This document shows, piece by piece, positions 1 to 64,000 of a stretch of 64,000 bases of DNA. The notes below the pieces were generated by a model. The model was not told the DNA's origin, did no database searches, and was given only the letters and a program-made list of their open reading frames with translations. Position numbers and translations under genes: made by a program. The DNA comes from Pseudomonadota bacterium (lineage in GTDB: Bacteria; Pseudomonadota; Alphaproteobacteria; Sphingomonadales; Sphingomonadaceae), in contig JBCBSU010000002.1 of assembly GCA_039818985.1 (NCBI GenBank), forward strand, positions 62,001 through 126,000, given 5' to 3'. Each line of letters begins with the position of its first letter. Positions within the stretch are counted from its first letter, which is position 1.

Positions 1-452
1 TCATCAAGGCCGCTGGCGTGCATCAGCAGGTGGCGCACCGTAATCTTGCCCGTGTCATAGCCATCCGCTTCAAGCAGCTGCGCATGTTCGGCCGATATCA
101 GACCGGAAATCGGCGCATCGAGATCAACCTGCCCCTGCTCGTAAAGCCGCAACACGGCAGCCGCCACAAAGGTCTTGGTCACCGAGGCAAGACGGAAAGG
201 CGTCTGAGCGGTCATTAGCATCCCGTCCGGCGCCGCAACGCCGGAAGCAGCCGTAACCAGGCGCTCGCCATCAATCACGGCAATGGCAAATCCGGGCACA
301 TCAGGCCGCTTCGCCTGCAGGGCATCAAGACTATATTGCAAGGCGGCGTCTGGCGAGAAACTGACGACAATATCATCACGGGAAAACGCCGGGGAAGAAC
401 ACGCCATCAAGGCGAAAAGCAAGATGGCACGGATCAAACTCAACGGGTGCAT
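1..452 (-). CDS. Serine hydrolase / beta-lactamase family protein (3' part outside window)
   Basis: The reverse strand encodes the N-terminal part of a class C beta-lactamase-like serine hydrolase. A hydrophobic leader ends in a lipobox-like LMAC followed by SS, so an envelope lipoprotein is likely. The motif FRLASVTKTF carries the SxxK catalytic pair of the family, and RHLLMHASGL further on is the conserved family block. The frame stays open to base 1, so the C-terminal half is missing from the window. ATG at 452 is preferred because of a purine-rich AGGCAGAG upstream; an in-frame ATG at 467 is possible. It lies 34 bases after the aminotransferase gene on the same strand. The substrate (beta-lactam, ester or peptide) cannot be told. 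Confidence 0.8.
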   Translation of the reverse strand, partial: MHPLSLIRAILLFALMACSSPAFSRDDIVVSFSPDAALQYSLDALQAKRPDVPGFAIAVIDGERLVTAASGVAAPDGMLMTAQTPFRLASVTKTFVAAAVLRLYEQGQVDLDAPISGLISAEHAQLLEADGYDTGKITVRHLLMHASGLD

Positions 453-486
453 TCCACTCTGCCTCATGACGCAACTATGGTTTTTA

Positions 487-1668
487 TTACCCATAGGCAG
501 CCATAAACTTCTTCACATTACGCGCCGCCTGTCGCAGCCGCTGCTCATTCTCGACCAGTGCCAGGCGCACATAGCCCTCACCTTCCTCGCCAAAGCCGAC
601 GCCGGGGGCGACCGCGACCTGGGCTTCGGCGAGCAGCTTCTTGGAAAACTCCATCGCGCCCATTTCGCGAAAGGCTTCGGGAATGGGTGCCCAGGCGAAC
701 ATGCTGGCGGCGGGTGGCGGTATCTCCCATCCGGCGCGGCCAAAGCTTTCGACCAGCACATCACGGCGCGATTTGTAGAGAGCGCGATTGGCATCGACAT
801 TGTCCTGCGGACCATTGAGTGCCGCCACCGCCGCCGCCTGTATCGGGGTGAAGGCGCCATAATCGAGATAGGATTTGACCCGGGTCAGGGCGTCGACCAG
901 ATGCGGATTGCCGACGGCAAAACCCATGCGCCAGCCGGCCATGGAATAGGTTTTCGACATCGAGGTGAACTCGACCGCAACATCCTTGGCGCCTGGCACC
1001 TGCAAGATCGAAGGCGTCGGCTCATTGCCGAAATAAATCTCGGCATAGGCAAGGTCGGAGATCACCCAGAGCTCATGCTTTTTGGCAAAGGCGACAACCT
1101 CTTTGTAGAAATCGAGGTCGGCAATATAGGCGGTCGGGTTGCTGGGATAGCCCATGACCAGCACCTTGGGCTTGGGCACGCTATAGGCCATGGAATAATG
1201 CAATCGCTTGAAGAAGTCCGGCCCCGGCGCGGCGGGGATGGAGCGGATTGCGGCCCCGGCGATGATGAAACCGAAAGTGTGGATCGGATAGCTGGGATTG
1301 GGTGCGAGCACGACATCGCCCGGCGCGGTGATCGCCTGTGCCAGATTGGCCAGGCCTTCCTTGGAGCCGAGGGTGACGATGACCTCTTTTTCCGGGTCAA
1401 GATCGACATTGAAACGCCGCGCATAATAATCGGCCTGCGCCTTGCGCAGCCCCTTGATGCCCTTGGACGCCGAATAGCGATGCGCATTGGGATCATTGGC
1501 AACCTCGGTCAGCTTGTCGATAATATGCTGCGCCGGCGCGCCATCGGGATTGCCCATGCCGAGATCGATAATATCCTCGCCCCGCGCCCGCGCCGCCGCC
1601 TTCATCGCATTGACCTCGGCAAAGACATAGGGCGGCAGGCGGCGGATACGGTAAAATTCTTCGGTCAT
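487..1668 (-). CDS. alaC: Class I/II PLP-dependent aminotransferase (AlaC-like alanine/LL-DAP type)
   Basis: A 393-residue fold-type I aminotransferase. The pyridoxal lysine lies in the block SMSKTYSMAGWRMGF, and GYPSNPTA is the typical nucleotide-phosphate pocket. The opening MTEEFYRIRRLPPYVFAEV and the length match the AlaC glutamate-pyruvate aminotransferases, which are close relatives of LL-diaminopimelate aminotransferases. The likely role is alanine synthesis from pyruvate with glutamate, in the cytoplasm. The open frame runs back to 2016, but that stretch lies inside phaC on the other strand and has no family similarity, so ATG at 1668 is chosen. The exact amino donor is inferred. Confidence 0.88.
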   Translation of the reverse strand: MTEEFYRIRRLPPYVFAEVNAMKAAARARGEDIIDLGMGNPDGAPAQHIIDKLTEVANDPNAHRYSASKGIKGLRKAQADYYARRFNVDLDPEKEVIVTLGSKEGLANLAQAITAPGDVVLAPNPSYPIHTFGFIIAGAAIRSIPAAPGPDFFKRLHYSMAYSVPKPKVLVMGYPSNPTAYIADLDFYKEVVAFAKKHELWVISDLAYAEIYFGNEPTPSILQVPGAKDVAVEFTSMSKTYSMAGWRMGFAVGNPHLVDALTRVKSYLDYGAFTPIQAAAVAALNGPQDNVDANRALYKSRRDVLVESFGRAGWEIPPPAASMFAWAPIPEAFREMGAMEFSKKLLAEAQVAVAPGVGFGEEGEGYVRLALVENEQRLRQAARNVKKFMAAYG

Positions 1669-1849
1669 CACTGGGTCTCGACAGATTGGTTTATGCGCGA
1701 GGTTTGACCGATCCGACTCATGCTGTCGAGTGTTTTTCGTGCGTCTGGCGGCGCTGTTGCGTAAATATCTGTCGCGCCCGCGACAATGCTTACGCTGGCG
1801 GCTGGAAGCTGATAGACAGGGCCGGTGACACCGCCCAAAGGAGACCCCG

Positions 1850-3688
1850 ATGTCCGCCTCATCGCCCGAAGCGCCCGGTATTGATTTTCCAGACATGGAT
1901 ATGTCCGCCTTTGCCGGTGAGGCGATGCCCACTTTGGAGGACATGCAGCACTGGACCTGGGTGATGGGCCGGGCGCAGCAGATGATGATGGAGCATATGG
2001 CTGAAATGGCGAGCAAACAGCCGTCGCAATCGGTCGCCAGCTCGGTGGCCCAGCTATGGGATCCTGCCTATTGGCAGGAGCAGATGACCAATATGCCCAA
2101 ATTCGACCCGACACAGCTGTTCGAGATGCAGAGCCAATTCTGGCAGCAGGGGCTGAATTTCTGGCAGGGCCTGCTGGCGGGTGAAGTGCCGGGGGACGAC
2201 GCCAAGCCAGCCAACAGCAAGGTCGACAGACGCTTTCAGGCCGAGGAATGGAACAGCCACCCCGCCTTCTCCACCCTGGCCCAGGGCTATACCATGGTCG
2301 CCGAGCATCTGCTGCGGCTGACCGATACCGTCGATGGCGTTGACCCCAAGGCCAAGGCACAGCTGCGCTTTGCGATGCAGAATATTGTCGACGCCAGCGC
2401 CCCGTCCAACTTCGTCTTCACCAATCCGGCGGTGATCAGGAAAACAATCGAGACCAAGGGCCAGAACCTGCTGACCGGGCTCGAGCATATGCTCACCGAT
2501 ATCCGCAAGGGGCAGTTGACCCATACCGACCCCAATGCCTTTGAGCTCGGTCGCAATATCGCGGTGACGCCGGGCAAGGTGGTGCATGAAACCGCGCTCT
2601 ATCAGCTGATCCAGTATAGTCCGGCCACCGACAAGGTGCTGCAGACGCCTATGATCATCTTCCCGCCCTGGATCAACCGCTTCTACATTCTCGACCTCAA
2701 CGAGAAGAAGAGCTTCGTGAAATGGGCGGTGGAACAGGGCATCACGCTGTTCATGGTGTCATGGAAATCCGCCGACAGTTCGATGCGCGATATCATCTGG
2801 GACGATTATGTCCGCTCGCAGATCGACGCCATCGATACGGTGCGCGAATTGCTCGACGTTCCCGATGTGCACACCATCGGCTATTGCGTTGCCGGGACCA
2901 CGCTGGCGGCAACGCTGGCAATGCTGGCAGCACGCGATCAGGCCGATAAGGTCAAGAGTGCGACCTTCTTCACCGCCCAGGTCGATTTCGCCCATGCCGG
3001 TGACCTGAAACTGTTCATCGATGACCAGCAGCTCAAGCTGATCGACACCGTTGCCGCCGATTGCGGCTATCTCGACGGCCGCTATATGGCGGCAACCTTC
3101 AACATGCTCCGCGGCCGCGATCTGATCTGGAACTATGTCGTCAATAATTACCTGCTGGGTGAGGACTATCCGCCCTTCGACCTGCTGCACTGGAATGGCG
3201 ACACCACCAACCTGCCGGTCAAGTGGCACAAGGCCTATCTCGCCGACCTGTATCGCGACAACAAGCTGGTCCAGCCCGGCGCGATCACCATTGACGGCAC
3301 GCCTATCGACCTCAGGAAAATCACCACACCGGTGCTGGTGCAGGCCGGCAAGGAAGACCATATCGCGCCGGCGGACAGCGTCTGGAAAATCATGGACCAT
3401 GTTGCCGGAGACAGGGAATTCATGCTGGCAGGGTCAGGCCATATTGCCGGAGTGGTCAATCCGCCGGCGGCGAAAAAATATCAGTACTGGACCAACCCCG
3501 AAGAGACCGGAAGTCTCGAGGCCTTTATCGCAGGCGCGGAAGAACACCCCGGAAGCTGGTGGCCCTATTGGCTGCAATGGCTGGAGAAACAGGCACCGAA
3601 AAAAGTCGCGGCAAAGGGCGCGCGCATCCCGGGCAAGGGTGATAAACCGGCAATCGAGGACGCGCCCGGGCGCTATGTGAAGCAATAA
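1850..3688 (+). CDS. phaC: Class I poly(3-hydroxyalkanoate) synthase
   Basis: A 612-residue PHA synthase that polymerises hydroxyacyl-CoA on the surface of carbon-storage granules. The lipase-box variant GYCVAG places the catalytic cysteine near residue 346. The Asp and His partners are in VQAGKEDHIAP and GSGHIAGVVNPP. The N-terminal PhaC domain (about 100-270) precedes the alpha/beta-hydrolase core, and the length fits class I enzymes. ATG at 1850 follows a good AAAGGAG ribosome site. It diverges from alaC with a gap of 181 bases, and a phasin gene follows 238 bases downstream. phaA and phaB are not in the window. Confidence 0.96.
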   Translation: MSASSPEAPGIDFPDMDMSAFAGEAMPTLEDMQHWTWVMGRAQQMMMEHMAEMASKQPSQSVASSVAQLWDPAYWQEQMTNMPKFDPTQLFEMQSQFWQQGLNFWQGLLAGEVPGDDAKPANSKVDRRFQAEEWNSHPAFSTLAQGYTMVAEHLLRLTDTVDGVDPKAKAQLRFAMQNIVDASAPSNFVFTNPAVIRKTIETKGQNLLTGLEHMLTDIRKGQLTHTDPNAFELGRNIAVTPGKVVHETALYQLIQYSPATDKVLQTPMIIFPPWINRFYILDLNEKKSFVKWAVEQGITLFMVSWKSADSSMRDIIWDDYVRSQIDAIDTVRELLDVPDVHTIGYCVAGTTLAATLAMLAARDQADKVKSATFFTAQVDFAHAGDLKLFIDDQQLKLIDTVAADCGYLDGRYMAATFNMLRGRDLIWNYVVNNYLLGEDYPPFDLLHWNGDTTNLPVKWHKAYLADLYRDNKLVQPGAITIDGTPIDLRKITTPVLVQAGKEDHIAPADSVWKIMDHVAGDREFMLAGSGHIAGVVNPPAAKKYQYWTNPEETGSLEAFIAGAEEHPGSWWPYWLQWLEKQAPKKVAAKGARIPGKGDKPAIEDAPGRYVKQ

Positions 3689-3711
3689 TTTTAGGCGTTA
3701 TATCCCGGAAT

Positions 3712-3793
3712 ACCGTTCGCCCTGAGCCTGTCGAAGGGCTGTTCTTATTGTGCAAAAGAAGACCAGGGCTTCGACAAGCTCAGCCCGAACGGT
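3712..3793. repeat. REP-like intergenic inverted repeat
   Basis: Two 29-base arms, 3712-3740 and 3765-3793, match in inverted orientation at 24 of 29 positions around a 24-base spacer. The core TTCGACAAGCTCAGCCCGAA resembles the REP-like palindromes common between genes in many proteobacteria. It sits just after phaC and can form a long hairpin, so it may also act as a transcript end or stabiliser. No second copy of this sequence was seen in the window. Confidence 0.7.
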
Positions 3794-3840
3794 GCAGGTT
3801 GAAGCAAGCGACAGCACGCTAAACAATCGCGAAGAAACGG

Positions 3841-3861
3841 TTTTTGTGCGGTGCACAAAAA
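3841..3861. promoter_or_regulatory. Palindromic operator upstream of phasin (PhaR-like candidate)
   Basis: A perfect inverted repeat with 9-base arms, TTTTTGTGC and GCACAAAAA, around GGT lies just upstream of the phasin -35 box. A related element, TTGTGCACTGCAACA at 3890-3904, overlaps the -10 box and start region. Both share TTGTGC-NN-TGCA. In PHA-producing alphaproteobacteria the repressor PhaR binds TGC-rich palindromes in front of phasin genes, so PhaR is the natural candidate. This assignment is inference. Confidence 0.55.
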
Positions 3862-3864
3862 TCC

Positions 3865-3893
3865 TTGACAGCGACGCCGCCAATGCTTATTGT
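3865..3893 (+). promoter_or_regulatory. Sigma-70 type promoter of the phasin gene
   Basis: A perfect TTGACA at 3865-3870 is followed, after 17 bases, by TATTGT at 3888-3893, which matches four of six consensus -10 bases. It lies 33 bases upstream of the phasin ATG and is flanked and overlapped by TTGTGC-NN-TGCA elements, consistent with a strong but repressible promoter. Confidence 0.65.
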
Positions 3894-3926
3894 GCACTGC
3901 AACATCAATGACGCAGGATATGCACA

Positions 3927-4706
3927 ATGGCCAGCAAGCCGACCAACACTGACGCCAAGCCCGCCACTTCTCCGGAAGCTGCGGAGAAGGCATTTTCCGA
4001 AGCTGCAAGCGCTTCGGTTGCTCCGGCTGCGGCAAAAGCTGCACCGGCAAAGAAAGCCGCTGCCGCCGCCAAGAAGCCGGTAGCTGCCAAAAAAGCGGCT
4101 CCTGCCAAAAAGGCAGTGGCCAGGAAGACCCCGGTAAAGGCCGTTGCCAAAAAGGCCGCCGCCACCACCGCCAAAAAGACAACCCGTAAAACTACACGCA
4201 AGACTCCCGTAGCCGCCAAAAAGGCTGCGACCTCCAGAAAGGACGTAAAAATGACCAAGAAGACCGAAACCAAAGCGACCGCAGAAAACATGACCGCTCG
4301 CGCCCAGGAACTGTTCGGCGACATGTCGGGCCGTGCCAAGGCCGCCTTCGAAAAGGGCAGTGAATATGTTTCGCAGGCTACCGAATTCAACAAGGCGAAC
4401 ATCGAAGCGCTGGTTGAGTCGGGCAAGATTGCTGCCAAGGGCATGCAGGAAATGGGTCAGGCCTATGCTTCCGACACCCGCAAGAACTTCGAAGATGTTA
4501 CCGCGACCATGAAGGACTTCGCTGCCGTCAAGTCGCCGACCGAATTCTTCCAGCTGCAGGCCGAAACGCTGCGCAAGACCATCGACACCGCTGTCAGCCA
4601 GACCTCGAAGAACACCGAAATGTTCGTCAAGCTGGCCGGCGAAGCGTTCCAGCCGATCTCGAACCGCGTCAGCGTTGCTGTCGAGAATGTGAAAAAGGCT
4701 GCCTGA
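3927..4706 (+). CDS. Phasin family protein with histone H1-like N-terminal tail
   Basis: A 259-residue granule-associated protein. Residues 1-108 are an Ala/Lys/Pro-rich tail with repeated AAKK and PAKK units, like histone H1 or the tail of pseudomonad PhaF, and are expected to bind DNA. Residues 109-259 are an amphipathic-helical phasin domain that coats PHA granules. ATG at 3927 follows AGGA. A second in-frame ATG at 4251 (residue 109, reading MTKKTETKA) has its own AAAGGA ribosome site, so a short phasin without the tail may also be made. The gene has a strong promoter, possible PhaR sites and a terminator after it. Confidence 0.88.
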
Positions 4707-4753
4707 TTCGCTTCGGCAGTTTACGGATGCTGACGGCATCCGATCAGTATCAG

Positions 4754-4786
4754 AGGGCCGGAGCAGGGAACTGTTCCGGCCCTTTC
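4754..4786 (+). terminator. Rho-independent terminator after phasin
   Basis: Stem AGGGCCGGA (4754-4762) pairs with TCCGGCCCT (4775-4783) across a 12-base loop that can itself pair CAG with CTG. A short T-run follows. It lies 48 bases after the phasin stop. Confidence 0.75.
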
Positions 4787-4867
4787 TGCATTTTAGTCTT
4801 TGAACTTGCGTATCAGTCGCGACTCACCTCTTGCACCACAGGCAGGAATAACGATATTCTTGTGACC

Positions 4868-5299
4868 ATGCCGATTTCCTCCGCACCGCATCCCGGCGAC
4901 GAAGCCGAAAATATGCTGCCGCAATTCGTCCGGGACAATGGCCGGGCGATATTGGCAGCTGCGCCGCTATGCGCCAGCGACGAGGATGACGGCGATGATG
5001 GCGACAGCCAGGTCGGCATCGCCACCAAGACCCGCGCCAAGCCGAAAAAGCCGAGCCAGTACAAGGTGCTGCTGCTCAATGACGATTATACCCCGATGGA
5101 ATTCGTCGTCGCGGTGCTCAAGCGCTTTTTCAGCATGGACATGGAACAGGCGACGCGGGTGATGCTGCAGGTGCACCAGCAGGGCATCGGCGTGTGCGGC
5201 ATTTACACTTATGAAGTCGCCGAAACCAAGGTCAACCAGGTGATGGACTGCGCCAAGGAAAACCAGCACCCGCTGCAATGCACGCTGGAAAAAGCCTGA
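4868..5299 (+). CDS. clpS: ATP-dependent Clp protease adaptor ClpS
   Basis: A 143-residue ClpS adaptor, which delivers N-end-rule substrates to ClpAP. The core [17 protein letters not shown], then [24 protein letters not shown], carries the family hallmark [12 protein letters not shown] and the conserved HxxG region. The first 65 residues are an acidic, poorly conserved tail. The frame stays open upstream to 4727, but that part is the phasin terminator region, so ATG at 4868 is chosen. No clpA is adjacent; murA follows. Confidence 0.92.
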
Positions 5300-5408
5300 G
5301 CCGAAGCATGGCGTAACAGCCATGACGCGAAAAGTTTTTACCCCCGACGCCTTTGGCACTTCCCGGTTCAGCCTTGCTTAAGCCAGTTGCAGCGTTAAAC
5401 GCTTTCCC

Positions 5409-6692
5409 ATGGACAAGATCATTATCAAGGGCGGCCAGCGCCTGACCGGCAGGCTGCCGATTTCCGGCGCGAAGAACTCCGCACTGACCCTGCTGCCCTG
5501 CGCCCTGCTTACCGATGAGCCGGTGACGCTGCGCAATTTGCCGCGGCTCGCCGATATTGACGGCTTTCAGCATCTGATGAACCAGTTCGGCGTGTCGACC
5601 AGCATTGCCGGCTCGCGCCCCGGCGATTTCGGCCGGGTGATGACTTTGCAGGCGACGCGGGTAACCAGCAATGTCGCACCCTATGATCTGGTGCGAAAGA
5701 TGCGCGCCTCGATCCTGGTGCTCGGCCCGATGCTGGCACGCGAAGGCGAGGCAACGGTCAGCCTGCCCGGCGGCTGCGCCATCGGCAACCGGCCGATTGA
5801 CCTGCATCTCAAGGCACTGGAAGCAATGGGTGCGGAAATCGAAATGGCAAGCGGCTATGTCAAGGCAACAGCTCCCGGCGGTCGTCTGGCAGGCGGCGAT
5901 TTCACCTTCCCGGTGGTCTCGGTCGGCGCCACCGAAAATGCGGTGATGGCAGCAGTTCTGGCGAAAGGCGTCACCAGCCTCAAAAATGCGGCGCGTGAGC
6001 CCGAAATTGTCGATCTGTGCAATCTGCTCGTCGCCATGGGTGCGAAGATTGACGGTATCGGCACATCGGAGCTGACGATCACCGGGCGTGACCGGCTGCA
6101 CGGCGCGACCTATCGTGTCATGTCCGACCGCATCGAGGCGGGCAGCTATGCCTGTGCCGCCGCGATCACCGGCGGCGATGTCGAGCTGGTCAATGCCCGC
6201 GAGGACGAGATGGAAGCCACGGTTGCGGCACTGCGCAGCGCCGGGGTGATTGTCGAGCCGACCGATGACGGCCTGCGCATCGCCACCAATGGCACGCTGC
6301 ATCCGCTGACGCTCAGCACCGCGCCCTATCCCGGCTTTGCCACCGATATGCAGGCGCAGATGATGGCCATGCTGTGCCTGGCCGAAGGTTCGAGCGTGCT
6401 GACCGAGACCATCTTCGAGAACCGCTATATGCATGTGCCCGAGCTCAACCGCATGGGCGCACATATCGAAACCAAGGGTCGCACCGCTGTGGTCCATGGC
6501 GTCAAGGGCCTGACTGGCGCCCCGGTCATGGCGACCGACCTGCGCGCCTCGATGTCGCTGGTCATTGCCGGGCTGGCGGCCGAGGGCGAGACCCATGTCA
6601 ACCGGCTCTACCATCTCGACCGCGGCTATGAGCGGCTCGAGGAAAAGCTCCAGTCAGTCGGCGCCGATGTGGAGCGTGTCGGCGGGGATTGA
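5409..6692 (+). CDS. murA: UDP-N-acetylglucosamine 1-carboxyvinyltransferase
   Basis: A 427-residue MurA, which performs the first committed step of peptidoglycan synthesis by adding enolpyruvate from PEP to UDP-GlcNAc in the cytoplasm. The N-terminal GAKNSAL motif with the Lys-Asn pair and [15 protein letters not shown] with the PEP- and fosfomycin-reactive cysteine (about residue 123) are intact. The cysteine implies fosfomycin sensitivity at the target level. Length is normal. The ATG lies 109 bases after clpS, so it probably has its own promoter. Confidence 0.97.
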
Positions 6693-6700
6693 GCCTTTCT

Positions 6701-6812
6701 CAATCTCCCTTGAGGGAGAGGGTCGGGGTGAGGGTGCTCCAAGGTTCGCCGTAAAGAGCGAAACCATCAACGCCGCACACCCCCATCCAATCTTCCCCCT
6801 CAAGAGGGAAGA
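6701..6812. repeat. Intergenic inverted repeat pair
   Basis: CTCCCTTGAGGGAGAGGGTC near 6705-6724 is mirrored by CCCCCTCAAGAGGGAAG near 6795-6811. Flanking GGGGTGAGGGTG and CACCCCCATCC extend the similarity. Each arm also holds a small self-complementary core (CTCCCTTGAGGGAG). Such elements are common between alphaproteobacterial genes. The right arm supplies the Shine-Dalgarno-like bases of the ATG at 6815, which makes that start uncertain. Confidence 0.6.
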
Positions 6813-6814
6813 CT

Positions 6815-8416
6815 ATGATTCCACCTTACTCTACTTCGAACAAAACTAACGCATCCTTAGGCATATTGCGCTATCCCGGTGCGGCAGAAAGCGCGCGCAG
6901 GCAGATAGCATTGAACGTTCATAACTCCATAAGCGACGATATTTCGCTCGTTTTTGTCGATCTCGATGGCACGCTGCTGGTCAGCGACACCCTGTTCGAG
7001 GCGGCCTTTGCCTATGTCCGCGCCCATCCGCTACACGCTTGGAAGCTGCTGCTCTGGCTGTTCGCCGGCCGCTCTGTGCTGAAATCGCAACTGGCGCGTC
7101 ATGCACCGCTCGATATTGCCTCGCTTCCCGTACGCACCGACCTGCTGCGCCATTTGCACGCGCTCAAAAGCGATGGTGCCGAGCTGGTGCTCGCCACTGC
7201 GGCGCATTGGAAGATCGCCCAGCGCTTCGCACACAATCTCGACCTGTTCGATGATGTCCTCGCCAGCAGCGCGCGGCATAATTTGAAGGGCAAGGCCAAG
7301 CTGGCGGCAATCCAGGCCTATGCCCAGGGCCAGCCTTTTGCCTATGCCGGCGACAGCCCCGCCGACCGCGCCATCTGGCAGGCTGCAGCGGGCACGATCT
7401 TCGCCGATGCCCCGGCACAGGATATCCGCGCCGCTGAAAAGGCGGGCAAGCCGGTGCAAAGCTTCAGCCGCAGCCGCTCGACAGCACGCGCCTTTTTGAA
7501 AGGCATGCGGCTGCACCAATGGGCCAAGAACGCGCTGGTCTTCGTGCCGCTGCTCACCGCCCATGCCTATGGCGATCCGGCGGCGGTGCTGGCGGCGATA
7601 CTGGCGTTTCTGAGCTTCGGGCTGGTGGCTTCGGGCACCTATTTCTCCAACGACCTGCTCGACCTCAGCGCCGACCGCAAGCACCCGACCAAGTGCAAGC
7701 GCCCACTGGCTGCAGGTGACCTGCCAATTGTCAGCGGCATTATCGGTGCCGTCGCCTTGCCGCTGGGCGGCTTTGCCCTTGCCATCGCTACCCTGCCCCC
7801 GCTCTTTGTCGCGCTATTGCTCGGCTATCTGGTACTGACCAGCGCCTATTCGTTGGCGCTGAAACGTGTCTCCACCGCCGATGTGATGACATTGGCTGCC
7901 CTGTTCACATTGCGACTGATGGCGGGTGCCGCCGCAATAGCGGTAGCGCTGTCCTTCTGGCTGTTCGCCTTTTCGGTGTTCGTGTTCGTCAGTCTTGCCT
8001 ATCTCAAACGCTATGTCGAACTGGCGCAGAACGCGGCGTCAGCCGTGCCGCCACCACATATGGCCGAGGGTAGCGAGGAGAATATGCCGATGACCGAGCG
8101 CATTGGCGGGCGCAACTACTGGGCCAGCGATGCTGAAACCACCTTTTCGCTTGGCACCGCCAATGCCACCGCAGCGGTGGTGGTGCTGGCGCTGTTCGTC
8201 AACACCCCCGAAGTCGCGGCGCAATATCAAACACCACAGGCACTGTGGATGTTGTGCTTCCTGATGCTCTACTGGACCAATCGCCTGTGGGTCGGAGCGC
8301 GGCGCGGCAAGATCAACGATGATCCGGTGCTGTTTGCGCTCAAGGACCGGGTCAGCCAGATTATCGGCCTCGCCTTTGCTGCCACGCTCGTCTTTGCCCG
8401 CTATGTCAGCCTGTAA
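6815..8416 (+). CDS. HAD hydrolase-UbiA prenyltransferase fusion (polyprenyl-phosphate sugar synthase candidate)
   Basis: A 533-residue two-domain protein. Residues about 45-225 form a HAD phosphatase with the nucleophile motif DLDGTLL (49-55) and the late acidic motif GDSPAD (179-184). Residues about 235-533 are a UbiA-type membrane prenyltransferase with the diphosphate motif NDLLDLSADRKHPTKCKRP (from 279). Related UbiA proteins make decaprenyl-phosphoryl-5-phosphoribose, and a fused phosphatase could then remove the 5-phosphate. With the flippase-like and GT39 genes that follow within 10 bases each, a lipid-linked pentose route is inferred. The ATG at 6815 lies in a repeat; an in-frame TTG at 6911 just before the HAD domain is a plausible alternative. 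Confidence 0.85.
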   Translation: MIPPYSTSNKTNASLGILRYPGAAESARRQIALNVHNSISDDISLVFVDLDGTLLVSDTLFEAAFAYVRAHPLHAWKLLLWLFAGRSVLKSQLARHAPLDIASLPVRTDLLRHLHALKSDGAELVLATAAHWKIAQRFAHNLDLFDDVLASSARHNLKGKAKLAAIQAYAQGQPFAYAGDSPADRAIWQAAAGTIFADAPAQDIRAAEKAGKPVQSFSRSRSTARAFLKGMRLHQWAKNALVFVPLLTAHAYGDPAAVLAAILAFLSFGLVASGTYFSNDLLDLSADRKHPTKCKRPLAAGDLPIVSGIIGAVALPLGGFALAIATLPPLFVALLLGYLVLTSAYSLALKRVSTADVMTLAALFTLRLMAGAAAIAVALSFWLFAFSVFVFVSLAYLKRYVELAQNAASAVPPPHMAEGSEENMPMTERIGGRNYWASDAETTFSLGTANATAAVVVLALFVNTPEVAAQYQTPQALWMLCFLMLYWTNRLWVGARRGKINDDPVLFALKDRVSQIIGLAFAATLVFARYVSL

Positions 8417-8425
8417 GGGACCACC

Positions 8426-8800
8426 ATGTCGCCAGCCCAGCTTATCGCCATCCTTGTCGCCGTATCGCTCTCGGCCATCGCGCAATATGCGCTGAAACTC
8501 GGTTCTGCCAGCCTCAACAGCGCCGGTGGGCTCGACCACAGGCCGATGGCGACGCTGACCAATGCCGCGCTGTCCCCCGGGATCTGGCTCGGCCTGACGA
8601 TCTATGCTGTCAGCGTGCTGTTGTGGATCTGGGTATTGTCGAAGACCGATCTCTCGGTCGCCTATCCCTTTGTCGGCATCAGCTTCATCCTGACGATGAT
8701 CATCGGCGCGGTGCTGCTCAGCGAGGATGTCTCGCCGATGCGCATTGGCGGCACGATATTGATCGCGGCCGGCTGCATCATGGTCGCACGGACGGCCTGA
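8426..8800 (+). CDS. SMR/EmrE-like four-helix membrane protein, putative lipid-sugar flippase
   Basis: A 124-residue protein with four predicted membrane helices. The block SVAYPFVGISFILTMIIGAV is the SMR/DMT signature also found in ArnE/ArnF undecaprenyl-aminoarabinose flippases. The charge pattern lacks an obvious drug-binding Glu14 (residues 12-24 read AVSLSAIAQYALK), which favours a lipid-sugar role over drug export. It starts 9 bases after the HAD-UbiA gene and ends 10 bases before the GT39 gene, so the three are surely one transcript. The flippase role is inferred from context. Confidence 0.8.
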   Translation: MSPAQLIAILVAVSLSAIAQYALKLGSASLNSAGGLDHRPMATLTNAALSPGIWLGLTIYAVSVLLWIWVLSKTDLSVAYPFVGISFILTMIIGAVLLSEDVSPMRIGGTILIAAGCIMVARTA

Positions 8801-8810
8801 GGCATTCGCC

Positions 8811-10433
8811 ATGGCCCGCCATAGCAACCTGCTGCTCTGTGTCTTGCTCTGCGGCCTTGTCGCGGTGCTGTTCATTACCGGCGCGCCGCAGGGCAACAGC
8901 TTCTCCTGGCCCGATTCACCACGCCATGCGCTCAACGGCGCCTTTATCTTCGACCTGCTGAAAGACCTGCCGTTCAATGATCCCAAGGGTTGGGCCTATG
9001 ACTATTATGGCCAATATCCGGCGGTAACCATATTGTTCTATCCACCGCTCTATCCGGCAACATTAGCACCGTTTTATGCGATCTTCGGCGTGTCGCAGGA
9101 AACCGCGCTGCTGGTCAATTTCCTGTTCTACTGCGCCTTTGTCAGCGGCGTATATGCATTGGCGCGGCGCTATTTCTCTGCCGGGGTCAGCTTCGGCGTG
9201 GCGCTGATCATGGCGAGTGCGCCCGAAGTCACCTATTGGGGCCGCCAGATCATGACCGAGATACCCGCCTTCGCACCTTTGGTGTGGAGTGCATGGGCGC
9301 TGTTGCGGCATCTCGATAATGGCCGGAAATGGTCGCTCTTCCTGTCGGCGTTTCTGCTGGTCGCGGCGATGTATATCAAAATCTCGATATGCTTTGTCGC
9401 CCCGGTTTATGCGCTGGTGCTGCTGCGCCGCCATGGCGTGGCACTGGTCAGGATGCACGAATACTGGATTACCGCCATCGGCGCACTGATGCTGCTGGGG
9501 CCGCTGATTTTCCTGACACTGAATTTCGGCCAGGCCAATGCCCAGTCGGTTACCGGCGTTGCCGACAGCGTCGCCTCGCGCGGAACGTTTGAGGGCTGGA
9601 TCTGGTATGCCCGGCAATTCCCCGATCAGCTTGGCTGGCCGGCGCTGGCGCTGGCGCTGCTGGCTGTCATTGCCTGGTTTCGGCGCGGTCGCCGGGATGC
9701 CGCCCTATCCGATGGCGGCTCGGCATTCTGGCTGTTTGGCCTGTGGCTGGTGATCGGCTATCTGTTCTTTTCCGCCATCGACCTGAAGGAAGCGCGGCAC
9801 AGCATCTTCCTGCTGCTGCCATTGGCGCTGGCGGCGGGCTATGCCGCGACAACACTGGTACGCGATACCAGGGTGCAGGCAGCGCTTATGATCATCACCG
9901 GTCTCGCCACGCTCGGCATCACCCTGACGCAACGCCCGGTGCATTATGTCGCGGGCTATGACGAGGCGGTGGCCTGGATCGCCGACAATGCACCGCAGGA
10001 CAGCAATATCCTGTTCTCCGGCTATCGCGACGGCGCGTTCATCTATGGCATGCGCGCACTGGCCGACCGGCCCGATCTCAACACCATCCGCGCCGACAAG
10101 CTGTTGTTGACAATCGCGGTGCGGCGCGAGCTCGGCGTCAAGCAGACCAGCTACAGCAATGCCGAGATCGCCGATCTGATCAGCGACAATTCGGTGTCGT
10201 ACGTGGTTGCCCAACCCGATTTCTGGACCGATCTCGACCAGATGGCGCGGCTGCAAACGGTGCTGCGATCCCCAGGTTTCGAAGAAGTGCACCGCGTTGC
10301 GATGCAGGCCAATTACAATGCGCAGGAGAGCGAGCTGGTCATCTATCGCAATCTCGCCCCGCTACCCGCAAAGCGCAAGCCAATGACCATCGAGCTGCCG
10401 ATTATCGACCGCCAGATCGAGACGGCGGGATAA
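8811..10433 (+). CDS. GT39/PMT-family membrane glycosyltransferase
   Basis: A 540-residue GT-C enzyme with about ten membrane helices. The first periplasmic loop carries WPDSPRHA, with Asp35 in the usual catalytic position, followed by a long conserved loop rich in aromatic residues (YDYYGQYP, FYPPLYPA). GT39 enzymes use polyprenyl-phosphate sugars as donors on the periplasmic face, which matches the two preceding genes. The acceptor (lipid A, pilin, glycan or other) is not visible. It is the last gene of the cassette; 141 bases separate it from the next gene. Confidence 0.85.
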   Translation: MARHSNLLLCVLLCGLVAVLFITGAPQGNSFSWPDSPRHALNGAFIFDLLKDLPFNDPKGWAYDYYGQYPAVTILFYPPLYPATLAPFYAIFGVSQETALLVNFLFYCAFVSGVYALARRYFSAGVSFGVALIMASAPEVTYWGRQIMTEIPAFAPLVWSAWALLRHLDNGRKWSLFLSAFLLVAAMYIKISICFVAPVYALVLLRRHGVALVRMHEYWITAIGALMLLGPLIFLTLNFGQANAQSVTGVADSVASRGTFEGWIWYARQFPDQLGWPALALALLAVIAWFRRGRRDAALSDGGSAFWLFGLWLVIGYLFFSAIDLKEARHSIFLLLPLALAAGYAATTLVRDTRVQAALMIITGLATLGITLTQRPVHYVAGYDEAVAWIADNAPQDSNILFSGYRDGAFIYGMRALADRPDLNTIRADKLLLTIAVRRELGVKQTSYSNAEIADLISDNSVSYVVAQPDFWTDLDQMARLQTVLRSPGFEEVHRVAMQANYNAQESELVIYRNLAPLPAKRKPMTIELPIIDRQIETAG

Positions 10434-10574
10434 GCGCTGCCTCGCTTCTGATTTGGCAGCGACCACAGGCGGCATACCTATAGGCAGAATACAAGGCAGC
10501 GTTTGTCGATCCCTCTGTTTATCAGCAGGTCCTTTTGCTAGAAGCCCGACGACAAGCGAGAGAGGCTGGCGAAC

Positions 10575-11588
10575 ATGACGTGGAAAAAGAAGACCGGCAT
10601 TGGCTGCCTCATTCTGTTGATCATCGTGGTCGGAGCGATTGCCGCCTTTATTTTCTTCCAGCCGCAACGTCCGATTACGGTCGACGATCCGGGAGGCGGT
10701 GGCGAACGGATCACGCTCAACGACCGTCCGGCCAATTTCTTCCCCGCCAATGGCGACGGGCCGCATGCGGCGATCCTGATGCTCGGCGGATCGGAGGGCG
10801 GTCTGACCGAGGCCAGCAATGCGATGGCGCGCCTGCTCCAGGCAGAAGGCTTTTCGGTGCTCTATCCGGCCTATTATCTCACCTCGGAAGAGACACGCTC
10901 GTTCAATCTGGTGCCGCTCGAAACGTTCGATGCGGCACTGGCATGGCTCAAGGCGCGCGACGATATCGACCCGGAGCGGATCGGTATTATCGGCGGTTCC
11001 AAGGGCGCCGAGGGCGCACTGCTCTTCGCCAGCGATAATCCCGATATTCGTGCCGTTGTCGCGACCATGCCGAGCAATGTCGTGTGGCAGGGTTTTGACT
11101 GGAATTCGATGGACATGTCGCAATTCAGCTCATCCTGGAGCCGCGACGGCAAGCCGGTGGACTATCTGCCCTATGACATTCCCGCCTGGTATGAATGGTT
11201 CACCGGCATGACCGTCGGGCAAATGTATGGGCAGAGCCTCGATCAGCTACCCGACCATCCCGAAGCCGCCATCCGCGTCGAAGATATTGCCGGTCCGGTG
11301 CTACTGGTCTGCGGCGAGGATGACGCGCTATGGCCCGCCTGCGACATGGCCCGGGCAATGGATGCCCGCGCCGAAGACAATAATGGCCCCGAAGTTGAAG
11401 TGCTCGCCTATGAGGATGCCGGGCACTTCCTCTATGGTCGACCGCGCGAGGAAGATGACGAGAATTACGAAGATATGGCTGCGATGGGCGGTAGCGCCGC
11501 CGGCAACAATGCTGCCCGCAAGGACAACTGGCCGCGCATTGTCAGCTTCTTCCGCGACCAGCTACAGGAGGATTCGGCAGCGAATTAG
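10575..11588 (+). CDS. Membrane-anchored BAAT C-terminal-type acyl-CoA thioester hydrolase / alpha-beta hydrolase
   Basis: A 337-residue protein with an N-terminal membrane anchor (residues 7-28, TGIGCLILLIIVVGAIAAF) and an alpha/beta-hydrolase domain of the bile-acid-CoA:amino-acid N-acyltransferase type. The nucleophile elbow is GGSKGAEGALL (Ser142), with the acid in CGEDDALWPACD and the histidine in DAGHFLY. The C-terminal 50 residues contain an acidic insert (REEDDENYEDMAA). Substrate unknown. A weak GAGAGG ribosome site precedes ATG at 10575. Confidence 0.82.
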   Translation: MTWKKKTGIGCLILLIIVVGAIAAFIFFQPQRPITVDDPGGGGERITLNDRPANFFPANGDGPHAAILMLGGSEGGLTEASNAMARLLQAEGFSVLYPAYYLTSEETRSFNLVPLETFDAALAWLKARDDIDPERIGIIGGSKGAEGALLFASDNPDIRAVVATMPSNVVWQGFDWNSMDMSQFSSSWSRDGKPVDYLPYDIPAWYEWFTGMTVGQMYGQSLDQLPDHPEAAIRVEDIAGPVLLVCGEDDALWPACDMARAMDARAEDNNGPEVEVLAYEDAGHFLYGRPREEDDENYEDMAAMGGSAAGNNAARKDNWPRIVSFFRDQLQEDSAAN

Positions 11589-11668
11589 CGCTGAGTCCTA
11601 CCAACCGAATATCATGCAAATCGTCCGCGCTGCTTGACGCGCCCCGCGCGACAGGTCAGCTTCTGACC

Positions 11669-14371
11669 ATGACCGAACCCAGTCACTCCGACGGCGAAAA
11701 CCGAATCACCCAGAACCCCGATATCCGCTATCTCGGTGCGGTGCTCGGCAATGTCATTCGTCATTATGGCGGTGAGACACTCTACCAGCGTACCGAATAT
11801 ATCCGCGCCGCCAGTGTCGACAGGCACCGCAAGATCAGCGGCAGCAATGCCGTAGATACCGGCATCGAGGCGCTGACTCTCGACGAGACGCTGGCCTTTG
11901 TTCGCGGCTTCATGCTGTTCTCATTGCTCGCCAATCTGGCCGAGGATCGCCAGGGCGTGACGCAGGAAGAAGGGGCAACGCTGGCCGAGGCGGTCGAGCA
12001 TTTGCGCGCGGCAGAGGTATCGGACGAGGCAATCGATGTCCTGCTTGCAGAAGCGCTGATCGTGCCGGTGCTGACCGCGCACCCGACCGAGGTGCGCCGC
12101 AAGAGCATCATCGACCATCGCACCCGCATTGCCGAGCTGATGAAGCTGCGCGACACCGGCGCCGAGGAAACCCCGCTGGGCGACAACATCGAAGATGCGA
12201 TCTACCGCCAGATCGCGCTGCTGTGGCAGACCCGGACACTGCGCCGCGAAAAGCTGTTTGTTGCCGATGAGGTAGAGAATGCGCACAGCTATATGCGTGA
12301 TGTATTTCTGCCGGTGTTGCCGATGCTCTATGCCCGCTGGGAACGGATATTGGGCAAGCGCCCGCCCAGTTTCCTGCGGCTCGGCAGCTGGATTGGCGGC
12401 GACCGCGACGGCAACCCCTTTGTCGATGCCGATACGCTGCGACTGGCGCTTTCGCGCGGCGCCGGCACGGTAATCCGGCGCTATCTTGACGACATCCATG
12501 CCGTCGGGGCGGAGCTCAGCATCTCGTCCGAGTTAAGTCAGGTACCCGAAGCGGTGATGGCGCTCGCCGATATCAGTGGCGATAATGCCCCTAGCCGTGC
12601 CGATGAGCCCTATCGCCGCGCACTGACCGGCATCTATGCCCGACTCGACTCGACGCACCAGGCGCTGACCGGCAGTGCCAGCCACCGGCCCTCGCACATT
12701 TCTGCCACACCCTATGATGGCCCCGACGCCCTGCGCGCCGATCTGGTTACCATCGCTCATGGCCTCGCCAGGCGCGGCGACGGCCATTTCACCAGCACCG
12801 GTGCGCTGGGCCGGATCATCCGCGCCATCGATACCTTCGGCTTCCATCTCGCCACGCTTGACCTGCGCCAGAACAGCGATGTGCACGAACGGGTGGTTGC
12901 CGAACTGCTGCGCCATGCCGGGGTGAGCGGGGATTATCTGAGTCTGGACGAGACGGCGCGGGTGGCGTTGTTGCGCGCCGAACTGGTGCATAACCGGCCA
13001 CTGGTACGCAGCAGCGACGGTTTCAGCGCAGAAAGCGTCAAGGAGCTGGCGATTATCCAGGCCGCTGCCGAGGCGCATCAGCGTTTCGGACCGGCATCGA
13101 TCACCACCTATAATATCTCCAAAGCCGAGAGCGTATCCGACCTGCTGGAAGTCTATCTGCTGCTGAAGGAGGTTGGGCTTTATCACGCCGCCAATGACGG
13201 CGGACCGCCGCAATCGGCGATCATGGCGGTGCCGCTGTTCGAGACCATCGAGGATCTGGAAAACGCGCCCGACATCATGGCGCGTTTCTTCGCGCTGGAC
13301 GATATCGGTGACATGGTCCGTGCACGCGGTGTGCAGGAAGTGATGATCGGCTATTCCGACAGCAACAAGGATGGCGGCTATCTCACTTCGGTGTGGAGCC
13401 TCAATCAGGCAAGCCGGGCGCTGGCCGCTGTTTTTGAGTCTGCCAATATCGGCATGCAGCTCTTCCATGGCCGGGGTGGCGCGGTCGGCCGCGGCGGCGG
13501 CTCGGCCTTTCGCGCCATTCAGGCGCAACCAGCAGGCACGGTGCAGGGCCGCATCCGCATCACCGAACAGGGCGAGGTCATCGCCGCCAAATTCGGCACA
13601 GTGGAAAGCGCGGCGGTCAATCTGGAAGCGATGGTCTCGGCGACTTTGCTTGCCAGCCTGTGCCCCGACGCCCGCGCCGACACCGAACGCGAACGCTTTA
13701 CCGAAGCGATGCGTGCGCTTTCAGTCGATGCCTTTCGCGCCTATCGCGCACTGGTCTATGACACCGACGGTTTCACCCGCTTCTTCCGTGAAATGACGCC
13801 GATCGCCGAAATCGCAACGCTGAAAATCGGCTCGCGTCCATCAAGCCGCAGCCAGGGCCATGCGATCGAGGATTTGCGTGCCATCCCCTGGGTATTCAGC
13901 TGGGCCCAGGCACGGGTGATGCTGCCCGGCTGGTATGGCTTTGGCCATGCGCTGGACGGTTTTGCCGACAAGGGGGTGCTCAGAGAGATGGCCGAAAGCT
14001 GGCCGTTTTTCAGCGCCACTTTGGGCAATATGGAGATGGTGCTGGCGAAGTCGAATATGGATATTGCCGCGCTCTATGCGGACATGATCGGGGACCAGAC
14101 GCTGTGTAGCGCTATCTTCCCGCGTATCCGCGATGGCTGGCAGCGCACCCGCGACAGTCTGTTGCAGATTACCGGGCAATCGCGGCTGCTGGAAAAGACG
14201 CCCGCGCTCGATACCTCGATACAGCTGCGCCTGCCCTATATCGAGCCACTCAACCTGCTCCAGATCGAGCTGATCAAAAGACACCGGGCGGGGGAAAGTG
14301 ATGACCGCATTTCCGAAGGCATCCAGCTGACGATCAACGCGATCGCGACGGCGCTGCGCAACAGCGGCTGA
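11669..14371 (+). CDS. ppc: Phosphoenolpyruvate carboxylase
   Basis: A 900-residue anaplerotic enzyme that carboxylates PEP to oxaloacetate. VLTAHPTEVRRKS holds the catalytic His138 at the same number as in E. coli. GSWIGGDRDGNPFV, GYSDSNKDGGYLTS and the glycine loop FHGRGGAVGRGGGSAF are all intact. Length is standard. It stands alone between the hydrolase gene (80 bases upstream) and an AT-rich gap. Confidence 0.97.
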   Translation: MTEPSHSDGENRITQNPDIRYLGAVLGNVIRHYGGETLYQRTEYIRAASVDRHRKISGSNAVDTGIEALTLDETLAFVRGFMLFSLLANLAEDRQGVTQEEGATLAEAVEHLRAAEVSDEAIDVLLAEALIVPVLTAHPTEVRRKSIIDHRTRIAELMKLRDTGAEETPLGDNIEDAIYRQIALLWQTRTLRREKLFVADEVENAHSYMRDVFLPVLPMLYARWERILGKRPPSFLRLGSWIGGDRDGNPFVDADTLRLALSRGAGTVIRRYLDDIHAVGAELSISSELSQVPEAVMALADISGDNAPSRADEPYRRALTGIYARLDSTHQALTGSASHRPSHISATPYDGPDALRADLVTIAHGLARRGDGHFTSTGALGRIIRAIDTFGFHLATLDLRQNSDVHERVVAELLRHAGVSGDYLSLDETARVALLRAELVHNRPLVRSSDGFSAESVKELAIIQAAAEAHQRFGPASITTYNISKAESVSDLLEVYLLLKEVGLYHAANDGGPPQSAIMAVPLFETIEDLENAPDIMARFFALDDIGDMVRARGVQEVMIGYSDSNKDGGYLTSVWSLNQASRALAAVFESANIGMQLFHGRGGAVGRGGGSAFRAIQAQPAGTVQGRIRITEQGEVIAAKFGTVESAAVNLEAMVSATLLASLCPDARADTERERFTEAMRALSVDAFRAYRALVYDTDGFTRFFREMTPIAEIATLKIGSRPSSRSQGHAIEDLRAIPWVFSWAQARVMLPGWYGFGHALDGFADKGVLREMAESWPFFSATLGNMEMVLAKSNMDIAALYADMIGDQTLCSAIFPRIRDGWQRTRDSLLQITGQSRLLEKTPALDTSIQLRLPYIEPLNLLQIELIKRHRAGESDDRISEGIQLTINAIATALRNSG

Positions 14372-14616
14372 GCGGGCGCCAGCGATAGAAAGCACCATTC
14401 GCACCAATTTGCACTTTAAGCAGCCAAGCCGCTATTTTGGAACAGTATAAATATTGTTACGGGATCGATATAGTAAATACTGTAATAATATTCCTCTATT
14501 AAACTGCTTTCACTATCATTTCATCGATATTCAATTGCCTTGATTACATAAATAACAGAAAAGAAAACGGCTCGAGCATGCATTGAGGGGGTAGACTCAA
14601 ACATCAGGAGCGTAAC

Positions 14617-14883
14617 ATGAAAATATCAGCAAAAATCAAGATCGTGACTGCCGCCATGCTGATGTCGGGCTTGTCATTACAGGCACCGGCCAAAGCACAG
14701 ACCGGTGATGACCTGCTCTGCATTCAGTCGGTGGCGGATATTATCTGCCATGGGCTTATCAACCAGGCTTTTGAACAGTGCATGCGGGTCGAAGTGCCCA
14801 ATTTCTGCGGCTTCCAATGGCCCGGCTTTGTCGAGATGGACAAGATCGAGATACCCGGAAGACGCGAAAGCGCATCTGCCTGA
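14617..14883 (+). CDS. Small secreted protein with four cysteines, function unknown
   Basis: An 88-residue protein with a signal peptide (residues 1-28, ending PAKAQ) and a mature part of about 60 residues with four cysteines (CIQS, DIICHG, FEQCMR, NFCGFQW), which suggests two disulfides. AGGAG stands 7 bases before the ATG. The upstream 245 bases (14372-14616) are strikingly AT-rich for this genome and hold no gene; they may contain the promoter. I do not recognise the family. Confidence 0.65.
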   Translation: MKISAKIKIVTAAMLMSGLSLQAPAKAQTGDDLLCIQSVADIICHGLINQAFEQCMRVEVPNFCGFQWPGFVEMDKIEIPGRRESASA

Positions 14884-14896
14884 ACCGAAACTCCAT

Positions 14897-14931
14897 TTGT
14901 AGCGATGCCAAGGGGGCAGGCATCGCTACAA
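14897..14931. terminator. 13-bp hairpin between convergent genes
   Basis: TTGTAGCGATGCC (14897-14909) pairs perfectly with GGCATCGCTACAA (14919-14931) around a 9-base loop. It lies between the small secreted gene and the convergent flavoprotein gene. There is no good T-run on either strand, so it may be a transcript-stabilising hairpin or a weak bidirectional terminator. Confidence 0.55.
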
Positions 14932-14956
14932 TGCTGCCGGTCCGGATTCTGGCTGC

Positions 14957-16177
14957 TTATCCACCAAACGCCATGCCTCTCATATTTCCCTGGATTGCCT
15001 GCGCCGCCGCCCAGCCGCTTGACCAGGCCCATTGGAAATTATAGCCGCCAAGCCAGCCAGTCACATCCACAGCTTCACCGACAAAATACAACCCCGGCAC
15101 CTTCTTCGCCTCCATCGTTTTCGACGACAGTTCCGCGGTGCTGACCCCGCCGGCGGTAACTTCGGCCTTGGCATAGCCCTCGCTGCCATTGGGCACGAAG
15201 CGCCAATGGCCAAGCTGTGCCTGCCAGTCACGCAGCACGGCATCCTTGCACTCCCCCAGCGGACGCAGATGATCGCTGAGGCGACCCGCCAGCGCCTCGG
15301 CCAGCCGCTGCGGCAAATGGCTGGCCAATAGTGCCGGCAGGTGCTGCCGCGAATGCGCCTGCTTCGCTGCGAGCAGCCAGTCACTGGCGGCATCGGGCAG
15401 AAAATCGACATGCACCGCATCGCCCTTGCGCCAATAGGACGAGATTTGCAATATTGCCGGGCCGGACAGGCCCTTATGGGTGAACAGCGCCGCCTCGCGA
15501 AATGCCATCTTGCCGCAGCGGGCAGTGACCGGTGCCGACACCCCCGACAGTCCGCGGAACAGCACATCATCACCGCCCAGGGTCAACGGCACCAGCGCCG
15601 GGCGCGGCTCCACTACTTTCAGGCCGAATTGCCGCGCCACATCATAGGCAAAACCGGTGGCGCCCATTTTCGGAATGCTGGGGCCGCCAGTGGCGATCAC
15701 CAGCGACGCCGCGGTCGCCATGCTGTCGCCATAACCGACAATGAAACGCCCATCATTATGGCGAATATCGCGGATTGCTGTGCCAAGGCTCAGCGTTACC
15801 CGATCATCGGGACACTGCTGCATCAGCATCGCAACAATCTGCTTTGCAGAGCCATCGCAAAACAGCTGCCCCAGCGTCTTTTCGTGCCAGGCAATGCCGT
15901 GCCGATCGACCATAGCGATAAAGTCATGCTGGTCATAGCGGCTGAGCGCAGACTTGATGAAATGCGGATTGGCCGACAGAAACCGGTCAGGCGCGGCATG
16001 GAGGTTGGTGAAATTGCACCGCCCGCCGCCCGAGATCAGGATTTTCTTCCCCGGCCTGTCGGCATGATCGATCAGCAGCACCCTGCACCCGCGCTGCCCG
16101 GCCATGGCGGCACACATCAACCCCGCGCCACCGGCGCCGATGATGATGCTGTCATAATGGAAGATGCCACGCGTCAT
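14957..16177 (-). CDS. NAD(P)/FAD-dependent oxidoreductase, HI0933/YhiN family
   Basis: A 406-residue flavoprotein. It has the N-terminal dinucleotide motif IIGAGGAGLMCA, then GKKILISGGGRCNFTN, the hallmark of the HI0933/YhiN/BaiN family. The C-terminal FAD contact GLYFVGEAVDVTGWLGGYN with NFQWAWSSGWAAAQ is complete. Members bind FAD; physiological substrates are mostly unknown. Start ATG at 16177 directly precedes the first beta strand, as usual. It is transcribed alone, convergent with the small secreted gene. Confidence 0.9.
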   Translation of the reverse strand: MTRGIFHYDSIIIGAGGAGLMCAAMAGQRGCRVLLIDHADRPGKKILISGGGRCNFTNLHAAPDRFLSANPHFIKSALSRYDQHDFIAMVDRHGIAWHEKTLGQLFCDGSAKQIVAMLMQQCPDDRVTLSLGTAIRDIRHNDGRFIVGYGDSMATAASLVIATGGPSIPKMGATGFAYDVARQFGLKVVEPRPALVPLTLGGDDVLFRGLSGVSAPVTARCGKMAFREAALFTHKGLSGPAILQISSYWRKGDAVHVDFLPDAASDWLLAAKQAHSRQHLPALLASHLPQRLAEALAGRLSDHLRPLGECKDAVLRDWQAQLGHWRFVPNGSEGYAKAEVTAGGVSTAELSSKTMEAKKVPGLYFVGEAVDVTGWLGGYNFQWAWSSGWAAAQAIQGNMRGMAFGG

Positions 16178-16547
16178 GCCGGCGGCTTAGCGGGGATTGG
16201 AACCGGCGGCTAGGCGGCTTTCAGGAATGCGATGGGGCTGTTGGGCCAATGTCTGATATTTTCGGTAGGACCATTTTGTGTCCGTTGTGCGCCTCAGAAA
16301 TCCAAGAGGTAGCCATTGCAGATCTCAGCTGCCGAAAGCGAACATTATGTTCGGCGAGTTGCTCGTAAGTTTTGACTGCAATCAGGTGGGAAGGGCGAGT
16401 CAAAAGGAGTGGCGTCAGCACGTGGCCGGAGACGAATATGGCGGCGATCCGGCGCAGATAAACGCTGATATCTCCTATGGTATAGCTTGAGGCAAGCCAG
16501 AATAGCGCAGCCTATAGAGAGAATGGCGGGTTGTCACAGCGCCAACA
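16178..16547. other. Gene-free stretch with a doubtful open frame, possible gene remnant
   Basis: No convincing gene in 370 bases. On the reverse strand an open frame from about 16490 down to 16221 reads like a protein (YLRRIAAIFVSGHVLTPLLL, then KTYEQLAEHNVRFRQL) but has no ribosome site or ATG in a sensible place. This could be a decayed gene or a dispersed non-coding repeat. Nothing regulatory was recognised. Confidence 0.35.
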
Positions 16548-18242
16548 TTAGGTTCCGATGCGGACTTGTCCTTCCTCACGTTCACTGACGCCAACCGAAG
16601 CTGTTGCCTGATCAACCCGAACCAGCGCTTGTCCCAATGCTTCTATTTGCATCGGCCCGCCGCTTTTGCGGATCGCCAGCTTTGCCTGTCCGCGCAGGCG
16701 CGCATCGGTTTTTCCGGAGACGCCGGGAATGGACATTTCCGTCTGACCACGCAGCGCAGCCAACAGATCGCCATCGACACTCTGAGCGGCAATGCGATGC
16801 TGTCCTCGCCCATTGATCATCAGCCTGTCGCGTACATTCCCGATCCGCGCTACGCCGCAACCACGAAACGACACGTCGAGACGGACGCTATCCGATGCGA
16901 CTGTGTAGACATATCCCCCTATTTGCACCGGGAGTCCGTGGGGAATGCGAAGCGTCGCAGTGCCGATCCGTCCGCCCGAGCTCAACCGATCGAGCGCGAG
17001 TGAATTGCATTCATCCGCGGTCGCGATGTGATGGCCAGCCAACCGCAGAACCCCGCCTTTCGAAGTGATGGAAGGGCCGTTTGGCGAGACTGAAAGCAGT
17101 GCGTCCTCGCGATCTTCCGAAACGATCCGCAAAAGGCCACCGAACTGCTTGATCTCCACAGCTGAGGGATTTGTCATTCGGTAATGCTCTGGCTCTGCCT
17201 TTGGCTGATCATGTCGATCAGCAAGCGCCAGCACCTCGTCCATCTGCTTAGCCGGATCGGGCAATGAGGAGAAGGAAAGTCCGTTTCGCAGGTCGGCAAA
17301 ACCGCAACCGGACAGCGCTATCAGCGCTGCAATTGATCCCATGCTTGCAGTCTGTCCAAAGAAGTATCGGCGATCAAGCGCATCGAAACGATGTGTCATG
17401 CGGGAACCGCTGTGCCACGCGCACGAGACTGGCGGGCTCGCCTCATTAACTACGACCGCCAGAAGCGTCTCGGCGTAGCTTTTGCGCGATATGCCGGTCG
17501 TACTGAGAACCACCGCGTCACATGCGATCTCCTGGTCGCATTTTAGCGCTCTGACCGCCCAATAAGCCAGCGGGTTAAACCAGAACACAGTGTTTATTAG
17601 CAAAGCGACGAGATTGATCAGTGGGTCGCGCCGGTCGCGATGGGCCATTTCGTGCTGCAAGACGACCTCGTGCTGTTGGGTGTTGTAGCGTGAGTCAAAG
17701 TCCTCGGGAACGACGACGATCGGTCTGAATATGCCCAAGAGCATGGGGCTAAATCCGGTGCGAGAGGCCACCATGATAGGCACCCCATCGATAGACGATG
17801 GGCTTAGCCTGCCAAGATCGCGAACGAATTTCCTGTGCCGCCACAGAGCGTAAAAGAGAAAGGTGGCGGCTCCGCTCGCCCAAAGAGCAAAAAGCAACGG
17901 CCAACCACCGACAATTGCCGTTCCGTCGGGCGCCCCCTGGGCTCGAGGAGGAGGGACATCCATTCTGTCGAGCCTGCGCTCAACATCGATAGCTTGTGAA
18001 CCGATAGCTTCCGCGACAGGTGTAAGATCTGGAGAGGTCGCAAACAGGCCAACCCAGGCAGGGGCATCGTCGAAACCGGGCATGACGCTTGCGAGCATCA
18101 GAACCGGAACCAGTATCCATGACCGATAGAGGGCCTGCGGGCTCAAGAGGCCCCTGCACGCCCATCGCAGCAGCGCGACCATCAGAATCCCGACTATACC
18201 CGCCACCGTCAGGTCGGCCAGAAAGAGATCAGCATCAGTCAT
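16548..18242 (-). CDS. M56 (BlaR1/MecR1-type) membrane metallopeptidase with GIN/DUF2807-like C-terminus
   Basis: A 564-residue sensor-protease. Membrane helices at about 8-28, 40-55 and 112-134 precede the M56 domain, whose zinc motif is HEMAH (197-201) with the third ligand in CDQEIACD (about 238). A helix near 300 is followed by a periplasmic region (355-564) that resembles the GIN/DUF2807 adhesin-like beta-solenoid (GNVRDRLMINGRGQHRIAA and the repeats after it). The penicillin-binding sensor of BlaR1 is absent. In BlaR1 systems the protease relieves BlaI repression. Its start overlaps the blaI-type gene by 8 bases, so the two are co-translated. Confidence 0.85.
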   Translation of the reverse strand: MTDADLFLADLTVAGIVGILMVALLRWACRGLLSPQALYRSWILVPVLMLASVMPGFDDAPAWVGLFATSPDLTPVAEAIGSQAIDVERRLDRMDVPPPRAQGAPDGTAIVGGWPLLFALWASGAATFLFYALWRHRKFVRDLGRLSPSSIDGVPIMVASRTGFSPMLLGIFRPIVVVPEDFDSRYNTQQHEVVLQHEMAHRDRRDPLINLVALLINTVFWFNPLAYWAVRALKCDQEIACDAVVLSTTGISRKSYAETLLAVVVNEASPPVSCAWHSGSRMTHRFDALDRRYFFGQTASMGSIAALIALSGCGFADLRNGLSFSSLPDPAKQMDEVLALADRHDQPKAEPEHYRMTNPSAVEIKQFGGLLRIVSEDREDALLSVSPNGPSITSKGGVLRLAGHHIATADECNSLALDRLSSGGRIGTATLRIPHGLPVQIGGYVYTVASDSVRLDVSFRGCGVARIGNVRDRLMINGRGQHRIAAQSVDGDLLAALRGQTEMSIPGVSGKTDARLRGQAKLAIRKSGGPMQIEALGQALVRVDQATASVGVSEREEGQVRIGT

Positions 18243-18597
18243 CGTCGTCCCAGCGCTCGATCATCTCGCGCAGCTTGGCGATGTCGGCCTTCGATAGCTT
18301 CTTTCGATCTGCGAAATAGCTGACCAGAGGGGAGAATTCACCAGAAAAAGCGCGCTCGAGTACGCCTGTTGAATCGAGATATTCTTCGCGTGACACAGCG
18401 GGCCGAAAAAGGAAGCGTCTGCCATCCTTTTCGGATGCGATCGCACCTTTCTCCCTGAGCCGCGTGATCAATGTGCGCACAGTAGGTGGCTCCCATCCTT
18501 GCTCCGGTCCAACCGTGGAGACAAGCTCCTCGGCTGTTTGAGGGCTTCTGTTCCAGAGGGCGCCGAGTATTACGCTTTCAGCATCGGTGATCTTCAT
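18235..18597 (-). CDS. BlaI/MecI/CopY family transcriptional repressor (copy 1)
   Basis: A 120-residue winged-helix repressor. It opens with ITDAESVILGALWNRSPQTAEELV and carries the recognition segment PPTVRTLITRLREKGAI typical of BlaI/MecI. The C-terminal half is the dimerisation region that an M56 partner would cleave. It is the first gene of a two-gene unit with the M56 peptidase. Upstream, 18621-18630 reads TACGTTTGTC, an imperfect version of the TACnnnTGTA sites found near other genes here, beside a TTGACA (18632-18627 on this strand). Autoregulation is therefore plausible but weakly supported. Confidence 0.9.
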   Translation of the reverse strand: MKITDAESVILGALWNRSPQTAEELVSTVGPEQGWEPPTVRTLITRLREKGAIASEKDGRRFLFRPAVSREEYLDSTGVLERAFSGEFSPLVSYFADRKKLSKADIAKLREMIERWDDDD

Positions 18598-18727
18598 GCA
18601 GCAAGCATCGGCCAGACTTTTACGTTTGTCAAACTCCAGATCATTGAGCCTGCGATCTCATTGAAATAGTCAAGTCTACCATGTTGCTGCACTTCTGAAT
18701 GGGAGTCCCGGCATTAGTTTGCAGATG

Positions 18728-19897
18728 TCAATAGCCTTGCATTATCGCAATACGCTCATCGTCCTCGATCAGCCGCGCTATCTTTCCGAGCAGGCCTTTG
18801 CTCTCTTCGCCATTCGCGAACATGACCGCGGCGATGCCTTGATCAGGCTTGAAGAATGCAAAGGATTGCTCGGAACGGTTGCGACCAGTGTGGGCGAAGA
18901 CGGTGCCTTCTTTAAACTCATAAACATACCAACCAGTGCTGAAACCCATTCGCTGTGGACAGGCTTCGATCGGTCGCCCGTCCGGCCCGCACCGTTCGTC
19001 ACGCTCATCAAGAACAATTCCGGACCGTTCAGCAGCGCGCTTCGCGTCGACCCCGTCATTCGCCATGACAGCCGCGAGAATTCTGGCGTAGTCCGCGCTT
19101 GATATGCGCAGTCGTCCGGCACCCTCAGCTTCGTCGTAATCGCCAGGTTCGTCCCACTCGCTGTCGGCAAAACGGCCCCAAGCGTAGCGAGACTTTAGCT
19201 CTGCTATGGTGACAAAAGAAGCATCTTCGATTCCAAGCGGGTCAAACACAGTTTCACGCGCGATATCATCGAATGGCTTTTCGAGCTTTCTTTCGAGAAA
19301 GCGAGTCAGATAGACAATGCCTTCACCTGAATAGCCGCGCTCAGTGCCCGGATCGAAGGTGAATGTCAGCACGCCGTCGCTCATCCGCCGCCAGTTCCGA
19401 AATCCAGTCTGATGGGCGAGTGCGATCCTTGGGGTCAGCTGCATCCGGCGGGGATCTTCGGCGATATCAGGATCGACCCAAAATGCCGCCATAGGTTCAT
19501 CAAGCGAAACCTTGCCTTGGGTTGCCAGTCTGAGCACAATCTCACCCACAATCGGCTTTGCGATCGATGCCGTGTCGTAGAGTGTGTCTGCAGTTGCTGG
19601 GTTGCCCTCGCTGCGCTCCCCGCAGGTTAGCGTCCATTGCAGCTGCCCGCCCGCGACGTAACTGACACCGGCGCTGGGGACGGTCGATTGCCCGAGCCAT
19701 TCCGGCAAACGAGACTGGAGCGCCGTTAGCTTTTGTGTCGCCTGTGGGTTGCGATCCGACACCGGCATGTGTTGTTCGGTTGCACAATCCGGCACTGTGC
19801 CCTCTGCAATGCCTGCGACCGAGACAGGTCTGTTCGTTGCGCAACCAACCAGCGCGGCTGAAAGGACAAGCGTGGGTAAAAGGAAACGGCTGTTCAT
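18728..19897 (-). CDS. Serine hydrolase lipoprotein, beta-lactamase (class C-like) family
   Basis: A 389-residue protein. The leader MNSRFLLPTLVLSAALVGC ends in a lipobox with Cys19. The catalytic SxxK is SIAK (111-114) in YDTASIAKPIVGEIVLR; PRIALAHQTGFRNW corresponds to the LLSHTSG block, and GYSGEGIVYLTRFLE and FAHTGRNRSEQ to the Tyr and HTG regions. ATG at 19897 is chosen because CGAGGA stands 6 bases before it; the frame stays open upstream to 20089 but that part holds the operator. A 22-bp palindrome with a BlaI-type core lies 61 bases upstream, and blaI-M56 genes follow 130 bases downstream, so control by that pair is likely. Whether it hydrolyses beta-lactams is unknown. Confidence 0.88.
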   Translation of the reverse strand: MNSRFLLPTLVLSAALVGCATNRPVSVAGIAEGTVPDCATEQHMPVSDRNPQATQKLTALQSRLPEWLGQSTVPSAGVSYVAGGQLQWTLTCGERSEGNPATADTLYDTASIAKPIVGEIVLRLATQGKVSLDEPMAAFWVDPDIAEDPRRMQLTPRIALAHQTGFRNWRRMSDGVLTFTFDPGTERGYSGEGIVYLTRFLERKLEKPFDDIARETVFDPLGIEDASFVTIAELKSRYAWGRFADSEWDEPGDYDEAEGAGRLRISSADYARILAAVMANDGVDAKRAAERSGIVLDERDERCGPDGRPIEACPQRMGFSTGWYVYEFKEGTVFAHTGRNRSEQSFAFFKPDQGIAAVMFANGEESKGLLGKIARLIEDDERIAIMQGY

Positions 19898-19957
19898 TAT
19901 CATTCCTCGCATCATGGATATGGGCACTTCTCCAGCTCGGTTCATGAGCATATCTAA

Positions 19958-19979
19958 AATTATTACATATGTAATAATT
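19958..19979. promoter_or_regulatory. 22-bp palindrome with BlaI/MecI-type operator core
   Basis: A perfect 22-bp palindrome with core TTATTACATATGTAATAA. The central TACATATGTA (19964-19973) equals the classical TACA/TGTA half-sites of BlaI/MecI operators. It lies 61 bases before the serine hydrolase start, where its promoter should be. A BlaI-type repressor gene stands just downstream of the hydrolase. Confidence 0.75.
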
Positions 19980-20096
19980 AATCTCGCAGCAGATGCAAGC
20001 GGAACTTTCTGCATCAAACGATCCTGCCTAGCTTGAACTCCAGGAATGCTGGTATCGAAACGCCTTACGGCTTCGCAACAGGTCGGCATCAGCTGA

Positions 20097-20118
20097 TAGT
20101 AGAATATCTACAAGCGTA
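20097..20118. promoter_or_regulatory. Second BlaI-type site upstream of the hydrolase pseudogene
   Basis: On the minus strand 20118-20109 reads TACGCTTGTA, which fits TACnnnTGTA. It overlaps a small palindrome GTAGA-ATA-TCTAC (20099-20111). It lies 21 bases before the ATG of the decayed serine hydrolase, so the pseudogene once probably shared control with the intact divergent hydrolase gene. Confidence 0.5.
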
Positions 20119-20138
20119 GTAATAAAGAGGTGATCGTG

Positions 20139-20437
20139 ATGCGTTTTGCAGGAATTCTCCCTTCGCTCTCGATGATGGCAGTGACCCCGGTTTTCCCCGC
20201 ACGGCTTTCGAAGCCGGCTCGGTTACCAAGCCAGTTTATGCCCATCTGGTGATGGGTTTGGTCGAGCGGGGCGCTATCGACCTCGACACCGTTCCTGCCG
20301 TGACCTTTTTCTGTCGCCGACCAGGAAGCCTATCGTACACTCATCTTACGCCAGTTCCTTTCGCACCAGTCCGGTCTGGAATGACCGCATTGAGCACCTC
20401 ACTACCCAAAGCAGACGGTCCGCAAATCAAGCCATGA
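20139..20437 (+). pseudogene. Decayed serine hydrolase (beta-lactamase family)
   Basis: Fragments of one hydrolase lie in alternating frames. ATG at 20139, with an AGAGG ribosome site, opens a signal-peptide-like segment (MRFAGILPSLSMMAVTP). From about 20201 a different frame gives FEAGSVTKPVYAHLVMG and then ERGAIDLDT, with the SxxK motif at 20219-20230. From about 20310 the first frame returns with LRQFLSHQSGLE, the family LLSHTSG block, then a stop at 20382. The C-terminal two thirds are missing. It diverges from the intact relative at 18728-19897. Bases 20438-20528 hold nothing recognised. Confidence 0.75.
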
Positions 20438-20528
20438 TCCCTCAACCCAAAAACGCATCTCCGCTGCTCAAACCGCGCCTTCAGCCTGTCCCTGGACTAC
20501 GGGATCAGGACCGTATTCCAGAAGCGTC

Positions 20529-21443
20529 TCAGCGGCGGCAGCGCACCGTTGCCGTGGCCGTGCCGCGATAGGTGGTATCGGTTGCCTTGCGTGTCGTCTT
20601 TGGCACGGAATTGCTCGATATCACTCGTCCGCCTTGCGACTGACAGGCGGACCGGGCGGAATTGAGGGCCGCAGAGCGTGCTGCCTGGCTGGCAGCGCTG
20701 CTCGAGCGCAGCAACCCGCTCGTTCCGGAACGGGTAATCGTGAACACACTCGATCCCGACGATCCGCTCTGTCGCCCGCTCGCGGAACGGCTGGCACCTG
20801 CGACTGCACGACTTTGCGGTGTATCATAGGCTCCACCGGCAATAGTGCTGCGGTGATAGAGTTTGCGCGAATTGCCATAAGTCCGATCAAAGACGAACTG
20901 GCGCCGCCGGAATGGATCGCCCGCAGCAAGAATTGAGGATGGCAGGTTGCTTTCATCAAGGCGATTGTAGCTCAACACCGAGATATTCCCATTGCCAAGC
21001 TGGCGAAACGCCAGATCGAGATAGACAAGGTCACCGAAAGTCTGGCCATTGCGGGCCTGGAAACCGCGCTCAATCACAACACCGAGACGGTAGCCGGTTG
21101 CTGTCTTCTGGCATGCATAATCACTGCGGCCAATCAGTTCGGGCATCATGGCCATCCGCGTCACCTTCCAGGTGACGATGCCCAGCTCATTCTTGTTCTT
21201 CTGGAATGTGTCGAACAATTCCCGGCCATTCACACATGATCGGGTACCATTGGCGCTCTCGCAATAGGTGCGCTGCTGCGAATTGAACACCACACCCATG
21301 TGGATCAGGTCATTCAGGCCATCCTCAATGTGATAGAGGCCATTATTGCAGTCATTCTTGTCGAGGCGCTGGGCAAAGGCCTGTCCGCTCGACGCCGCCA
21401 ATGCCAGCACGCCCAGAATGATCCAGCGTAATGCCGATACCAT
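20529..21443 (-). CDS. Secreted protein of unknown function with Ser-rich region
   Basis: A 304-residue protein with a signal peptide (residues 1-24, cut after GQAFA). The mature N-terminal half has paired cysteines (NDCNNG, TYCESANGTRSCVNG, DYACQK). Residues about 205-270 are rich in Ser, Arg and Ala (ASGRQSGSSGSS), and the tail has two more cysteines (SACQSQGG, TVRCRR). A strong GGAGGG ribosome site supports ATG at 21443. No family recognised; the cysteine spacing suggests a periplasmic or exported role. Confidence 0.75.
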   Translation of the reverse strand: MVSALRWIILGVLALAASSGQAFAQRLDKNDCNNGLYHIEDGLNDLIHMGVVFNSQQRTYCESANGTRSCVNGRELFDTFQKNKNELGIVTWKVTRMAMMPELIGRSDYACQKTATGYRLGVVIERGFQARNGQTFGDLVYLDLAFRQLGNGNISVLSYNRLDESNLPSSILAAGDPFRRRQFVFDRTYGNSRKLYHRSTIAGGAYDTPQSRAVAGASRSASGRQSGSSGSSVFTITRSGTSGLLRSSSAASQAARSAALNSARSACQSQGGRVISSNSVPKTTRKATDTTYRGTATATVRCRR

Positions 21444-21668
21444 GGTTCCCTCCAGTCAATCTGCGTCAGATTACGAAGCGGGGGGTTGCAAGACTTGTAT
21501 AAACCCGACAGCTGCAGCCCGCTGGACGGGAAGTGCGAGCTGGAAAGCGTTTACCGCGGCCGTTGCAATCCCATGCCTGAACATGGCCTCGATATTCATC
21601 CGCCATGCATTATGCGTCTGCAATGAGCGTCGCAGAAATAATCATGGTCTGCACATTCATGGGGGTTT

Positions 21669-23150
21669 ATGCGTAGAGGGACTTTCTTTCTTGCCACCGG
21701 CCTGACGGCAATGCTTCAGATCGGCTGCACAGCACAGGCGAAAACCCCGGAGCGGCTTGCGCCAGACTTGGTATCAACACCAAAGACCGAGATTAATTTC
21801 CAGATTGTCGATAGCGAAGACACCGGGATATTCACCCGTGCCGAAGCCGATTATTCGCTTGGCAAAATCTATATTGTCACACTGGAAAATGGTGCGCCGA
21901 TAAGCACAGAGCAAATCGGCTTTTCAGACCCGCGCTACAAGGATTCCGATCCGTGGCTCTCTCCATCGGGCGATACGCTCTACTTTATTTCGGACCGCCC
22001 GACATTTCTCGGCGATGTGCGCGAAGACGAGGATGATTATGACATCTGGCGCAGTCGGCGGACTGGCGGTCAGTGGACAGCACCCGAACATCTCGGCCTG
22101 ATCAACTCCCGGGCAGGCGAGTTTGGCCCCGAAGTGAATAATGGCTATCTCTATTTCAGTTCACGACGTGGCGGCCAATATGACATTTACCGCTCCCGCG
22201 TGGAGGGTAATGGCTTCGCGCCGCCAGAGAAATTAGGCGCACCGTTCAACACCACATATCATGACAGCGACTTTACCCTGACAAAGAATGGCAGGGTCGC
22301 CATCTGGTGGAGCACTCGCCCCGGTGGCCCGGGAGGCGGTGGTGATTTATATGTCTCCCATCGCACCGGCAATGGATGGACGGAGGCGACCGATCTGGGC
22401 ACAAGCATCAATACGTCCGCACTGGACTTTACGCCCAGCCTCACGCCCAACAACGCGATCCTCTATTTCGCAACACAAAAGCCCTTCCCCGGACAGGAAG
22501 AGGGCGCTGCCGATATTTACAGGATACCGGTCAAGGACATAGCGGTATTGCAAGAAGCGCTCGCAGCCTCGGCCATGGCACAACTGAAAGAGGCATTTGG
22601 CGGCGAGACTGTTTTGTCGAATACAAAAACCCTGTCCTATCATCTCGATATAGACAGAGCCTCCTCTGCTTCATCATCCGAAGATGTTTTCATGGATTTT
22701 CGGCAGCAGGCGATCGCCGTGCGCAGCTCGGGTGAAAGTGGCTATCGCTTTGCCCGGGGCGGTGATGCCGCAATGCGTGAAGGACAGGCCTTAGCAGATT
22801 CTGAAGCCGCCGAAATGCTCGCATCTCTCTATGCCAATTTCCTCTATTTTCTGACTGCGGATGAACTTGAACTGATCGGTCCTGAAAATGTTTCCGGACA
22901 TGGCGACCTGACATGGTTCCGCTTGCACGCACGCGGCAAAACATCACCGCTGGTTGGACTTGATCCGCGCAATGGCCGGATCGTGAAAATCCTCACCGAT
23001 AGCGGCGCTATGGTAATGGAAATGGACTATCTCAAACACGCGTCCGGGCTGATCTGGCCGCACCGGTTCATGGTTGAACGCGATGGTGAACACATATTGA
23101 CAGGCCGGTTCTCTAAACTGGCCGTTAACGAGCCATCGCCTGCCGAATAA
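21669..23150 (+). CDS. PD40/TolB-like beta-propeller lipoprotein
   Basis: A 493-residue exported protein. The leader ends in LQIGC, a lipobox. Residues about 65-280 contain repeated PD40 blades (DSDPWLSPSGDTLYFISDRP, then GEFGPEVNNGYLYFSSRRGG, and LDFTPSLTPNNAILYFATQK). The C-terminal 200 residues form another domain with the look of a lipoprotein-carrier-like or lipid-binding fold (LSYHLDIDRA to RFMVERDGEHILTGRFSKL). Function unknown. It diverges from the orphan secreted gene with 225 bases between; nothing recognised there. CCGCAA/TTGCGG (23151-23166) forms a small hairpin after the stop. Confidence 0.82.
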   Translation: MRRGTFFLATGLTAMLQIGCTAQAKTPERLAPDLVSTPKTEINFQIVDSEDTGIFTRAEADYSLGKIYIVTLENGAPISTEQIGFSDPRYKDSDPWLSPSGDTLYFISDRPTFLGDVREDEDDYDIWRSRRTGGQWTAPEHLGLINSRAGEFGPEVNNGYLYFSSRRGGQYDIYRSRVEGNGFAPPEKLGAPFNTTYHDSDFTLTKNGRVAIWWSTRPGGPGGGGDLYVSHRTGNGWTEATDLGTSINTSALDFTPSLTPNNAILYFATQKPFPGQEEGAADIYRIPVKDIAVLQEALAASAMAQLKEAFGGETVLSNTKTLSYHLDIDRASSASSSEDVFMDFRQQAIAVRSSGESGYRFARGGDAAMREGQALADSEAAEMLASLYANFLYFLTADELELIGPENVSGHGDLTWFRLHARGKTSPLVGLDPRNGRIVKILTDSGAMVMEMDYLKHASGLIWPHRFMVERDGEHILTGRFSKLAVNEPSPAE

Positions 23151-23179
23151 CCGCAAGGATTTGCGGCAGCGCTTACAGT

Positions 23180-24502
23180 TTACAGTCGCTCCAGCCGCAC
23201 CTTGAGCCCATCTCTGGGTTGCGGTATCGGCCAGAACTGGAAGTCGGGTTCATAACCCGGCTCGGTAACGATGCGGTTGGTGGTCAGGATCTCGTGCATC
23301 AGGATCTTGATCTGCATATAGGCGAAGTGCAGGCCGAGGCACATATGCGCGCCGCCACCAAAGGGAACCCAGGCGAATTTGTGCCGCGCCCGCACCTTGT
23401 CGGGGGTGAAACGCATCGGGTCGAAGCGCTCGGGATCGGGCCAGTGCTCTTCCATCTTGTGCACCGCACCGGCGCTGATGCCGACGGCGGTGCCGGCGGG
23501 GACTTTATAGCCCATAAACTCGAAATCCTTGACCGCACGCCGCGGGGTCGACGGCACCGGCGGGATCAGCCGCAGCGATTCCTTGAACGCCATTTCGGTC
23601 AGTTCGAGCTTGGCGAGATCGTCAAACCCAAGCTGTCCATTCGGCGCGACCTCAAGGCATTCCTGACGCAGCTTCTCCTGCCATTCGGGATGCTGACCGA
23701 GCAGCATGACCAGCGAGGTTGCCGATGAGGTAATGGTGTCATGCGCCGCCATCATCAGGAAGTTCATGTGATCGACGACTTCATCCTCGGTCAACAGCGA
23801 GCCATCCTCATGCGTCGCGCGACAGAACTGGCTGAACATGTCGGGGCCCTGCTGTTCACGGCGCTGGCGCACCTGGGGGGTGAAATATTCGGTGAGATAT
23901 TTGCGACCCGCTACGCCCTTGCCCATCTTGGTGAAAGGCAGCGGCTGGCGCACCGCGCCTACCGATGCCTGTACCATGTCGACAAAGGCGGTGTTGATGC
24001 GGTCTGCCTCCGACCCCCACGGGATACCGAGAAAGCTGGTCGCGGCGAGATCAAGCGTCAGCTTCTTGATCTCGGGATAGAAACGCAGGTCCCTGTCCGT
24101 CCATTGCCGCACCCGCTCGGCTATGCCCTCGGACAGCTTTTCGGCATAGTGGCGCATCGGCCCCGGCTTGAATGCCACCGACAGCGCCCGACGGTCGGCG
24201 CGGTGATGGTCGAAATCCATCAGCATCAGCCCGCGCGGAAACAGCAGGTTGAGCACAGGCCCCCAGCCCTGCTCCGAGCTGAAGGTCTTGTTGCGATCAA
24301 ACAGCACCAGCTCATTGGCGTCGGCGCCGACCAGTGCCACCTGTTTGCGACCGAATTGGAAGGTGCGGTAAATCGGGCCATATTTGGCATACATCATCTG
24401 GCCAAAGGCGCGCGGATCGCGCAGCGCGGTGAAGGTATGGCCAACCACAGGGAGGCCATAATCGCCGGGCAGGTGGTCGATACCGCCTTCCGGCATGCGC
24501 AC
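23180..24502 (-). CDS. Cytochrome P450, 5' end apparently frameshifted
   Basis: From the GTG at 24502, 440 residues of a soluble bacterial P450. It has the I-helix motif AAHDTITSS (252-260), ExxR as KESLR (Glu308, Arg311) and the haem cysteine in FGGGAHMCLGLHFA (Cys388). The physiological reaction is unknown, presumably hydroxylation of a lipid-like substrate. The reading frame upstream of 24502 is stop-free and protein-like (ENAPAIRRIPANPG, then SENPHWVRMPEGG) back to about 24575, but the only ATG with a ribosome site, at 24603, is in another frame. Translation as it stands would have to begin internally. Confidence 0.88.
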   Translation of the reverse strand: MRMPEGGIDHLPGDYGLPVVGHTFTALRDPRAFGQMMYAKYGPIYRTFQFGRKQVALVGADANELVLFDRNKTFSSEQGWGPVLNLLFPRGLMLMDFDHHRADRRALSVAFKPGPMRHYAEKLSEGIAERVRQWTDRDLRFYPEIKKLTLDLAATSFLGIPWGSEADRINTAFVDMVQASVGAVRQPLPFTKMGKGVAGRKYLTEYFTPQVRQRREQQGPDMFSQFCRATHEDGSLLTEDEVVDHMNFLMMAAHDTITSSATSLVMLLGQHPEWQEKLRQECLEVAPNGQLGFDDLAKLELTEMAFKESLRLIPPVPSTPRRAVKDFEFMGYKVPAGTAVGISAGAVHKMEEHWPDPERFDPMRFTPDKVRARHKFAWVPFGGGAHMCLGLHFAYMQIKILMHEILTTNRIVTEPGYEPDFQFWPIPQPRDGLKVRLERL

Positions 24503-24603
24503 CCAATGCGGGTTCTCGCTGTCACGGAAGCCGGGATTGGCCGGGATGCGGCGGATTGCCGGTGCGTTTTCTTCTGGGATATCTCTGCAGCGATAGTGGC
24601 CAT
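24503..24603 (-). other. Disrupted 5' segment of the P450 gene
   Basis: ATG at 24603 follows CAGGAGA and reads MATIAAEIS, then runs into an unrelated frame. The P450-frame reading PEENAPAIRRIPANPG takes over at about 24575, within the run ATATCCCAGAAG. Joining them needs a one-base deletion to be undone in or near the CCC run. Either a real recent mutation or a sequencing error would give this picture. Confidence 0.6.
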
Positions 24604-24907
24604 GGGGACACGCTCTCCTGTTCGCCGATAGGGGACTGCAAGACCGTTAACGCTGCTGTCCCGACAAAAGTTTAATCGACTGATTAAATACCCTATCTAC
24701 ATCGCTGTTAGCAAGACTGTTGGCAAAGATTTTGCCAAATGCCGTTGCGGCATCGTCGCTTCAGCGGCCAACGATAGGCTGAAACAATCGTTCGCCTAGG
24801 CATATTGCCATGACAAAGCGCCAATATGGCCAGAGTCTGCACCTATCATTCATCATGAATTCAATCGTTTCCGTCTAATAACGGCGGTGAAGCGAGAGGA
24901 GTGTAAG
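24604..24907. other. Divergent intergenic region between P450 and Arg-rich lipoprotein
   Basis: This gap of 304 bases holds no gene. It includes the palindrome at 24671-24688 described separately and a weaker inverted pair, GGCATATTG near 24799 with CAATATGGCC near 24822. The right end is AT-richer and should hold the promoter of the lipoprotein gene. Confidence 0.5.
24671..24688. promoter_or_regulatory. Palindromic operator upstream of P450
   Basis: TTTAATC (24671-24677) and GATTAAA (24682-24688) form perfect 7-base arms around GACT. The size and position, 68 bases before the ATG at 24603, fit a TetR-type operator. No TetR gene is adjacent; the only one in the window is at 39128-39739 and its own operator differs. 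Confidence 0.5.
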
Positions 24908-25984
24908 ATGAAGCGTTTAAACTGGAACAGCCTGAAGACCCTGTGTGTGGCGGGCATCGCCAGTCTGACGCTCTCCGGCTGTGTCGGTTTCGGCCAGCCA
25001 GGCTTTGGCGGCGGCGTTGCCGTTGGTGGCGGGGTCGGCGTCGGGGGCGGCTTTGCCTATTATGACGAATTTTGCGATCCCTATAACCCCTATGACGTTT
25101 ATTATAATTGCGACTTCAACAACGGCTTCGGCAATATCGGCTTTGCCGGCGGCTATTATGACAATTTCTTCTATCCCGGGCATGGTCTGTTCATCTTTGA
25201 TCGCGGCGGACGCCGTTTCGACATTCCGCCCCGGCACCAGCGCTTCTGGGCACGCGAACGCTATCGCTATCGTCAGAGTTTCCTCGGTCGCAATGTCAAC
25301 CGTATCAACCGCCAGACACGGCGTGCCGAACGGCGCGAGATACGCCGTGAAGCCCGGCGCGAGGTAAGGCGTGAAGCCCGGCGCGAGGTAAGGCGTGACG
25401 CGCGGCGTGCCGAACGCCGTGAAATTCGCAGAGAGGCGCGGCGCGATGCACGCAGGGATGCGCGACGCGCGGACCGGCGTGCAGACAGGCGCGACGAAAG
25501 ACGCGCAGACAGGCGCGAGCAGCGGCGTGAAAATGCCGCCACACTGACCCCGGCACAGCGCGCCGACCGGCGCGACAGGCGGGCCGGCAGGCGCGAAGCC
25601 CGGCGCGATGAACGGCGTGGCAACAGAAATGCCGGCAATGGCCGGCGCGGCGGCGGTCGCGAGGCAAGGCGTGGCATCCGGCGCGGCGGCGAGGCCACCC
25701 GCAATAATCGCGGCTGGACCGACGGACGCGAGCTGCGCCGCGACAGGCCGCGCGCAAGACCGCCACGCGCCCGGGCACCACGCAGCGGCGCAACTGCGGC
25801 ACCGCGGACCAGGGCACCCCGCACCCGTGTGTCACGCCCGGCAGTGCAGAACCAGACACCACGCGCACGCACGCCGCGGGCAACGCCGCGCAGACAGGCA
25901 CCCCGTGTCCGTGCGCCAAGGCCACAGCGGCCGCGCATAGCCCCGCGCAGCGATGTCAGTCGCGGCAATCTCAAGCCGGATTAA
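24908..25984 (+). CDS. Lipoprotein with long Arg-rich low-complexity tail
   Basis: A 358-residue protein. The leader ends at LTLSGC, a lipobox. Residues up to about 90 are Gly/Tyr/Asn-rich; from about 120 the chain is a strongly basic repeat region (RREARREVRREARREV and variants such as RRADRRADRR), ending in an Arg/Pro/Ala-rich tail. DNA at 25346-25393 is an exact 24-base tandem duplication, so the region grows by slippage. ATG at 24908 with AGGAG before it is preferred over the in-frame ATG at 24887. It may bind anionic polymers at the outer membrane; function unknown. Confidence 0.75.
   Translation: MKRLNWNSLKTLCVAGIASLTLSGCVGFGQPGFGGGVAVGGGVGVGGGFAYYDEFCDPYNPYDVYYNCDFNNGFGNIGFAGGYYDNFFYPGHGLFIFDRGGRRFDIPPRHQRFWARERYRYRQSFLGRNVNRINRQTRRAERREIRREARREVRREARREVRRDARRAERREIRREARRDARRDARRADRRADRRDERRADRREQRRENAATLTPAQRADRRDRRAGRREARRDERRGNRNAGNGRRGGGREARRGIRRGGEATRNNRGWTDGRELRRDRPRARPPRARAPRSGATAAPRTRAPRTRVSRPAVQNQTPRARTPRATPRRQAPRVRAPRPQRPRIAPRSDVSRGNLKPD
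25346..25393 (+). repeat. Exact 24-bp tandem duplication in Arg-rich gene
   Basis: Two identical 24-base units, 25346-25369 and 25370-25393, each coding the eight residues REARREVR. Degenerate copies of the same pattern extend to about 25540. Confidence 0.85.
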
Positions 25985-25989
25985 GCCCC

Positions 25990-26982
25990 CTATTGCGGCG
26001 CAGCCTTGATGGCAAAGCAGGCAAGATCGCTGGCGAGTGTGACATTGCCCCGATAATCCCCGGCAAGCGCGTCGAATATCGTGTCCTCCTCGGCCTCGAG
26101 CGCACGCAGCATATTGTGTGACACAACCAGCTGCTTCGGCTGGACCCTCGCGACCAATTCAGCCCAGGATGACGGACTGCGATGCAGGCCGCGCGGCTGA
26201 CCCGGCCCCTCGGGAATGGCATTGTGGATCACCATCAAGTCCGGGGCGCTGCCCGCCATGACTTGCTCGAAATCCTCGCTCAAAAAGCTCTGGTCACCGG
26301 GCAACAACACCACCGCATCGCCGAGCGTCACCCGATAAGCCAGTGCCGGGACATCGAGATGGTGTACCGACATCGCCTCTATGGCGAGATCATCCTGCGC
26401 AAACACCGTGACGAGCGCGCTATCCGTCGTATCGACTTCAGTGATCTCGAGCTTCGGCGCATCGCCCTCGCCGGTGAGATAGCCCGACAGATAGGGAAAG
26501 GCCCCGCTATCTCGCGCGAACAGGCTGTTCAGATGATCGGTCAGTCCGGGATAAATGCCACCCGCAGCCGGTCCGACAATCGGCAGTGGTGCTTCGCGCT
26601 TCTCGAAATTGCCGCTGTTGAGGATTGCCGCAAGGTCGGCAACATGATCGGCATGAAAATGGCTGAGCGCGATCACTTTGAGCGGGGTGATGCTGGCCCT
26701 GGCCTGGGCAAAGCGCAGAAACGTCCCGCTACCGGCATCGATCAGTGCTACCGGCACGCCGTTGCGCCGGATCAGATAGGACGCACCGGCGCGGTCATCA
26801 TCGGCAATCGGCCCGCCCGAGCCCAGCACTTGCAGCACCGCCGGGCCATCGCATAACGCGTCGTTTCGCGGTGCATCTGCATTGGGAACATCAGCGGTCT
26901 CGTCCCCGGTCTGCGGGCTACAGCCGGCAAGCGCCAATGCGGCAGCACATCCGGCAAGGAGCGCCCTGGTCATCTTGTTCAT
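25990..26982 (-). CDS. Metallo-beta-lactamase-fold lipoprotein hydrolase (RNase Z/AtsA-like)
   Basis: A 330-residue exported protein. The leader ends LALAGC, a lipobox. The MBL motif SHFHADHVADL supplies HxHxDH, and SVHHLDVPALAYRV with LLPGDQSFLSED the later ligands. Order and length are closest to AtsA/RNase Z-type exported MBL proteins. It converges with the Arg-rich gene with only 5 bases between stops. The substrate is unknown. Confidence 0.85.
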   Translation of the reverse strand: MNKMTRALLAGCAAALALAGCSPQTGDETADVPNADAPRNDALCDGPAVLQVLGSGGPIADDDRAGASYLIRRNGVPVALIDAGSGTFLRFAQARASITPLKVIALSHFHADHVADLAAILNSGNFEKREAPLPIVGPAAGGIYPGLTDHLNSLFARDSGAFPYLSGYLTGEGDAPKLEITEVDTTDSALVTVFAQDDLAIEAMSVHHLDVPALAYRVTLGDAVVLLPGDQSFLSEDFEQVMAGSAPDLMVIHNAIPEGPGQPRGLHRSPSSWAELVARVQPKQLVVSHNMLRALEAEEDTIFDALAGDYRGNVTLASDLACFAIKAAPQ

Positions 26983-27078
26983 CGCACCGTCTCCCAGGCT
27001 TTGGATTACTATAGCATGCTAGCCGATTCTGCTGTGGCAGGCTTGCATTAATCGGGGCAAGCTGACAGGCAGCAGCGC

Positions 27079-27861
27079 ATGAGCAACGATCCGGCAAACG
27101 CCCCGACCCTCGAAACTGTCGCTGAGGACAGCCCCTTGCCGCTGCTGTTTCTTGACGGCGAAGCGCTGGTGGTCGACAAACCGGCCGGAATGCCGGTCAC
27201 ACCGACCAAGGCGGGAGAGCAGGGCATCGAGCAGCTCGCGCCCGATCTGCGTTTCGGTTTTCGCCGCCCTCCCGAAGCCGTGCATCGGCTTGATCGCGAC
27301 ACCAGCGGCTGCCTGTTGCTGGCGCGCAATCCGGGCGCATTGAAACGTTTTGGTCAGGCCTTTGCCGCGCGCGAAGTGCACAAGCTCTATCTCGGTATCA
27401 TCGCCGGTGCGCCACAGAGCGAAAGCGGCTGTATAGACCTGCCGCTCGACAAGGTCAGCAGCGAGACACTCGGCTGGTGGATGCAGCCCGGCGACAATGG
27501 CAAGGCGGCCCGGACTTTCTGGCGCTGCCTCGCGACAATTCAGGGCAACAGCCTGCTCGCCTTTGTGCCGCTGACCGGGCGGACACACCAGATCCGTGCC
27601 CATGCCTATTTCGGACTGGGCCTGCCACTGCTGCACGACCCGGTTTATCGCAACGGCCGCACCGCAAAACCCGAGGACAGCGCCGCCAAGGGGCGCACCC
27701 TGCTGCACAGCCGTCACATCGCCTTTACCCGGCCCGGCAAGAATGCCGTCAGCGCCACCGCGTCGATGCCGCGCGATTTCGTCAATCTCGGTTTCGATGA
27801 GGCAACTCTCGACCAGACGGTGCTGGATGGACTGGTGCTAGCAGCGCATGACAATGGCTGA
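27079..27861 (+). CDS. RNA pseudouridine synthase, RluA family
   Basis: A 260-residue RluA-type enzyme that isomerises uridine in rRNA or tRNA. The catalytic block is AVHRLDRDTSGCLLLAR with Asp72. VDKPAGMPVTP and LTGRTHQIRAH are further family signatures. The RNA target cannot be read from the sequence; the short form without an S4 domain resembles TruC/RluA-C types. It overlaps the next gene by 14 bases and probably forms an operon with it. Confidence 0.9.
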   Translation: MSNDPANAPTLETVAEDSPLPLLFLDGEALVVDKPAGMPVTPTKAGEQGIEQLAPDLRFGFRRPPEAVHRLDRDTSGCLLLARNPGALKRFGQAFAAREVHKLYLGIIAGAPQSESGCIDLPLDKVSSETLGWWMQPGDNGKAARTFWRCLATIQGNSLLAFVPLTGRTHQIRAHAYFGLGLPLLHDPVYRNGRTAKPEDSAAKGRTLLHSRHIAFTRPGKNAVSATASMPRDFVNLGFDEATLDQTVLDGLVLAAHDNG

Positions 27862-28276
27862 GCGCTGGCAGGAGATATGGGACGCTGTGCCTGCCAATGC
27901 GGTCAGCGAGCAGTTCATCACCGCCTCGGGGCCCGGCGGTCAGAATGTCAACAAGGTGGCAACGGCGGCGCAGCTCAGGGTCGATATTACCCGGCTTGGC
28001 CTGTCACCGGCCGCCTATACCCGGCTGAAACAGCTGGGTAGCGCCTATCTCACCAATGCTGGCGAGATGGTGATTACCGCCAGACGCCACCGCACCCAGT
28101 CGGCCAACCGGCTTGATGCCCGGCAGCGCTTTGCCGAGTTGCTGCAAAAGGCGCAGCATGTCCCGGCAAAGCGTAAGAAAAGCCGTCTCAACCGTATCGG
28201 CAAGACCAAGAGGCTGGAGTCCAAGAAAAAGCGTGGTGCGGTCAAAAAGGCGCGCGGCAGGGTTCGTCCGGATTAG
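27848..28276 (+). CDS. arfB: Alternative ribosome-rescue factor / peptidyl-tRNA hydrolase ArfB
   Basis: A 142-residue protein with the release-factor GGQ motif in ASGPGGQNVNKVATA (GGQ at 30-32) and a basic C-terminal tail (AKRKKSRLNRIGKTKR to RGRVRPD). The tail enters the empty mRNA channel of stalled ribosomes while GGQ hydrolyses peptidyl-tRNA. The ATG lies inside the end of the pseudouridine synthase gene; a second ATG 6 bases on is possible. Confidence 0.94.
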   Translation: MTMAERWQEIWDAVPANAVSEQFITASGPGGQNVNKVATAAQLRVDITRLGLSPAAYTRLKQLGSAYLTNAGEMVITARRHRTQSANRLDARQRFAELLQKAQHVPAKRKKSRLNRIGKTKRLESKKKRGAVKKARGRVRPD

Positions 28277-28365
28277 CGCTCGGCTCCCGGCGACAACAAT
28301 CGATATGCGGGGGTGCAATCAGAACTATCTGGCACTGACCATCCGCCGCGCCTATATGCCGCGTC

Positions 28366-28854
28366 ATGTTCGATTTTGCCCCTGCTCCCGATGCCACCAA
28401 GGCTCAGATTTACGATAATCTTGCCGAGGCCGCCCACGCCTTGACCAGCGACGAGCCCGATCTCACCGCGAACATGGCCAATGTCGCGGCGCTGATCTGG
28501 CAATTCCTCCCCGATCTCAACTGGGCCGGTTTCTACCGGATGATTGACGGCGAACTGGTGCTTGGACCGTTTATCGGCAAGCCAGCCTGTATCCGCATCC
28601 CGCTGGGCAGCGGTGTCTGCGGCACCGCAGTGGCGCAGGCCAGAGCGCAGCGGGTCGATGATGTCGAGGCGTTTCCCGGCCATATCGCCTGCGACGCCGA
28701 TAGCCGCTCCGAGCTGGTGCTGCCGGTGATCGCCAATGGCGCGGTGGTGGCGGTGATCGATCTCGACAGTCCCACGCCTGCCCGTTTCGATGTCGAAGAC
28801 GAGGCCGGCATGATGCGGCTCGCCGCGCTTATGGGGCCGCTTTTCGCCGCCTGA
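28366..28854 (+). CDS. msrC: Free methionine-(R)-sulfoxide reductase (GAF domain)
   Basis: A 162-residue GAF-domain enzyme that reduces free Met-R-sulfoxide. Three cysteines match the fRMsr active site: Cys75 in GKPACIRIPLG, Cys85 in GSGVCGTA, and Cys109 in FPGHIACDADSRSELVLP. The window NWAGFYRM is also conserved. Length is standard. It follows arfB by 89 bases on the same strand. Confidence 0.92.
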   Translation: MFDFAPAPDATKAQIYDNLAEAAHALTSDEPDLTANMANVAALIWQFLPDLNWAGFYRMIDGELVLGPFIGKPACIRIPLGSGVCGTAVAQARAQRVDDVEAFPGHIACDADSRSELVLPVIANGAVVAVIDLDSPTPARFDVEDEAGMMRLAALMGPLFAA

Positions 28855-29031
28855 TGCCGCGCTGATCGACTGCCCCAAAACAGGACAGCGTGCCGGCAAA
28901 GCCCGGATTTCCAAGCAATTTACATTTCTGCAATGGTGGCTCGCCGTCAAAAATGGTAACGAATTGGTAACCACATTCGGCTTCGCGCTGCACCCGGCAG
29001 AGCGTGGCCTGATCAGGGAGCATCGTTTACC

Positions 29032-30090
29032 ATGTCTGTCCGCAACAAAGCTTGTTTTTCCATCTCCGGCCTGGCGATAATGGCCGCCGCCATCGGCACG
29101 GCATCGCCTGCTCTTGCTGCCGAATCACTGCGCGGCGATAACAGTGCCACCATCGCCGATCTGACCGGAAAGACGCATTTGCAGCAGCCAACGGTTACCC
29201 GCCAGCAACTGCCCGACGGCACCATCGTCACCACAACCACCACTGGCGGCCCCGGCTATGATCCATCGATCTACGGCGCCGACAGCCGCGTGGTGCATCG
29301 CGGCATTCCGATGCCCGATCCCAATGCGCCGATCGTGACCCAGGACGGCCGCTATGACGGTAGATGGTCCGGCGGCTACACCACCCCCGATGGCCGGGTC
29401 TATCAGGGGCGCTGGGCCGGTACCTATCAGGACGCTCAGGGCCAGAGGCTGCAGGGTGAATATCGCGGCACCTATATTGGCGACAGCCGCTATACCGATG
29501 CCAATGGCAATCCGGTCGGGGTCGATTTCCCCGCTGGTGCCCAGCCGCAAGCACTGCCCGGCCAGGGCTATCCGGGTCCGGGATATCCGGCGCAGGGATG
29601 GCAGGGCGGTTATCCGGCAACCGCACCGGGCGTCGCCATTGACCGCACCAGTGCCGACCTGCTCGAACGCTGCCGCCGCGATAATGGCGTCGGCGGTGCA
29701 TTGATCGGCGGCGCACTGGGCGCTGTGGCCGGCAACCGTATCGCCGGACGCGGCAACCGCACCGCCGGTACGCTGATTGGCGCCGGGGCCGGAGCCATTG
29801 CCGGAACACTGATCGACCGGGCCGAAAATGATCCATGCCGCGATCTCGAACGGCAGCAGGCGGCCGCGGCACAGACACAACCGCGCGGCTATGGTTATGG
29901 TTATGGTTATCCCTACTATCCTTATTATCCCTATTACCCGCAATATTATTACCCGCAGCAGACGGTGACAGTAGTGGTACACCCCGGCGGCTGCGGTAGC
30001 TGTGGACACAAGGTGATTGAGGAAGAGGTGTATTACACCACGACCACCACCAAGCGGCGCCCGACCAAGACCAAGCGGCTGCGCCGCTGA
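29032..30090 (+). CDS. Exported glycine-zipper 2TM protein
   Basis: A 352-residue protein with a signal peptide (1-29, ending PALAA). Residues about 100-150 have YDGRWSGGY, YQGRWAGTYQ and LQGEYRGTYI repeats. Residues about 222-267 are a glycine zipper (GGALIGGALGAVAGNRIAG, then GTLIGAGAGAIAGTLI) of the 17-kDa antigen type, which inserts in the envelope. A Tyr/Pro stretch (YGYGYPYYPYYPYYPQYYYP) and a basic tail follow. Related proteins are outer-membrane or stress-linked; the exact role is unknown. The 177 bases before it show no clear signals. Confidence 0.82.
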   Translation: MSVRNKACFSISGLAIMAAAIGTASPALAAESLRGDNSATIADLTGKTHLQQPTVTRQQLPDGTIVTTTTTGGPGYDPSIYGADSRVVHRGIPMPDPNAPIVTQDGRYDGRWSGGYTTPDGRVYQGRWAGTYQDAQGQRLQGEYRGTYIGDSRYTDANGNPVGVDFPAGAQPQALPGQGYPGPGYPAQGWQGGYPATAPGVAIDRTSADLLERCRRDNGVGGALIGGALGAVAGNRIAGRGNRTAGTLIGAGAGAIAGTLIDRAENDPCRDLERQQAAAAQTQPRGYGYGYGYPYYPYYPYYPQYYYPQQTVTVVVHPGGCGSCGHKVIEEEVYYTTTTTKRRPTKTKRLRR

Positions 30091-30121
30091 CCGCAGGGCT
30101 GCGTTACAAACGGCGGACCAT

Positions 30122-30206
30122 GATCGTCATTGCGAGCAGTGATAGCGGCGCTGCACTGCAGTGCAGGCGCGTTTCGTCTCAGATTGCAGCGCTCCGCGCG
30201 CAATGA
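30122..30206. repeat. Intergenic repeat with internal 16-bp palindrome
   Basis: Imperfect outer arms, TCGTCATTGCGAGC near 30124-30137 and GCGCGCAATGATG near 30196-30208, resemble the TCATTGCGAG-type intergenic repeats of alphaproteobacteria. Inside lies a perfect 16-bp palindrome, CTGCACTGCAGTGCAG (30151-30166). It sits between convergent genes. Confidence 0.5.
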
Positions 30207-30233
30207 TGTGTTGCGCCTTCTGAAAAAAAGCGC

Positions 30234-30728
30234 TCAACCCTGTAATGAAGCCCTGAGCCGTTGCTGGATTTCCAGCGCGGGAGACGTTGTGGCGCTATCA
30301 CCCATAGCCTGTCCCGTCATCTGCCCCTGGGTCCGAAAACGCTGCTCCATCCGGGCAATGCGCGCGAACAAATCCTGGCTGGCGCTGACCAGATAGCGGC
30401 TCTGTGGATCGAGCCTCGCGACAATCACCGGATCGCTCTCCCCCACCTCACCGAGCAAATGGCCATTGGCGCGCAGCTGGCGCTCGGTCAGCTCGCCCGA
30501 GAAAAATGCCTTGCGGTTAAGCAGCCAGGCAATGGCATGCATCAGCCGTGTCGTTACCTTGAGCGATTCACAGGACAGTTCGACCTGATGCGCCGGGGAC
30601 AGTACCGTCTCGGCGAGATCGCGCGGCCCGTTATCGGAAAAATGCGCCCGTGCCTCCTCCGCCAGTTCCATCGATTCATGGTAGAGCGCATCCACCAGCG
30701 CCGGGGTGATATCGGTCGATCCTGTCAT
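30234..30728 (-). CDS. rcdA: RcdA-like protein (DUF1465), CtrA-degradation adaptor
   Basis: A 164-residue helical protein with the DUF1465/RcdA core ALVDALYHESMELAEEARA and ELSCESLKVTTRLMHAIAWL. In Caulobacter, RcdA delivers the cell-cycle regulator CtrA and others to ClpXP at the pole. ATG at 30728 is chosen because the protein then begins as the family does; the frame is open back to 30761. It is transcribed alone. The role is inferred from the family. Confidence 0.85.
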   Translation of the reverse strand: MTGSTDITPALVDALYHESMELAEEARAHFSDNGPRDLAETVLSPAHQVELSCESLKVTTRLMHAIAWLLNRKAFFSGELTERQLRANGHLLGEVGESDPVIVARLDPQSRYLVSASQDLFARIARMEQRFRTQGQMTGQAMGDSATTSPALEIQQRLRASLQG

Positions 30729-30848
30729 GCCCCTGATGTAACCGCAACCGAGGCGAATCACAGCCTTTTTCTTGCCGAAAAGGCCTCCTGACCGGGCGTT
30801 GTATCATTGTGGAACGTGCGGCTGGCAATGGCCGCACCATCGGTCCGT

Positions 30849-31046
30849 TCAGGCGATGATATCGGGAATGAGATAATCCTCGATCATGGCAATCTGGTCC
30901 TTGAGCATCAATTTGCGCCGCTTCATCCGGGCCACCTGCAGCTGGTCATGATTGCCCTTGGTGGTCAGCGCATTAATCGCGACATCGAGGTCATGATGCT
31001 CCAGCTTGAGCTGGGCCAGCTTCTGCCGCATTGCCTCTTCGTCCAC
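30849..31046 (-). CDS. YdcH family DUF465 protein (copy 1)
   Basis: A 65-residue helical protein (KLAQLKLEHHDLDVAINAL, then LQVARMKRRKLMLKDQIAMI) of the DUF465/YdcH family. A GTG start at 31046 is preferred because GGAGAGG lies just before it; the open frame runs on upstream without family similarity. Function unknown; the chain should form a helical hairpin. A second DUF465 gene lies divergently 240 bases away. Confidence 0.82.
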   Translation of the reverse strand: MDEEAMRQKLAQLKLEHHDLDVAINALTTKGNHDQLQVARMKRRKLMLKDQIAMIEDYLIPDIIA

Positions 31047-31286
31047 ACTGCCTCTCCATCCCGTAGCGTCTCTATCTATACACCAACGCACGCGCGCCCC
31101 TATAGGGAATATCGGCCTTTGGTGAACAGCACGGGGCGATAGATCGGAATGGTGGTCCTTGCAGCCGATCCTGTGGCGGTCTCGCTCTGCCCGAAGGGCA
31201 CCGGCGCGCTTAAGCATAAGGGGGAGACAGATCATAATCTTTATGATCTACTCTTTGCCTTCCAAGGCGAGTCGAAGGAGTGACCT

Positions 31287-31442
31287 ATGGAGAACGGACA
31301 TTATCAGGCATTGAAGAGCAAACATGAAGCCATCGATGCCGAGATCCACGCCGAAGAACAGCGCCCTCACCCTGATGATATCCGATTGTCCGAACTCAAA
31401 AAGCGCAAGCTGCGACTTAAGGAAGAGCTCTCTACCGCCTGA
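31287..31442 (+). CDS. YdcH family DUF465 protein (copy 2, 51 residues)
   Basis: A very short gene with a clear AAGGAG ribosome site 7 bases before ATG. It encodes MENGHYQALKSKHEAIDAE, then LSELKKRKLRLKEEL, the charged helical pattern of DUF465 with the HxxxD element and the KKRKLxLKEE end. The gap 31047-31286 between the two copies should hold both promoters; no clear boxes were recognised. Confidence 0.8.
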   Translation: MENGHYQALKSKHEAIDAEIHAEEQRPHPDDIRLSELKKRKLRLKEELSTA

Positions 31443-31524
31443 GCACAGCACATAACCCGCTGACAAAGGCATTCCTGTCACACGGCAATAGCACCGGCGC
31501 AAAGCTTGTGTTAGATGCTCCGCC

Positions 31525-33801
31525 ATGACCGCATCAACCACTGCGCCGCGCCAGATTCTGACCGAATTGCACGAGGTCATGGCGTCGCGCTCCAACGCCC
31601 AGGCCAAGCTCAACCAGGTCGTCGACATTATCGGCAAGGCGCTGGATAGCGAGGTCTGCTCAATCTACCTGCTGCGCGAGGGCGTGCTTGAACTGTTCGC
31701 CACGCGTGGCCTCAACCAGGATGCGGTGCATGTCACCAGATTGGCGATGGGCGAGGGCCTGACCGGGCATATCGCCAAAAATGTCGAGATCCTCAATCTC
31801 GCCGAGGCCCGTGCCCACCCCGATTTCCAGTATCGCCCGGAGACCGGCGAAGACAATTTTCACAGCTTTGCGGGGGTACCGATCATCCGCCGCGAACGCG
31901 CCGTCGGCGTCGTCTGTGTCCAGCATGTCGAGCCACGACGTTACCAGGATGTCGAGCTCGAAGCGCTGCAGACCGTAGCCATGGTGATCAGCGAGCTGAT
32001 CGACAATGCCGGACTGATCGACCGCGATTCCATGCTCGATGCCGGTATCCAGGTCAGCGGGCCATTGCGGCTCGACGGCATGACACTGGTCAAGGGGCTG
32101 GCCTCTGGCGATGCCGTGTTCCACCAGCCACGGATCAGTATCGAACATGTCGTCGCCGAAGATATCGAGGCCGAACGCCAGCGCGTCTATTCCGCCTTTA
32201 TCCGCATGCGCGAACAGATCGACCATATGGCCAACCAGGCCGAGTTCGGCGTTGGCGGCGAGCATGAGGAAGTGCTCCAGACATACAAGATGTTTGCCTA
32301 TGATGAAGGCTGGTCGCGCCGGATCAACGAGGCAATCGACAGCGGCCTGACCGCCGAGGCGGCCATTGAGCGGGTGCAGCAACGCACCCGGATGCGCATG
32401 CGCCAGATCGACGATCCGCTGCTTGCCGACCGGATGCACGATCTGGAGGATCTCGCCAACCGGCTGTTGCGCATCGTCTCTGGACAGATCGGCACTGCGG
32501 CACAGCTCGGTCTGCGCAGCGACGCGATATTGATCGCGCGCAATCTGGGTCCGGCGGAACTACTCGAATATGACCGGCGGCGCCTCAAGGGCGTGATCCT
32601 CGAGGAAGGCTCGCTTACCGCCCATGTCACCATCGTCGCGCGCGCCATGGGGGTTCCGGTGATCGGCCAGGCACGCAATATCCGCCAGCTGGTGCGCGAG
32701 GGCGACCCGCTGCTGATCGATACGTTGCAAACCAACAAGGCCAGTGTGCATATCCGGCCTATCGAGGCAGTGATCGATGCATTTGAGGCCAAACTTGACC
32801 GCCGCAGGAAGCGCCAGGCCAGCTTCGCCGCGCTGCGCGACCAGCCGGCGGTTACGCTGGATGGTGTGCCGATCACGCTGATGGTCAATGCCGGGCTGCG
32901 CGACGATGTTGGCGCACTGTCGCTCACCGGCGCCGATGGTATCGGCCTGTTCCGCACCGAATTTCAGTTTCTCGTCAGCGCCACCCTGCCACGGCGCGAG
33001 CGCCAGTTGCGGCTCTATCGCGACGTGCTTGATGCCGCCGGCGACAAGCCGGTGATCTTCCGAACCGTCGATATTGGCGGCGACAAGTCGCTGCCCTATC
33101 TCACCAATGACAGTCCGGAAGACAATCCCGCCATGGGCTGGCGCGCACTGCGTGTCGCACTGGAGCGCGATGGGCTGATGAAGGTACAGGCGCGGGCCCT
33201 GCTGGAGGCAGCGGCCGGACGCACCCTCAGCGTGATGTTTCCGATGGTGGCCGAGCCTTGGGAGTTTGACCGCGCCAAGGCGATTTTCGAAGGACAGCGC
33301 GAATTTCTGGTGGAACATAAAAGGCTGCTGCCCGAGCATATCCGCTATGGCGCGATGCTCGAAGTCCCATCGCTGGCAGAGACGCTTGATCTGTTGTTGC
33401 CCAAGCTCGATTTCCTGTCGATCGGTACCAATGACCTGACCCAGTTCCTGCTTGCCGCCGACCGGTCACACCCCAAGTTGGCGGAACGCTATGACTGGCT
33501 CAGCCCGTCAATATTCCGTTTCCTCGCGCGGATTGTGCGCACCACCGAAGGAACCGGTACCGACCTCACCGTGTGTGGCGAGATGGGCGGACGCCGCCTG
33601 TCTGCGCTGGCGCTGCTGGGGATCGGCATTACCCGGCTGTCAATCACCCCGGCTGCAGTCGGACCGATCAAGGCGATGATCCGGTCGATGAACCTGAAGG
33701 ATGTGCGTGCGACATTTTCCGGCCTGCTCGACAGCCCGCCGGAGAATCTGCGCGACACGCTGCGGCAATGGGCACGGGACAATGCGATAGAGGTCGATTG
33801 A
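31525..33801 (+). CDS. ptsP: Phosphoenolpyruvate-protein phosphotransferase PtsP (EI-Ntr)
   Basis: A 758-residue first enzyme of the nitrogen-type PTS, which moves phosphate from PEP to NPr. Residues about 20-160 are a GAF sensor domain; the swivelling domain has the phospho-histidine in GSLTAHVTIVARAMGVPVIG (His367); the C-terminal PEP-binding barrel has GLFRTEFQFL, RTVDIGGDKSLPY and SIGTNDLTQFLLAADR. In alphaproteobacteria the pathway links nitrogen and carbon state to PHA and stress control. NPr and EIIA genes are not in the window. Confidence 0.95.
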   Translation: MTASTTAPRQILTELHEVMASRSNAQAKLNQVVDIIGKALDSEVCSIYLLREGVLELFATRGLNQDAVHVTRLAMGEGLTGHIAKNVEILNLAEARAHPDFQYRPETGEDNFHSFAGVPIIRRERAVGVVCVQHVEPRRYQDVELEALQTVAMVISELIDNAGLIDRDSMLDAGIQVSGPLRLDGMTLVKGLASGDAVFHQPRISIEHVVAEDIEAERQRVYSAFIRMREQIDHMANQAEFGVGGEHEEVLQTYKMFAYDEGWSRRINEAIDSGLTAEAAIERVQQRTRMRMRQIDDPLLADRMHDLEDLANRLLRIVSGQIGTAAQLGLRSDAILIARNLGPAELLEYDRRRLKGVILEEGSLTAHVTIVARAMGVPVIGQARNIRQLVREGDPLLIDTLQTNKASVHIRPIEAVIDAFEAKLDRRRKRQASFAALRDQPAVTLDGVPITLMVNAGLRDDVGALSLTGADGIGLFRTEFQFLVSATLPRRERQLRLYRDVLDAAGDKPVIFRTVDIGGDKSLPYLTNDSPEDNPAMGWRALRVALERDGLMKVQARALLEAAAGRTLSVMFPMVAEPWEFDRAKAIFEGQREFLVEHKRLLPEHIRYGAMLEVPSLAETLDLLLPKLDFLSIGTNDLTQFLLAADRSHPKLAERYDWLSPSIFRFLARIVRTTEGTGTDLTVCGEMGGRRLSALALLGIGITRLSITPAAVGPIKAMIRSMNLKDVRATFSGLLDSPPENLRDTLRQWARDNAIEVD

Positions 33802-33940
33802 GACCCGGTTATTACCGCTTTACGCTACGGGAAAAACGGTAAAATCGTCTTTCGATACAGATGTAACATTGACGTTGTGGTCCGTCTGATAGATGGTAAA
33901 AAACACCATAATTATAAGGCAAAGGGGATCGCCTGGAACC

Positions 33941-34825
33941 ATGGAAGACGCGCCGCTGCAAAATGGCGAGTTCACACTGCTCAGCGTGGGCGACCGCCTG
34001 CGCGAGGCACGCAAGGCCGTGGACATGTCGCTTGAGGACGTTGCCGGGAAGACTCGGGTGCCGATACGCCACCTCGAAGCGCTGGAGCAGAGCCGGTTCG
34101 ACGACCTGCCGGGGCGCACTTATGCCATCGGCTTTGCCAAGTCCTATGCCGGAGCCGTCAACCTGTCACCAGATGATTTTGTCGATGATCTGCGCAAGGA
34201 GCTGGGCGCTGCAGGTGTCAGCGGCATGCACAACAGCGAGACGCTGCTCGATGAGCCGGAAGACCCGGCAAAAGTGCCTTCGGCGCGGACTGCATGGATC
34301 ATTGCCATTGTCGGTATCGCGGTCGTGATCGGCGGTTATGCCTTGTGGCGCACCGCCTATTTCCCTGGCGCTGCGGATGACAGCGAAACCACGCTCGCCG
34401 ACAATGCCGGCGATACCGCCAACGCCACCGCGGCTGCATCGGAAACACCGACAAGCAGTGCAGTTGTCGAACGCCAGGATGACGGCACCATTACCGCGCC
34501 GGCTACGGGTGACGTTGTATTCACCGCCACCGAGGACAAGGTGTGGGTCAAATTCTATGATGGCTCGGGCAAGCAGCTGCTGCAGAAGCAGATGGCTCTG
34601 GGCGAGCGCTATATCGTCCCCGCCGATGCCGACAATCCGCAGATATGGACTGGTCGCCCCGATGCTTTTTCGATCACCATAGGCGGTAATGCGGTTCCCC
34701 CGCTGGGCACATCCGAGCGGGCGATCAAGGATGTGCCGATCAGCGCCGCTGCGTTGCTGGCCAGAGAGAGCGAAACCGCCAGCACAGTTGGTGAGGATAA
34801 TGGCAATGGGGATGACGACGGATAG
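33941..34825 (+). CDS. rodZ: RodZ-like HTH membrane protein
   Basis: A 294-residue protein. Residues about 15-85 form a cytoplasmic helix-turn-helix (GDRLREARKAVDMSLEDVA, then VPIRHLEALEQSRFDDLPG) of the HTH_25 type, followed by a membrane helix (about 120-142, ARTAWIIAIVGIAVVIGGYA), an Ala/Thr/Glu linker and a periplasmic DUF4115 domain. RodZ couples MreB to the cell wall machinery. ATG at 33941 is preferred; the frame is open to 33893. The 139 bases before it lie between ptsP and this gene. Confidence 0.85.
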   Translation: MEDAPLQNGEFTLLSVGDRLREARKAVDMSLEDVAGKTRVPIRHLEALEQSRFDDLPGRTYAIGFAKSYAGAVNLSPDDFVDDLRKELGAAGVSGMHNSETLLDEPEDPAKVPSARTAWIIAIVGIAVVIGGYALWRTAYFPGAADDSETTLADNAGDTANATAAASETPTSSAVVERQDDGTITAPATGDVVFTATEDKVWVKFYDGSGKQLLQKQMALGERYIVPADADNPQIWTGRPDAFSITIGGNAVPPLGTSERAIKDVPISAAALLARESETASTVGEDNGNGDDDG

Positions 34826-34963
34826 CTTCGCTGTATAAGTGCAACAACAGCATGATTCAGCAACGCTTCACCGATGCGGAGCCAGATTGCCTCCGCCGAA
34901 CCTGATAGAGACTTCACCGATATGCCCGCGCGATCCGGCCCAGCATGCAAGGACAACAGAGCC

Positions 34964-35845
34964 ATGAAACAGACAGCACCGCGATTCTTCTCTGCCGCTG
35001 CCGGCGCCATAGTGCTGGCGCTGCTGGTGCCGCATCCGGCACAGGCGCAGGGCGGCGATCTCGAAGCGCGGGTCAAGCGGCTCGAGTCCGAAGTCCGGGC
35101 GGTGCAGCGCAAGGTCTTTCCGGGTGGTTCAGAGCGTTTTTTCGAGCCTGAGGTGCAACCCGAAACAGCACCCGAGACAGCCCAGCCGAGCAATACAAAC
35201 TCTGCCGTTGCCGACCTGTTGCTGCGGGTCGACGCGCTGGAAAGCCAGCTGGCAGCGCTGACCGCAATCGGTGAAGAGAACAGCTTCAAACTCGGCCAGA
35301 TGGAAGAGCGGCTGGCGGCGCTTGAGGTAAAGGCGGAAGCCGAAGAGGTCATAGAGGCAGCGCCAGGAGCCGAGGAAGCGGTTGCTGCTGCAGCCGAGGA
35401 ACCCAGCCCCGAGCGCATTGCTGCGGTATCGGCGATTATCAAGCCGGAGAGTGATGATGCCGGCGAGGACGATTATATTTATGGCTTCCGCCTATGGGAT
35501 GCAGGCTTTTATTCCGAAGCCCAGCAGCAACTTGCGCTGACCGTCGAGAAACACCCCGAACACCGCCGCATCAGCCATGCGCGCAACCTGCTTGGCCGTG
35601 CCTATCTCGACGGTGGCAAGCCGGGCCGCGCGGCGCAGATACTGCTGGAAAACTACCAAAAAGGTCCGCGCGGCGCGCGCGCGGCGGACAGCCTTTACTA
35701 TCTCGGCCGGTCGCTGATCGCCAGCGGCGACAACGCCAAGGCCTGCGCTTCCTTTGCCGAAATGGCCGATGTCTATCCCGATATCGCCGAGGGCCGCCTT
35801 TCCGATGAACTGGCCAGCGGTCGCCAGGACGCCGATTGCGATTGA
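34964..35845 (+). CDS. cpoB: Tol-Pal associated protein CpoB/YbgF-like, coiled coil plus TPR
   Basis: A 293-residue periplasmic protein. It has a signal peptide (ends PAQAQ), two coiled-coil segments (LEARVKRLESEVRAVQRKV and VADLLLRVDALESQLAAL), an acidic linker, and C-terminal TPR repeats beginning YIYGFRLWDAGFYSEAQQQL. CpoB coordinates peptidoglycan synthesis and outer-membrane constriction with Tol-Pal. ATG at 34964 has AAGGA 10 bases before it; the open frame starts earlier at 34874. tol and pal genes are not adjacent; tilS overlaps its stop. Confidence 0.85.
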   Translation: MKQTAPRFFSAAAGAIVLALLVPHPAQAQGGDLEARVKRLESEVRAVQRKVFPGGSERFFEPEVQPETAPETAQPSNTNSAVADLLLRVDALESQLAALTAIGEENSFKLGQMEERLAALEVKAEAEEVIEAAPGAEEAVAAAAEEPSPERIAAVSAIIKPESDDAGEDDYIYGFRLWDAGFYSEAQQQLALTVEKHPEHRRISHARNLLGRAYLDGGKPGRAAQILLENYQKGPRGARAADSLYYLGRSLIASGDNAKACASFAEMADVYPDIAEGRLSDELASGRQDADCD

Positions 35846-36828
35846 CGCAGCGACCCGACACGCTGGGCGATGCGGCACTGACAGCCGAACTCGCCGACAA
35901 TTTTGCCAGGCTGGCCGGTGACGATGCGGCCGATGATCCGCAGGCCGGAATTGGCATTGCCGTATCGGGTGGACCCGACAGCATGGCGCTGCTGGTGCTG
36001 GCGGCAAGGCTATGGCCGGAGCGCATCGCCGCCGCCACCATCGATCACCAGCTGCGCCCCGAAAGCGGCGATGAAGCGGCCATGGTCGCCCGCTATTGCG
36101 CTGATCACGATATTCCGCACAGCATCCTGATCCCGGCGCAGCCGATCATCGGCAATATCCAGTCTGCCGCGCGCAATGTGCGCTATGATTTGTTGCAGCG
36201 CTGGTGCGCGGAGGAAGACTGTCCTTGGCTGCTGACCGCACATCATGCCGATGACCAGCTTGAGACAATGCTGATGCGGCTGAACCGCGGCAGCGGTGTC
36301 GCCGGCATGGCCGGCGTCCGGGCACGCAACGACAATGTGCTGCGCCCGCTGCTGCATGTCGGCAAAGCCGATCTGCTCGGCTTTTGCGCGCGTCACGTCA
36401 TCCCCTTTGTCGATGACCCTTCAAATAGCGATATGCGCTTCGATCGCAGCCATTTGCGCCAGGCACTGGACGGCTGCGACTGGCTCGACGCAGCAGCGGC
36501 AGCGCAATCGGCAAGCGCGCTGGCACAGGCCGATGAGGCGCTGCGCTGGGCCGCCGGGCAGGAGGCGGGACGCCGCTTTAAGAGCAGCGATGATGCATTG
36601 CTCTGCGATATGACCGGCACCGCCCTGCCGCATGATATCATCCGCCGAATCATGGTGCTGGCGCTGCAGCGGATCGAGCCGGGGCTGATTCCGCGTGGCG
36701 ATGCGCTGGATCGGCTGATCGCGGCGCTGCAATCAGGCCAGACAGCGACCCAGGGCAATGTACTGTGTAGCAGCAACGACGGTATCTGGCGTTTCGCCGT
36801 TGCACCGCAACGATCAGAACACAAATAA
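35842..36828 (+). CDS. tilS: tRNA(Ile)-lysidine synthase
   Basis: A 328-residue N-type ATP pyrophosphatase that converts cytidine 34 of tRNA-Ile(CAU) to lysidine, so it reads AUA. The P-loop IAVSGGPDSMALLVLA, and then TAHHADDQLETMLMRLNRGSG, are typical. No ATG is available; TTG at 35842 overlaps the cpoB stop as TTGA and implies translational coupling, while another TTG lies 6 bases upstream at 35836. Essential in most bacteria. Confidence 0.92.
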   Translation: MTQRPDTLGDAALTAELADNFARLAGDDAADDPQAGIGIAVSGGPDSMALLVLAARLWPERIAAATIDHQLRPESGDEAAMVARYCADHDIPHSILIPAQPIIGNIQSAARNVRYDLLQRWCAEEDCPWLLTAHHADDQLETMLMRLNRGSGVAGMAGVRARNDNVLRPLLHVGKADLLGFCARHVIPFVDDPSNSDMRFDRSHLRQALDGCDWLDAAAAAQSASALAQADEALRWAAGQEAGRRFKSSDDALLCDMTGTALPHDIIRRIMVLALQRIEPGLIPRGDALDRLIAALQSGQTATQGNVLCSSNDGIWRFAVAPQRSEHK

Positions 36829-36991
36829 TTCAACATGTTAAACTATATGATCATGAAAATCGCGTTCACCATGCCGTGATTAATCCTATAGAATGGCTTT
36901 GCAGGCTATGTTGCACTCGCAGTTTTCACTCTTATCTAAATATATGATGTGCTAGGCTGCATCCGATTTACGCCGAAAGAGACACGCAAAT

Positions 36992-38944
36992 ATGAATAAC
37001 GATCAGGAACCGAATACCCCCAATCCCTGGATCCGAAACATGCTCATCTGGGCCGGTGTCATCATCGCGCTTCTGGTCGTGGTGTCGATGTTCAACACCG
37101 GCAATGTCAACAGCCGCGCCTCGGAAATAAGCTATTCGCAGTTCCGTGACCGTATCGCTGCAGGGACTTTGACCAAGGTCGAAATCGCCGAGGACCAGAT
37201 TGTCGGCATTGCCAGCGATGGCAGCCGCGTGGTCGCCACACCGGTGGGCAGCGATGCCAGCCTGGTCGAACTGCTCGAAAGCAAGCAGATCGAATATACC
37301 GGCCGTGCGCCCGAAAAAACCAGCCTGTTGACGCTGTTCCTGCTGCAGGCACTGCCATTCATCCTGATCATCGCCATCGCCTTTTTCATCATGCGACAGG
37401 TGCAGAAAGGCGGCGGTGCGGGCGGTGCCATGGGCTTTGGCAAGTCCAAGGCCAAGATGCTGACCGAGAAACAGGGCAAGGTGACCTTTGCCGATGTTGC
37501 CGGCATCGATGAAGCGCGCGAGGAATTGCAGGAAATTGTCGAGTTTCTGAAAGACCCGGCGCGCTTTGCCCGGCTTGGCGGCCAGATTCCCAAGGGCGCA
37601 TTGCTGGTCGGCTCGCCCGGTACCGGTAAAACCCTGCTGGCCCGTGCGATTGCCGGCGAGGCAGGCGTACCGTTCTTCACCATTTCGGGTTCGGATTTCG
37701 TCGAGATGTTTGTCGGCGTCGGTGCCAGCCGTGTCCGCGACATGTTCGAACAGGCCAAGAAGAATGCGCCGTGCATCGTGTTTATCGACGAGATCGACGC
37801 GGTTGGCCGTTCGCGTGGTCATGGCCTTGGCAACTCCAATGATGAGCGCGAGCAGACGCTGAACCAGCTGCTGGTCGAGATGGACGGCTTTGAGGCCAAT
37901 GAAGGCATCATCATCATCGCCGCGACCAACCGTCCCGACGTGCTCGATCCGGCGCTGCTGCGTCCAGGCCGTTTCGACCGCCAAGTGGTGGTGCCGGTGC
38001 CCGATATCGATGGCCGCGAGAAGATCCTGCAGGTGCATATGAAGAAGGTGCCGCTGGCTCCCGATGTCAGCGCCCGCATCATCGCCCGCGGTACGCCCGG
38101 CTTCTCCGGTGCCGATCTCGCCAATCTGGTGAACGAGGCCGCTTTGCTGGCCGCACGCCGCTCCAAGCGCCTTGTCGCGATGCAGGAATTCGAGGACGCC
38201 AAGGATAAGGTCATGATGGGCAGCGAGCGCAAGTCCATGGTGATGACCGAGGACGAGAAGAAGATGACCGCCTATCATGAGGCGGGCCATGCGATTGTCG
38301 CAATGCACGAGCCGGCGTCCGACCCGATCCACAAAGCGACCATCATCCCGCGTGGCCGTGCCCTCGGCATGGTGATGCGTCTGCCCGAGCGCGATAATTA
38401 CAGCTATCACCGCGACAAGATGTACGCCAATCTGTCGGTGTCCATGGGCGGTCGCGTCGCCGAGGAGATCATCTTCGGCTATGACAAGGTGTCCTCGGGC
38501 GCCAGTGGCGATATTCAGTATGCCACCCAGCTGGCGCGCGACATGGTCACCAAATGGGGCATGTCGGACGAGCTCGGCCCGGTGCAATATGAGGAACAGG
38601 CCGATGGCTATCTCGGCATGGGCCAGACCCAGCGCACCATGATGTCGGCGGAAACCTCGAAGAAGATCGACTCCGAAATCCGCCGCATCATCGATGCTGG
38701 CTATGACAAGGCAAAGACGGTGCTGACCGAGAATGAGGACCAGCTCCACTCGCTGGCCCAGGCGCTGCTCGAATATGAGACGCTGACCGGCGACGAGATT
38801 AAGAGCCTGCTCGACAACGGCAAGATCGACCGCCCCGACGAGCCCAGCGGCCCCACCGTGGTCAAACCCAGCGTCGGCGCCGCCATCCCCAAGGCCGGCG
38901 GCCGCAAGGGACCGTTCAGCAATCCCAAGCCCGAAGGGGCGTAG
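36992..38944 (+). CDS. ftsH: ATP-dependent zinc metalloprotease FtsH
   Basis: A 650-residue AAA+ membrane protease. Two N-terminal membrane helices (about 9-28 and 110-132) flank a periplasmic segment; the Walker A motif is [13 protein letters not shown] (Lys213), and the zinc motif HEAGH is at 429-433. FtsH degrades membrane proteins and regulators such as LpxC and RpoH. It has its own AT-rich upstream region of 163 bases and a strong terminator after it. Confidence 0.97.
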
Positions 38945-38971
38945 GGCCGCTAGCTAGCGATACGGACAACT

Positions 38972-39007
38972 AAGGGCATGGCGGGCATTGGTCCGCCATG
39001 CCCTTTT
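38972..39007 (+). terminator. Rho-independent terminator after ftsH
   Basis: AAGGGCATGGCGG (38972-38984) pairs with CCGCCATGCCCTT (38993-39005) over an 8-base loop, a perfect 13-bp stem followed by TTTT. Confidence 0.9.
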
Positions 39008-39127
39008 CCATATGAAAACGGCGCTCACTTCCCGATCAGTTTTTGGTAGCGGAATATGAGCTAAAACTGGGCTACCAGCCTTTACCGTGCTCTCGAATCT
39101 GGCGCACCATCCAAGAGCCAAGACTTA

Positions 39128-39739
39128 TCAGGGGGACCGGAAGCCAATTTTCCCGAGAAGCATACAGACATTCTCAGCTGCAATTTGTTCCATGGCTTCT
39201 CTGCTCTTTCCTGATTTCACTAAGACCAACATGCCTACATGGGCGGCCAACATCACCTTTCCTAAGTCACTATCCTCGAGTGCATCGGAAGGGATTTCCC
39301 CCTTGCGTATGGCACCAAGCAAAGCGTTCGCGTAGGCAGCCTCAATCTTAAACAGGAACTCGTTTACGATAGTGAAGATCGCCGGATCACGCATTGCCGA
39401 ATAATCAATACTCGTGTTGCACACTAGGCATCCAAAACAAGCTTCTGGGGAATCTGGTTGAGCAGCGATACTATAGAGCGTTGAGCGTATCTGTTCGAGA
39501 CCAGCTTCGGGGTGCTGCAAGGGTTGAAGCAAGCGCTCACTCGCGATTGCAGCAAATGTCTGCAGGCACTCAATAAACAGCGATTGCTTGCTCTCAAAAT
39601 CGCGAAAAATTTGTCTGCGGTTTGTTCCTGTCGCCCCTTCTAGGTCAGCTATGCTTGCGCCGTTAAAGCCGAGTTTTAGAAAGCATCGCATTGCCTTCTC
39701 TAACGTAACGGAGCGATCCTGTTTGCGTATGGGCGGCAT
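39128..39739 (-). CDS. TetR/AcrR family transcriptional regulator
   Basis: A 203-residue repressor. The HTH lies at about residues 10-57 (LEKAMRCFLKLGFNGASIADLE, shown in part; then TNRRQIFRDFESKQSLF). The ligand-binding region has CFGCLVCNTSIDY, with two nearby cysteines, as in regulators answering electrophiles or oxidants. Codon use is AT-richer than its neighbours. It diverges from an SDR gene, with a 30-bp operator between them, so it likely represses itself and that gene. Confidence 0.9.
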   Translation of the reverse strand: MPPIRKQDRSVTLEKAMRCFLKLGFNGASIADLEGATGTNRRQIFRDFESKQSLFIECLQTFAAIASERLLQPLQHPEAGLEQIRSTLYSIAAQPDSPEACFGCLVCNTSIDYSAMRDPAIFTIVNEFLFKIEAAYANALLGAIRKGEIPSDALEDSDLGKVMLAAHVGMLVLVKSGKSREAMEQIAAENVCMLLGKIGFRSP

Positions 39740-39835
39740 GTCACATTGGTTCCACTATAGAGCTGATATCTTTCTTATTCCGGCAATCCAATTCGGTTTC
39801 AAGTCGGGCAATTCATCATGGCATCTCATTCACTC

Positions 39836-39865
39836 ATCTATTGTCAACGATCATTGACAATAGAT
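39836..39865. promoter_or_regulatory. TetR operator, 12-bp inverted repeat
   Basis: ATCTATTGTCAA (39836-39847) and TTGACAATAGAT (39854-39865) are perfect inverted repeats around a 6-base spacer. The right arm contains the -35 box of the SDR promoter, so binding would block transcription directly. The adjacent TetR-type gene is the obvious partner. Confidence 0.85.
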
Positions 39866-39882
39866 ATCATGCCCGTTATCAT
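39854..39882 (+). promoter_or_regulatory. Strong sigma-70 promoter of the SDR gene
   Basis: TTGACA (39854-39859), 17-base spacer, TATCAT (39877-39882), which matches five of six -10 bases. Start codon at 39917 gives a short leader. The -35 lies inside the TetR-type operator. Confidence 0.8.
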
Positions 39883-39916
39883 CTGATAAATAACGTAAAA
39901 TTTGGAGTACGCTCAA

Positions 39917-40828
39917 ATGGCAAGCATCGTGATTTGCGGCGCCAGCGGCCTTGTCGGTTCGCTTCTGGGCCGTCAGCTGCATGAAAGGGGCGACAGCGTG
40001 ATTGTCGTGGGCCGGGATAGCGAGAAGCTCCGTCGTGAATTCCCCTACGGAGCCGCTCATTTAACTTGGGCTGAGCTGGAACAATTGCAGCCAAATGAAG
40101 TTGCGACGCTAGTCAATTTGGCGGGAGCGGGCGTGATGGAAAAACGCTGGGATGAAGGCTACAAAGATGTGATGATGGATAGCCGGTTAATTTCGACCGA
40201 AGCTTGTGCCAATATCTGCGCTCAAAACCCCCAAATTGATCTCATCAATGCATCTTCGGTGCACACATATGGAGTTCATCCAACTGATCATTCGCCTTTC
40301 GTTGAGGGCGATTTGCCGTCCACGGGGAAAGATTGTTTCTTGTATGAGATGGCAAGAAGATGGGAGGGGGCGACTCTGCCGGCTGTTGAAAGCGGCGCTA
40401 GAGTTGTCACACTGAGAATTGGAGTGGTCTTGTCGCCTGAAGGTGGCGCCCTGATTGAAACTGCTAAACCCTTCAAATTGTATCTAGGGGGCCGGCATGG
40501 CACCGGCAAACAGATCATGTCTTGGATTTCATTGCGCGACCTTGTGAATGCCATAGTTTTTCTGGTCTACAACAGAGACGTCGAGGGGCCTGTGAATATG
40601 GTTTCGCCTGCGCCTTGCACAAATTCAGAGTTTGCCCGCGCTCTTGGGGCTGCCCTTGGAAAGTCGAGCTTCCTCCCCATGCCTAGCCCAGTAGTGCGCG
40701 CAGTGATGGGGCAGGCAGGGCTTGAGCTTGTGCTTCTGGGTCAGCGAGTCCTGCCGGAAAAACTCCTTGGAGCTGGTTTCCGATTTCAGGATCGGGAAAT
40801 TCACCAAGCTCTAAGAGAAATGTTCTGA
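39917..40828 (+). CDS. TIGR01777-type NAD-dependent epimerase/oxidoreductase
   Basis: A 303-residue SDR-fold protein. The nucleotide motif is ICGASGLVGSLLGRQL; NLAGAGVMEKRWDEGYK and SSVHTYG match the TIGR01777 family, as does the end FRFQDREIHQALREMF. The catalytic role of the family is unclear; substrate unknown. ATG at 39917 with GGAG 9 bases before is preferred to the TTG at 39902. Transcription is from a strong promoter under a TetR-like operator. The DNA is AT-richer than its surroundings, so the pair may be acquired. No gene was seen in 40829-41049. Confidence 0.88.
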   Translation: MASIVICGASGLVGSLLGRQLHERGDSVIVVGRDSEKLRREFPYGAAHLTWAELEQLQPNEVATLVNLAGAGVMEKRWDEGYKDVMMDSRLISTEACANICAQNPQIDLINASSVHTYGVHPTDHSPFVEGDLPSTGKDCFLYEMARRWEGATLPAVESGARVVTLRIGVVLSPEGGALIETAKPFKLYLGGRHGTGKQIMSWISLRDLVNAIVFLVYNRDVEGPVNMVSPAPCTNSEFARALGAALGKSSFLPMPSPVVRAVMGQAGLELVLLGQRVLPEKLLGAGFRFQDREIHQALREMF

Positions 40829-40967
40829 GACGCTCTCTATTGGGCTATATCTAGGATATTGGGGCCTGTGACGGACCGTCTCCTCTGTAATAATTAGAAG
40901 CGTAGGCAGTCATTCCATCCATAACCCAAATGCGGACGTCAATTCCCATCCAACGTGACCCAATACC

Positions 40968-41005
40968 AAAACAAAACGCTACCCCCGCCCCGGCAGGGAT
41001 AGCGT
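40968..41005 (-). terminator. Rho-independent terminator of rpoZ
   Basis: On the minus strand ACGCTA and TAGCGT close a stem whose inner part pairs CCC with GGG, followed by TTTTGTTTT. It lies 45 bases after the rpoZ stop. Confidence 0.75.
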
Positions 41006-41049
41006 CTCCTCATCTCGTATTGTGCCACGCAGTCGCGCAGCCCTGAAAA

Positions 41050-41394
41050 TCAGCCGTCGAAATCGGTGCTGATCGATGTCGTCCGGGTCGGGGCCGAGGC
41101 GGTGAGGCGCAGGGCTTCGGCCGACTTGCTCAGCGAGCCGATCTCGTCCGGCGTATCGTCATCGTCGAGCTGGACCTTTTGCAGCGACTGCACCAGGCTT
41201 TCTTCCAGATCGTCGGGCTTGATGGTTTCCTCGGCGATTTCGCGCAGTGCCACCACCGGGTTCTTATCGCGGTCGCGGTCGATGGTCAGTTCGTCGCCGC
41301 CGGAAATCTCGCGCGCACGCTGGGCCGCCAAAAGAACCAGATCGAACCGGTTGGTGACCTTATCTACGCAATCTTCAACGGTAACGCGCGCCAT
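41050..41394 (-). CDS. rpoZ: DNA-directed RNA polymerase subunit omega
   Basis: A 114-residue omega subunit, which helps assemble and stabilise RNA polymerase. The N-terminal [20 protein letters not shown] and [10 protein letters not shown] are hallmarks. The C-terminal half is an acidic tail longer than in E. coli but usual in alphaproteobacteria. A terminator follows. spoT/relA is not adjacent here. Confidence 0.95.
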
Positions 41395-41460
41395 GGCTGC
41401 TCCAAACTCTCTAAAACACTGTCGGGAAGAGTGAGCAAATAGGCACCGGGCGGCGGAATG

Positions 41461-42120
41461 TCAATGATTCTCCGGTTTCCCGGATGCGTCATCTTCGGCC
41501 TTCCAGCCCCAGAACAGCTTGCACGGCAATATATTCCAGAACTCGAAACCCTGGTCGATCCGGTCAAACCAGGGCTCCATATAATCGCGGCATTTGGCCG
41601 AGAATTGATAGACCAGAAACGCCCCGCCGGGACGCACAACCTCGCCAGTTGCCTTGCCAATCGCCGGGCCAACACCTTCGGGCAGGGTCGAAAAAGGCAG
41701 GCCGGACAGCACATAATCGGCCTTATCGAAACCGAAGGAACCGATGATCCCGGCGACATCGGCGGCGGAACCGTGCACCGCATGGAAGCGGCTGTCGGTA
41801 ATGGTGCGCTGCAGATAGGCGATGAAATCGGGATTGGTGTCGATCACGATCAGCGTGCCATCGCGGCGCAGCCGATCAAGCACCGGCTGGCAGAAGGTGC
41901 CGATGCCCGGACCATATTCGACGAACAGCCGGGTATTGTCCCAGTCGACCGGAGCAAGCATCTTGGCGATGGTAAAGCGCGATGAGGGAATGACCGAACC
42001 GACCATCACCGGATGTTTGAGAAAGCCCTTGAAGAACACACCCCAGGGGCCGAGCATCCGGGTCAGCCTGCGTTTGGCGCGCACCAGTAAAGGTGCATCT
42101 GCGGATTTGGACAGGCTCAT
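41461..42120 (-). CDS. SAM-dependent methyltransferase, phospholipid N-methyltransferase (PmtA)-like
   Basis: A 219-residue class I methyltransferase. FLKHPVMVGSVIPSSRFTIA and the SAM motif VEYGPGIGTF, then SGLPFSTLP, fit the PmtA group, which methylates phosphatidylethanolamine towards phosphatidylcholine and is related to rRNA adenine dimethylases. The basic, hydrophobic N-terminus (RRLTRMLGPWGVFFKGF) would favour membrane association. Substrate is inferred. It lies 66 bases upstream of rpoZ on the same strand. Confidence 0.78.
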   Translation of the reverse strand: MSLSKSADAPLLVRAKRRLTRMLGPWGVFFKGFLKHPVMVGSVIPSSRFTIAKMLAPVDWDNTRLFVEYGPGIGTFCQPVLDRLRRDGTLIVIDTNPDFIAYLQRTITDSRFHAVHGSAADVAGIIGSFGFDKADYVLSGLPFSTLPEGVGPAIGKATGEVVRPGGAFLVYQFSAKCRDYMEPWFDRIDQGFEFWNILPCKLFWGWKAEDDASGKPENH

Positions 42121-42208
42121 TCAGGTCCCCACTTTCTTTGTCGGCAATCATCATAACGGCACTGTCATCAAAGCCCAAGCATTTCGTCATAATAGTGTCA
42201 TGCACTGC

Positions 42209-42330
42209 ATCTTCCCCGCTTGCGGGGAGGGGGTTATCGGCTTTGCACGGCGCAGGTGGAGAACCCCCTCCGTCCTGCCTTCGCTAAGCTACGGCGCGGC
42301 GCCTCTCCGTAAACGGGGAGGATATAGGCG
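42209..42330. repeat. Intergenic repeat with CCCCGC/GCGGGG hairpins
   Basis: The stretch begins CTTCCCCGCTTGCGGGGAGG and ends CTCCGTAAACGGGGAGG, with AACCCCCTCCGTCCTGCC between. The first part is a perfect CCCCGC-TT-GCGGGG hairpin. It resembles, without being identical to, the CTCCCTTGAGGGAG repeat at 6701-6812. It fills most of the 242-base gap between divergent genes. Confidence 0.55.
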
Positions 42331-42362
42331 TTTAATGCTAGCCCTTACGCCTACAGCCGCTT

Positions 42363-43727
42363 ATGCCCTGCTCCATGGACGCGCCGCGCAAAACCGAAAC
42401 GCCCTCGTCGATACTCGCCGGCACCACCGTGCCGCGCGACCGCATGGCGGTGCTGTTTCTGGTGATGCTGGTCACCGCGGCCGGTAACACCGCGATGCAA
42501 TCGGTGATGCCGGGCATCGGCACCAAGCTGGGCATCCCCGATTTCTGGGTCAGCCTGGCCTATAGCTGGTCGGCGCTGCTGTGGATGTTTTCGGCGCCCT
42601 ATTGGGCCCGCATGTCGGACCGGCGCGGGCGCAAGGCGCTGATGAAGGTCGGCATGTGGGGCTTTGTCTCCTCATTTCTGGCATGCGCAGTGATCCTCTG
42701 GTTCGGGCTCAGCGGCTATCTCGGCGCGGTGGCGACGATCATGCTGTTCGCCCTGTTCCGCAGCCTTTATGGCGGCTTTGGTTCGGCCGCACCGCCAGCG
42801 GTACAGGCCTATGTCGCGGCGCGCACCGACCGGGCGCTGCGCACCCGGGTGCTGGCGGTCATCTCCTCCTCTTTCGGTCTCGGCACCGTGCTCGGCCCGG
42901 CGATCGCACCGTTGCTGATCATTCCAATGCTGGGGCTGGTCAGTCCGTTCGTGTTCTTCGCCGGTTTCGGGTTGATGGTCTATATCGCCCTGAGGCTGCG
43001 CCTGCCCGATGATGATCCACGCTTTGCCGTGCGCGGGCAGGTGGTCAGCGAGCCGAGCAATAGCGCCGCTGCGGGTAATCGTGCGGCGCACAATGACGAC
43101 AGCGAGATTGACAGCGACAGCGCCGAACCGGAGCGCCTGAGCTGGACCGACAGGCGCATCCGGCCATGGCTGGTGGCCGGGCTGCTGGGCGGCCATGCCC
43201 AGGCGATCATCCTTGGCGTTATCGGCTTTTTGCTGCTCGACCGGCTCGGCCTGCGCGCCACCCCGACCGAGGCCGCCGGCCCGACCGGGCTGGTGCTGAT
43301 GGCCGGGGCAATTGCAACGCTGCTGTCGCAATGGGGACTGATCCCCTATCTGCAAATGGGGCCGCGCGCCTCGACCCTGTGGGGGGCATTGCTCGGCGGC
43401 ATTGGCTGTCTGATGATCGGCATGGCGGGCGAGTTGCACAGCATCACGCTCGGCTATGTCGTTGCCTCACTGGGCTTCGGCCTGTTCCGCCCCGGTTTCA
43501 CCGCCGGTGCTTCCCTCGCGGTATCGCGCCCGGAACAGGGGCAGGTGGCGGGCATCGTCGCTTCAGTCAACGGTGCCGCCTTTGTTGTCGGCCCAGCCTT
43601 TGGCGTCTGGCTCTACAATGTCTATGCACCGCTGAGCTTCGGCCTGCTGGTCGCGCTCACGGCGTCGGTGCTGCTTCTCGGCTGGCGCGGCCTGCAGGCG
43701 GACTCTGTCCTTGAAGGGCGGATATAG
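42363..43727 (+). CDS. MFS transporter
   Basis: A 454-residue major facilitator protein with about twelve membrane helices and the loop 2-3 motif RMSDRRGRKALMKVG. A long hydrophilic loop (about 225-260) splits the two six-helix halves. LITTLE in the sequence fixes a substrate; the proton-coupled drug-export (DHA1) type is the closest general match. ATG at 42363 or the in-frame ATG at 42375 could be used; no clear ribosome site. Confidence 0.85.
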   Translation: MPCSMDAPRKTETPSSILAGTTVPRDRMAVLFLVMLVTAAGNTAMQSVMPGIGTKLGIPDFWVSLAYSWSALLWMFSAPYWARMSDRRGRKALMKVGMWGFVSSFLACAVILWFGLSGYLGAVATIMLFALFRSLYGGFGSAAPPAVQAYVAARTDRALRTRVLAVISSSFGLGTVLGPAIAPLLIIPMLGLVSPFVFFAGFGLMVYIALRLRLPDDDPRFAVRGQVVSEPSNSAAAGNRAAHNDDSEIDSDSAEPERLSWTDRRIRPWLVAGLLGGHAQAIILGVIGFLLLDRLGLRATPTEAAGPTGLVLMAGAIATLLSQWGLIPYLQMGPRASTLWGALLGGIGCLMIGMAGELHSITLGYVVASLGFGLFRPGFTAGASLAVSRPEQGQVAGIVASVNGAAFVVGPAFGVWLYNVYAPLSFGLLVALTASVLLLGWRGLQADSVLEGRI

Positions 43728-43745
43728 CGGCGAGCAGCCCTGCGC

Positions 43746-44498
43746 CTAATATCCACGCCAGATATTCAGCCGCCGACCATCATCACTGCGCCGCAAATGC
43801 ATCGGGCAGCGGCGTGGACGATAGTTGCGCGCCAGACACAGCCGCACCTCGCGCAACCAGCCCCGGCGATTGGTCTGCACCCGGATCATGTCCGGTTCGA
43901 GTCCGGGATTGACGGCGGCAAAAGCGTTGCGAAAACTGCCGATGCTGAGATCATTCTGGCGCGACAGCCGGTCCATATCGGGGAAACGCACAGCATCGAA
44001 AAGGGTGCGCGAAATACGGAAATAGGTCTGCGGATTGTCAGTCAGACAGCGGCCATGCTTGGCCCATTGCCGGTTGATCAGCCGTGCCGAGGGCATGATG
44101 CACAGATTGCGCCGCACCACCGCCGGGGCCAGCGGTCGCACCGGTGCACACCATTGCGGATAGTCCGGTCCGCGTGTTTCCGGCCACAGCCCGTGCAGTA
44201 CGAACCCGAAATCACCTATGCGTCGGGCGGCACGATCGCGGTTATCGAGCGCACCGCATTGTGTCGCCGCGCGGCGATCATCTTCGCGGCCCTTGCAATA
44301 TTCGGGCGACCAGCTGAGCGCCAGCACAAAACCTTCAACCGGCCGCACCCTTGGTGGTTGGTCGGCAGGTCTGCTGATCCCCGGTGAAACTGGCAGCGCA
44401 CCATCGATACGGCATTGATAGGATTGGGCATGAGCCGCCGCGGGTAGCATGGTCATTGCCAGCATGACAGCGCTGGCAAAACCCCTAAACACTGGCAA
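43746..44498 (-). CDS. Ribonuclease T2 family protein, secreted
   Basis: A 250-residue exported RNase with a signal peptide (ends AAAHA) and eight or more cysteines. The first active-site block FVLHGLWPE holds His102; the second reads LINRQWAKHGRC, with His148. In characterised RNase T2 enzymes the residue before the Trp is usually Glu; here it is Gln144, so activity may be altered. It starts inside the last 14 bases of nadC and is co-transcribed with it. Confidence 0.88.
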   Translation of the reverse strand: MPVFRGFASAVMLAMTMLPAAAHAQSYQCRIDGALPVSPGISRPADQPPRVRPVEGFVLALSWSPEYCKGREDDRRAATQCGALDNRDRAARRIGDFGFVLHGLWPETRGPDYPQWCAPVRPLAPAVVRRNLCIMPSARLINRQWAKHGRCLTDNPQTYFRISRTLFDAVRFPDMDRLSRQNDLSIGSFRNAFAAVNPGLEPDMIRVQTNRRGWLREVRLCLARNYRPRRCPMHLRRSDDGRRLNIWRGY

Positions 44499-45351
44499 AA
44501 TCCAGCCCGATATCCGCCGCCGGGGCCGACTGGGTCAGCCGCCCGACAGAGATGAAGTCGACCCCGGTCTCGGCAATATCGCGGATCGTCTCCAGCGTGA
44601 CGCCACCCGAAGCCTCGGTGACCACCCGACCTCCGATCAGCGTCACCGCACCGCGCAACACTTCGGGCGGCATATTGTCGAGCAGCAAATGGGTCGCGCC
44701 GGCAGCGATCGCGGGTTCGATCTGGTCGATCCGGTCAACCTCGCAGATGATCCGCTCGACCCCGGCCTCGCGCGCACGGCGCACCGCCTCGGCAACGCCA
44801 CCGGCGACCGCGACATGATTGTCCTTGATCATCGCCGCATCCCACAGCCCCATCCGATGGTTTTCGGCCCCGCCCATATGAGTGGCATATTTTTCCAGCA
44901 GCCTGAGGCCGGGAATGGTCTTGCGGGTGTCGAGCAGAGTCGCGCCGGTTCCGGCAATCCGGTCGACATAGGCGCGGGTCAGCGTAGCGATACCGGTAAG
45001 ATGCTGCACCGTATTGAGGGCGCTGCGTTCGGCAATGAGCATCGCACGGCCCTTGCCTTTGAGGCGCATCAGGTCGCTACCGGCAGCGACCGCTGCGCCC
45101 TCTTCGACCAGCGTCTCTATCTCGACATCCGGGTCAAGCACACGAAAAAATGCCTCAGCCAGCGCCAGCCCGGCGACGACACAGTCATGGCGCGCGTCCA
45201 TGACGCCGCTGAACAGCGCATCGGCGGGGATCACGCTCTCGCTGGTAACATCGCGACCGCGGTTCTCCCCGGTCAACGGTCCGCCCATATCCTCTTCCAG
45301 CGTGGCGCGAACGAAGCTGTCAGGATCGAAATTTTTGAGGGTGAAATACAT
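44485..45351 (-). CDS. nadC: Nicotinate-nucleotide pyrophosphorylase (quinolinate phosphoribosyltransferase)
   Basis: A 288-residue enzyme that turns quinolinate and PRPP into nicotinate mononucleotide. LDTRKTIPGLRLLEKYA, GGAENHRMGLWDAAMIKDNH and LLDNMPPE are the family signatures. AAGGA precedes ATG at 45351; the frame is open further upstream but without similarity. nadA lies 2.2 kb away on the same strand, with a class A-like hydrolase, a secreted protein and a divergent gene between; nadB is not in the window. Confidence 0.96.
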   Translation of the reverse strand: MYFTLKNFDPDSFVRATLEEDMGGPLTGENRGRDVTSESVIPADALFSGVMDARHDCVVAGLALAEAFFRVLDPDVEIETLVEEGAAVAAGSDLMRLKGKGRAMLIAERSALNTVQHLTGIATLTRAYVDRIAGTGATLLDTRKTIPGLRLLEKYATHMGGAENHRMGLWDAAMIKDNHVAVAGGVAEAVRRAREAGVERIICEVDRIDQIEPAIAAGATHLLLDNMPPEVLRGAVTLIGGRVVTEASGGVTLETIRDIAETGVDFISVGRLTQSAPAADIGLDFASV

Positions 45352-45438
45352 CGTCCGTCCTTGCCATTGCGCACGGCCAATGTCGAGCGTACAGTCAGGG
45401 ACTTGGCAAATATCCCCGGCTGGGAGATAAACCGATGC

Positions 45439-45915
45439 ATGATCGCCATTTTCCACACGATGCGCCGGATCGCGCTTGCGCTGCCTTTGGTGACGCCCTT
45501 GCTGCTGACCGATGCGCTAGCCCATGGCCATGACAATGTCGATATCGCCGACTTTGGCTGGATCAGCGGGTGCTGGGACAATGGCAAGGGCGATCGCGAA
45601 ATCTGGTCACAGCCCGAAGGCGATATGCTGTTCGGCCATGCGGTGACATTGAAGCAGGGCAAGGCGACGTTTTTCGAGCAGTTGCGCATAGACGCGCGCG
45701 GTGCCGAGATCACTTATTTCGCATCGCCCAATGGCGCGGCGCCGGTACGCTTCGCGCTGGTCGAACGGGGCCCAAAAAGCGCTACTTTTATCAATCCTGA
45801 TCATGATTTCCCGCAGCGCATCGCCTATTGGCGCGATGGCGATGATCTGGTGGCAGTGATTTCGCTCGCCAATGGCAGCCAGCCGCGCATCTTCCGCAAA
45901 TCGCGCTGCCGCTAG
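45439..45915 (+). CDS. DUF6265 family exported protein
   Basis: A 158-residue protein with a signal peptide (MRRIALALPLVTPLLLTDAL, ends ALAHG). The core FGWISGCWDNGKGDREIW, then GDMLFGHAVTLKQGKATFFE and TFINPDHDFPQRIAYWRDGD, matches DUF6265. Function unknown; probably a periplasmic beta-barrel-like fold. Start 45439 or the in-frame ATG at 45460 are both possible. It diverges from nadC and converges with the class A-like hydrolase. Confidence 0.82.
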   Translation: MIAIFHTMRRIALALPLVTPLLLTDALAHGHDNVDIADFGWISGCWDNGKGDREIWSQPEGDMLFGHAVTLKQGKATFFEQLRIDARGAEITYFASPNGAAPVRFALVERGPKSATFINPDHDFPQRIAYWRDGDDLVAVISLANGSQPRIFRKSRCR

Positions 45916-45923
45916 CAGCGATA

Positions 45924-47084
45924 TCAGCAGCCGGGCCAGCCTTCCTCCTCGCAGCGTATGACCGCACGGGTCACCGCCTGCATCAGCACCTGGCGCTCGG
46001 GGATCGGGCGGTTAGTGGCACCAATCATGACCGCAAGCGCATAATGATTGCCGCTGGATGAAACCAGCAGGCCGACATCATTATAGGCGGTAGAAAGCTT
46101 TGCCAGATCCTGTCCGGTGCCGGTCTTGTGCGGCAAGGTCCAGCCCGCTTCCAGACCACCGCGCAGCCGCTTCGGCCCGGTCTTTGATTGCGTCATCAGG
46201 CCGATAAGATAGGCCGTCATTTCGGGTGAAAGGAGCTCGCCGCGCTGTAGCCGGGCCAGCGCTTCGGTGATCGCCAACGGTGTCGCGCCATCGAGCGGAT
46301 CGGCAAGATAGGCGCCGAGCGAGCGCGCTCTCAGCCGCATCGGAATCTGCTCGCGCGTGCGCCAGAAGGTGCGGCCGGTGGAGAAGCTGTCATCCCATTG
46401 CATCCCGGCAATGCGCATTTGCAGCGTCTTTTCACCCGGGCTGACGGCGATGCCGTCAAGCTTGTTGTCCGCCAGGAAGCGCTGCACCGCCGGCTGGCCT
46501 CCGGCGCGGCGGAACAGCGCATCATTGGCGGTATTGTCGCTGCGCGTCATCGCCAGCGTCAGCAGTTCGGCTATGTCGGTGGTATAGCTGCCATTGCCGA
46601 TGCGGCTACGGATCGGCTGATGAAAGATGGTAAGGTCGGCGCGGGTCAGCGTCATCGGCTCATCAAGCGCGATATCGCTGCTATCGACCTGGTCGAGTGT
46701 GGTCAGCGCCACCCAAAGCTTGCTGACGCTCTGCTGCGGATAGCGTCGGCCGGCATCATGGCCCACGACCCAGCCTTTTTCGACCGCGCGGATCGCAATG
46801 CCGACATCGCCATCAAAGGCGGCACCCAGCATGGCAATCTCGTCCGCCAGCCGCCGCGGCGCGGGTGGGCCTGTGTCGGCGGCATCAATCGGCGCTTCCA
46901 TCACCGACCGGTTGGCGGCGCCATCGGCGACGGCTAGCATATTGGCGGTCCGCGCCGCCGTCTCGCCATAGCCGCCATGCCACCAGCCATAGACCGCAAA
47001 AGGCATGGCCATTAGCAGCAGCGGCAAAAGCAGCCAGAGATAACGGCGTTTCCTGCGCCGGCGATGGATATATCGCTGCGTCAT
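45924..47084 (-). CDS. Membrane-anchored class A beta-lactamase-like serine hydrolase
   Basis: A 386-residue protein with an N-terminal anchor (residues 15-36) after a very basic start. Class A motifs are present: SVSK (119-122), SDN (182-184) and KTGTG (320-324). The omega-loop ExxLN of true class A beta-lactamases is not evident between SDN and KTG, and there is an insertion of about 60 residues there (FSTGRTFWRTREQIPMRLRA). It may be a peptidoglycan- or ester-acting relative rather than a resistance enzyme. It follows the secreted protein of the nadA unit by 44 bases. Confidence 0.82.
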   Translation of the reverse strand: MTQRYIHRRRRKRRYLWLLLPLLLMAMPFAVYGWWHGGYGETAARTANMLAVADGAANRSVMEAPIDAADTGPPAPRRLADEIAMLGAAFDGDVGIAIRAVEKGWVVGHDAGRRYPQQSVSKLWVALTTLDQVDSSDIALDEPMTLTRADLTIFHQPIRSRIGNGSYTTDIAELLTLAMTRSDNTANDALFRRAGGQPAVQRFLADNKLDGIAVSPGEKTLQMRIAGMQWDDSFSTGRTFWRTREQIPMRLRARSLGAYLADPLDGATPLAITEALARLQRGELLSPEMTAYLIGLMTQSKTGPKRLRGGLEAGWTLPHKTGTGQDLAKLSTAYNDVGLLVSSSGNHYALAVMIGATNRPIPERQVLMQAVTRAVIRCEEEGWPGC

Positions 47085-47128
47085 CGGGGCATATTACGCG
47101 ATAAGCGCCACGACGGGAAACGGGTTAA

Positions 47129-47599
47129 CTATGGTGCTGGCATCTCGGCGGCGATCGCCTGGTCAACAAAGTCGATAATCTCCTTCACCGATACGGTGAA
47201 AACGCCGCCCTGCGCTTCTTCCCAGGCAGCAATTCCCTGCTGCACCGCACTTGGCAGCGGGAACTCAACGTCACTGTCATCCAGGCGGACCACACTGTCA
47301 TCAAGGGTTTGGCGCGATACCGGCGTATGCGGCAAGACAGAACCTACCGCCTTGTTGGAAAAGGATATTCCGACAATGCTGAGATGGAACACTTCCATAG
47401 GTTCTTCGGCAGGGCCGATAAGCTCAATCTTCTGTATCTTGAGCAATGAGCCTTCTTCGCCTGCGCGGGTATCATATGCCCAGATCTGGCCTTCGGCATA
47501 GGCATGGTCGGCTGGATTATCGCCGGTATTGGCCAATAACAGGCCAGCCAGCAGACACAGAAGAAACGATGCCAAAGGCCTGATGTGCAAAACCCTCAC
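47129..47599 (-). CDS. Secreted protein of unknown function in nadA operon
   Basis: A 156-residue protein with a signal peptide (to about residue 24, LLLANTG). The mature part has YAEGQIWAYDTRAGEEGSLLK and later EVFHLSIVGISF, a small mixed alpha/beta pattern. The start overlaps the nadA stop by 4 bases (ATGA), which shows co-translation with nadA. No family recognised with certainty. Confidence 0.75.
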   Translation of the reverse strand: MRVLHIRPLASFLLCLLAGLLLANTGDNPADHAYAEGQIWAYDTRAGEEGSLLKIQKIELIGPAEEPMEVFHLSIVGISFSNKAVGSVLPHTPVSRQTLDDSVVRLDDSDVEFPLPSAVQQGIAAWEEAQGGVFTVSVKEIIDFVDQAIAAEMPAP

Positions 47600-48603
47600 C
47601 CCTTATGCGCCAGGTCCTTCGGCCCCAGATCGCCCTGGCCGACCGAACCGCCGGACATTTCCATCATCCGGTCGAGCGATTTCTTCGCTTCCAGCCGCAG
47701 CTCCTCCTCGATCTCGATGCGTGGTTCGAGGTCGCGCAGCGCGAAATATAGCTTCTCCAGCGTGTTGAGCGCCATATAGGGGCAGATATTGCAGTTGCAG
47801 TTGCCGTCGGCACCCGGCGCGCCGATGAATGTCTTTTCCGGCACCGCTTTTTCCATCTGGTGGATGATATGCGGCTCGGTGGCGATAATCACCGTATCGG
47901 CATCGGTCTCCTTGGCGAATTTGAGGATCGAGCTGGTCGAACCGACATGATCGGCATGGTCAATGATATAGGACGGGCATTCGGGGTGCGCCGCGACCGG
48001 GGCGCCGGGATGCTCAGCCTTGAGCTTGACCAGCTCGGTTTCGCTGAATTTCTCATGCACGATGCACACGCCCGGCCATAACAGCATGTCGCGACCGAAT
48101 TTGCGCGCCAGATAGCCGCCCAGATGTTTGTCCGGACCGAAGATAATCGGCTGGTCATCGGGAATTTGCTGCAGGATGGTCTCGGCGCTGGACGAGGTGA
48201 CGATGACGTCGCTGAGCGCCTTCACCTCGGTCGAGCAGTTGATATAGGTCAGCGCGATATGATCGGGATGCTCTTCACGAAACGCACGGAATTTATCCGG
48301 CGGGCAGCTATCCTCGAGCGAGCAGCCGGCGTCCATGTCGGGCAGCACCACGATCTTGTCCGGCGACAGGATTTTCGCGGTCTCGGCCATGAAACGCACA
48401 CCGCAAAAGGCGATGACATCGGCATCGGTCTCCGCCGCCTTGCGCGACAATTCAAGCGAATCGCCGACAAAATCGGCGAGATCCTGAATCTCCGGCTTCT
48501 GATAATAATGCGCCAGAATGATGGCGTTTCGCTCCTTGCGCAGGCGGTCAATCTCGGCCCTGAGGTCGAGGCCGGCAAGGCTCTCACGGTTGATTGCGGA
48601 CAT
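47596..48603 (-). CDS. nadA: Quinolinate synthase
   Basis: A 335-residue [4Fe-4S] enzyme that condenses iminoaspartate with dihydroxyacetone phosphate to quinolinate. ILAHYYQKPEIQDLADFVGD, LPDMDAGCSLEDSCP and GNCNCNICPYMALNTLEKL contain the expected cysteines. Length is normal for NadA. It is first in a unit with a secreted protein and a class A-like hydrolase. The iminoaspartate source (nadB or aspartate dehydrogenase) lies elsewhere. Confidence 0.96.
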   Translation of the reverse strand: MSAINRESLAGLDLRAEIDRLRKERNAIILAHYYQKPEIQDLADFVGDSLELSRKAAETDADVIAFCGVRFMAETAKILSPDKIVVLPDMDAGCSLEDSCPPDKFRAFREEHPDHIALTYINCSTEVKALSDVIVTSSSAETILQQIPDDQPIIFGPDKHLGGYLARKFGRDMLLWPGVCIVHEKFSETELVKLKAEHPGAPVAAHPECPSYIIDHADHVGSTSSILKFAKETDADTVIIATEPHIIHQMEKAVPEKTFIGAPGADGNCNCNICPYMALNTLEKLYFALRDLEPRIEIEEELRLEAKKSLDRMMEMSGGSVGQGDLGPKDLAHKG

Positions 48604-48841
48604 AGGCGGGGTTCCCTGTCAATATATGGCGTAGCGCCATTGGCGACGGCCAATCGCGGCATGTTTGCCAGTGATATAGCGATTTTTGCGCTCTTTTCGA
48701 GCAAGAAAGCCTTTGGGGTCGCCAAGTCAAAGCGGAGTCCGGGTCGCATCACTGCAATTTGCCGCCGCATCGCTATAGTAAATAACTGCAAAAACACGAA
48801 TCGACCGACCCGCAAAGGGCGGCACCCGGGAGAATGCCATC

Positions 48842-50458
48842 ATGTACAAGGTTGCGCTGAGCGAATCCTATTTTCCTGCACAGACCGATACCCGATATCG
48901 CGAGATGACGATCGATGCGGTTCTGCGCGAGCAGGCGGAACGCATCGGCGACCGGAAAGCGCTGCGCGAGGTGCTGGCCGACGGCACGATAGGCCGCGAA
49001 TGGACCTATTCCGGACTGCTGAGCGATGCCGAGAAAACCGCGCGGGCACTGGCATCGCGCCACCCGCAGGGCGCCCGCATCGCCATTTTTGCCGGCAATT
49101 GCCCCGAATGGGTAATGCTGGAATATGGCGCGGCGCTGGCCGGGCTGACGCTGGTGACGATCAACCCTTCCTTCACCCCGCGCGAGGTGAAATATGTGCT
49201 CGAGCAATCCGGGGCCGAGGCGATCTATTACACACCCGTGGTGCGCGGTGCCGAGCTGAAGCCGATTGTCAAGGCTGCCTGCCAAGACCTGCCAGCGGTG
49301 ACCAACCAGATTGATGTGACCGATGACGACGCGCTGTTCGCCGGGCATGACGTCGGCGAACTGCGTCAGACCGAACCGCGTTCGATCGTGCAGATTCAAT
49401 ATACCTCCGGCACCACCGGCTTTCCCAAGGGGGTGTTGCTGCATCAGCAGGGGTTGTTGCAGAGCAATTTCGACGTGTTCCACCGCCTCGGCATCGAAGC
49501 GGGCGACGGCTTTGTCTGCCCCTTCCCGCTGTTCCACACCGCCGGCAGCGCGGTCAGCGTTTTGGGCTGTCTGACCATGGGGGCAACGCTGATCCTGGTC
49601 TCCGCCTTCGACCCCGCTGCGATTGTCGGCGTGATCGAACGTGAGCGGCCCAAAGTGCTGGGCGGGGTGCCAACCATGCTGATCGCGATCATAGAGGCGG
49701 CGCGGACCATGGGCGCCGATTGCAGCTCGATCAAGACCAGTGTCGGCGGCGGCGCGCTGATGGCACCCGAACTGATCCGCGGCGGCAAACAGGTATTCGG
49801 CGCGCCGACGCTGATCGTCTATGGCCAGACCGAATCTTCGCCGGTGATCACCCAGACCTGGGCCAGCGACAGCGAAAACGACCTGACCGGGACCATCGGC
49901 CAGCCACTGCCGCATCTTGAAGTGTCGATCCGAGATACCGGCGACAACAGTGTCTGCGCGATCGGTGCGCAGGGGGAAATCTGTGTGCGCGGCTATAGCG
50001 TGATGCAGGGCTATAACGACAATCCCGAAGCCACGGCGGCAGCGATCGACAAGGATGGCTGGCTGCACACCGGCGATCTCGGCACCATGGACGAACGCGG
50101 CTATTGCCGGATTACCGGGCGGGTGAAGGAAATGATCATTCGCGGCGGCGAAAATCTGTTCCCGGCAGAGATCGAAGCGGCAATGCTCGAGCATCCGATG
50201 GTCGCCGAAGTCGCGGTCGCCGGGGTGCCCGACGACAAATGGGGCGAGATTGTCGCCTGCTTCATGCGCGCTGCCCCCGGAGAAAAACCGAGTGCCGATG
50301 AACTGAAAGCCTTTATCCGCGAGCGCCTGTCACCGCAGAAAACCCCGGCGCACTGGATCTGGGTCGAGAAATGGCCGCTTACCGGCTCGGGCAAGATCCA
50401 GAAATTCGCGCTGAGCGAGGCCTTTGTGCGTGGGGAATATGAAGGGTGTGAGGCGTAG
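48842..50458 (+). CDS. AMP-dependent acyl-CoA synthetase/ligase
   Basis: A 538-residue ANL-family enzyme that activates a carboxylic acid as the adenylate and then CoA ester. The P-loop-like motif is QIQYTSGTTGFPKGVLL; later motifs are VYGQTESSPVI, GWLHTGDLG and RVKEMIIRGGENLFPAEIE, with the catalytic lysine in LTGSGKIQKF. It resembles FadD/medium-chain ligases; the acid is not known. It diverges from nadA with 238 bases between. Confidence 0.92.
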   Translation: MYKVALSESYFPAQTDTRYREMTIDAVLREQAERIGDRKALREVLADGTIGREWTYSGLLSDAEKTARALASRHPQGARIAIFAGNCPEWVMLEYGAALAGLTLVTINPSFTPREVKYVLEQSGAEAIYYTPVVRGAELKPIVKAACQDLPAVTNQIDVTDDDALFAGHDVGELRQTEPRSIVQIQYTSGTTGFPKGVLLHQQGLLQSNFDVFHRLGIEAGDGFVCPFPLFHTAGSAVSVLGCLTMGATLILVSAFDPAAIVGVIERERPKVLGGVPTMLIAIIEAARTMGADCSSIKTSVGGGALMAPELIRGGKQVFGAPTLIVYGQTESSPVITQTWASDSENDLTGTIGQPLPHLEVSIRDTGDNSVCAIGAQGEICVRGYSVMQGYNDNPEATAAAIDKDGWLHTGDLGTMDERGYCRITGRVKEMIIRGGENLFPAEIEAAMLEHPMVAEVAVAGVPDDKWGEIVACFMRAAPGEKPSADELKAFIRERLSPQKTPAHWIWVEKWPLTGSGKIQKFALSEAFVRGEYEGCEA

Positions 50459-50475
50459 CTGCACGGATACCGCCT

Positions 50476-51555
50476 TCATTCTTCCGCCGCTGACAGTTCT
50501 TTCAGGCCAAGCTGCGTTATATCGGCATGTGTCTCTTGTCCCCGCCGCATACCGCCCATGATATAGGCATTTTCATGATCAAAAATCAGGGCACGATGGT
50601 CCATGCTGGCTTTGGAGAGTGGTGCAAATTGCGTCCACTGATCGGTGTTTACATCATAGCCAAATAGGGCAGATGATGGCTCTGAGGGAATATCGTCATA
50701 GCCGATGCCATCATAATTATAGGGGTTGTCGCTGCCGCCTGCGAAAATCACTTGTTCCAATGTCGCATTACCCGCTGCGGCCATGCGATAAAGCGGTTTG
50801 CCCGGATGTGCCTTAACCCGCCGCCAGCGAATTATTGCCGGGTTATCCGGATCAATATCCCCGCGCCAGACCTCATCTGACGGCCCATATTTGGGGCTGT
50901 CCGGTTCATCGCGCACCAGCACACCATCGGCGATGACAAGGCTGTTGCCGACAATGCCGCCGGCGTGACCAAAGACCGGTGCGCCCGGATAGTCGCTCGC
51001 GCCGAACCAGCTGTCGGTCTGGCTATCATAGACCTGCACAAGCGAGACATTACCGATATCGTGCCAGCCGGAGACGAGATAGATATAGCGATCCATATAG
51101 GGCAGTGCGACGCTGTCATCGACCGGCACCGGCATATTGGCAAGCCTGGTATAGCTTTCGGTCATCGGATCGAAGCGATGGACATAGGGCAGCGATTTTT
51201 CGCTGCCATCTTCAGCGACACTATAGCCACCAAAGATATAGATATCTTCGCCCAGCGTTACCGCGACGCTGGCCAAACGCCCTTCTGGACCTGGAACATC
51301 GGCAATGGCTCTGCAACGGCGGCGCTGGATCGGGCAGGCAAAGGCGATGTTGCGCGCATCGGCCCAGCTCTTGCCGGCAGCCAGGCCATTAAAGCTGTAG
51401 AGCGTCACACCGTCTTTACCCGCTGCCAGGGCGGCCGCATTATTGCTTATGGCTTCAGGCAGGACAAAGGGTTCCGCACCGATATCCTCATGACCAGCTT
51501 TATCACAGGACGTAAGCGCCAGGCCCAGAAGCAGGGCAAGCGATGATAGCCGCAT
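50476..51555 (-). CDS. Kelch-repeat beta-propeller lipoprotein
   Basis: A 359-residue protein with leader MRLSSLALLLGLALTSC, a lipobox. Kelch-like blades recur (IYIFGGYSVAEDGSEKSLPY, YIYLVSGWHDIGNVSLVQVY, QVIFAGGSDNPYNYDGIGYD, ALIFDHENAYIMGGM). ATG at 51555 overlaps the stop of the upstream MBL gene as TGATG, so translation is coupled; a 51573 start is less likely. Probably a periplasmic binding or scaffold protein; ligand unknown. Confidence 0.82.
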   Translation of the reverse strand: MRLSSLALLLGLALTSCDKAGHEDIGAEPFVLPEAISNNAAALAAGKDGVTLYSFNGLAAGKSWADARNIAFACPIQRRRCRAIADVPGPEGRLASVAVTLGEDIYIFGGYSVAEDGSEKSLPYVHRFDPMTESYTRLANMPVPVDDSVALPYMDRYIYLVSGWHDIGNVSLVQVYDSQTDSWFGASDYPGAPVFGHAGGIVGNSLVIADGVLVRDEPDSPKYGPSDEVWRGDIDPDNPAIIRWRRVKAHPGKPLYRMAAAGNATLEQVIFAGGSDNPYNYDGIGYDDIPSEPSSALFGYDVNTDQWTQFAPLSKASMDHRALIFDHENAYIMGGMRRGQETHADITQLGLKELSAAEE

Positions 51556-52439
51556 CACACGATAAGGACCCATTGCTCATCATGTTGTTGCGTAACCAGC
51601 CCGCGGTTTCGCAGATCAATCAGGTGCGCCAGCACCGATCGGCCTGCGGCGCCGAACAGCCGCGGGTCGATCCCCTTATACATTTCCGGTACCATCGCCT
51701 TGATCGTTTTCGGGCCATTCTCGATCTGCTTGAGAATCTGTTTCTCGCGCTGCTTGCGATGGCCCATCATACTGCGCACCAGCTGGCGCGGCTTGTCAAT
51801 CTGCGGTCCGTGCGCCGGATAATAGACCTTGTCCTCGCGATCATGCACCTTCTGCATCGAGGCCATATAGGCGGCCATATCGCCATCGGGCGGCGAGATG
51901 ACGCTGGTCGACCAGCCCATGACATGGTCGCCGGTGAACAGTGCCCCGCTCTCAATGACAGAATAGCACAAATGGTTGCTGGTATGCCCCGGTGTCGCCA
52001 CCGCCTCCAATGTCCAGCCATCGCCGGAAATCCGCTCACCATCCACCAGCACCCTATCGGGGGCATAGCTGATATCGAACGCCTCATCTGCGCGTGGCCC
52101 GTCATCATTCAGCACCAGAGGCGCACAGCCGATAATCGGTGCACCGGTTGCCTCGGCCAGCGGTGCCGCGGCGGGGGAATGGTCGCGATGGGTATGGGTG
52201 CAGCAGATCGCGACAATCTTTGCCTCGCCGGCGGCGGCGATGATTGCGGCGATATGGTCGGGATCGGCAGGCCCGGGGTCGATCACCGCACGGTCACTGG
52301 CATTGCCGACCAGATAGGTCTGGGTGCCGGTAAAGGTGAAGGGCGAGGGATTGTCCGCCAGTACCCGTGTCACCAGTGGCTCCAGCTGTTCGCACAGTCC
52401 GGTTGGATACGGTTTTTCAGGAAGGGTCGACAGGCTCAT
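51555..52439 (-). CDS. MBL-fold hydrolase, LACTB2-like with C-terminal winged helix
   Basis: A 294-residue cytoplasmic protein. CTHTHRDHSPAA holds HxHxDH; TPGHTSNHLCY and LFTGDHVMGWSTSV supply further ligands; residues about 225-294 form a winged-helix tail as in LACTB2-type nucleases. The order fits the glyoxalase II/LACTB2 group; RNA cleavage or thioester hydrolysis are both possible. It is translationally coupled to the Kelch lipoprotein. Confidence 0.87.
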   Translation of the reverse strand: MSLSTLPEKPYPTGLCEQLEPLVTRVLADNPSPFTFTGTQTYLVGNASDRAVIDPGPADPDHIAAIIAAAGEAKIVAICCTHTHRDHSPAAAPLAEATGAPIIGCAPLVLNDDGPRADEAFDISYAPDRVLVDGERISGDGWTLEAVATPGHTSNHLCYSVIESGALFTGDHVMGWSTSVISPPDGDMAAYMASMQKVHDREDKVYYPAHGPQIDKPRQLVRSMMGHRKQREKQILKQIENGPKTIKAMVPEMYKGIDPRLFGAAGRSVLAHLIDLRNRGLVTQQHDEQWVLIV

Positions 52440-52537
52440 GCCTGGCTAGTGCCACGAAAACAGCCGAAAATAAAGCAGTCTGGTGGTAAAACGGGCAGCG
52501 CTTCCGGCGATCACAGGGGGACGCACTGCCCGCCTTG

Positions 52538-52573
52538 CTCCTCCAGCTGCACATGCGCATGCAACCGGAGGAG
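52538..52573 (-). terminator. Hairpin after the second M56 gene
   Basis: CTCCTCC (52538-52544) pairs with GGAGGAG (52567-52573), with CATGCGCATG at the tip. It lies 15 bases after the M56 stop. A second stem, CGGGCAG near 52493 with CTGCCCG near 52526, lies further on. No strong T-run. Confidence 0.4.
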
Positions 52574-52587
52574 ACAGGACAAAAGCG

Positions 52588-54204
52588 TCAGCCGCGTTCA
52601 GCCTCGAGCCGCGCAATCTGGCGGTCGAATGTCTTCATCAGCTTTTTGCGCAGTTTTTCCGGAATGTCGGTTTCCCGGGCAATATCGTCACGGGCTTCGC
52701 GCAGTCCTTCGAGCGCACCGGCGCGCGCCTCGGCCAGCCGCTCGGCACTGCATACCCGAACCCTCAGCAGGGTGCGGCCATCCTTGCTGCTGGAGGTGAC
52801 TTTCTCGGTCTCCTCGCCCTCGGAACAGTCACGCGAAAAGCTGAGCTCCGGGATCATCGCTTCGACATCGAGATTCTCCAGCGACTCAAACGCCATTGCA
52901 CGGGCCTCGACTTCAGCCTGGCGGGCGCTGGCTTCGGCCTCGGCACGAATGGCTTCGACTTCAGCCTCGCTCAACTGCGCCTTGACCATCATCGCGCGCG
53001 CCTTGGCCTCTGCCCTGGCGGCTTTCTTCTCGACGATCTCGCGTTCGATCATGACGACCTTTTTGTCAGCCATGGCCAGTTCGACCACCACAGTGTCAGT
53101 CGGTGCCTCAGGCTTCACGACAGCCACGGGCTTCGGTGCAACGGGCGCCACCATGGCAGCGGCTGCAACCGACGGAACCGGAGCCACAGCCTTTACCGGC
53201 TTGACCACACAGGCATAGCTTACCGTGGCAGTCAGAGCGAGGGCAGCCGCAGTACCCCCCAGCATACTCGCGGAGCCAAGAATATGGCGCGCACGCGATT
53301 TGGGTTTCTGATTCATGAGAATAAGCCTCTCTTTCAACTTGTTTCTGGGCGTGAGTGGGCTCCCCAAAGCCAATGTGCGTCCCGTCGCTGCCTTGGCGAT
53401 CAGACGGCTATATTGTGCGCGTTCCTCGGCATCGGCGCTGGCCAGGACACGGGCGTCACATGCCGCCTCCTGATCGAAGCGGAAATAGCGATAGGCAATC
53501 CAGGCGAGTGGATTGAACCAGTGCAGCGCCAGCAGGATTATGGCGGCGAAATTGGCCCAAAGGTCGCGCGCCCGGTGATGCGCCAGTTCGTGGCGCAGCG
53601 CCAGATGCTGCTCGGTTTCCGTGTAACGCAGCGAGAAATCGACCGGCACCGCGATGTAGCGACGGAGCACGCCAAAGGCGAACGGCCCTTCTATGCCCGC
53701 AACCTCGATCACGCGAATATCGCCAATGCGGCGCAACTCACGCGCATCGACAAGGATTTCGCGTCGCTGCTGCAGATAAATGGCGAGTTCGACGATCAGG
53801 AAGATCGCGGCACCGCCGAGCCAGACAACCATCAGCACCGGCCAGATATCGAAGTCCGTCAGGCCGACGCCGACGGTCTGCTCGGCAAGACCCGATGGCG
53901 GCAGGTCGCGTCCCTGTGCGGACGCCCCTGCCGCCACCCGGCCGGCAATATCGCTGCCCCATGCGGTGACCGGCGCTTCGATGACCACCTTTTGCGAGAA
54001 AGCCGGCAGGAACAGCCGTGCCAGCGGGATCAGCCACAACAGATAGCCGAGTTGCGGCCCGAAGAGATGTGCCACCGGGCGGCGGAGAAGCATCACGATG
54101 ACGATAAGCAGCGCCGTGGCCACCAGCGTATCGCTGCTCCACAACAGCCAGGTATCGGCGGAAAACAGATGTGCGAGGGTGTAGTTTCCGGTGAAGTCGC
54201 TCAT
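52588..54204 (-). CDS. M56 (BlaR1-type) membrane metallopeptidase with coiled-coil tail
   Basis: A 538-residue sensor-protease, second of its type here. Membrane helices near 25-42, 50-68 and 118-143 precede the zinc motif HELAH (205-209) and DQEAACD (about 244-250). After a fourth helix (about 312-335) the periplasmic part is a long Ala/Glu/Lys coiled coil (AARAEAKARAMMVKAQLSEA and on) with two cysteines (SRDCSEG, VRVCSAE) and no penicillin-binding domain. Its start overlaps the BlaI-type gene by 4 bases. The likely role is signal-dependent removal of that repressor. Confidence 0.87.
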   Translation of the reverse strand: MSDFTGNYTLAHLFSADTWLLWSSDTLVATALLIVIVMLLRRPVAHLFGPQLGYLLWLIPLARLFLPAFSQKVVIEAPVTAWGSDIAGRVAAGASAQGRDLPPSGLAEQTVGVGLTDFDIWPVLMVVWLGGAAIFLIVELAIYLQQRREILVDARELRRIGDIRVIEVAGIEGPFAFGVLRRYIAVPVDFSLRYTETEQHLALRHELAHHRARDLWANFAAIILLALHWFNPLAWIAYRYFRFDQEAACDARVLASADAEERAQYSRLIAKAATGRTLALGSPLTPRNKLKERLILMNQKPKSRARHILGSASMLGGTAAALALTATVSYACVVKPVKAVAPVPSVAAAAMVAPVAPKPVAVVKPEAPTDTVVVELAMADKKVVMIEREIVEKKAARAEAKARAMMVKAQLSEAEVEAIRAEAEASARQAEVEARAMAFESLENLDVEAMIPELSFSRDCSEGEETEKVTSSSKDGRTLLRVRVCSAERLAEARAGALEGLREARDDIARETDIPEKLRKKLMKTFDRQIARLEAERG

Positions 54205-54572
54205 TTTTTCATCTCCTTCAGGAGACGCTCAATGTCGGCAATATCCTCATCGGAAAATGCCTCGCGCTCTGCCAGATGGGCGAAAAGCGGCCCGGCGCGA
54301 CCGGAAAACAGGCGATTGACAAAGCGGGTGGACTCACCGGCGACATAATCGGCGCGCGCCAGCAACGGTCGGTAGAGATAACGGCGGCCATCTACGTCAT
54401 GGGCAATGGCACCCTTGTTCGCCAGCCGCGACAACAGGGTCTTGACCGTTTGCAGCGACCATTCGCGCTCAGCCGGCACCTGCTCGGCAATTTCCGAGGC
54501 GGTCAGTGGTGACTGGCGCCACAGGCAGTCCATCACCTCAAACTCGGCTTCGCTGATTCTCTCTTTCGGCAT
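54201..54572 (-). CDS. BlaI/MecI/CopY family transcriptional repressor (copy 2)
   Basis: A 123-residue winged-helix protein (MPKERISEAEFEVMDCLW; SLQTVKTLLSRLANKGAIA). The start ATG at 54572 follows a strong GAGGAGGG ribosome site; the frame is open further upstream to 54668 but that part contains the operators. Two inverted TACnnnTGTA sites 21 bp apart lie 61-91 bases upstream and suggest autorepression. It forms a unit with the M56 gene. Confidence 0.92.
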   Translation of the reverse strand: MPKERISEAEFEVMDCLWRQSPLTASEIAEQVPAEREWSLQTVKTLLSRLANKGAIAHDVDGRRYLYRPLLARADYVAGESTRFVNRLFSGRAGPLFAHLAEREAFSDEDIADIERLLKEMKK

Positions 54573-54632
54573 CCTACCCTCCTCAGCCTTCACGCAAAAA
54601 GCCCCTGCCCCAAATAACTCCTGCGCTGTATC

Positions 54633-54663
54633 TACATGCGTAAGCGTAACGACTACGCCTGTA
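54633..54663. promoter_or_regulatory. Paired BlaI-type operators
   Basis: TACATGCGTA (54633-54642, TACGCATGTA on the other strand) and TACGCCTGTA (54654-54663) are inverted copies of TACGC[A/C]TGTA with starts 21 bp apart, two helical turns. They lie upstream of the second blaI gene. Confidence 0.65.
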
Positions 54664-54742
54664 AACATTAAACCCGGATGAACGTCACACAGTTTTCGGC
54701 AGACGGCATTGGCACGCTGCGATGAGCCGCGCCGGTCGCGCG

Positions 54743-56206
54743 TCAGGCTGCGGGAAAGCGGATGGTGGCGCTGAGGCCGGTGACCGTGCCGCTGTCATCG
54801 ATGCGATTGGCCAGGGTCAATCTGCCCTTATGCTGTTCGGCAATGGCCCGCGCCAGGGTCAGGCCCAGGCCGGTGCCGCCAGTGGCGCTGCTGCGCGATT
54901 TTTCCAGCCGGTAAAAGGCATCGAAGATATGCGCCAGCTCTTCTTCGGCAATGCCGGGGCCATCATCATCGATGCGGATGACGACATCGCCATCATCGAG
55001 CCGGAGGAACAGCCGCGCCCGTTGGCCATAGCGCACCGCATTGCTGACCAGATTGCGAATGGCGCGCCGCATCCAGGTGACATGCACCGCTGCCACCAGC
55101 CGTGCGACGTCGACCATTTCCACCTCTTTGCCGAGATCGGTAAATTCATCGGCAATGGTGTCGAGCAGCGCCGCGATATTGACCGGCTGGGGCGGCTGGA
55201 CATCATGGCCGATGCGTGCCAGCGCCAGCATATCCTCGAGCGAACGGTTGAGATCGTCTATGCTGGCGACCATGCGGCGGCGCAGGGTTTCGTCCTCAAC
55301 CGATTCGACCCGCACCCTGAGCGCGGCCAGCGGTGTTTTCAGATCATGGCCAATGGCGCCGAGCATGACATCCTTCTCGTCAAGCATCGCACCGATACGG
55401 CGGCTCATGCGGTTGAACGCCTCGGTCAGCCCGGCAATATCATCCGGTCCCGAAGGTTCGAGCGGGGCATGATGCTGGGTCTCGGTAAAGTTACGCACAC
55501 CTTGGGTGAGCGCCGCCAGCGGCTTGGTGATCCGCCGTGTTACCCAGATGATCGCCGCCAGCAGCACCGCGTAGATCAATATCGTCTGCACCACCAGCCA
55601 GGCGGTGATGCGGCGGCTGTCACCCGGCGCCGGCACCCGCACCGCCAGCCATTGCCCGTCTTCTCGCTGCAGTACCGCGACAATCCGTCCCGGACCGGCA
55701 GCCGTCTGCGGGGCGACCGCGCCCGGCGGCGGCAGCATCGGCCGGTCATCGAAATAGACCGCCAGCCGGCTGTGCGGGATATTATAGCCATTGAGCAACT
55801 GGCCCAGCCGCGCCTGCAATCGCGGCTGCGGCTCCATATTGGCGGTATCGGGCGGCGTGTCTTCCAGGGTGATGCCCCGGCGCATGCCACGACGCCGCAG
55901 TCCCTCGCCGATACGCCCGGGCAGCGGCCGGTCCGCCCGGTCGTCCGGCAGGCTATCACCCCTGGCTTCGGCCCGGCGGCGCAAACGCTGGGCACGGCGT
56001 TCACGTACCTGTTCCAGCCGCTCACTGGTGGTGACGATCCGCACCCCCAGCGCATTGACGATCTGCGCTTCGCTCTGCGCCTGCTGGCCGCGATAGAGCA
56101 GCACCGCATTGAACAACTGCACCGCCAGCAGCGCCAGCGCCAGCGCAGCGCAAATCTGTCCGGTGAGGCTGGTCGGCCACAGGCGCAGGCGCTTCTTGTC
56201 AGCCAT
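54743..56206 (-). CDS. Two-component sensor histidine kinase
   Basis: A 487-residue HAMP-type kinase. Membrane helices at about 13-35 and 206-226 flank a periplasmic sensor of about 165 residues that is Arg-rich (RERRAQRLRRRAEARGD). HAMP about 228-280, H-box IGHDLKTPLAAL, N-box MRRAIRNLVSNAVRYG, and G-boxes DDDGPGIAEEELAHIF and TGGTGLGLTLARAIA follow. ATG at 56206 overlaps the response regulator stop by 8 bases and is preferred over 56236. The signal is unknown. Confidence 0.93.
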   Translation of the reverse strand: MADKKRLRLWPTSLTGQICAALALALLAVQLFNAVLLYRGQQAQSEAQIVNALGVRIVTTSERLEQVRERRAQRLRRRAEARGDSLPDDRADRPLPGRIGEGLRRRGMRRGITLEDTPPDTANMEPQPRLQARLGQLLNGYNIPHSRLAVYFDDRPMLPPPGAVAPQTAAGPGRIVAVLQREDGQWLAVRVPAPGDSRRITAWLVVQTILIYAVLLAAIIWVTRRITKPLAALTQGVRNFTETQHHAPLEPSGPDDIAGLTEAFNRMSRRIGAMLDEKDVMLGAIGHDLKTPLAALRVRVESVEDETLRRRMVASIDDLNRSLEDMLALARIGHDVQPPQPVNIAALLDTIADEFTDLGKEVEMVDVARLVAAVHVTWMRRAIRNLVSNAVRYGQRARLFLRLDDGDVVIRIDDDGPGIAEEELAHIFDAFYRLEKSRSSATGGTGLGLTLARAIAEQHKGRLTLANRIDDSGTVTGLSATIRFPAA

Positions 56207-56954
56207 GCGGCTCGCCCGCACCGATAATCGCGACATTGGCCGCCAGCATATAGCCGCCGCCGCGCACCGTCTGGATCAGTTGCGGGTCACGGCTGTCAAC
56301 TTCGACCTTCTTGCGCAAACGGCTGACCTGGTTGTCGACAGCGCGATCGAAAAGATGCGCCTCGCGCCCCTGCACCATGTCGAGCAGCTGGTCACGATTG
56401 AGCACCTGTCGCGGATGACGCACAAACACCTCGAGCATCTTATATTCCGCCGAGGACAGCGGCACCAGCGCACCCTCGGGATCGGTGAGCGAGCGTTTGA
56501 CGGTATCGAGCACCCAGCCATCAAAACCGAACCCGGCAATCTGTTCTTCACGGGCATAGCGACCGGCGCGCTCGACCCGGCGCAACACGGTGCGTATGCG
56601 CGCCACCAGTTCGCGCGGGTCGAACGGCTTGGTGACATAATCATCGGCGCCGATCTCCAGTCCGATGATACGGTCGGTCGCCTCGCCGCGCGCAGTCAGC
56701 ATGATCACCGGCATGTCCCCCTTGTCGGCAAGGTGACGGCACAGGCTGAGGCCATCCTCGCCCGGCATCATCACATCGAGCAGCGCCAGATCATAGAGTG
56801 CGGTGCGCAGCAGGCTGCGTGCTTCTGCGGCATGCGCTGCTGCGGTGACGCGAAAACCATGACCGGAGAGATAGTCGGCGACCGACTCACGCAGATCGCG
56901 GTCATCATCAACCAGCAGGATATGCGGCATGGTGTCGGTGGCGGTGTCTGTCAT
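56199..56954 (-). CDS. OmpR-family response regulator
   Basis: A 251-residue regulator. The receiver (about 10-125) has LLVDDDRDL and the phospho-Asp in LALLDVMMPGEDG, and KPFDPREL. The winged-helix output domain (about 150-240) ends RGGGYMLAANV. It overlaps the kinase and follows an EF-hand protein gene by 116 bases on the same strand, so the three are likely an operon. Confidence 0.95.
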   Translation of the reverse strand: MTDTATDTMPHILLVDDDRDLRESVADYLSGHGFRVTAAAHAAEARSLLRTALYDLALLDVMMPGEDGLSLCRHLADKGDMPVIMLTARGEATDRIIGLEIGADDYVTKPFDPRELVARIRTVLRRVERAGRYAREEQIAGFGFDGWVLDTVKRSLTDPEGALVPLSSAEYKMLEVFVRHPRQVLNRDQLLDMVQGREAHLFDRAVDNQVSRLRKKVEVDSRDPQLIQTVRGGGYMLAANVAIIGAGEPHG

Positions 56955-57070
56955 GGCAGGATCGAACGGTCAGCAGTGCGAAAAAACGGTGTCGCGGCAA
57001 AAGGGTAAGGCAGCATTGCCGTGCCGACAAGCTGCCTTAGCCCCTGGGAGACAGGTTTGTCAGATCGGCA

Positions 57071-57724
57071 TCAACCGCCCGGGCCACCAAAACCCCGGCC
57101 GCCGCGACCACGACCGCGACCGCCACGCCGGTTTTCGCGGGCCGCCGCGCGCTCGTCAGCGGTGATCTGGCCATCGCCATTGGCATCGGTGCGGTCGAAG
57201 CGGGCCAGCGCCTGGGCTTCCATTTCGGCATAGCTGATGGCGCCATCGCCATCGGTATCGGCGCGGCGCAGCATAGCACCGCCCGGTCCGCCACGACCGC
57301 GGCCACGACCGCGGGCACCACGCTCGCCGCCACGGCCCTTGCGCGTCTTGGCCAACTCCTGCTGGCTCAGCGTGCCGCTATTGTCAGTGTCGAGGCGGGC
57401 AAAACGCTCGGCCCGGCGTTCGGCACTCGCCGCTTCCATTTCCTCGAATGTCACTTCGCCATCGCCATTGGCATCGGCATTGGCGAAACGCTCGGCCTGA
57501 CGCGCCTCACGGTCGGCAGCGCTGATCTGACCGTCACCATTGACGTCCATGCGGGCAAAGCGCCGCTGCACCTGCGCCGTCAGTTCATCGCGGCTGATCG
57601 CGCCATCGCCATTGCTGTCGCCACGCAACATGCGGTCGCCACCGCCAGGACCCGGCTGGGCCAGGGCAATGCCGGCAGTCAGCGCCATCGCCAGGGTTGC
57701 ACTTGTCATCATCAGTTTTTTCAT
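57071..57724 (-). CDS. Exported EF-hand calcium-binding protein with six loops
   Basis: A 217-residue protein with a signal peptide (1-22, ends IALAQ). Six EF-hand loops are visible at about 36, 60, 84, 112, 156 and 180 (DSNGDGAISRDE, DVNGDGQISAAD, DANGDGEVTFEE, DTDNSGTLSQQE, DTDGDGAISYAE, DANGDGQITADE). Five of the six have Asp at positions 1, 3 or Asn and 5. Loops 1-3 and 5-6 are spaced by exactly 24 residues. Arg/Gly-rich segments lie between and after. AAGGATAG before ATG at 57724 sets the start. It may present calcium state to the adjacent two-component system. Confidence 0.88.
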   Translation of the reverse strand: MKKLMMTSATLAMALTAGIALAQPGPGGGDRMLRGDSNGDGAISRDELTAQVQRRFARMDVNGDGQISAADREARQAERFANADANGDGEVTFEEMEAASAERRAERFARLDTDNSGTLSQQELAKTRKGRGGERGARGRGRGRGGPGGAMLRRADTDGDGAISYAEMEAQALARFDRTDANGDGQITADERAAARENRRGGRGRGRGGRGFGGPGG

Positions 57725-57971
57725 CGTCACTATCCTTGGTTTGTCAGGTGGAGCCGCAGTGCCAGGGGAATTGAGAGGGTGTGATCTCACTGCGGCTCCT
57801 TGATGACGGTTATGCCCGCGCTTTGTCGCACGCATTTGTCAGCACAGGGCCTTATTGTCGCAAAATGTATCAGAAAGCGCCTGGCGTTCATATGGACGTC
57901 AGAAATCTGGCCAATGGTCCGAACCTGCCCTATGCCGGGAACACTACCCAGTCTTTTTGCAAGGAAACCCC

Positions 57972-58514
57972 ATGTCACTCTATGCGCTGACCATCCCGAC
58001 CTTCACCCAGCTGCTCAACGGTCTTTCGGGCCAGCTCGACAAGGCCCAGGCATGGGCCGAAGCCGCAGGCACCTCAGTCGAGGCGCTGATGGCCGCACAA
58101 CTGCACGACGATATGCTGCCGCTGTCGTCACAGATTCGCTTCGTCTGTGGTCAGGCACGCGATTCTGCCGGAAAGCTGACCGGAAAGACGATGCCGCCCA
58201 TCGCCGAGGACATTATTGCACTGGATGCGCTCAAGGCCCTGATCGACGAGACACAGGCCCTGCTGGCGGATCTTGGCGAGGATGATTTCGCCGGTGATGA
58301 AGACGCGATGATCGCGCTGACCATCCCCAATGGCATGACCTTCGATCTGACGCGCTATCAATATGTGCGCGACTGGGCACTGCCGCAAATCTATTTCCAC
58401 GCCACCACTGCCTATGCGATCATGCGGCATCTCGGTGTCGAACTGGGCAAGGCGGATTATGTCGGTCACATGTTCCGTTATTTCCGCGCGCCCCAACAGG
58501 ACGCCGGTGAGTAA
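57972..58514 (+). CDS. DUF1993 family protein
   Basis: A 180-residue protein beginning MSLYALTIPTFTQLLNGLSG. This opening, with the LPLSSQIRFVCGQARDSAGKL and LPQIYFHATTAYAIMRHLG blocks, matches DUF1993, a helical family related to DinB-type four-helix bundles. Function unknown. AAGGA lies 7 bases before ATG at 57972; the open frame upstream has no similarity. It diverges from the EF-hand gene with 247 bases between. Confidence 0.88.
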   Translation: MSLYALTIPTFTQLLNGLSGQLDKAQAWAEAAGTSVEALMAAQLHDDMLPLSSQIRFVCGQARDSAGKLTGKTMPPIAEDIIALDALKALIDETQALLADLGEDDFAGDEDAMIALTIPNGMTFDLTRYQYVRDWALPQIYFHATTAYAIMRHLGVELGKADYVGHMFRYFRAPQQDAGE

Positions 58515-58582
58515 ACCGCAAGCGGGCATTGCGCAAAAATATTGACGGAGCCTTGTCTGGCTGGCAATAGCGCCTCGGCCAA

Positions 58583-58656
58583 GCGGGTATAGCTTAGTGG
58601 TAAAGCCCTAGCCTTCCAAGCTAGTTAGGCGGGTTCGATTCCCGCTACCCGCTCCA
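58583..58656 (+). tRNA. tRNA-Gly(TCC)
   Basis: A 74-base cloverleaf with encoded CCA. The acceptor arms GCGGGTA and TACCCGC pair completely; the T arm has GGTTCGATTCC; the anticodon loop is CTTCCAA on stem CTAGC/GCTAG, so the anticodon is TCC and reads GGA. Confidence 0.96.
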
Positions 58657-58689
58657 GCCTTTCGCCATCACCCTCCATTGTGACACTGG

Positions 58690-59739
58690 CTATTCAGCCA
58701 TCGCCCGCACCAACTCGAGCGCCTTGTCGGCATCAACTGCAATATCCGGGGCCACGCCGCGTCCCTCTATGCGGCCATTGGCGAGCGAGTAATAATCCGC
58801 AATCGGCAGAAACAGATGCACGCCACCGGGTATATCGAAGGGTTTTTGCGACAGCATTGCACCGGCAGTCCGCTCGCCGACAATCGTCGCGCGCGCCGCC
58901 GCCTGCAACGCGTCACTGGCCAGTTCTGCAGCGCTCGCGGTCTTGCGGCTGGTAAGGACATAGACCGGTCCCTCAAAAACCGGGATTGAGGGGGTGAACT
59001 GTATCCTGGTCAACGGCGCGTCGGCGACATCCGCCCAGAAGCGGCGGATCGACCATCCGGTCCAAGGTGTAAGTCCGACCATGTCATCAGCCTGCGGCGC
59101 GCCGTCATTATCGGCATACCATTTTTGCGAGACGAACAGACCCGCGTCATAAGGCTTGTCCAGCAGATGCCCCAATAGCGGGCGCACCGCGAACGCGCCG
59201 CCCTCATTGGAGCGCAGGTCGATGATCAGCCGTGCCGCGCCACGCTCATGCAGGCTCGCAAAGGCCGCATCAATGGCGGTGACGGTGTCGCTGCCCATCA
59301 TCGTGTTGACGGTAAGCACGGCATCGTCTCCCGCCCATTCGAGCCGCACTGCGTCGGCACCGACGGTCATCTGGTCGAGATAGGCTGCGGTTTCCTCGGC
59401 TGTGCCGCGCGCCTTGGTCAGGTTGACGTGCGAAAAGGGCGCGTCTTTCCAGATTTCCCGAAAGCCGGCGATAAAGGCATCGCTGTCTGTCGCACTGTGC
59501 CCAAGCGCAAGCACGGCTGCTTCGATCTGGCGATATTCGGGCTGATCCAGTTCGCGTGGATTATAGTGATAACGCCGCATCGTCGCGTTGATGGCGATAG
59601 CAGTGTCGCGCATGTCGCTTATGCTAGCTCGTTCGCTTGGCGCGACTGAAGGCGCTCCATTGGCAGCGTTGACCGTCAGACCGGCGCCGGGTGCCACTGC
59701 AAGCGCGGCAATAAGCAAAACCACATGACGGCTGACCAT
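58690..59739 (-). CDS. S41 family peptidase (C-terminal processing protease-like), exported
   Basis: A 349-residue protein with a signal peptide (1-25). The catalytic region has LIIDLRSNEGGAF, then LTSRKTASAAELASDAL with the serine, and IVGERTAGAMLSQKPF. A PDZ domain is not seen, which is usual for the TSP/interphotoreceptor-retinoid-binding-like branch. Substrate unknown. It is transcribed alone. Confidence 0.85.
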   Translation of the reverse strand: MVSRHVVLLIAALAVAPGAGLTVNAANGAPSVAPSERASISDMRDTAIAINATMRRYHYNPRELDQPEYRQIEAAVLALGHSATDSDAFIAGFREIWKDAPFSHVNLTKARGTAEETAAYLDQMTVGADAVRLEWAGDDAVLTVNTMMGSDTVTAIDAAFASLHERGAARLIIDLRSNEGGAFAVRPLLGHLLDKPYDAGLFVSQKWYADNDGAPQADDMVGLTPWTGWSIRRFWADVADAPLTRIQFTPSIPVFEGPVYVLTSRKTASAAELASDALQAAARATIVGERTAGAMLSQKPFDIPGGVHLFLPIADYYSLANGRIEGRGVAPDIAVDADKALELVRAMAE

Positions 59740-59832
59740 CTGCGCCTCCCGTGAAACAGGATGCGGACATAGCTGAGTGTGTTATCCGAGTAAAGCACTT
59801 TGTTGCGCGGCTATGGTCGCAGCGTGCCATAC

Positions 59833-59868
59833 AAAAAGACGGGCGGGAGATTCCTCTCCCGCCCGTCT
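59833..59868 (-). terminator. Rho-independent terminator of petABC
   Basis: GACGGGCGGGAGA (59838-59850) pairs with TCTCCCGCCCGTC (59855-59867), a perfect 13-bp stem with a 4-base loop. On the minus strand it is followed by TTTTT. It lies 33 bases after petC. Confidence 0.92.
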
Positions 59869-59900
59869 CTATCTGTTGGCGCTGTTATGCGCGTGTCGGA

Positions 59901-60746
59901 TCAGTGCTTCTTCTTGTCAGCCCAGATGCTGCGATAGGACATATAGGCAAGGCCTGTCGCAATCACCAGGAAGACAATGAACCACAGACCTGCCTGACGC
60001 CGTTCGATCAGCTTGGGCTCAGCAGCCCAGATCAGGAAGGCCGCGACATCGGTGGCCATCTGTTCCTTGGTCGCTTCGGTGCCATCGTCATAGGTCACCT
60101 GTCCGTCCGTGGCGATTGGTGCCGCCATGGCGAGGTTCAGGTTCTTGAAATAGGGGTTATAGTTCAAACCCGGCCCCGGCATCGCATCAGGAAATTCTTC
60201 GGCCAGCTTCGCCGGCGGTTCCTCATAACCGAGCAGCAGCGAGCGGACATATTCCGCGCCGCCTTCACGTGCCTTGGTGATCAGCGAAAGATCGGGCGGC
60301 AGCGCGTTGTTATTGGCGGCCCGGGCTGCCACCTCATTGGGGAAGGGTGACGGCAGCGGGTCGGACGGAATGTTCGGCCGGGTATCGGCCTCACCGGTTT
60401 CGGGATTGACCGTTGGCTGCGGGATGAACCATTCGGCCGCCAGCGTCTTCACCTCATCATCGGTATAGCCGAGGTCCTTGAAGTTGCGGAAGCTGAGATA
60501 TTTCATCGAGTGGCAGGCGGAGCAGACTTCCTTGTAGACCTTCAGGCCACGCTGCAGTTGCGCCGTATCGAATTTGCCCATCGGACCATCGGAAACGAAG
60601 GCATGGGCTTCGGGTTCCTTGTGGAACACATGCTCGGCCGTCTCTTCATGCGGCTCGGACAGATAGGCCACCAGACCGGAGCCGAAGGAATAGACCAGGA
60701 CGCCAACGAAGAAGACGCCCACAAGTGTAGCGATTGCGCGGATCAT
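59901..60746 (-). CDS. petC: Cytochrome c1 of the bc1 complex
   Basis: A 281-residue membrane-anchored c-type cytochrome. An N-terminal helix (1-28) exports it; haem binds at CSACH (75-79); the C-terminal helix GLWFIVFLVIATGLAYMSY with basic end WADKKKH anchors it. It passes electrons from the Rieske protein to cytochrome c. Last gene of petABC, 15 bases after petB. Confidence 0.95.
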   Translation of the reverse strand: MIRAIATLVGVFFVGVLVYSFGSGLVAYLSEPHEETAEHVFHKEPEAHAFVSDGPMGKFDTAQLQRGLKVYKEVCSACHSMKYLSFRNFKDLGYTDDEVKTLAAEWFIPQPTVNPETGEADTRPNIPSDPLPSPFPNEVAARAANNNALPPDLSLITKAREGGAEYVRSLLLGYEEPPAKLAEEFPDAMPGPGLNYNPYFKNLNLAMAAPIATDGQVTYDDGTEATKEQMATDVAAFLIWAAEPKLIERRQAGLWFIVFLVIATGLAYMSYRSIWADKKKH

Positions 60747-60761
60747 GTTTTGCTCTTTTCC

Positions 60762-62072
60762 TTATTCAGCAGGCTGCAGTCCGGGTGTACCCTTGCCACC
60801 CGTGGTGCCGGTGGCGTCAACGCTCTTTCCGAGCACCGCTTCGGTGATCGAATTGGGCAGCGGTTTGGGCTTCTCGATCGAAGAAATGATCGGGAGGATC
60901 AGCAGGAAGTGGGCGAAATAATAGGCCGATGCAATCTGGCTGATCATCACCCAGGGTTCTTCTGCCGGAGCGCCGCCGCAAATGGTCAGGATCACGACAT
61001 CGACGAGCAGCAGCACGAAGAAGATCTTGAACAGCGGACGATAGTTGCCCGAGCGAACCGGCGACTTGTCCAGCCATGGCAGGAAGAACAGCAGCAGGAT
61101 CGAGGCGAACATCGCCAGCACACCCATCAGCTTCGCCGGAATGAACAGGAAGTCGACGGTGAAGGCCCGCAGGATGGCGTAGAAGGGCAGGAAATACCAT
61201 TCGGGAACGATATGCGCCGGAGTCGAGAGCGGGTTGGCCTCGATATAATTGTCCGGGTGACCCAGAGCGTTGGGCGCCAGCGTTACCACCAGCATGAAAA
61301 TGATCAGGAACACACCCAGACCAAAGCCGTCCTTGGCGGTGTAATAGGGGTGGAACGGCACGGTATCGACTTCCGATTTGACCTCGATACCGGTCGGGTT
61401 GGACGATCCGGGAATGTGCAGTGCCCAGATGTGCAGGATAACCACGCCGGCGATGACGAACGGCAGCAGATAATGCAGCGAGAAGAAACGGTTCAGCGCG
61501 GCATTGTCAGGGGCAAAACCGCCGAGCAGCCAGGTCTGCAGTGACTCGCCAACCAGCGGAATGGCGGAGAATAGTCCGGTAATCACCTTGGCACCCCAGA
61601 AGCTCATCTGGCCCCAGGGCAGGACATAGCCCATGAAAGCAGTGGCCATCATCAGCAGGAATATCACCAGGCCCAATAACCAGATCATCTCTCGCGGCGC
61701 CTTGTAGGAACTGAAATAGAGGCCGCGACCGATATGGATATAAACCACGATGAAGAAGAAGCTGGCGCCATTGGCATGGGCATAGCGGAACAGCCAGCCC
61801 CAGTTGACGTCACGCATGATGTGCTCAACCGAGGAGAAGGCAACTTCGGTATTGGCGGCATAGTGCATCGCCAGGACCACGCCAGTGACGATCTGCAGTA
61901 CCAGCGCTATCCCGGCGAGCGAGCCGAAATTCCAGAAATAGTTGAGGTTGCGCGGAGTCGGATAACCGGCACCAAGCGAATTATAGACCAGACGCGGCAA
62001 TGGCAGACGCTGGTCGATCCACTGCATGGCCGGATTCTTGGGTTCATACTGCTTTGCCCAGGGAAAGCTCAT
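60762..62072 (-). CDS. petB: Cytochrome b of the bc1 complex
   Basis: A 436-residue eight-helix protein with both b haems. Signatures include [35 protein letters not shown], and the quinol-site PEWYFLP. It forms the membrane core of complex III. The C-terminal extension after the last helix ([18 protein letters not shown]) is Gly/Thr-rich. It follows petA by 11 bases. Confidence 0.97.
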
Positions 62073-62083
62073 AGTCTCTTACC

Positions 62084-62656
62084 TCAACCGATCTTGATGA
62101 CTGTGTCTGACAGGAAGCTGAATTCCGGCACTTCCAGATTAGTCGGCGCCGGGCCCTTGCGGATGCGGCCTGCCGCATCATAGTGCGAGCCATGGCAAGG
62201 ACAGAAATAGCCGTCATACTCGCCTTTGACTTCGCCGGTAGCGGCGCCCAGCGGGACACAGCCGAGATGGGTGCAGACCGCCTTGTTGACCAGCCAGTTC
62301 TCCTTGCCTTCAAGGGTCCGGTCGGCCAGCGTCTGCGGATCACGCAGCGAGGACGCATCGATGGCGTTCATCTCTTCGATTTCTTCCGGGGTCAGATTGC
62401 GAATGAACACCGGCTGCTTGCGCCATACGGTCTTGATGGTCTGGCCCGGAGCGATGCCCGACACATCAACCTCGACCGAGGCTTCGGCGAGCACGTCTGC
62501 CGACGGTGCCATTTGCGATACCAGCGGATAGACCACCGGGATCAGGCCGGCACCGGCAACGCTGACCGCTGCAATGTGGATGAAATCGCGGCGGCGAACG
62601 CCGTCTTCGCCTGCTTCTGCGCTCTGACTTGCGTCCATTACCTGTTGTTCTGCCAT
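62084..62656 (-). CDS. petA: Ubiquinol-cytochrome c reductase Rieske iron-sulfur subunit
   Basis: A 190-residue Rieske protein. [18 protein letters not shown] is a twin-arginine-like export and anchor segment. The cluster boxes are CTHLGC (128-133) and CPCHGSH (152-158): Cys128, His130, Cys152 and His155 bind [2Fe-2S], and Cys133-Cys154 form the disulfide. First gene of petABC. Confidence 0.97.
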
Positions 62657-62720
62657 GCAACTAACCTGTCTTGTCGTCCGGAATATGTGCAGTTAAACGG
62701 GCGATTAAGAGAATAGTTCC

Positions 62721-62741
62721 CGCAAATTGGGGGAATTTGCG
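62721..62741. promoter_or_regulatory. Inverted repeat upstream of petABC
   Basis: CGCAAATT (62721-62728) and AATTTGCG (62734-62741) are perfect arms around GGGGG, 65 bases before the petA start. It may be an operator for a respiratory regulator or merely a hairpin. The rest of the 248-base gap to trmL includes TTGACA at 62841-62846 but no convincing -10. Confidence 0.4.
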
Positions 62742-62904
62742 CCTTATTGCCGGCCGCTATGACCGATATTGATACAGGCTATCTCCACCGCCATTGGCGC
62801 GCCTCTTAGCCGCAAATATGAGGCCTTGCCAACCGCCTTTTTGACATGGTCCGGCGATAGCCTCTATCTATGCCTAATATATCCTTAAAGATGAATGGCT
62901 TGCT

Positions 62905-63405
62905 ATGAAAGACGCTGATAGTTGCACCATCGAAATAGCGCTATTTCAACCAGATATTGCCGGCAATGTCGGCACGCTTTTGCGCCTGTCGGCGTGCCTC
63001 GGTGTTCCTATGCATATTATCGAGCCATGCGGATTCCCCCTGGGGGACCGCCAGCTTAGGCGTGCGGCGATGGATTATGGTGGCAAAGCCGAAACCACAC
63101 GCCATGCAGACTGGGCGCATTTCCATGATAACATTGCTGCCGGAAAACAGGCCGCAGCAACAAATGGTGCGCGGCGCATCATCGCCCTGGACAATCCGGC
63201 ACCGACCAGCCTGTATGCCTTTGCTTTTCAGCCGGGCGATGTCCTGCTCGCCGGCTCGGAAAGCGCCGGACTGCCGGAAAATGTGCGTCACCTCTGCGAT
63301 GCAGCCATCGCCATCCCGATGCAGCCGGGGTTCCGCTCGCTCAACGTCGCCATAGCCAGTGCCATCGCGCTCGGCGAGGCGCTACGCCAGACACGCCATT
63401 GTTGA
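62905..63405 (+). CDS. trmL: tRNA (cytidine(34)-2'-O)-methyltransferase
   Basis: A 166-residue SPOUT methyltransferase that modifies the wobble base of tRNA-Leu. It begins IEIALFQPDIAGNVGTLLRL and has the knot signatures LLAGSESAGLPENV and IPMQPGFRSLNVAIASAIAL. Length is normal. It diverges from petA. Confidence 0.94.
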   Translation: MKDADSCTIEIALFQPDIAGNVGTLLRLSACLGVPMHIIEPCGFPLGDRQLRRAAMDYGGKAETTRHADWAHFHDNIAAGKQAAATNGARRIIALDNPAPTSLYAFAFQPGDVLLAGSESAGLPENVRHLCDAAIAIPMQPGFRSLNVAIASAIALGEALRQTRHC

Positions 63406-63415
63406 TCCAGATCAA
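63402..63415 (+). promoter_or_regulatory. FNR/FixK-type anaerobox before hemF
   Basis: TTGATCCAGATCAA is a perfect copy of the FNR/FixK consensus TTGAT-N4-ATCAA. It overlaps the trmL stop codon and lies 116 bases before the hemF ATG. Confidence 0.8.
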
Positions 63416-63530
63416 GGCGCGAACCGATGGCGCTGGACACAGTGCCGCGTAATGGCTGTCTGACCGGCTTGCCCCGACCAGTGCGCCATGCCAGACAGGG
63501 CATTAACAGCAACAGGAGCGGGACGCCAAA

Positions 63531-64000
63531 ATGAACGACTGGACCGATCAGAAGACACGGGCAAATACCTGGTTCAAAAGCCTGCGCGACGACATTTGCG
63601 CCGAATTCGAGGCGATTGAGCGCGAGGCCGGGAGCGATGCCAGTTTCAGTTATAATGAATGGGATCGCGAGGATGGCGACGGCACGCCGGGCGGTGGCGG
63701 CCGCAGCGGACTGATCAAGGGCAAGGTATTCGAGAAGGCCGGGGTCAATGTGTCAATGGTCGAAGGCAGGTTCAGCGAGGACTTCGCCAAACAGATTCAC
63801 GGTGCCGGGGATGATCCGCGCTTCTTTGCCACCGGTATCTCGCTGGTCGCGCATATGGCCAATCCGCATGTACCCAATGTCCATATGAACACCCGCTTCC
63901 TGGTGACGCAAAAGGCGTGGTTTGGCGGCGGTGCCGATCTCAACCCGGCGCTGCCCAAAGAGCAAGACACCGCCGATTTTCACGCCCGTATGCAGGCCGC
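63531..64000 (+). CDS. hemF: Aerobic coproporphyrinogen III oxidase (3' part outside window)
   Basis: The first 156 residues of HemF, which decarboxylates coproporphyrinogen III to protoporphyrinogen IX with oxygen in haem synthesis. FEKAGVNVSMVEGRF and FFATGISLVAHMANPHVPN, then MNTRFLVTQKAWFGGGADLN, are family signatures. AGGAG precedes the ATG. The gene runs off the right edge. An FNR/FixK-type box lies upstream, so oxygen-dependent control is likely. Confidence 0.95.
   Translation, partial: MNDWTDQKTRANTWFKSLRDDICAEFEAIEREAGSDASFSYNEWDREDGDGTPGGGGRSGLIKGKVFEKAGVNVSMVEGRFSEDFAKQIHGAGDDPRFFATGISLVAHMANPHVPNVHMNTRFLVTQKAWFGGGADLNPALPKEQDTADFHARMQA

What the first reader, a model, noticed from the sequence alone, without database searches (positions are those of the whole stretch)
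18235..20437. BlaI-M56 pair next to a serine hydrolase with a canonical BlaI-type operator
Seen: a 22-bp palindrome whose core is TACATATGTA stands 61 bases before a serine hydrolase lipoprotein gene, and a blaI-M56 operon follows. Known: BlaI/MecI repressors bind TACA/TGTA dyads and M56 proteases trigger their loss. Inferred: a complete signal-repressor-hydrolase circuit in a Gram-negative genome with an unknown inducer.
Basis: partly seen in the sequence, partly recalled or inferred. Interest (0 to 1): 0.75.

Follow-up and report, generated by a model that had tools for sequence, protein, structure and literature searches.

The report
BlaI-type switch on an envelope hydrolase
A Gram-negative bacterium carries a relative of the repressor-protease switch that staphylococci use to sense penicillin, but here it sits behind an exported enzyme of unknown substrate and its sensor half is of another kind, so it probably answers to some other signal at the cell surface.

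Summary
A perfect 22-bp palindrome (19958-19979, core TACATATGTA) lies 61 bp before a PF00144 serine-hydrolase gene with a lipoprotein-type start; blaI1 and an M56 protease gene follow on the same strand after 130 bp. A 70%-identical hydrolase in an Erythrobacter MAG keeps the dyad in a diverged promoter. New: (1) a second BlaI-type dyad (20109-20118) before the remains of a divergent serine hydrolase; (2) the pair groups with a lineage of another family of the order, in which a serine hydrolase stands directly behind M56 in 6 of 13 loci, against 0 of 31 loci of the common blaI2 type; (3) blaI2, the second pair in the window, has its own dyads (28 of 29 relatives); (4) TACANNTGTA sites are few; they include sites before serine hydrolases, a secreted esterase, an AhpC/TSA lipoprotein and, in two relatives, blaI2, but also unrelated places. 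M56_1 shows no penicillin-binding sensor and the hydrolase lacks KTG, so a beta-lactam inducer is not supported. Best reading: an autorepressed hydrolase-blaI-M56 operon opened by proteolysis on an unknown envelope signal. New variant of the BlaI-BlaR1 kind; binding and inducer untested.

The parts
19958..19979 (.). 22-bp perfect palindrome AATTATTACATATGTAATAATT, BlaI-type operator
   Evidence: dyad also before the related hydrolase in L065, 68 bp before the start of the match, 62 bp before the likely ATG
18728..19897 (-). serine hydrolase, PF00144, lipoprotein-type N-terminus; SIAK (S111), YSG (Y189), HTG (H336)
18235..18597 (-). blaI1, BlaI/MecI-family repressor, 120 aa; Tyr94-Phe95 aligns with MecI Asn101-Phe102
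   Evidence: BlaI cleavage site Asn101-Phe102 from PMC9834060, passages only
16548..18242 (-). M56_1, BlaR1-like metallopeptidase, 564 aa, HEMAH at residue 197; C-terminal ~245 aa without a family match
20109..20118 (.). second BlaI-type dyad TACAAGCGTA (CTACAAGCGTAG 20108-20119), before the divergent hydrolase remnant
   Evidence: two TACn4GTA in these 221 bp occurred in 0 of 5000 Markov copies
20126..20380 (+). remnant of a divergently oriented PF00144 serine hydrolase (GSVTK motif, then a change of frame, rest not recognisable)
   Evidence: home-made hydrolase HMM: 3e-10 and 3e-4 in two frames, collinear
54201..54572 (-). blaI2, the common BlaI type of the family (start codon inferred)
52588..54204 (-). 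M56_2, partner of blaI2
54633..54663 (.). two blaI2 dyads, TACATGCGTA 54633-54642 and TACGCCTGTA 54654-54663, 21 bp apart
33856..33865 (.). TACAGATGTA 27 bp before the listed start of a RodZ-like gene; candidate site only

Best explanation
Hydrolase, blaI1 and M56_1 form one operon. A BlaI-family dimer (most likely BlaI1) sits on the 19958-19979 palindrome, which overlaps the presumed promoter, and keeps hydrolase, itself and the protease low. A signal outside the cytoplasm acts on the C-terminal domain of M56_1; its HExxH protease then cuts BlaI1, the operon opens, and the exported hydrolase acts on a substrate in or outside the envelope that may be linked to the signal. Shown: gene order, domain content, operator and its conservation, recurrence of the arrangement elsewhere. 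Inferred: operon transcription, binding, proteolysis, topology of the sensor domain, a non-beta-lactam inducer and the substrate.
For: Palindrome 61 bp before the gene. Relative L065, 70% identical over 1-389: ATTACATGTGTAA (12 of 13 bases) is the longest conserved stretch of an upstream region that aligns poorly. BlaI1 matches MecI and BlaI structures and shares T-x-RTLITRL with MecI; M56_1 aligns with BlaR1 through HExxH and the later Glu. Ten loci of another family of the order group with this pair (local support 0.877); of all 13 loci returned there, 6 have a PF00144 gene directly behind M56 and tandem dyads before blaI, against 0 of 31 blaI2-type regions, 30 of them with 2.6-3.2 kb behind M56. 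In the MAG, 4 TACANNTGTA sites: before its blaI, before this hydrolase, before a second PF00144 gene, and before a topoisomerase-I-like gene. Own genome: 6 sites, each 15-87 bp before a likely start, two of them PF00144 genes.
Against: No binding or expression data. No orthologue-like blaI1 was found in 148 other genomes of the family (best 46%), nor M56_1 in 395 of the order at E<=1e-20 (best 28-39%, N-terminal part; one match reached residue 423), so co-inheritance of hydrolase, operator and this blaI cannot be tested; in the MAG the contig ends 60 bp behind the hydrolase and the one BlaI found is blaI2-like. No sigma-70-like promoter passed the scan. TACANNTGTA is necessary but not sufficient for CopY binding (PMC7253601, passages). 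No TACn4GTA stands directly before blaI1. The number of sites in the genome (6) is near the about 4 expected when the shuffles are scaled up. Only 6 of 13 f5 loci have the hydrolase, and in genus-mate G023 most sites lie in reading frames.
Confidence: 0.65

Rival explanations
1. The palindrome is chiefly a target of BlaI2, the common family repressor; blaI1-M56_1 is a neighbour that answers to something else or cross-talks, and the hydrolase is one member of a BlaI2 regulon of exported enzymes.
For: In genus-mate G108 no blaI1 or M56_1 orthologue was found, yet dyads stand before hydrolase2, the AhpC/TSA lipoprotein, the esterase and blaI2. In the MAG only a blaI2-like BlaI was found although the operator before the hydrolase is conserved. 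Both operator types share TAC-n4-GTA.
Against: The focal palindrome is AT-rich (TTATTACATATGTAATAA) and lacks the GAYTAC arm common at blaI2 operators; blaI1 stands directly behind the hydrolase; the MAG contig breaks there.
Confidence: 0.25
2. A classical beta-lactam-inducible penicillinase operon in a Gram-negative.
For: BlaI, M56 and a protein of the beta-lactamase superfamily with a BlaI-type operator; the class C HMM matches weakly (6e-10).
Against: M56_1 has no Pfam match but M56 and a sub-threshold M48, so no transpeptidase-type sensor was found; 78 bits against a cut-off of 400 for blaR1_generic; the hydrolase scores 38 against 415 for class C and has YSG and HTG in place of YAN and KTG (the class C motifs are recalled).
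Confidence: 0.07
3. The palindrome is a chance AT-rich inverted repeat or a site of another factor, and the hydrolase is not under BlaI control.
For: 22-bp palindromes arise in 8 of 100 Markov windows of 64 kb; such sites are not in excess in the genome.
Against: 1 of 5000 in the local sequence; exact BlaI core; conserved before the L065 gene; linked to blaI; recurrence with PF00144 genes in other genomes.
Confidence: 0.05

Closest known systems
blaI-blaR1-blaZ/blaP and mecI-mecR1-mecA of Staphylococcus/Bacillus (partly recalled)
   Same: BlaI-family repressor, M56 protease with HExxH, TACA/TGTA dyad before a beta-lactamase-superfamily gene
   Different: no penicillin-binding sensor domain found, output is a PF00144 protein without KTG, hydrolase comes first and in line with blaI-M56, Gram-negative host
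blaI2-M56_2 of the same genome and its relatives in the family
   Same: repressor-protease pair, TAC-n4-GTA dyads
   Different: tandem dyads mostly 21-22 bp apart where there are two, no hydrolase in 31 regions, different C-terminal region; BlaI 41% identical
BlaI-M56(ankyrin)-PF00144 loci of another family of the order (L188-L190, L196-L198)
   Same: related BlaI-M56 lineage with a serine hydrolase beside it, in L190 and L197 also a divergent one across the dyads
   Different: C-terminal ankyrin repeats in those scanned, hydrolase behind M56, dyads 33-35 bp apart
M. tuberculosis BlaI with its BlaR1 homologue
   Same: BlaR1 homologue without an equivalent sensor domain (PMC9834060, passage)
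   Different: other phylum; regulon not compared

Membership tests
BlaI/MecI repressors | Penicillinase_R domain over the gathering score | tested here: met
   103.8 against 22.6 bits
BlaI/MecI repressors | recognition helix like MecI | tested here: met
   alignment (that this stretch is the recognition helix is recalled)
BlaI/MecI repressors | binds a TACA/TGTA dyad | not testable with these tools
   site present and conserved; binding untested
BlaR1/MecR1 signal transducers | M56 domain with HExxH and downstream Glu | tested here: met
BlaR1/MecR1 signal transducers | C-terminal penicillin-binding (class D-like) sensor | tested here: not met
   no such domain in Pfam or NCBIfam scans, no PDB sequence match; fold not determined
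Class C beta-lactamase | SxxK, YxN, KTG (recalled) | tested here: not met
   SIAK present; YSG and HTG instead; far under the NCBIfam cut-off
PF00144 serine hydrolases | domain over gathering score with SxxK and Tyr | tested here: met
   124.9 against 27 bits; S111, Y189
bla operon | BlaI, BlaR1 and target gene in one regulated unit | tested here: inconclusive
   same strand, gap 130 bp, no terminator-like site in the gap; transcripts not tested

The most novel reading that the evidence does not exclude
BlaI-M56 in these bacteria is a general envelope-response module with interchangeable sensor domains (ankyrin repeats, the unknown domain of M56_1, the Ala/Glu-rich region of M56_2) that controls exported serine hydrolases, an esterase and an AhpC/TSA lipoprotein and has nothing to do with beta-lactams; the focal locus is a specialised extra copy with its own hydrolase and a decayed second one.
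Probability: 0.4. Interest if true: 0.65.

Novelty: new variant of a known kind. Interest (0 to 1): 0.48.

Why it matters
BlaI-M56 pairs are readily read as beta-lactam resistance switches. Here the sensor part differs and the candidate outputs are a small, partly conserved set of exported hydrolases, which gives concrete operators and reporters with which to look for the real inducer of BlaR1 relatives outside the staphylococci.

Tried and rejected
Depletion or enrichment of TACANNTGTA in whole genomes: the tool's reversed-pattern control is far higher (31 against 6 in this genome), but I judge that it is inflated because it lacks the rarer TA steps, so I claim neither; scaled about 4 sites are expected.

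A first control for hydrolases beside blaI2-type genes (0 of 51 loci) used loci too short to show the gene behind M56 in most cases; it was replaced (31 regions, one of them, L232, with only 391 bp behind M56).

Class C beta-lactamase and BlaR1 membership: tested, not met. Anti-phage defence: only a weak Csa3 match for BlaI1 (0.007). Plasmid origin: hydrolase relatives on plasmids are all under 60% identical (34% at best in the 15 rows shown) and no plasmid record covers 80% of M56_1.

AlphaFold2 of M56_1 and of its last 245 residues, single sequences: mean pLDDT 37.6 and 35.6, no use; no fold search was run. The two models disagree on the last 80 residues.

Hydrolases several kb from blaI2-type genes (L105-L111): these regions were picked because a hydrolase was near, so they are not counted as linkage.

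Literature: ten searches. In their listings I saw no paper on a BlaI-M56 system of sphingomonads or on ankyrin M56 proteins; only an open-licence library was searched, and some listings were partial (20 of 541 papers). Passages only were seen of PMC7253601, PMC12578637, PMC7593790, PMC12864828, PMC9834060 and PMC8457756; PMC12864828 and PMC12578637 were false leads (surname Blair, catalogue number M5625).
Full report
What is there. On the minus strand stand a PF00144 serine hydrolase with a lipoprotein-type N-terminus (19897-18728), blaI1 (18597-18235) and an M56 metallopeptidase gene (18242-16548); the palindrome AATTATTACATATGTAATAATT at 19958-19979 is 61 bp before the hydrolase ATG. It is the only perfect palindrome of 18 bp or more in the window. 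Length alone could be chance over 64 kb (8 of 100 Markov windows reach 22 bp) but hardly locally (1 of 5000), and the TACANNTGTA core is expected 0.09 times per window and found twice.

Conservation. One scan of the species genomes, which works through short peptide patterns and finds close relatives only, gave two matches: a 70%-identical relative over the full length in an uncultured Erythrobacter MAG, L065, and one at 20%. In L065 the dyad ATTACATGTGTAA stands 68 bp before the start of the match (62 bp before the likely ATG); in the alignment of the two upstream regions it is the longest conserved stretch (12 of 13 bases), the rest aligning poorly. The contig ends 60 bp behind the gene, so blaI cannot be seen; the one BlaI found in that genome is 36% identical to BlaI1 and 56% to BlaI2 and has the family's dyads before it.

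A second, broken hydrolase. On the + strand at about 20126-20380 a PF00144 remnant reads GSVTKPVYAHLVMGLVERGAIDLD in one frame and continues collinearly in the next (home-made HMM of 67 sequences, 3e-10 and 3e-4), then stops matching. A dyad TACAAGCGTA at 20109-20118 precedes it; the same 10-mer stands before the blaI gene of L058. Two TACn4GTA sites in these 221 bp occurred in none of 5000 Markov copies. I infer that the locus once had divergent hydrolases, each behind a BlaI-type site.

Two BlaI-M56 pairs. The genome has two BlaI proteins by PF03965, both in this window. Of 149 genomes of the family 96 have a BlaI match; 29 non-self loci were held from that search, and all are nearer to BlaI2 (54-66%) than to BlaI1 (38-44%). 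28 of these 29 have a TAC[AG]NN[TC]GTA within about 120 bp before blaI, 14 of them two, 21-22 bp apart in 12 of the 14; none of 11,600 random 130-bp windows from the rest of the same loci has one. The two other genomes of the genus have no M56_1 orthologue (30-33% at best). In a FastTree of 66 distinct BlaI+M56 rows (71 loci, 5 duplicates merged) the focal pair groups with the ten rows of another family of the order, f5, with local support 0.877.

The f5 loci. All 13 f5 loci that the M56 search returned were examined. A PF00144 gene stands directly behind M56 in 6 (L188, L189, L190, L196, L197, L198); five of these are among the ten rows of the tree (L198 was fetched later). In L190 and L197 a second one is divergent across the dyads. 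L191, L193, L194, L195, L199 and L200 have none, and L192 is cut at the end of M56. As control, 31 blaI2-type regions (the 29 loci above and the two genus-mates) show no hydrolase anywhere in the fetched stretch, 30 of them with 2.6-3.2 kb behind M56 and L232 with 391 bp. The C-terminal parts of the f5 M56 proteins scanned are ankyrin repeats in 7 of 7 (L188, L189, L193, L195, L196, L197, L198); the other six loci were not scanned. The M56_1 C-terminus has no match in Pfam or NCBIfam and only a chance-level one in PDB sequences, and structure prediction failed (pLDDT 37.6 and 35.6). None of the nine M56 proteins scanned with Pfam shows a transpeptidase-type sensor.

Other sites. TACANNTGTA occurs 6 times in this genome, each 15-87 bp before a likely start: the focal hydrolase; a secreted 415-aa PF00144 hydrolase (15 bp); a secreted PF00756 esterase (52 bp; the site is the centre of an inverted repeat with 18-bp arms around CT); an AhpC/TSA protein with a lipoprotein-type start (87 bp); an AI-2E-family transporter (72 bp); a RodZ-like gene (27 bp to the listed start). 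In genus-mate G108, 5 sites: the 415-aa hydrolase orthologue (86% identical, identical dyad), the AhpC/TSA orthologue (84% over 184 aa), blaI2, a 140-aa protein with a signal-like start, and one inside a reading frame; its esterase orthologue (86%) has TACGTATGTA at 50 bp. In genus-mate G023, 8 sites: one 4 bp before a divergent BlaI, the others mostly inside reading frames, so the regulon is not seen there with this pattern. In the Erythrobacter MAG, 4 sites in 3.6 Mb: its blaI, the focal hydrolase, another PF00144 gene with a lipoprotein-type start (GACTACACATGTAGTC, 21 bp from the 10-mer to the ATG), and a gene that starts like topoisomerase I (named by eye, 19 bp). TACGNNTGTA: 6 in this genome, 3 of them at the two bla loci, 2 inside reading frames, 1 before a doubtful frame; 10 in G108, of which 4 are before likely starts (blaI2, the esterase, two exported proteins) and 6 inside frames. 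Numbers of sites are near chance; the places of many are not.

Mechanism. The best reading is an operon repressed by a BlaI dimer on the palindrome and opened when M56_1, signalled through its C-terminal domain, cuts BlaI1; Tyr94-Phe95 of BlaI1 aligns with Asn101-Phe102, the cleavage site of staphylococcal BlaI (PMC9834060, passages only). The promoter scan found no consensus promoter; by eye TTGC lies about 24 bp before the dyad in both species, which would put the dyad on the -10 (inference). Work on CopY warns that TACANNTGTA is necessary but not sufficient (PMC7253601, passages). Which BlaI binds is open: in G108, where no blaI1 was found, BlaI2 would have to serve the shared sites.

Names.

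Verdict.

Noticed in passing
L188, L189, L193, L195-L198: M56 proteases of another family of the order carry C-terminal ankyrin repeats (up to 917 aa in all) where BlaR1 has its penicillin sensor.
   Followed up: partly
L163:1765-1802: Inverted repeat with 18-bp arms around CT, centred on TACACTTGTA, 52 bp before a secreted PF00756 esterase with TPR repeats; a dyad TACGTATGTA is at the same place in G108 (L184).
   Followed up: partly
L004:1501-1512 and L166:1674-1685: TTACATTTGTAA / TTACATCTGTAA before an AhpC/TSA lipoprotein-like gene in two species, with a further conserved block CCCCATATG.TGCGAA behind it.
   Followed up: partly
window 33856-33865: TACAGATGTA before a RodZ-like gene; conservation in relatives not tested.
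   Followed up: no
L160:2201-2210: G023 has a second, divergent BlaI (34% to BlaI1) with TACACATGTA 4 bp before its start and an M56-like frame behind it.
   Followed up: no
window 20529-21443: 304-aa protein with a signal-like start and no clear family match beside the broken hydrolase.
   Followed up: no
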